From an uncultured Oscillospiraceae bacterium (GTDB lineage Bacteria; Bacillota; Clostridia; Oscillospirales; Oscillospiraceae): a DNA stretch of 13,388 nt. The notes under the pieces are model-generated. The model made no database searches. It saw nothing but the letters and a program-made list of their open reading frames with translations, and was not told where the DNA came from. Of this stretch, positions 1 through 13,388 are shown piece after piece. The position numbers and the translations under genes were made by a program. Position 1 is the first letter of the stretch; each line of letters opens with the position of its first letter. The stretch spans positions 1 to 13,388 of the forward strand of contig CANQKJ010000028.1 of assembly GCA_947624465.1 (NCBI GenBank), given 5' to 3'.

Positions 1-647
1 CTACAAAACTCGCTTTTGGGATTGATATTGTAATATATTTGCCCACAGTTTTTGCAGATTTTTAGTGTCTTCCGCGGGCTGCTGACCAATGCGCTGTATG
101 CGAAATGGAGGAACGCCTCCAGCGAGGAAAACTCCCAGGAAAACTGCGGGCGCGTCGCTCCTGTCATGTGGAAGCCAATCGATCCAGACAAAGCCAGAAG
201 ATCGGAGCCCTTTGGAAGCGGGAGAACCTCCGGTCTGCCTATGATGCTGAACCGCTGATACAGGCTTTTGAACACGTTGCGAAAGCGTTCCAATTCCTCG
301 CCATAGCCTTTGCTGTTTACCAAGCGGCTTGACGGCCTCAAATCGGGGTGCTGGACAGGGGCGGTGTCCTTATCCGCCCCAAGCCCCAGGAGGCCGTAAC
401 GGGCCGCAAAATCGGTGCAGGCGTAGTCTTTTGACGGGTCGTCTATGGTAATCAGACGCCCCAGTTCCAACGCATTTGCAACCAGCTCTCCAGGCATCTC
501 TGCGCAGTTATACCAAATCAACCTGGGCTGCTCAGAGTCGTCAAGATCCGGAACCAGATATTGCACGCCTCTATGTTTTTTAATTGTATAGCCCTGCCAC
601 AGAGGCCACATGATGCGCTGGCCTACTAAGACGTCATTCAATTCCAT
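1..647 (-). CDS. Hypothetical protein with a C-terminal zinc-ribbon motif, cut by the left edge
   Basis: The reading frame is open for 215 codons from the ATG at 647 to the window edge, so the C-terminus is missing. An AGGAGG site lies 7 bases before the ATG, which makes the start firm. The protein begins MELNDVLVGQRIMWPLW and has no signal peptide or membrane segment. Near the cut end it has CKNCG (about residues 199-203) and another Cys as the last complete codon, about 16 residues later. This spacing looks like the first part of a Cys4 zinc ribbon. The layout (mixed N-terminal region, then a C-terminal zinc ribbon) resembles DUF6076-type proteins common in Clostridia, but I cannot confirm the family. 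It lies 85 bp downstream of the sigma-like gene on the same strand and is probably cotranscribed with it as element cargo. Function unknown. Confidence 0.8.
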   Translation of the reverse strand, partial: MELNDVLVGQRIMWPLWQGYTIKKHRGVQYLVPDLDDSEQPRLIWYNCAEMPGELVANALELGRLITIDDPSKDYACTDFAARYGLLGLGADKDTAPVQHPDLRPSSRLVNSKGYGEELERFRNVFKSLYQRFSIIGRPEVLPLPKGSDLLALSGSIGFHMTGATRPQFSWEFSSLEAFLHFAYSALVSSPRKTLKICKNCGQIYYNINPKSEFC

Positions 648-732
648 CACAGTTCCTCCTGTGTAATCGCTGTAATCACTATACCATCTTTCAGCCGGAG
701 CCGCAAGAGCGGTTCTGGCTATTTTTGCATTT

Positions 733-1242
733 TCAGGGGTCTTTGCGCCCGGTCACCAACAGCCGGACCTTCTCAATTGCCCTCTTTCGGAGTTTGGTCA
801 CGTTTCGAACCGAGCATCCCAGTTCCTCCGCAATCTCTTTGGTGGAGACCTGGCATACGACGTTCTCCCAGAGCACCAGCCGCTGGAGGCCGCTCAGCTC
901 TTTCAGCGCCGCGCTGGTGGGATACTCAGCGACCAGTTGGTGGATGTCCTCCGGGCGTTGGGAGAAGATCACGTCGTCCCATTCCTCCCAGTGGCACAGT
1001 TTCCTCCAGTCTCCCGGCCTCTGAACTCTCAGCTCTTCCGGCATGGGCTCCCGCTCCATCACCGTGGGGTCCAGATCCGCCCGGTGTTCTTCATGTCTCC
1101 GCTCGTTGTTCCCGTCGTAGCGGTCCAACTCGGCCAGAACGCCGTCCCAGTTGCCGACGCCGGCCAGTTCTCGGAGCCTATGATCCAGTTCCGCCTCCCG
1201 CTTGTCCGCCTCATTGCCCCACTTGAAATTCTTTTCCGCCAT
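733..1242 (-). CDS. Sigma-70 region 4-like helix-turn-helix protein
   Basis: The product has 169 residues. Residues 1-105 are charged, rich in Glu, Arg and Trp, and not recognisable. Residues about 113-163 match the region 4 helix-turn-helix of sigma factors: LKELSGLQRLVLW, then STKEIAEELGCSVRNVTKLR, then a basic helix. Region 2, which binds the -10 element and core polymerase, is not visible, so this is unlikely to be a complete sigma factor. Similar short sigma-like proteins are common on conjugative and integrative elements of Clostridia, where they act as regulators. The start at 1242 is preceded by AGGGGTG at a rather long distance of 11 bases. It is the first gene of a leftward unit whose promoter lies at 1300-1328, opposite the excisionase-like gene. 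DNA binding is likely; the target is unknown. Confidence 0.8.
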   Translation of the reverse strand: MAEKNFKWGNEADKREAELDHRLRELAGVGNWDGVLAELDRYDGNNERRHEEHRADLDPTVMEREPMPEELRVQRPGDWRKLCHWEEWDDVIFSQRPEDIHQLVAEYPTSAALKELSGLQRLVLWENVVCQVSTKEIAEELGCSVRNVTKLRKRAIEKVRLLVTGRKDP

Positions 1243-1264
1243 GGTACCGTTTTCACCCCTCGAA

Positions 1265-1283
1265 CCGTCTATCTTATAGACGG
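1265..1283. promoter_or_regulatory. Perfect inverted repeat, candidate operator
   Basis: CCGTCTAT and ATAGACGG form perfect 8-bp arms around a 3-base centre (CTT). The repeat lies 23-41 bp before the start of the sigma-like gene, just downstream of its predicted -10 box, so it would be in the 5' leader. It could be a repressor site or an RNA hairpin; no T-run follows on either strand, so a terminator is unlikely. Confidence 0.5.
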
Positions 1284-1290
1284 AGTAATT

Positions 1291-1317
1291 GTTGTAATTA
1301 TAATAATCAATTACAAC
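1291..1317. promoter_or_regulatory. Inverted repeat over the divergent promoters, candidate operator
   Basis: GTTGTAATT and AATTACAAC are perfect 9-bp arms separated by 9 bp, in an AT-rich patch of otherwise GC-rich DNA. The centre holds the predicted -10 boxes of both directions, so a dimeric protein bound here could control both the sigma-like gene and the excisionase-integrase unit. The likely binder would be one of the helix-turn-helix proteins encoded next to it (inference). Confidence 0.55.
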
Positions 1318-1328
1318 ATAATTGTCAA
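1300..1328 (-). promoter_or_regulatory. Promoter of the leftward sigma-like unit
   Basis: On the minus strand TTGACA (1328-1323) and TATTAT (1305-1300) are separated by exactly 17 bp. An overlapping TATAAT lies 3 bp further on. Transcription would start near 1293 and give a leader of about 50 bases. A plus-strand TATAAT at 1299-1304 with only a weak -35 suggests the opposite promoter overlaps it. Confidence 0.6.
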
Positions 1329-1346
1329 GAGGGAGGGCTGCAAATC

Positions 1347-1577
1347 ATGGGCAGAGAGGATAAAAATCTGACCCGATACCGGGCCATGTTCCGGGGCTAC
1401 CCAGACGCTCTGACCCCGGAACAGGTCCGGCAGATGCTGGGTGTGGGCCAGCGGACGGCCTACCGGCTGCTGCGAACGGGGGCTATTCCCAGCGTGCGGA
1501 TGGGCCGGATCTACCGGATTCCCAAGACGGCGGTCATCGACTATCTTTGCGCCGGGGAAAACGCAGAAAAGACTTGA
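1347..1577 (+). CDS. Excisionase-like helix-turn-helix protein
   Basis: This 76-residue protein is almost entirely one winged helix-turn-helix of the excisionase/MerR-like type (residues about 22-68): LTPEQVRQMLGVGQRTAYR forms the two helices, IPSVRMGRIYRIPK the wing with its basic residues, and TAVIDYL the last helix. Such proteins bend DNA at attachment sites and steer tyrosine integrases towards excision, and some also repress transcription. GGGAGG lies 10 bases before the ATG. It is 63 bp upstream of the integrase and reads in the same direction, the usual xis-int arrangement. Excisionase is the likeliest role; a purely transcriptional role is possible. Confidence 0.8.
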   Translation: MGREDKNLTRYRAMFRGYPDALTPEQVRQMLGVGQRTAYRLLRTGAIPSVRMGRIYRIPKTAVIDYLCAGENAEKT

Positions 1578-1640
1578 AAAACGCACCGTTCCAAGGTAAC
1601 ATCACAAGACCTTAGAGCGGCGTGGAAGGGAGGTATTGTT

Positions 1641-2891
1641 ATGAAAGGAGAGGTCACCGGCAGCTTGTTTGAGCGCCGGGGCAAGTTTACCGCCATCCTG
1701 AGCTACTACGACGAGGACGGCAAGCGGCGGCAGAAGTCCGTGGCGCTGGGCATCCCGGTGAAGGGCGGAAAGCGTAAGGCGATGGCCAGGCTGGAGGAAT
1801 TGAAGCGGGAGTTCGCCCTCAAAGAGCCCGCCAAGCCCAAGGAGGAGTCTCCGCTGTTCGCGGACTATTTGAAGGATTGGCTGAAGATCGCCTCCACCAC
1901 CATCGAGCGGACCACAAAACAGAGTTATGAGCAGCTGTTCAAGGCCCGGCTGGACCCGTTTTTTCGTTCCCGGAAGCTGAAACTGTGCGACGTAGAGCCC
2001 AAGCACATCCGGGAACTGCACCAGTCCATCCTGGACGACGGCTGCAACGCCAACACCGTCATCCACTACCACGCCCTGGTGCGGAAGGCCCTTCAGTACG
2101 CCGTGGAGAATGACATGATCCCCAGCAACCCCGCGGACCGGGTGGCACGGCCTCGCAAGGGCAAGTATCTGGCCGGCTACTATACCAAGGACGAATTGGC
2201 GGCGCTGTTCGAGGCCACCAAGGACGACTCTATGGCAGTGGTCATCCAGTTGGCGGCCTATTACGGTCTGCGCCGGAGCGAGGTGCTGGGCATCCGCTGG
2301 AGCGCCGTGGATTTCCAGCGGGGGACCGTGTCCATCAACCACAAGGTCACCGAACTCACCGAGAACGGCGAACACCGGCTCTACACCGAGGACAAGCTCA
2401 AAACCAAGTCCAGTTTCCGCACCCTGCCCCTGTTTCCGGCCACCCGAAAGCTGCTGGAAGAACAGAAGGAGAAGCAGGCGCGGTACCGGGCCATGTTTGG
2501 CAAGTCCTATTGCCGGGAGTACATAGACTACGTCTGCACCGACGAGTTGGGGCAGCTATTCCAGCCAAACTACGTCACCAACCATTTCCGGGTCCTGCTG
2601 GAACAGCACGGGCTGCGGCACATTCGATTCCACGACCTCAGGCATAGCTGCGCCACCCTGCTGCTCAGCCAGAACGTCCCCATGAAGCAAATACAGGATT
2701 GGCTGGGTCACTCCACCTTCTCCACCACTGCCGACATCTATTCTCACTTGGATTTCAGTTCCAAGCAGGAGTCCGCCGCCGCCATCGCCGCGGCCTTCGC
2801 CCCGCCGGAGCCCGAACAGGCAGAAGAACAGTTGGGGGAAGTAGAGGAGCAGAACGAGGCCCCCGGCTTCAGCATGACCATGGGGGTGTGA
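1641..2891 (+). CDS. Tyrosine site-specific integrase
   Basis: This 416-residue recombinase has the full family layout. Residues 1-60 form an arm-type DNA-binding domain that starts GSLFERRGKFTAILSYYD. Residues about 70-165 form the SAM-like core-binding domain. Residues about 180-370 form the catalytic domain, with Arg211 (GLRRSE), Lys256 (KTKSS), His331 and Arg334 (HDLRH), His357 (LGHS) and the nucleophile Tyr367 (DIYSHLD). All are intact, so the enzyme is probably active. The last 40 residues are Ala-, Pro- and Glu-rich. AGGGAGG lies 8 bases before the ATG. The length is normal for integrases of Bacillota elements. It would cut and join the element's attachment site with the chromosome; the tRNA-Ser region to the right (4506-4520) is the likely target. 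The next gene begins 1 bp after its stop. Confidence 0.95.
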   Translation: MKGEVTGSLFERRGKFTAILSYYDEDGKRRQKSVALGIPVKGGKRKAMARLEELKREFALKEPAKPKEESPLFADYLKDWLKIASTTIERTTKQSYEQLFKARLDPFFRSRKLKLCDVEPKHIRELHQSILDDGCNANTVIHYHALVRKALQYAVENDMIPSNPADRVARPRKGKYLAGYYTKDELAALFEATKDDSMAVVIQLAAYYGLRRSEVLGIRWSAVDFQRGTVSINHKVTELTENGEHRLYTEDKLKTKSSFRTLPLFPATRKLLEEQKEKQARYRAMFGKSYCREYIDYVCTDELGQLFQPNYVTNHFRVLLEQHGLRHIRFHDLRHSCATLLLSQNVPMKQIQDWLGHSTFSTTADIYSHLDFSSKQESAAAIAAAFAPPEPEQAEEQLGEVEEQNEAPGFSMTMGV

Positions 2892-2892
2892 G

Positions 2893-3453
2893 GTGAACTA
2901 CCAAAAGCTGCGGGAGCAGTATCCCGCCGTCATCACCATGGATCAGTTCTACCGTATCTGCCATATCAGCAAACGCAAGGCCCGGTGGCTGTTGGAGCAC
3001 GGGGTGGTGCCCTGCCGGGACTCAGGGAAAAAGACCCGGCGATTCAAGATCCGGCTGGCGGATGTGATTGCTTTCCTGGAGCGTCGGGACGCCGGAGATC
3101 CTGCGGTGGCTGCGCCCAAGGGAGCGTTCTCCAGTGGGGCCCACGTCCGCAAACCGGGACGGGTTCCCCTCACCGCTTCGGAACGAGAGAAACTGCGGGC
3201 ATCCCTCCTGGCCGCGTGGGAGAGCTGGCCGGACGCACTGACGGTGCGGCAGGCGGCGGAACTGTGCGGGTGCTCGGAGAACACGATGCACCGGTGGGCA
3301 CGGAAGGGCGCTGTGACAAGCGTGGCTTACCGTGGCGCCTATCTGGTGTCGAAGGAGGGGCTGGCTGGGTGGATGGCTATCAGACGGGGCGGCGCTCTCA
3401 GGCAGGAGCCATGGGAGCCCAGGCAAATTGATGATCCCATCCGTTTCGTATAG
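2893..3453 (+). CDS. Protein with two excisionase-like helix-turn-helix domains
   Basis: The start is a GTG one base after the integrase stop, with only a G-rich stretch as ribosome binding site, so translation is probably coupled to the integrase. The 186 residues hold two similar units. Residues about 14-64 read ITMDQFYRICHISKRKARWL, followed by a basic wing and ADVIAFLERR. Residues about 115-163 read ALTVRQAAELCGCSENTMHRW, then a wing and SKEGLAGWM. A 50-residue linker, basic at its start, joins them. Both units resemble the excisionase-type fold of the 76-residue protein upstream. A double-domain protein could bind two sites or bridge DNA at the attachment site. Its role as recombination directionality factor or regulator is inference. 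Confidence 0.8.
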   Translation: MNYQKLREQYPAVITMDQFYRICHISKRKARWLLEHGVVPCRDSGKKTRRFKIRLADVIAFLERRDAGDPAVAAPKGAFSSGAHVRKPGRVPLTASEREKLRASLLAAWESWPDALTVRQAAELCGCSENTMHRWARKGAVTSVAYRGAYLVSKEGLAGWMAIRRGGALRQEPWEPRQIDDPIRFV

Positions 3454-3486
3454 CATCGTCAAGAGCCGATAAAAATCGTACATTCA

Positions 3487-3538
3487 CTGACAGGACTGTT
3501 CGGAGCGGGGAGCGCATCGCTCGGAAGAGTCCTGTCGG
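3487..3538. repeat. Nested inverted repeat between the double HTH gene and the 115-residue gene
   Basis: GACAGGACT (3489-3497) pairs with AGTCCTGTC (3528-3536), extended by C-G and a T-G wobble on the outside. Inside lies a second hairpin, GAGCG-CAT-CGCTC (3510-3522). No T-run follows, so this is not a standard terminator. It could be a leader RNA structure, a processing site or a protein-binding cruciform. Confidence 0.55.
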
Positions 3539-3587
3539 ACATTTGCTGTTTTCTGCCGGTCAAGAGCCGGGAGAAATATCCGAAAAG

Positions 3588-3605
3588 TGCCCCTGTCGAG
3601 GGGCA
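3588..3605. repeat. Hairpin just upstream of the 115-residue gene
   Basis: TGCCCCT-GTCG-AGGGGCA is a perfect 7-bp stem with a 4-base loop. It ends 10 bases before the ribosome binding site of the next gene. Nearly the same stem (GCCCCT/AGGGGC) is found again at 4012-4026. Confidence 0.55.
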
Positions 3606-3626
3606 GAGGCGTGGAAAGGAGTTTTT

Positions 3627-3974
3627 ATGATCACCGGGCTGACAAAGCGGGAAAAGACCACGGAGATCTGGTTCGATGAGAAAGACCCCAGAATCCACAT
3701 CCGCACCCACAACACCGATCTGAAAAAGCGGCTTGCCGCCTATGCGCGGCGAAACCCCGGAGTATGCCGCCAGACCGACGAAGACCCGGAGACGGGATGT
3801 TTGGAATTTGACATTGAAAAAGGGCGGCTTTCCTTCCGGCTGACCGCTCCTTACAGCGAACAGCGGCGGGAGGCGGCAAGGAGGGCGGGGAAGGATCACG
3901 CTGCCAATTTGTCACATCATGTCCGCAAGGATGAGATGCAGGCCATTTTAGAATCAAAACCACTAGTAAACTAG
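3627..3974 (+). CDS. Small conserved-looking protein of unknown function
   Basis: The ATG at 3627 is preserved by a GAAAGGAG site 6 bases upstream, so I prefer it to the longer frame that opens at 3543. The 115 residues start MITGLTKREKTTEIWFDEKD. The sequence is soluble and charged: a probable short beta part (EIWFDEK, IHIRTHN), a helix (TDLKKRLAAYARRN), then FDIEKGRLSFRLTAPYSEQRREAARRA. There is no signal peptide or membrane segment. I have an impression that small proteins of this kind recur on mobile elements of gut Clostridia, sometimes named molecular chaperone without support; I do not assign a function. The last 26 residues (after RAGK) look like an added tail, and the stop codon lies inside a perfect palindrome (3957-3980). 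Confidence 0.75.
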   Translation: MITGLTKREKTTEIWFDEKDPRIHIRTHNTDLKKRLAAYARRNPGVCRQTDEDPETGCLEFDIEKGRLSFRLTAPYSEQRREAARRAGKDHAANLSHHVRKDEMQAILESKPLVN

Positions 3975-3980
3975 TGGTTT
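3957..3980. repeat. Palindrome containing the stop codon of the 115-residue gene
   Basis: AAACCACTAG and CTAGTGGTTT are perfect 10-bp arms around TAAA. The TAG stop at 3972-3974 lies in the right arm. No T-run follows. It is the first of the closely spaced hairpins that fill the stretch up to 4230. Confidence 0.7.
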
Positions 3981-3985
3981 GCTCA

Positions 3986-4195
3986 GACCCCAGAGGGGTC
4001 AGTACTTGCTGGCCCCTGTAAGGGGCATCGAATATTATCATCGCATCGCTTGCCCCGCAACCTGTAAACAGGTTATTTGTACTGACAGCCGTGTTGATTT
4101 GATGATATTCTTTCCCATTGTCAAAATCCCCTTGGCCTTTCGTGATGCAGTCGCCAAACCGTCACGTTTGGCCTTGGGGATTCTATTTGCCAAGG
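3986..4195 (+). other. Gene-free stretch packed with hairpins, possible structured RNA
   Basis: This 311-base gap between the last element gene and the tRNA (3975-4286) holds no credible gene. Perfect short stems follow each other: GACCCC/GGGGTC (3986-4000), GCCCCT/AGGGGC (4012-4026) and AACCTG/CAGGTT (4059-4074). The last two are enclosed by GTCAGTAC/GTACTGAC (3998-4005 with 4079-4086). A second set has AATCCCC/GGGGATT (4125-4131 with 4176-4182) around GCCAAAC/GTTTGGC (4153-4172). A competing pair, CCTTGGC/GCCAAGG (4130-4136 with 4189-4195), cannot form together with it. A terminator follows at once. The pattern suggests a folded transcript of about 270 bases, but stems in DNA could also be protein sites. 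Confidence 0.45.
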
Positions 4196-4205
4196 CTTTT
4201 TATTC

Positions 4206-4230
4206 ACCCCTGGTAGAACCAGGGGTTTTG
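4206..4230 (+). terminator. Intrinsic terminator of the rightward element transcript
   Basis: ACCCCTGGT-AGA-ACCAGGGGT is a perfect 9-bp stem with a 3-base loop, followed by TTTTGTT. It would end transcription coming from the integrase side or from the hairpin-rich stretch, before it runs against the tRNA gene. Confidence 0.8.
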
Positions 4231-4245
4231 TTAAGCTAAAGCAAC

Positions 4246-4283
4246 AAAAAACCGCAAATGCCGGCCCTTAGGCCGGCATTTGC
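4246..4283 (-). terminator. Intrinsic terminator of the tRNA-Ser transcript
   Basis: GCAAATGCCGGCC (4254-4266) and GGCCGGCATTTGC (4271-4283) form a perfect 13-bp stem with a CTTA loop. Read leftward, it is followed by GG and six Ts. It starts only 3 bases after the encoded CCA end of the tRNA, so it fits as the tRNA's terminator. Confidence 0.85.
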
Positions 4284-4286
4284 TTA

Positions 4287-4378
4287 TGGCGGAGATGGAG
4301 AGATTCGAACTCTCGCGCGTTTTTTAGACGCCTACCGCATTTCGAGTGCGGACCCTTCAACCACTTGGGTACATCTCC
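4287..4378 (-). tRNA. tRNA-Ser (anticodon CGA), intact, CCA encoded
   Basis: The leftward sequence folds into a complete class II tRNA. The acceptor stem is GGAGATG/CATCTCC (4378-4372 with 4297-4291). The D arm is CCC/GGG with loop AAGTGGTTGAA. The anticodon arm is CCGCA/TGCGG with loop CTCGAAA, giving anticodon CGA, which reads UCG. A long variable arm follows, as expected for serine, then the T arm GAGAG-TTCGAAT-CTCTC. The discriminator base is G and the CCA end is encoded (4289-4287). No promoter lies right before it; the nearest is at 4584-4612, about 200 bp upstream, so it is probably cut out of a longer transcript by RNase P. Confidence 0.97.
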
Positions 4379-4403
4379 ATGATGAAATTGTCGCTGGGAT
4401 TTC

Positions 4404-4422
4404 TGTTAGCATTTTGTTAGCA
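4404..4422. repeat. Tandem TGTTAGCA repeats, candidate integrase arm sites
   Basis: TGTTAGCA occurs at 4404-4411 and again at 4415-4422, an 11-bp period (one helical turn). Short direct repeats 50-150 bp from the crossover are typical of arm-type sites bound by the N-terminal domain of tyrosine integrases. These lie about 90 bp from the proposed crossover at 4508-4520. The link to this integrase is inference. Confidence 0.4.
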
Positions 4423-4452
4423 CAGCCCGAAGAAACGCCCTCCCGAACAGCC

Positions 4453-4483
4453 CGCAAACGCCCTGTTTATGCGGGTTTGCGGC
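4453..4483. repeat. Imperfect-loop inverted repeat between the two tRNA sequences
   Basis: CCGCAAAC and GTTTGCGG form 8-bp arms around about 15 bases, with an alternative CCCGCA/TGCGGG pairing inside. No good T-run follows on either strand. It lies in the transcribed spacer upstream of the intact tRNA; the role is unknown. Confidence 0.4.
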
Positions 4484-4505
4484 GTTTTATGGGACACTGT
4501 CGCGG

Positions 4506-4550
4506 CATGATTTCGAGTCAGGGCCGTTATAACCACTTCGATACCGCTGC
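4506..4550 (-). pseudogene. 5' half of a tRNA-Ser (CGA), broken at the anticodon arm
   Basis: Read leftward from 4550 the sequence follows a serine tRNA exactly up to the anticodon arm. It has a 7-base acceptor strand GCAGCGG, TA at positions 8-9, a D arm TCG/CGG with loop AAGTGGTTATAA, one base, and the anticodon arm CCTGA-CTCGAAA-TCATG (4 of 5 pairs, anticodon CGA). After 4506 nothing resembles a variable arm, T arm or 3' acceptor strand, and CCGCTGC, needed to pair with the 5' end, is not found on the minus strand downstream. A strong promoter sits just upstream, so this was a real gene. The body differs from the intact tRNA-Ser in the acceptor and D arms, so it is not a simple duplication. 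Confidence 0.75.
4508..4520. other. Proposed attachment core in the tRNA anticodon loop
   Basis: TGA-TTTCGAG-TCA has inverted 3-bp flanks around 7 bp that are exactly the anticodon loop of the broken tRNA-Ser. Tyrosine integrases commonly cross over in a 7-bp anticodon loop flanked by its symmetrical stem. The tRNA sequence is intact to the right of this site and lost to the left, as expected for an element junction. The core ATTTCGAGT also occurs in the intact tRNA at 4339-4347. Confidence 0.45.
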
Positions 4551-4583
4551 GTATTCGATTTTCCGCCCCGCGGGGGCCTCATT

Positions 4584-4612
4584 AGGATATCCCATTTGGA
4601 CGGGGATGTCAA
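4584..4612 (-). promoter_or_regulatory. tRNA promoter
   Basis: On the minus strand TTGACA (4612-4607) and TATCCT (4589-4584) are separated by 17 bp. The start would be near 4577, about 27 bases before the broken tRNA-Ser and about 200 bases before the intact one. It is the only good promoter seen for the intact tRNA. Confidence 0.75.
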
Positions 4613-4658
4613 GAGCGGAGCGCCCGCCGGACGTCCCATCCGCCGGGCGGCGCCGCGG

Positions 4659-5510
4659 TCACTTCAGATAGGCCAGCACCTCGTCGGTGCGGGCGCGGGC
4701 GTGGTCCAGCCCCTGCTGCCACAGGGCGCGGATCTTGTCCGTGTCCGTCTCCACCCGGGAAAAGCCCTTGGTGCTGTCCGGGCAGAACAAAAGCACATCG
4801 CCCGCTTTCTCGGCGGCGAACAGCTCCTCCCGGCACCGGTTGTAATCCTCCGCCCGGCGCTTCATCACGTCCACGAATTTCGGATACCTGCGGTAATATA
4901 CTTTGATCGCCGGCAGCAGGCTGTCCGGCTTGCGGAGGTAGCTCCGCTCCCGGGTGAGGACCACCACCACCCGGTCGCAGCCCTTCTCCAGCGCCCGCCT
5001 CCAGGGGATGCCGTCCGCCGCGCCGCCGTCCAGGCACTTCACGCCCTGATACTCGATGACGGGGAACAGCACCGGCATGGCGCAGGTGGCCTTCATCAGG
5101 GTGAATTTGGGGTCGTATTCGGCGGCGGGGAAATACCGGGGAACGCCCGCCTCGATGTCGGTGACCGCCGCCTCCGCCTCCCCGGGCCAGCGCGCCAGGG
5201 CGGCGAAGTCATAGGGCACCAGCTCGGCGGGGATGCGCTCGAAGGAAAACTCCAGCCCGAAATAGCTGCGGTTGCGGGGGTCGATGAGATTGCGCTTGCC
5301 CATATACCGTTTGTCGTTGGCAAAGCGGGTGAGGATCTCCAGGTTGCGGCCGTACTGCCGGGAGAGGAAGCTCATCCCGTAGGCGATGCCGGCGGAGACG
5401 CCCACCACGTAGTCGAAGTCCAGTCCGGCCTCCAAAAACCCGTCCTGCACGCCGCTGGAATAGATGGTGCGCAGCGCGCCGCCCTCCAGCACCAGTCCTG
5501 TTTTCATCAT
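4659..5510 (-). CDS. Patatin-like phospholipase
   Basis: The 283-residue product is a patatin-family lipid acyl hydrolase. It has the glycine-rich oxyanion motif EGGALR near the N-terminus (residues 9-14), the nucleophile elbow GVSAG with Ser39 (37-41), and the catalytic Asp in DGGAADGIP (Asp161). The Ser-Asp dyad is complete. No signal peptide or membrane segment is seen, so it should be cytosolic, resembling the small bacterial patatins of the YjjU type. Substrate is unknown; phospholipid or acylglycerol is usual for the family. The start is the first of two consecutive ATGs after AAGGGGGG; the second (5507) is equally possible. A longer leftward frame runs on upstream, but promoter and ribosome site favour this start. 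It diverges from glgB and is otherwise unrelated to glycogen. Confidence 0.92.
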   Translation of the reverse strand: MMKTGLVLEGGALRTIYSSGVQDGFLEAGLDFDYVVGVSAGIAYGMSFLSRQYGRNLEILTRFANDKRYMGKRNLIDPRNRSYFGLEFSFERIPAELVPYDFAALARWPGEAEAAVTDIEAGVPRYFPAAEYDPKFTLMKATCAMPVLFPVIEYQGVKCLDGGAADGIPWRRALEKGCDRVVVVLTRERSYLRKPDSLLPAIKVYYRRYPKFVDVMKRRAEDYNRCREELFAAEKAGDVLLFCPDSTKGFSRVETDTDKIRALWQQGLDHARARTDEVLAYLK

Positions 5511-5531
5511 GGTGCCCCCTTTTCTCACAGC

Positions 5532-5559
5532 ATTATACACCTTTTTCCCGAATTGACAA
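5532..5559 (-). promoter_or_regulatory. Promoter of the patatin-like gene
   Basis: On the minus strand TTGTCA (5559-5554) and TATAAT (5537-5532) are 16 bp apart. The predicted start is about 15 bases before the ATG, giving a very short leader with just the ribosome binding site. Confidence 0.75.
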
Positions 5560-5653
5560 GTCCGGCGTTTTTCCCGAAAATACGCCCCTTCGCCATATAG
5601 TTCCAACCGCCGGGAAAGGTATGATTTTGGCGCTCTTTTGCCCGCTCTCCGCC

Positions 5654-5682
5654 TTGACTTTGTACATCCGCTAAGGTATAAT
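5654..5682 (+). promoter_or_regulatory. Promoter of the glgBCDA operon
   Basis: TTGACT (5654-5659) and TATAAT (5677-5682) are 17 bp apart. The start should be near 5689, with a leader of about 40 bases before the glgB ATG. No clear operator or terminator is seen between promoter and gene. Confidence 0.85.
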
Positions 5683-5729
5683 ATGGTTACGCTATTATGC
5701 CTCCCACGGGGGAGGGATAGGAGGTACGT

Positions 5730-7871
5730 ATGAAAAAGACCGATGAATTCTACGAGGCGCTGAGCCGGTTCAGCCAGGGGACAAGCACCGACGCCTACAA
5801 GATCATGGGCTCCCACAAGGAGACCAGAGACGGGCAGGAGGGCTTCGCTTTCCGGGTATGGGCCCCCCACGCCAGGAGCGTCCGGGTGGCCGGCTCCTTC
5901 AACGGCTGGGCCACCGACGGCCCCGTGATGGAGCCGCTGGACGGCGGCGTGTGGGAGGGGTTCGTACCCGGTCTGCACGACTTCGACGACTACAAGTATT
6001 ACATCGAGCGGCCCGACGGGTCCTTCGTCTTCCGGGGCGACCCCTACGCCTGCCACTGGGCCACCCGGCCCGGCAACTCCAGCAAGGTGTACGATCTGCA
6101 GGGCTTTCCCTGGACCGACGGGGCCTATATGAAGGCCCGCTCCAAAAAGAAGCTGCTGAACAGCCCGGTGAACATCTACGAGATGCACCTGGGCTCCTGG
6201 CGGATGCATGACGACGGCAACCCCTACAACTACGTGGACCTGGCCCGGCAGGTGGCGGAGTATGTCACCGAAATGGGCTACACCCATGTGGAGCTGCTCC
6301 CCGTGAGCGAGTACCCCTACGACCCCTCCTGGGGCTACCAGGTCACCGGGTACTACGCCCCCACCTCCCGGTACGGCACCCCCAAGGACTTCATGAAGTT
6401 CGTGGACATCCTCCACAACGCCGGCATCGGCGTCATCATCGACTGGGTGCCCGCCCACTTCCCCAGGGACGAGCAGGGCCTGTTCGAGTACGACGGGGAC
6501 TGTTGCTACGAGCCCGCCGACCCCGTCATGCGGGACCACCCCGATTGGGGCACCCGGGTGTTCGATTACAGCCGGTACGAGGTCCGCTCCTTCCTGATCT
6601 CCAACGCCATGTACTGGCTGGAGGAATACCACGTGGACGGCATCCGCGTGGACGCGGTGGCCTCCATGCTCTACCTGGACTACGGCCGCCGGGACCGGGA
6701 GTGGCACCCCAATAAGGACGGCGGCAACATCAATCTGGACGCCGTCCAGTTCCTGCGGGACGTGAACGCCGCCGCCCTGAGCCGCGACCCCAACGTGCTG
6801 ATGATCGCCGAGGAGTCCACCGCCTTCCCCATGGTCACCAAGCCGGGGTACGACGGGGGCCTGGGCTTCAACTTCAAGTGGAACATGGGCTGGATGCACG
6901 ACATGATCAGCTATATGTCCACCGACCCCCTGTTCCGCAAGGGGATCCACAACAATATCACCTTCTCCCTGACCTACGCCTTCTCGGAGAACTTCATCCT
7001 GCCCCTCTCCCACGACGAGGTGGTCCACGGCAAATGCTCCCTCATCAACAAGATGCCCGGCGAGTACGACGACAAGTTCCAAAACCTGCGCACCTTCTAC
7101 GGCTATATGATGACCCACCCCGGCAAAAAGCTGCTGTTCATGGGCAGCGAATTCGGCCAGTTCATCGAGTGGGACGAGAAACGGCCTCTGGACTGGTTCC
7201 TGCTGGACTACGACAGGCACCGCCAGCTTCTGGAGTACGTGAAGGACCTGAACCGCTTTTACCTGGACCACCCCGCCCTGTGGGCCAACGACACCGACTG
7301 GCAGGGCTTCCAGTGGATCGCCTGCGACGACGCCGCCCAGAGCGTCATCGCCTTCCGCCGCATCGACCCCAAGGGCAAGGAGGTCATCGTGGTGTGCAAC
7401 TTCTGCCCGGTGGAGCGGACCGGCTACGTCATCGGCGCGCCCAAGGCGGGCACCTATGTGCCGGTGCTGTCCAGCGACGACGAAAAGTACGGCGGCCGCG
7501 GCACGCCGCTGGCCCCCGTCTCCGCCAAAAAGACGCCTCAGCACGGCCTGCCTTATTCCATCGAGCTGACCCTGCCCGCCATGTCCACCGTGTTCTATGA
7601 GCGGAAGGTCATCCGGCGCGAGAAGGCCGGGGACGAGGCGGAGGCCCCCAAGGCCGAGCCCGCCAAGCCCGCCGCCAGGCGGGGCCGGAAGCCCAAGGCG
7701 GAGGCCGCCCCCGTTGAGGAACCCAAGCCCGCCGGGGCGAAAAAGACCGCATCCAAGGCAAAAAAGGCCGAGGCCCCCAAGGCCAAGGCCGTGAAAGCAG
7801 AGAAAAAACCCAGCGCCCGCAAAACCGCCGCGAGACCCAAGACCACCAAATCCAAAGCGACCAAATCATAA
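5730..7871 (+). CDS. glgB: 1,4-alpha-glucan branching enzyme with a basic C-terminal tail
   Basis: GlgB cuts alpha-1,4 chains and rejoins them as alpha-1,6 branches on glycogen. The 713 residues hold a CBM48 module (about 35-120), the GH13 barrel (about 145-500) and a C-terminal beta domain ending near 625. The GH13 motifs are all present: DWVPAHF (238-244), GIRVDAV with nucleophile Asp308, IAEEST with acid/base Glu361, and HDEVVHGK with Asp429. It lacks the extra N-terminal module of the E. coli enzyme. Residues 631-713 are an unusual extension made largely of Lys, Ala and Pro, with an AT-hook-like RRGRKPK at 650-656. The start has AGGAGG 6-7 bases upstream. It is the first gene of the operon; glgC begins 16 bp after its stop. 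Confidence 0.97.
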
Positions 7872-7887
7872 GAGGGGGACGATAACT

Positions 7888-9081
7888 GTGATCGAGCGTA
7901 AAAAAGAGTGCATCGCCATGCTTCTGGCCGGCGGCCAGGGCAGCCGGCTGTACGTGCTGACGGAGGACACCGCCAAACCCGCCGTGCCCTTTGGCGGCAA
8001 GTACCGCATCATCGACTTTTCCCTGTCCAACTGCGTCAACTCCGGCATCGACACCGTGGGCATCCTGACCCAGTATCAGCCGCTGGAGCTGAATGACTAC
8101 ATCGGCAACGGCCAGCCCTGGGACCTGAACCGAAACTTTGGCGGCGCCCACGTGCTGCCGCCCTACACCCGGGCCAAGCACAGCGACTGGTATAAGGGCA
8201 CCGCCAGCGCCATCTACCAGAACATCGCCTTCGTGGACCGCTACAATCCCAAGTACGTAGTGCTGCTGTCCGGCGACCACATCTACAAGATGGACTACCA
8301 CAAGATGCTGGAGTTCCACAAGGAGAAGGGCTCCGAGTGTACCATCGCCGTCATCGACGTGAGCGACTCCGAGGCCACCCGCATGGGTATCATGTCCACC
8401 GACGACAACATGGCCATCACCGACTTCGAGGAGAAGCCCAAGCACCCCAAGAGCAACCACGCCTCCATGGGCGTGTACGTGTTCACCTGGGAGGTCCTCC
8501 GCCAGTACCTGATCGCCGACGAGGAGGACCCCAGCTCCGAGAACGACTTCGGCAAGAACATCATCCCCGCCATGCTGAAGGACGGCCGGGCCATGTTCGC
8601 CTATCCATTCCAGGGCTACTGGAAGGACGTGGGGACCCTGGACAGCCTGTGGCAGGGCAACATGGACCTGCTGGACCCCAACGATCCGCTGAACATCCAC
8701 GACCCCAACTGGAAGATCTACGCCCGGAACTACGCCAGCCCCTCCACCCGCATCGACCCGGGCGCCACCGTGGCCAACTCCCTGGTGGCCGAGGGCTGCA
8801 TCATCCGCGGCAAGGTGGTCCACTCCGTGCTGTATACCGGCTGCGTGGTGGAGGAGGGCGCCTGCGTCACCGGCGGCGTGATCATGCCCAACACCGTCAT
8901 CAAGAAGGGAGCCGACGTGAACTACGCCATCATCGGCGAGCAGTGCGTCATCGAGGAGAACGCCACCGTGGGCGAGAAACCCGACGGGGAAGATCCCTTC
9001 GCCCACAACGGCATCGCGGTGGTCGGCCACCGGAAGACCATCGCCTCCGGCGCGGTCGTCAAGGCCAAGGAAATCATTTAA
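7888..9081 (+). CDS. glgC: Glucose-1-phosphate adenylyltransferase, catalytic subunit
   Basis: GlgC makes ADP-glucose and pyrophosphate from ATP and glucose 1-phosphate, the first committed step of glycogen synthesis. The 397 residues hold the nucleotidyltransferase domain with AGGQGSRL (14-21), [12 protein letters not shown] (29-40), [10 protein letters not shown] (128-137, metal-binding Asp130), FEEKP (180-184) and YWKDVGT (244-250), then a left-handed beta-helix that forms subunit contacts. All catalytic motifs are intact. The start is GTG at 7888, behind AGAGGGGG; the N-terminus [16 protein letters not shown] has the normal family length. The Tyr in [10 protein letters not shown] is unusual compared with the common Gly or other small residue there. 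It probably pairs with GlgD, whose gene starts 14 bp downstream. Confidence 0.97.
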
Positions 9082-9095
9082 GGGGGTGCGGCACA

Positions 9096-10214
9096 ATGAA
9101 CATGACTGGTATCATTTTCTCCGAGATGTACGGCGAGGACCTGAGCGTCTTTACCCATGACCGCAACCTGGCGGCCATTCCCTTCGGCGGCCGGTACCGC
9201 CTGGTGGACTTCGTGCTGTCCAACATGGTCAACTCCGGCATCAACAACGTTGGCATTCTGGCCAAGCAGAACTACCACTCCCTGATGGACCACCTGGCCA
9301 ACAACCAGGAGTGGGACCTGAACCGCAAGAACGGCGGCCTGCTGCTGCTGCCCCCCTTCGCCTCCGAGGCGGTGAACCAGAACAACCGGGGCAAGCTGGA
9401 CGAGCTGCGCAACGCCCTGAACTATCTGGAGAACGCCAGCACCCCCTATGTGCTGCTGGCCGACGCCTATGTGGTCTACAACATGGACTACCGTCCCATG
9501 CTCCAGGCCCATATCGAAAGCGGAGCCGATGTGACCATCGCCGCCACCCGTGTGGAGGACGGGTCCGCCGCCGGGTTCCCCTCCGTGTTCCAGGCGGGAC
9601 GCAGCGGCCGCATCACCTCCTACGCCCTGAACTGCACCGCCCGCCCTGGCGACTACGCCGGCATGGGCTGCATGATCATCTCCCGGCAGCTGCTCACCAG
9701 CGCCATCCGGGAGTACACCGCCCGGGGCATCTACCACCTGGAGCGGGACTTCATCCAGCATCAGTTCAACCGGGGCCAGCTGTCCCTGAACCTGTATGAG
9801 TTCAAGGGCGTGTGCCTCCGCATCCGGGATGTGGATGAATACTTCAACAACAGCCTGGCCATCATCAATGAGGAGGTCGGCGGGCCCCTGTTCCGGGGCG
9901 ACCGGCCCATCTACACCCGCGTCACCGACGAGGTGCCCACCTACTACGGCCCCGACTGCTCCGTGTCCGCCTGCGTCATCGCCGACGGCTGCTCCATCGA
10001 GGGCGAGGTCGATCACTGCGTGTTCTCCCGCGGCGTGCGCATCTGCAAGGGCGCCAAGGTGAAGAACTGCATCATCATGCAGGGCAGCGTGGTCGGCGAG
10101 AACGTGGAGCTGGAGAACGTCATCGTGGACAAGTGGGCCAACATCACCGCCGGGGCGGAGCTGAAGGGTCTGGCCACCAACCCGGTGATCATTCGGAAAG
10201 GAGCCACCGTATGA
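9096..10214 (+). CDS. glgD: Glucose-1-phosphate adenylyltransferase, non-catalytic subunit
   Basis: GlgD is the GlgC paralogue found in Bacillota; it joins GlgC in a heterotetramer and raises its activity but has little or none alone. The 372 residues keep the fold and the IPFGGRYRLVDF segment (28-39), but the nucleotide-binding loop GGQGSRL of GlgC is replaced by EMYGEDL (10-16), and the [10 protein letters not shown] segment has become LADAYVVYNMDY (121-132). The C-terminal beta-helix is complete (about 285-372). These losses mark it as the regulatory partner and not a second GlgC. The ATG at 9096 follows AGGGGG at normal distance; a longer open frame starting at 8337 is only overlap with glgC. 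The stop overlaps the glgA start (ATGA). Confidence 0.96.
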   Translation: MNMTGIIFSEMYGEDLSVFTHDRNLAAIPFGGRYRLVDFVLSNMVNSGINNVGILAKQNYHSLMDHLANNQEWDLNRKNGGLLLLPPFASEAVNQNNRGKLDELRNALNYLENASTPYVLLADAYVVYNMDYRPMLQAHIESGADVTIAATRVEDGSAAGFPSVFQAGRSGRITSYALNCTARPGDYAGMGCMIISRQLLTSAIREYTARGIYHLERDFIQHQFNRGQLSLNLYEFKGVCLRIRDVDEYFNNSLAIINEEVGGPLFRGDRPIYTRVTDEVPTYYGPDCSVSACVIADGCSIEGEVDHCVFSRGVRICKGAKVKNCIIMQGSVVGENVELENVIVDKWANITAGAELKGLATNPVIIRKGATV

Positions 10215-11641
10215 AGATCCTGTTCGCCTCCGGTGAATGCGCCCCCTTCATCAAGACCGGCGGTCTGGGGGACGTGGCCGCGGCTCTGCCCAAGGCCCTC
10301 AGCGAGGCGCCCGGCTCTGAGATCGCGGTATTCATTCCCTACTACAAATCCCTGAAGGACGACCCGGACCTCCAGGTGGAGCTGGTGGCGGAGTTCACCG
10401 TCCCCCTGTCCTGGCGCAATGTGTACGCCGGCGTGTTCCGCCTGGTGAGCCGCAAAAAGAAGCTCCAGTACTATTTCATCGACAACGAGTACTATTTCTA
10501 CCGGGACGGCTCCATCTACGGCCACATGGACGACGGGGAGCGGTACGCCTACTTCTCCAAGGCCATCCTGGAGTCCCTGCGGTACCTGAACTGGTATCCC
10601 GACGTGATCCACTGCAACGACTGGCAGACCGCCCTGATCCCCGTGTTCCTCAACGCCGTGTACAGGGGCGTCGAGGAGTACCGGAGCATCCACACGGTGT
10701 ACACCATCCACAACATCGAGTACCAGGGCTGGGCCGGCCACGACTTCCTGGGCGAGGTCATGGGCCTGGGCGAGGACTGGCGCGGCGTGGTGGACATGAG
10801 CGGCGCGGTCAACTTCATGAAGGCCGCCATCGTCACCGCGGACCGGGTCACCACCGTGTCCCGCACCTACGCCTTTGAGATCCAGAACAGCTACTTCGCC
10901 CACGGGCTGGACGCCATCCTCCGGGAGAACAGCTGGAAGCTGGCCGGCGTGGTCAACGGCATCGACACCGAGGAGTGGAACGCCGCCTCCGACCCGCTGA
11001 TCTACGCCAACTTCACCCCCGACACCCTGGAGAAAAAGGCGGAGAACAAGCGCTTCCTCCAGGAGCGGCTGGGCCTTGCCGTCCGGGACGACGTGCCCCT
11101 GGTCATCATGATCACCCGGCTGGCCGGCCACAAGGGCGTGGACCTGATCCAGGCCGTCATGGACGATCTGATGTGGGACGAGATGCAGCTGGTGGTCATC
11201 GGCACCGGCGAGGCCCAGTACGAGGATATGTTCCGGGGCTACGCCTACGCCTTCCCCCACAAGATGTCGGCCAACATCGTGTTCGACAACACCCTGGCCC
11301 ACCAGACCTACGCCGGCGGCGACCTGGTGCTCATGCCCTCCAAGCAGGAGCCCTGCGGCCTGACCCAGCTCATCGCCATGCGGTACGGCACGGTGCCCAT
11401 CGTCCGGGAGACCGGCGGCCTGTTCGACACGGTGCCCGCCTACGACCCCGAGACCGGCGAGGGCCGGGGCTTCACCTTCAAGACCTACAACGCCCACGAT
11501 ATGCTGGACGCCATCCGCCGGGGCTGCGCCCTGTTCCACGACAAGGAGGCCTGGGCCGCCCTGCAGAAGAACGATATGCGGGTGGACAGCTCCTGGAAGG
11601 CCTCTGTGGAGGACTACTGGGATATTTACCGCTCCTTCTGA
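10211..11641 (+). CDS. glgA: Glycogen synthase (ADP-glucose type)
   Basis: GlgA adds glucose from ADP-glucose to the non-reducing end of alpha-1,4-glucan. The 476 residues form the two Rossmann-like domains of GT5. Near the N-terminus is FIKTGGLGDV with Lys15 of the ADP-glucose-binding KTGGL motif. In the C-terminal domain are TRLAGHKG (Arg303, Lys308), PSKQEPCGLTQL with catalytic Glu380 (376-387) and RETGGLFDTV (399-408). The length is normal for the bacterial enzyme. The ATG overlaps the glgD stop by four bases and has AAAGGAG at good distance inside the end of glgD, so the two are translationally coupled. A frame extended to 10133 lacks family similarity and is rejected. Confidence 0.97.
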   Translation: MKILFASGECAPFIKTGGLGDVAAALPKALSEAPGSEIAVFIPYYKSLKDDPDLQVELVAEFTVPLSWRNVYAGVFRLVSRKKKLQYYFIDNEYYFYRDGSIYGHMDDGERYAYFSKAILESLRYLNWYPDVIHCNDWQTALIPVFLNAVYRGVEEYRSIHTVYTIHNIEYQGWAGHDFLGEVMGLGEDWRGVVDMSGAVNFMKAAIVTADRVTTVSRTYAFEIQNSYFAHGLDAILRENSWKLAGVVNGIDTEEWNAASDPLIYANFTPDTLEKKAENKRFLQERLGLAVRDDVPLVIMITRLAGHKGVDLIQAVMDDLMWDEMQLVVIGTGEAQYEDMFRGYAYAFPHKMSANIVFDNTLAHQTYAGGDLVLMPSKQEPCGLTQLIAMRYGTVPIVRETGGLFDTVPAYDPETGEGRGFTFKTYNAHDMLDAIRRGCALFHDKEAWAALQKNDMRVDSSWKASVEDYWDIYRSF

Positions 11642-11649
11642 AAAAAACC

Positions 11650-11677
11650 TTGCAAATCACCCGTCATATGATATAAT
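11650..11677 (+). promoter_or_regulatory. Promoter upstream of glgP
   Basis: TTGCAA (11650-11655) and TATAAT (11672-11677) are 16 bp apart, starting 8 bases after the glgA stop. The start would be near 11684, giving a leader of about 130 bases. glgP can therefore be expressed apart from the synthesis genes, although read-through from glgA remains possible, since no T-tailed terminator lies between. Confidence 0.65.
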
Positions 11678-11686
11678 GAATAGCCG

Positions 11687-11718
11687 CGCTCACAGCCCGG
11701 TATCCCGGGCTGTGAGCG
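11687..11718. promoter_or_regulatory. Strong hairpin at the start of the glgP leader
   Basis: CGCTCACAGCCCGG and CCGGGCTGTGAGCG are perfect 14-bp arms around TATC. The repeat begins about 3 bases after the predicted transcription start. No T-run follows on either strand, so it is not a standard terminator. It may protect the mRNA 5' end, be an operator, or be the first stem of a longer leader structure. A second hairpin (GCCGGC-GCAG-GCCGGC, 11781-11796) sits just before the ribosome binding site. Confidence 0.6.
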
Positions 11719-11813
11719 TCGATGGCGTTTCAAAGGGGACCGCGGGCCCCAGAAAATGGTTTTGTGCTCGTACAAGAAATGCCGGCGCAGGCCGGCGGTA
11801 AGGAGTTTCGCGC

Positions 11814-13388
11814 ATGGATCAGAAACAGATCATTTCCAACCTGAACAGTACGCTGCTGGTGCGCTACGGCTGCCAGATGGAGAACGCCTCTCCCCAGCAG
11901 ATTTACCGTGCCCTGTGCTATAACGTGAACCGTATGCTTGCCACCCAGAGCGCCGCCTACTACCGCAAGCAGGAGGCAGAGCACAATAAAAAGGTCTACT
12001 ATATGTCCATGGAGTTCCTGGTGGGCACCTCGCTGCGCAACAACCTCTACAACCTGGGGCTGCAGGACGTGTTCACCAAGGCCCTGGCCAAATTCGGCAT
12101 CGACATCCAGGACCTGTACGAGCTGGAGCCCGACGCGGGCCTGGGCAACGGCGGCCTGGGCCGCCTGGCCTCCTGCTATATGGATTCCGCCGCCAGCCTG
12201 GGCCTGCCCATGACCGGCTACTCCATCCGCTATGAGTTCGGCATCTTCAAGCAGAAGATCATCGACGGCTGGCAGATGGAGTTCCCCGACGACTGGCTGT
12301 CCATGGGCGACGTGTGGCTGGTCCCCCACGAGAGCGAGGCCATCGAGGTCAAATTCGGCGGCCAGATCCACTCCTGGGACGACAACGGCAAGTTCCGGGT
12401 GGCCCACCTGAACTACCAGTCCGTCATGGCGGTGCCCAACGAGATGTTCATCTCCGGCTACCAGAGCGACGCGGTGAACCCCCTGATCCTCTGGAGCGCC
12501 AAGTCCCCCAACAGCTTCGATATGTCCGCCTTCTCCCGTGGCGACTACGCCAAGGCCCTGGAGGGCGACACCATGGCCGAGGTCATCTCCAAGGTGCTTT
12601 ACCCCGCCGACGACCACGTGGCCGGCAAGCGGCTGCGCCTGCGCCAGCAGTATCTGCTGGTGTCCGCCTCGGTGCAGACCATCCTGAAAAAGCACCTGCG
12701 GGAGTACAAGTCCCTGGACAATCTGCCCGACAAGGTCTCCATCCACATCAACGACACCCACCCCGCCCTGTGTGTGCCCGAGCTGATGCGTCTGCTCATC
12801 GACGAGTACGATTACAGCTGGGATAAGGCCTGGGACATCACCTGCCGCACCCTGTCCTACACCAACCACACCGTCATGAGCGAGGCCCTGGAGCGCTGGA
12901 GCGAGGACCTGTTCTCCGAGCAGCTCCCCCGGATCTATCAGATCGTGTGCGAGATCAACCGCCGGCTGTATATCGACCTGCAGGCCTTCTACGGCAACGA
13001 CTGGGCCAAGCTGGACTATATGGCGGTGGTGGCCAAGGGCGAGATCCGCATGGCCAACCTGTGTCTGGCCTGCTGCCACAAGGTCAACGGCGTGTCCAAG
13101 CTCCACTCCGAGATCCTGAAGGACAGCATCTTCCACGACTACTACGTGATGGATCCCGACAAGTTCACCAACGTGACCAACGGCATCGCCTACCGCCGGT
13201 GGCTGTGCCAGTCCAACCCGGAGCTGCGGGACCTGCTGACCGAGCTCATCGGCCCCGGCTACACCACCGACAGCACCCAGCTGGAGAAGCTGATGAAGTA
13301 CCACGACGACTCCGCCGTCCTCCAGCGGCTGCGGGAGATCAAGCTGGCCAACAAGGTGCGCCTGTCCAACCTGATCCTCAAGCGCAAC
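11814..13388 (+). CDS. glgP: Glycogen phosphorylase, cut by the right edge
   Basis: GlgP removes glucose units from glycogen as glucose 1-phosphate, using PLP and phosphate. The frame is open for 525 codons to the window edge, roughly two thirds of the usual 800 or so residues. It has YYMSMEFLVG near residue 64, the GLGNGGLGRLA active-site loop (109-119), INDTHPALCVPEL (from 312), TNHTVMSEALERW and VTNGIAYRRW (about 454-463), all typical of GT35. The PLP-binding lysine and the phosphate site lie beyond the edge, so their state cannot be judged. AAGGAG lies 8 bases before the ATG. It sits 172 bp downstream of glgA behind its own promoter and a structured leader, and supplies the breakdown side of the pathway. 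Confidence 0.96.
   Translation, partial: MDQKQIISNLNSTLLVRYGCQMENASPQQIYRALCYNVNRMLATQSAAYYRKQEAEHNKKVYYMSMEFLVGTSLRNNLYNLGLQDVFTKALAKFGIDIQDLYELEPDAGLGNGGLGRLASCYMDSAASLGLPMTGYSIRYEFGIFKQKIIDGWQMEFPDDWLSMGDVWLVPHESEAIEVKFGGQIHSWDDNGKFRVAHLNYQSVMAVPNEMFISGYQSDAVNPLILWSAKSPNSFDMSAFSRGDYAKALEGDTMAEVISKVLYPADDHVAGKRLRLRQQYLLVSASVQTILKKHLREYKSLDNLPDKVSIHINDTHPALCVPELMRLLIDEYDYSWDKAWDITCRTLSYTNHTVMSEALERWSEDLFSEQLPRIYQIVCEINRRLYIDLQAFYGNDWAKLDYMAVVAKGEIRMANLCLACCHKVNGVSKLHSEILKDSIFHDYYVMDPDKFTNVTNGIAYRRWLCQSNPELRDLLTELIGPGYTTDSTQLEKLMKYHDDSAVLQRLREIKLANKVRLSNLILKRN

Follow-up and report, generated by a model that had tools for sequence, protein, structure and literature searches.

We confirmed that, in a stretch of DNA from a gut-type bacterium, an integrative element interrupts a chromosomal tRNA-Ser(CGA) at its anticodon loop; the stretch includes the left end of this element. 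This stretch, hereafter the window, is the entire contig C28 (13,388 bases) of a draft genome (G000; 278 contigs, 78% complete), and the closest named relatives of its integrase belong to uncultured Oscillospiraceae bacteria (99% identity). Very probably, elements of this kind break tRNA-Ser(CGA), supply a replacement behind the host promoter, and are in turn re-targeted serially. In this model, a tyrosine integrase would insert the element into the anticodon loop of tRNA-Ser(CGA), which serves as a core of 8–10 bp. Neither half of the gene would be rebuilt; a whole tRNA-Ser(CGA) would be carried in the same orientation, ~130 bp inside the element end, and transcription from the host promoter would cross first the dead 5′ half and then the spacer before reaching the element tRNA and its terminator. 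As only the anticodon loop must match, the stems of the target may differ, and as the supplied tRNA keeps the same anticodon loop, it becomes the next target. Later elements would break the supplied tRNA and bring another, as nested or tandem insertions, and loss of the older element bodies would leave a stack of 5′ halves between the promoter and the newest tRNA.

The junction in the window

Read on the minus strand, the junction runs from a promoter through the host 5′ half, the core CTCGAAAT(CA), and 129 bp of element DNA to a foreign, full tRNA-Ser(CGA) and a terminator. The features of the window are as follows.

4659..5510 (-), host patatin-like gene flanking the insertion site, a neighbor in relatives too
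4584..4612 (-), putative captured host promoter, TTGACA-17-TATCCT; a similar promoter precedes the intact tRNA in relatives
4508..4550 (-), 5′ half of the chromosomal tRNA-Ser(CGA), from acceptor strand GCAGCGG through the core
4508..4517 (-), attL core CTCGAAAT(CA), the anticodon loop, common to the other end (G000:C18:11649)
4379..4507 (-), element spacer from the core to the replacement tRNA, 129 bp; best promoter score 3.4, shuffled mean 4.7
4404-4411 and 4415-4422 (-), two TGCTAACA direct repeats, likely arm-type integrase sites
4287..4378 (-), complete element-borne tRNA-Ser(CGA) with encoded CCA, called by ARAGORN; compensatory changes among eight genes of its type
4254..4283 (-), terminator-like hairpin of the tRNA unit, 13-pair stem and T run
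2893..3453 (+), element HTH_17 protein
1641..2891 (+), tyrosine integrase (PF00589, 1.9e-24), convergent with the tRNA and pointing to its 3′ end
1347..1577 (+), small HTH_17 protein (PF12728) ahead of the integrase, putatively excisionase-like
733..1242 (-), element Sigma-70 region 4-like protein

The host half starts at 4550 (GCAGCGG...), and its anticodon loop, CTCGAAA, lies at 4517-4511 on the minus strand. The loop is followed by T and then by CA, with which the match to the host gene stops at 4508. The half tRNA and the complete tRNA-Ser(CGA) described in the original prediction are both real: ARAGORN called a single complete tRNA-Ser(CGA), at 4287-4378(-), which scored 57.8 bits against the Rfam tRNA model (E 1.5e-10), and the spacer between the two measures 129 bp. 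The promoter TTGACA-17-TATCCT is likewise present upstream of the half, with one correction, as its -10 box lies 33 bp from the half and not 27. Within 3800-5200 there are three promoter-like sites, of which it is one, where shuffled sequence would give 0.8.

The motif TGCTAACA was found twice at the window end, where 0.13 copies are expected. Further copies lie near the other end of the element, at positions 11476, 11487, and 11600 of locus L059 (on contig C18), which holds four in total against 0.30 expected. Repeats 11 bp apart inside both junctions fit what is expected of integrase arm sites.

To the right of the promoter, along with the patatin-like gene, lie what we take by eye to be glycogen genes of the host. 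At the left of the window (3-1242, minus strand), an ORF of unrecognized family, cut by the contig end, and the sigma-70 region 4-like gene occupy the strand opposite to the integrase, and counterparts of these genes are kept in a relative, G030.

The other end of the element and empty sites

The two ends of the window element lie on separate contigs, C28 and C18, of the 78% complete draft. A 3′ half ending in CCGCTGC-N-CCA had been predicted for the far end, and such a half is present in the same genome at G000:C18:11649, with the ending CCGCTGC-G-CCA. Across C18:11649-11702, element DNA runs to TTTTAAGGG and is followed by CTCGAAAT and then by the host 3′ half. No complete tRNA was found in this interval, and a pattern search recovered no other CGA 3′ part from the same genome. 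The window half and the C18 half pair at 12 of 12 stem positions (seven in the acceptor, five in the anticodon stem). As the predicted 3′ half occurs in the same genome and pairs throughout, the window half is not there by chance. The link from C18 to C28 is made by homology with G030 and not by assembly: G030 has both element ends on one contig, 14.5 kb from the full tRNA to the 3′ half, and its right end, nearly the same as that of C18, is adjoined by an AAA ATPase gene of the same kind.

Joining the window flanks gives a complete tRNA-Ser(CGA) that closely matches the gene at three loci without the element (L067, L069, and L070), where the patatin-like neighbor is 69-77% identical and the promoter is similar. 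These are empty-site relatives with one uninterrupted tRNA-Ser(CGA), as had been anticipated, and with them the prediction survived both of the tests posed for it. At the element junctions, no fragment restoring the tRNA gene in attP was found, neither half is rebuilt, and no tRNA was called, which upholds the view that the element leaves its target gene unrestored and carries a full isoacceptor. An assembly artifact is unlikely, as the same layout occurs in a contig of a Papillibacter isolate, in a 2.69-Mb contig (G143), and in independent fecal scaffolds.

Stacked halves and nested insertions in relatives

Five relatives (G029, G030, G004, G007, and G008) show a promoter, one to three 5′ halves, and a full element tRNA, in steps of 165-171 bp; the full tRNA of G008 is cut by a contig end. 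The most stacked locus, L193, has four 5′ halves and a full tRNA. Such serial stacking, which lay outside the original prediction, is the larger result. The first half is of the host type in G030, G004, and G007; G029 and G008 have lost the host half and kept the promoter. Elsewhere, the host halves have changed in sequence, with the core altered to CCCGAAAT in G004 and the acceptor of the 3′ half altered in G030 (CCGCTTC). Old halves decay, and the last tRNA is intact wherever it is fully sequenced. The route by which older element bodies were lost is one that we infer.

Nesting is seen in the isolate Papillibacter cinnamivorans DSM 12816, in which a 348-kb contig carries halves at 60258 and 60450 and a full tRNA at 60639. 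The second half (60450) has a 3′ mate ~52 kb away, at 112875, with which it pairs at 12/12, and a further 3′ half, at 208948, pairs at 9/12 with the first. The 3′ end of a second, convergent family integrase is found 85 bp beyond the core of the half at 112875. There the integrase of the earlier element would be expected had a later element split its tRNA, and we read the arrangement as a nested insertion. A family integrase, cut by the sequence end, also lies 235 bp past the core of an orphan 3′ half in G117. In G173 (L285, G173:C6, near contig position 4692), a second copy stands in tandem; it has a full tRNA and an integrase of its own, and the core before it is changed to TTCGAAAT.

Some loci carry related arrangements. 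G020 (L071, L068) shows a different element at a site of this kind, with a 5′ half and a tRNA that runs into a contig end; its orphan 3′ half, on a separate contig, pairs at 12/12. Stacks with units of 78-91 bp were found at L178, L180, L183, L185, L214, and L228, with one such step each in L041 and L045; at most of these, no family integrase adjoins the full tRNA in the sequence examined. The G075 locus (L185) has a 7.7-kb element whose integrase lies beside the 3′ half, at the other end.

Frequency, integrase association, and matching halves

The pattern AAGTGGTN{13,15}CTCGAAA matched 120 of 197 genomes of the order. Stacks, taken as at least two strict matches within 400 bp on one strand, occurred in at least 25 of the 197, from at least 11 family codes (counted by eye). 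In a sample of the class, 108 of 245 genomes matched and 13 were stacked (by eye), two of the 13 being common to the order sample. A tRNA-Ser(TGA) pattern matched 57 of the 197 genomes and none of them twice; it is a weak control, since it matched fewer genomes than the CGA pattern (57 versus 120) and a few of its matches are not tRNA-like.

Sixty loci were retrieved, 24 picked as stacks and 36 others. By a looser test, 31 of the 60 are stacks, including seven from the 36 others; the seven do not include L211, whose half is decayed. For the integrase counts, a locus had to contain a full tRNA followed by 1.5 kb or more of sequence. A family integrase lies downstream at 11 of 17 stack loci versus 2 of 22 half-free loci (Fisher p = 0.0004), figures that are not population rates because the loci were partly picked for stacking. 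One of the two half-free loci with an integrase is L211, whose decayed half reads CTAGAAA. All 13 integrases are convergent with the tRNA. At 6 of the 17 stack loci, no family integrase was found in the downstream sequence examined; two of these six genomes (G143 and G075) carry it farther in or at the other end. For G044, the whole interval between the stack and the 3′ half yielded no family integrase, and a Pfam scan of ten ORFs near six integrase-less stack loci detected no recombinase.

Orphan 3′ halves tend to match 5′ halves of their own genome. Across 21 genomes with 5′ halves, 18 of 23 orphan 3′ halves pair at 11 or more of 12 positions with an own-genome 5′ half. Drawing an equal number of foreign halves instead brings 5.8 of them to this level on average and 13 at most. 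The mean best pairing is 10.9 with own versus 9.2 with foreign halves, and none of 2,000 resamples reached the observed mean. This comparison includes loci L166, L167, and L273-L276, and for G008, G020, G051, and G193 a tRNA truncated where the contig stops was counted as the last half. A tRNA-Ser(TGA) match in L168 was excluded. The five 3′ halves without a good mate are the outer one of Papillibacter (9/12), one of G232 (9/12), and those of G044 (6/12), G007 (7/12), and G008 (7/12); the host 5′ half of G008 is deleted. Three more orphan 3′ halves (G109, G233, and MT840019), outside the 23, have no 5′ half in the sequence examined. Mates on one contig and strand lie between 7.7 kb (G075) and 67 kb (G105) from the full tRNA.

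Two single cases belong here. G109, taken as stack-free (L227), has a second, orphan tRNA-Ser(CGA) 3′ half on another contig (L275, G109:C24). In G044, a single contig of 3.0 Mb, a 3′ half (L279, G044:C1 1369595) matches none of the 5′ halves in the stack, which lies 42 kb away.

The half and the full gene adjoin on one strand, as tandem tRNA genes would if one had been shortened by ordinary deletion beside a coincidental integrase. The halves examined all stop at the anticodon loop, however, and we reject the explanation on the stem-matched orphan 3′ halves at element ends, the nested integrase, the empty sites, and the integrase association; we give it almost no chance of being correct. Extending the model of serial replacement beyond single loci, it seems reasonably likely that, across Clostridia, elements with a loop integrase and a full tRNA with the same loop, placed behind a captured host promoter, have repeatedly taken over tRNA-Ser(CGA), each arrival ending and replacing the tRNA before it, and that decay of the original halves ties the host to a tRNA borne by an element.

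Probable promoter capture

Over 30 hand-chosen stacks, scored with a matrix built from general knowledge of sigma-70 sites, the best promoter score averages 10.1 over the 110 bp leading to the first half, 6.0 in the last spacer, and 6.4 in shuffled spacers. The upstream sequence outscores the spacer in 21 of the 30, and the spacer equals or exceeds it in 9. In the window, the scores are 12.8 upstream versus 3.4 in the spacer. Since spacers score on average no better than shuffles, transcription of the replacement tRNA probably starts from the captured host promoter. The original prediction had proposed transcription from this promoter, and the promoter scan supports it as a reading of the sequence.

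The carried tRNA might otherwise use its own promoter in the spacer, with the host promoter irrelevant, as in phage Fionnbharth of the closest known system, for which an own promoter was measured according to the accessible text of PMC10865867. Fair candidates do occur in the spacers of L172 (13.4, a good candidate), L177 (10.9), and L192 (10.3), and exceptions such as L172 may have promoters of their own. The spacer averages and the weak spacer of the window speak against this as the general explanation, as does the retention of the promoter in G029 and G008 despite the deleted host half, and we consider it unlikely.

Probable function of the replacement tRNA and possible dependence of the host

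All 160 stem cells pair in eight tRNA genes of the window type, and four pairs change on both sides, a number reached by 3 of 500 shuffles. The cloverleaf was drawn by hand, and the eight genes include that of L099, where the presence of an element is unchecked. Such covariation is expected of a folded, working tRNA, and from it we infer that the replacement functions.

A different role would be that of a landing site or decoy, with the carried tRNA serving mainly as a self-provided target or as a spare for tRNA cleaved in defense, and tRNA-Ser(TGA) covering UCG. A tRNA-Ser(TGA) match is present in 10 of 10 genomes examined (complete by ARAGORN in nine, and cut by a contig end in the genome of the window), and UCG is rare in the four flanking host genes, at 3 of 108 serine codons. 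The element also carries PARIS, a system that cuts tRNA. Against this role stand the covarying stem pairs, as well as the decay of some older halves beside an intact last tRNA, and on balance we judge it improbable as the main one. A working replacement for the broken gene remains our preferred reading.

How far the host depends on that replacement is a separate matter. As tRNA-Ser(TGA) is present and might also read UCG, a strict need for tRNA-Ser(CGA) is uncertain, and with UCG rare as well, strict essentiality is unsupported. A fitness cost of tRNA loss is plausible, as is dependence of the host on the element. Excision would restore the host tRNA while both old halves are intact. In several relatives, the old host halves are mutated or deleted, so simple excision there could not restore the gene. 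The earlier suggestion that the host would come to depend on the element is thus favored by these decayed halves and weakened by the second tRNA-Ser and the rarity of UCG.

Cargo and element type

On C18, the element end encodes a Mob_Pre relaxase, a type III restriction-modification pair, a T5orf172 protein, and an AAA_14/DUF4143 ATPase. Within this pair, at L059 (G000:C18) 1991-7873, a fused PARIS AriAB gene (PDLC02982, E 7.8e-172) separates the methylase gene from the restriction gene. The G030 version of the element carries a ResIII-type gene, a methylase, and an FRG protein. By these domain matches, the cargo recognized so far appears to be defense-like. The element genes scanned comprise the integrase, HTH, sigma-like, relaxase, type III restriction-modification, PARIS, T5orf172, and AAA genes and unrecognized ORFs; no phage structural gene was found among those scanned at both ends, the middle of the element being unassembled in G000. 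Given the integrase and the Mob_Pre relaxase, it is probably an integrative mobilizable element, as judged across a broken assembly.

Relation to known systems

The closest known system is the tRNA-dependent lysogeny of actinobacteriophages (Guerrero-Bustamante and Hatfull 2024, PMC10865867). In the accessible text of that paper, actinophages that do not rebuild the tRNA have cores of 8-17 bp (its Table 2), and Lactobacillus johnsonii prophage Lj965 is given as a likely case outside Actinobacteria. Shared with the present elements are a tyrosine integrase, an attB in a host tRNA gene, a short core, an unrebuilt tRNA, and a carried tRNA of the same isotype. The actinobacterial systems so described are temperate phages, whereas the present one is a probable mobilizable element of Clostridia with a relaxase and restriction and PARIS cargo. 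Fionnbharth has its own measured promoter, whereas the tRNA here lies 129 bp inside the junction, behind what is probably a captured host promoter. In addition, the carried tRNA here keeps the loop of the target and is serially re-hit, and serial stacks are not described in the accessible text of PMC10865867.

Other integrating elements share parts of the layout. Islander-type islands, in the portions of Hudson, Lau, and Williams (PMC4383910) available to us, likewise use a tyrosine integrase, with crossover in the anticodon loop in many, and leave a tRNA fragment at the far end; they restore the tRNA gene with a fragment carried in attP, whereas no fragment restores the gene here. Tycheposons also have a tyrosine recombinase and a tRNA gene at the element border, and the available portions of PMC10872708 make no mention of an anticodon-loop break, isoacceptor replacement, or stacking. 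Integrative and mobilizable elements likewise combine an integrase with a relaxase (here Mob_Pre), and the tRNA replacement sets the present elements apart from them. A full-text search, which returned mostly titles and abstract openings and few subscription papers, found no published account of serial tRNA-half stacks left by elements that carry a whole tRNA.

These findings broaden the range of integrating elements that replace a tRNA, from actinophages to elements of Clostridia that are probably mobilizable and carry defense genes. They suggest a ratchet, in which each replacement is the next target and a translation gene is passed from element to element, and why such elements would need the anticodon loop only and not the stems of the host. 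Stacked halves explain leftover tRNA halves in the genomes studied here and give the order of insertion at one site. Searches that pair an intact tRNA with its own fragment would be expected to miss or mis-pair such loci, a blind spot for island finders that assume a restored gene. The dependence of a host on a mobile element for a tRNA also becomes testable.

Viral relatives and a possible free form

Among viral contigs, a single-sequence scan for relatives found none, and an alignment scan found four distant ones. Integrase matches occurred in 1,955 phage records, all below 60% identity, and four of the five examined have tRNA-Ser(CGA) parts of this kind. On the minus strand of human fecal scaffold MT836946.1 (L293), at ~4320-4700, a right end is followed by CTCGAAATC, an element spacer, and a full tRNA-Ser(CGA), after which comes an integrase. 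This arrangement is that predicted for attP and could represent an excised circle or a tandem junction. By eye, the right end of the scaffold is nearly the same as that of G120 (L269).
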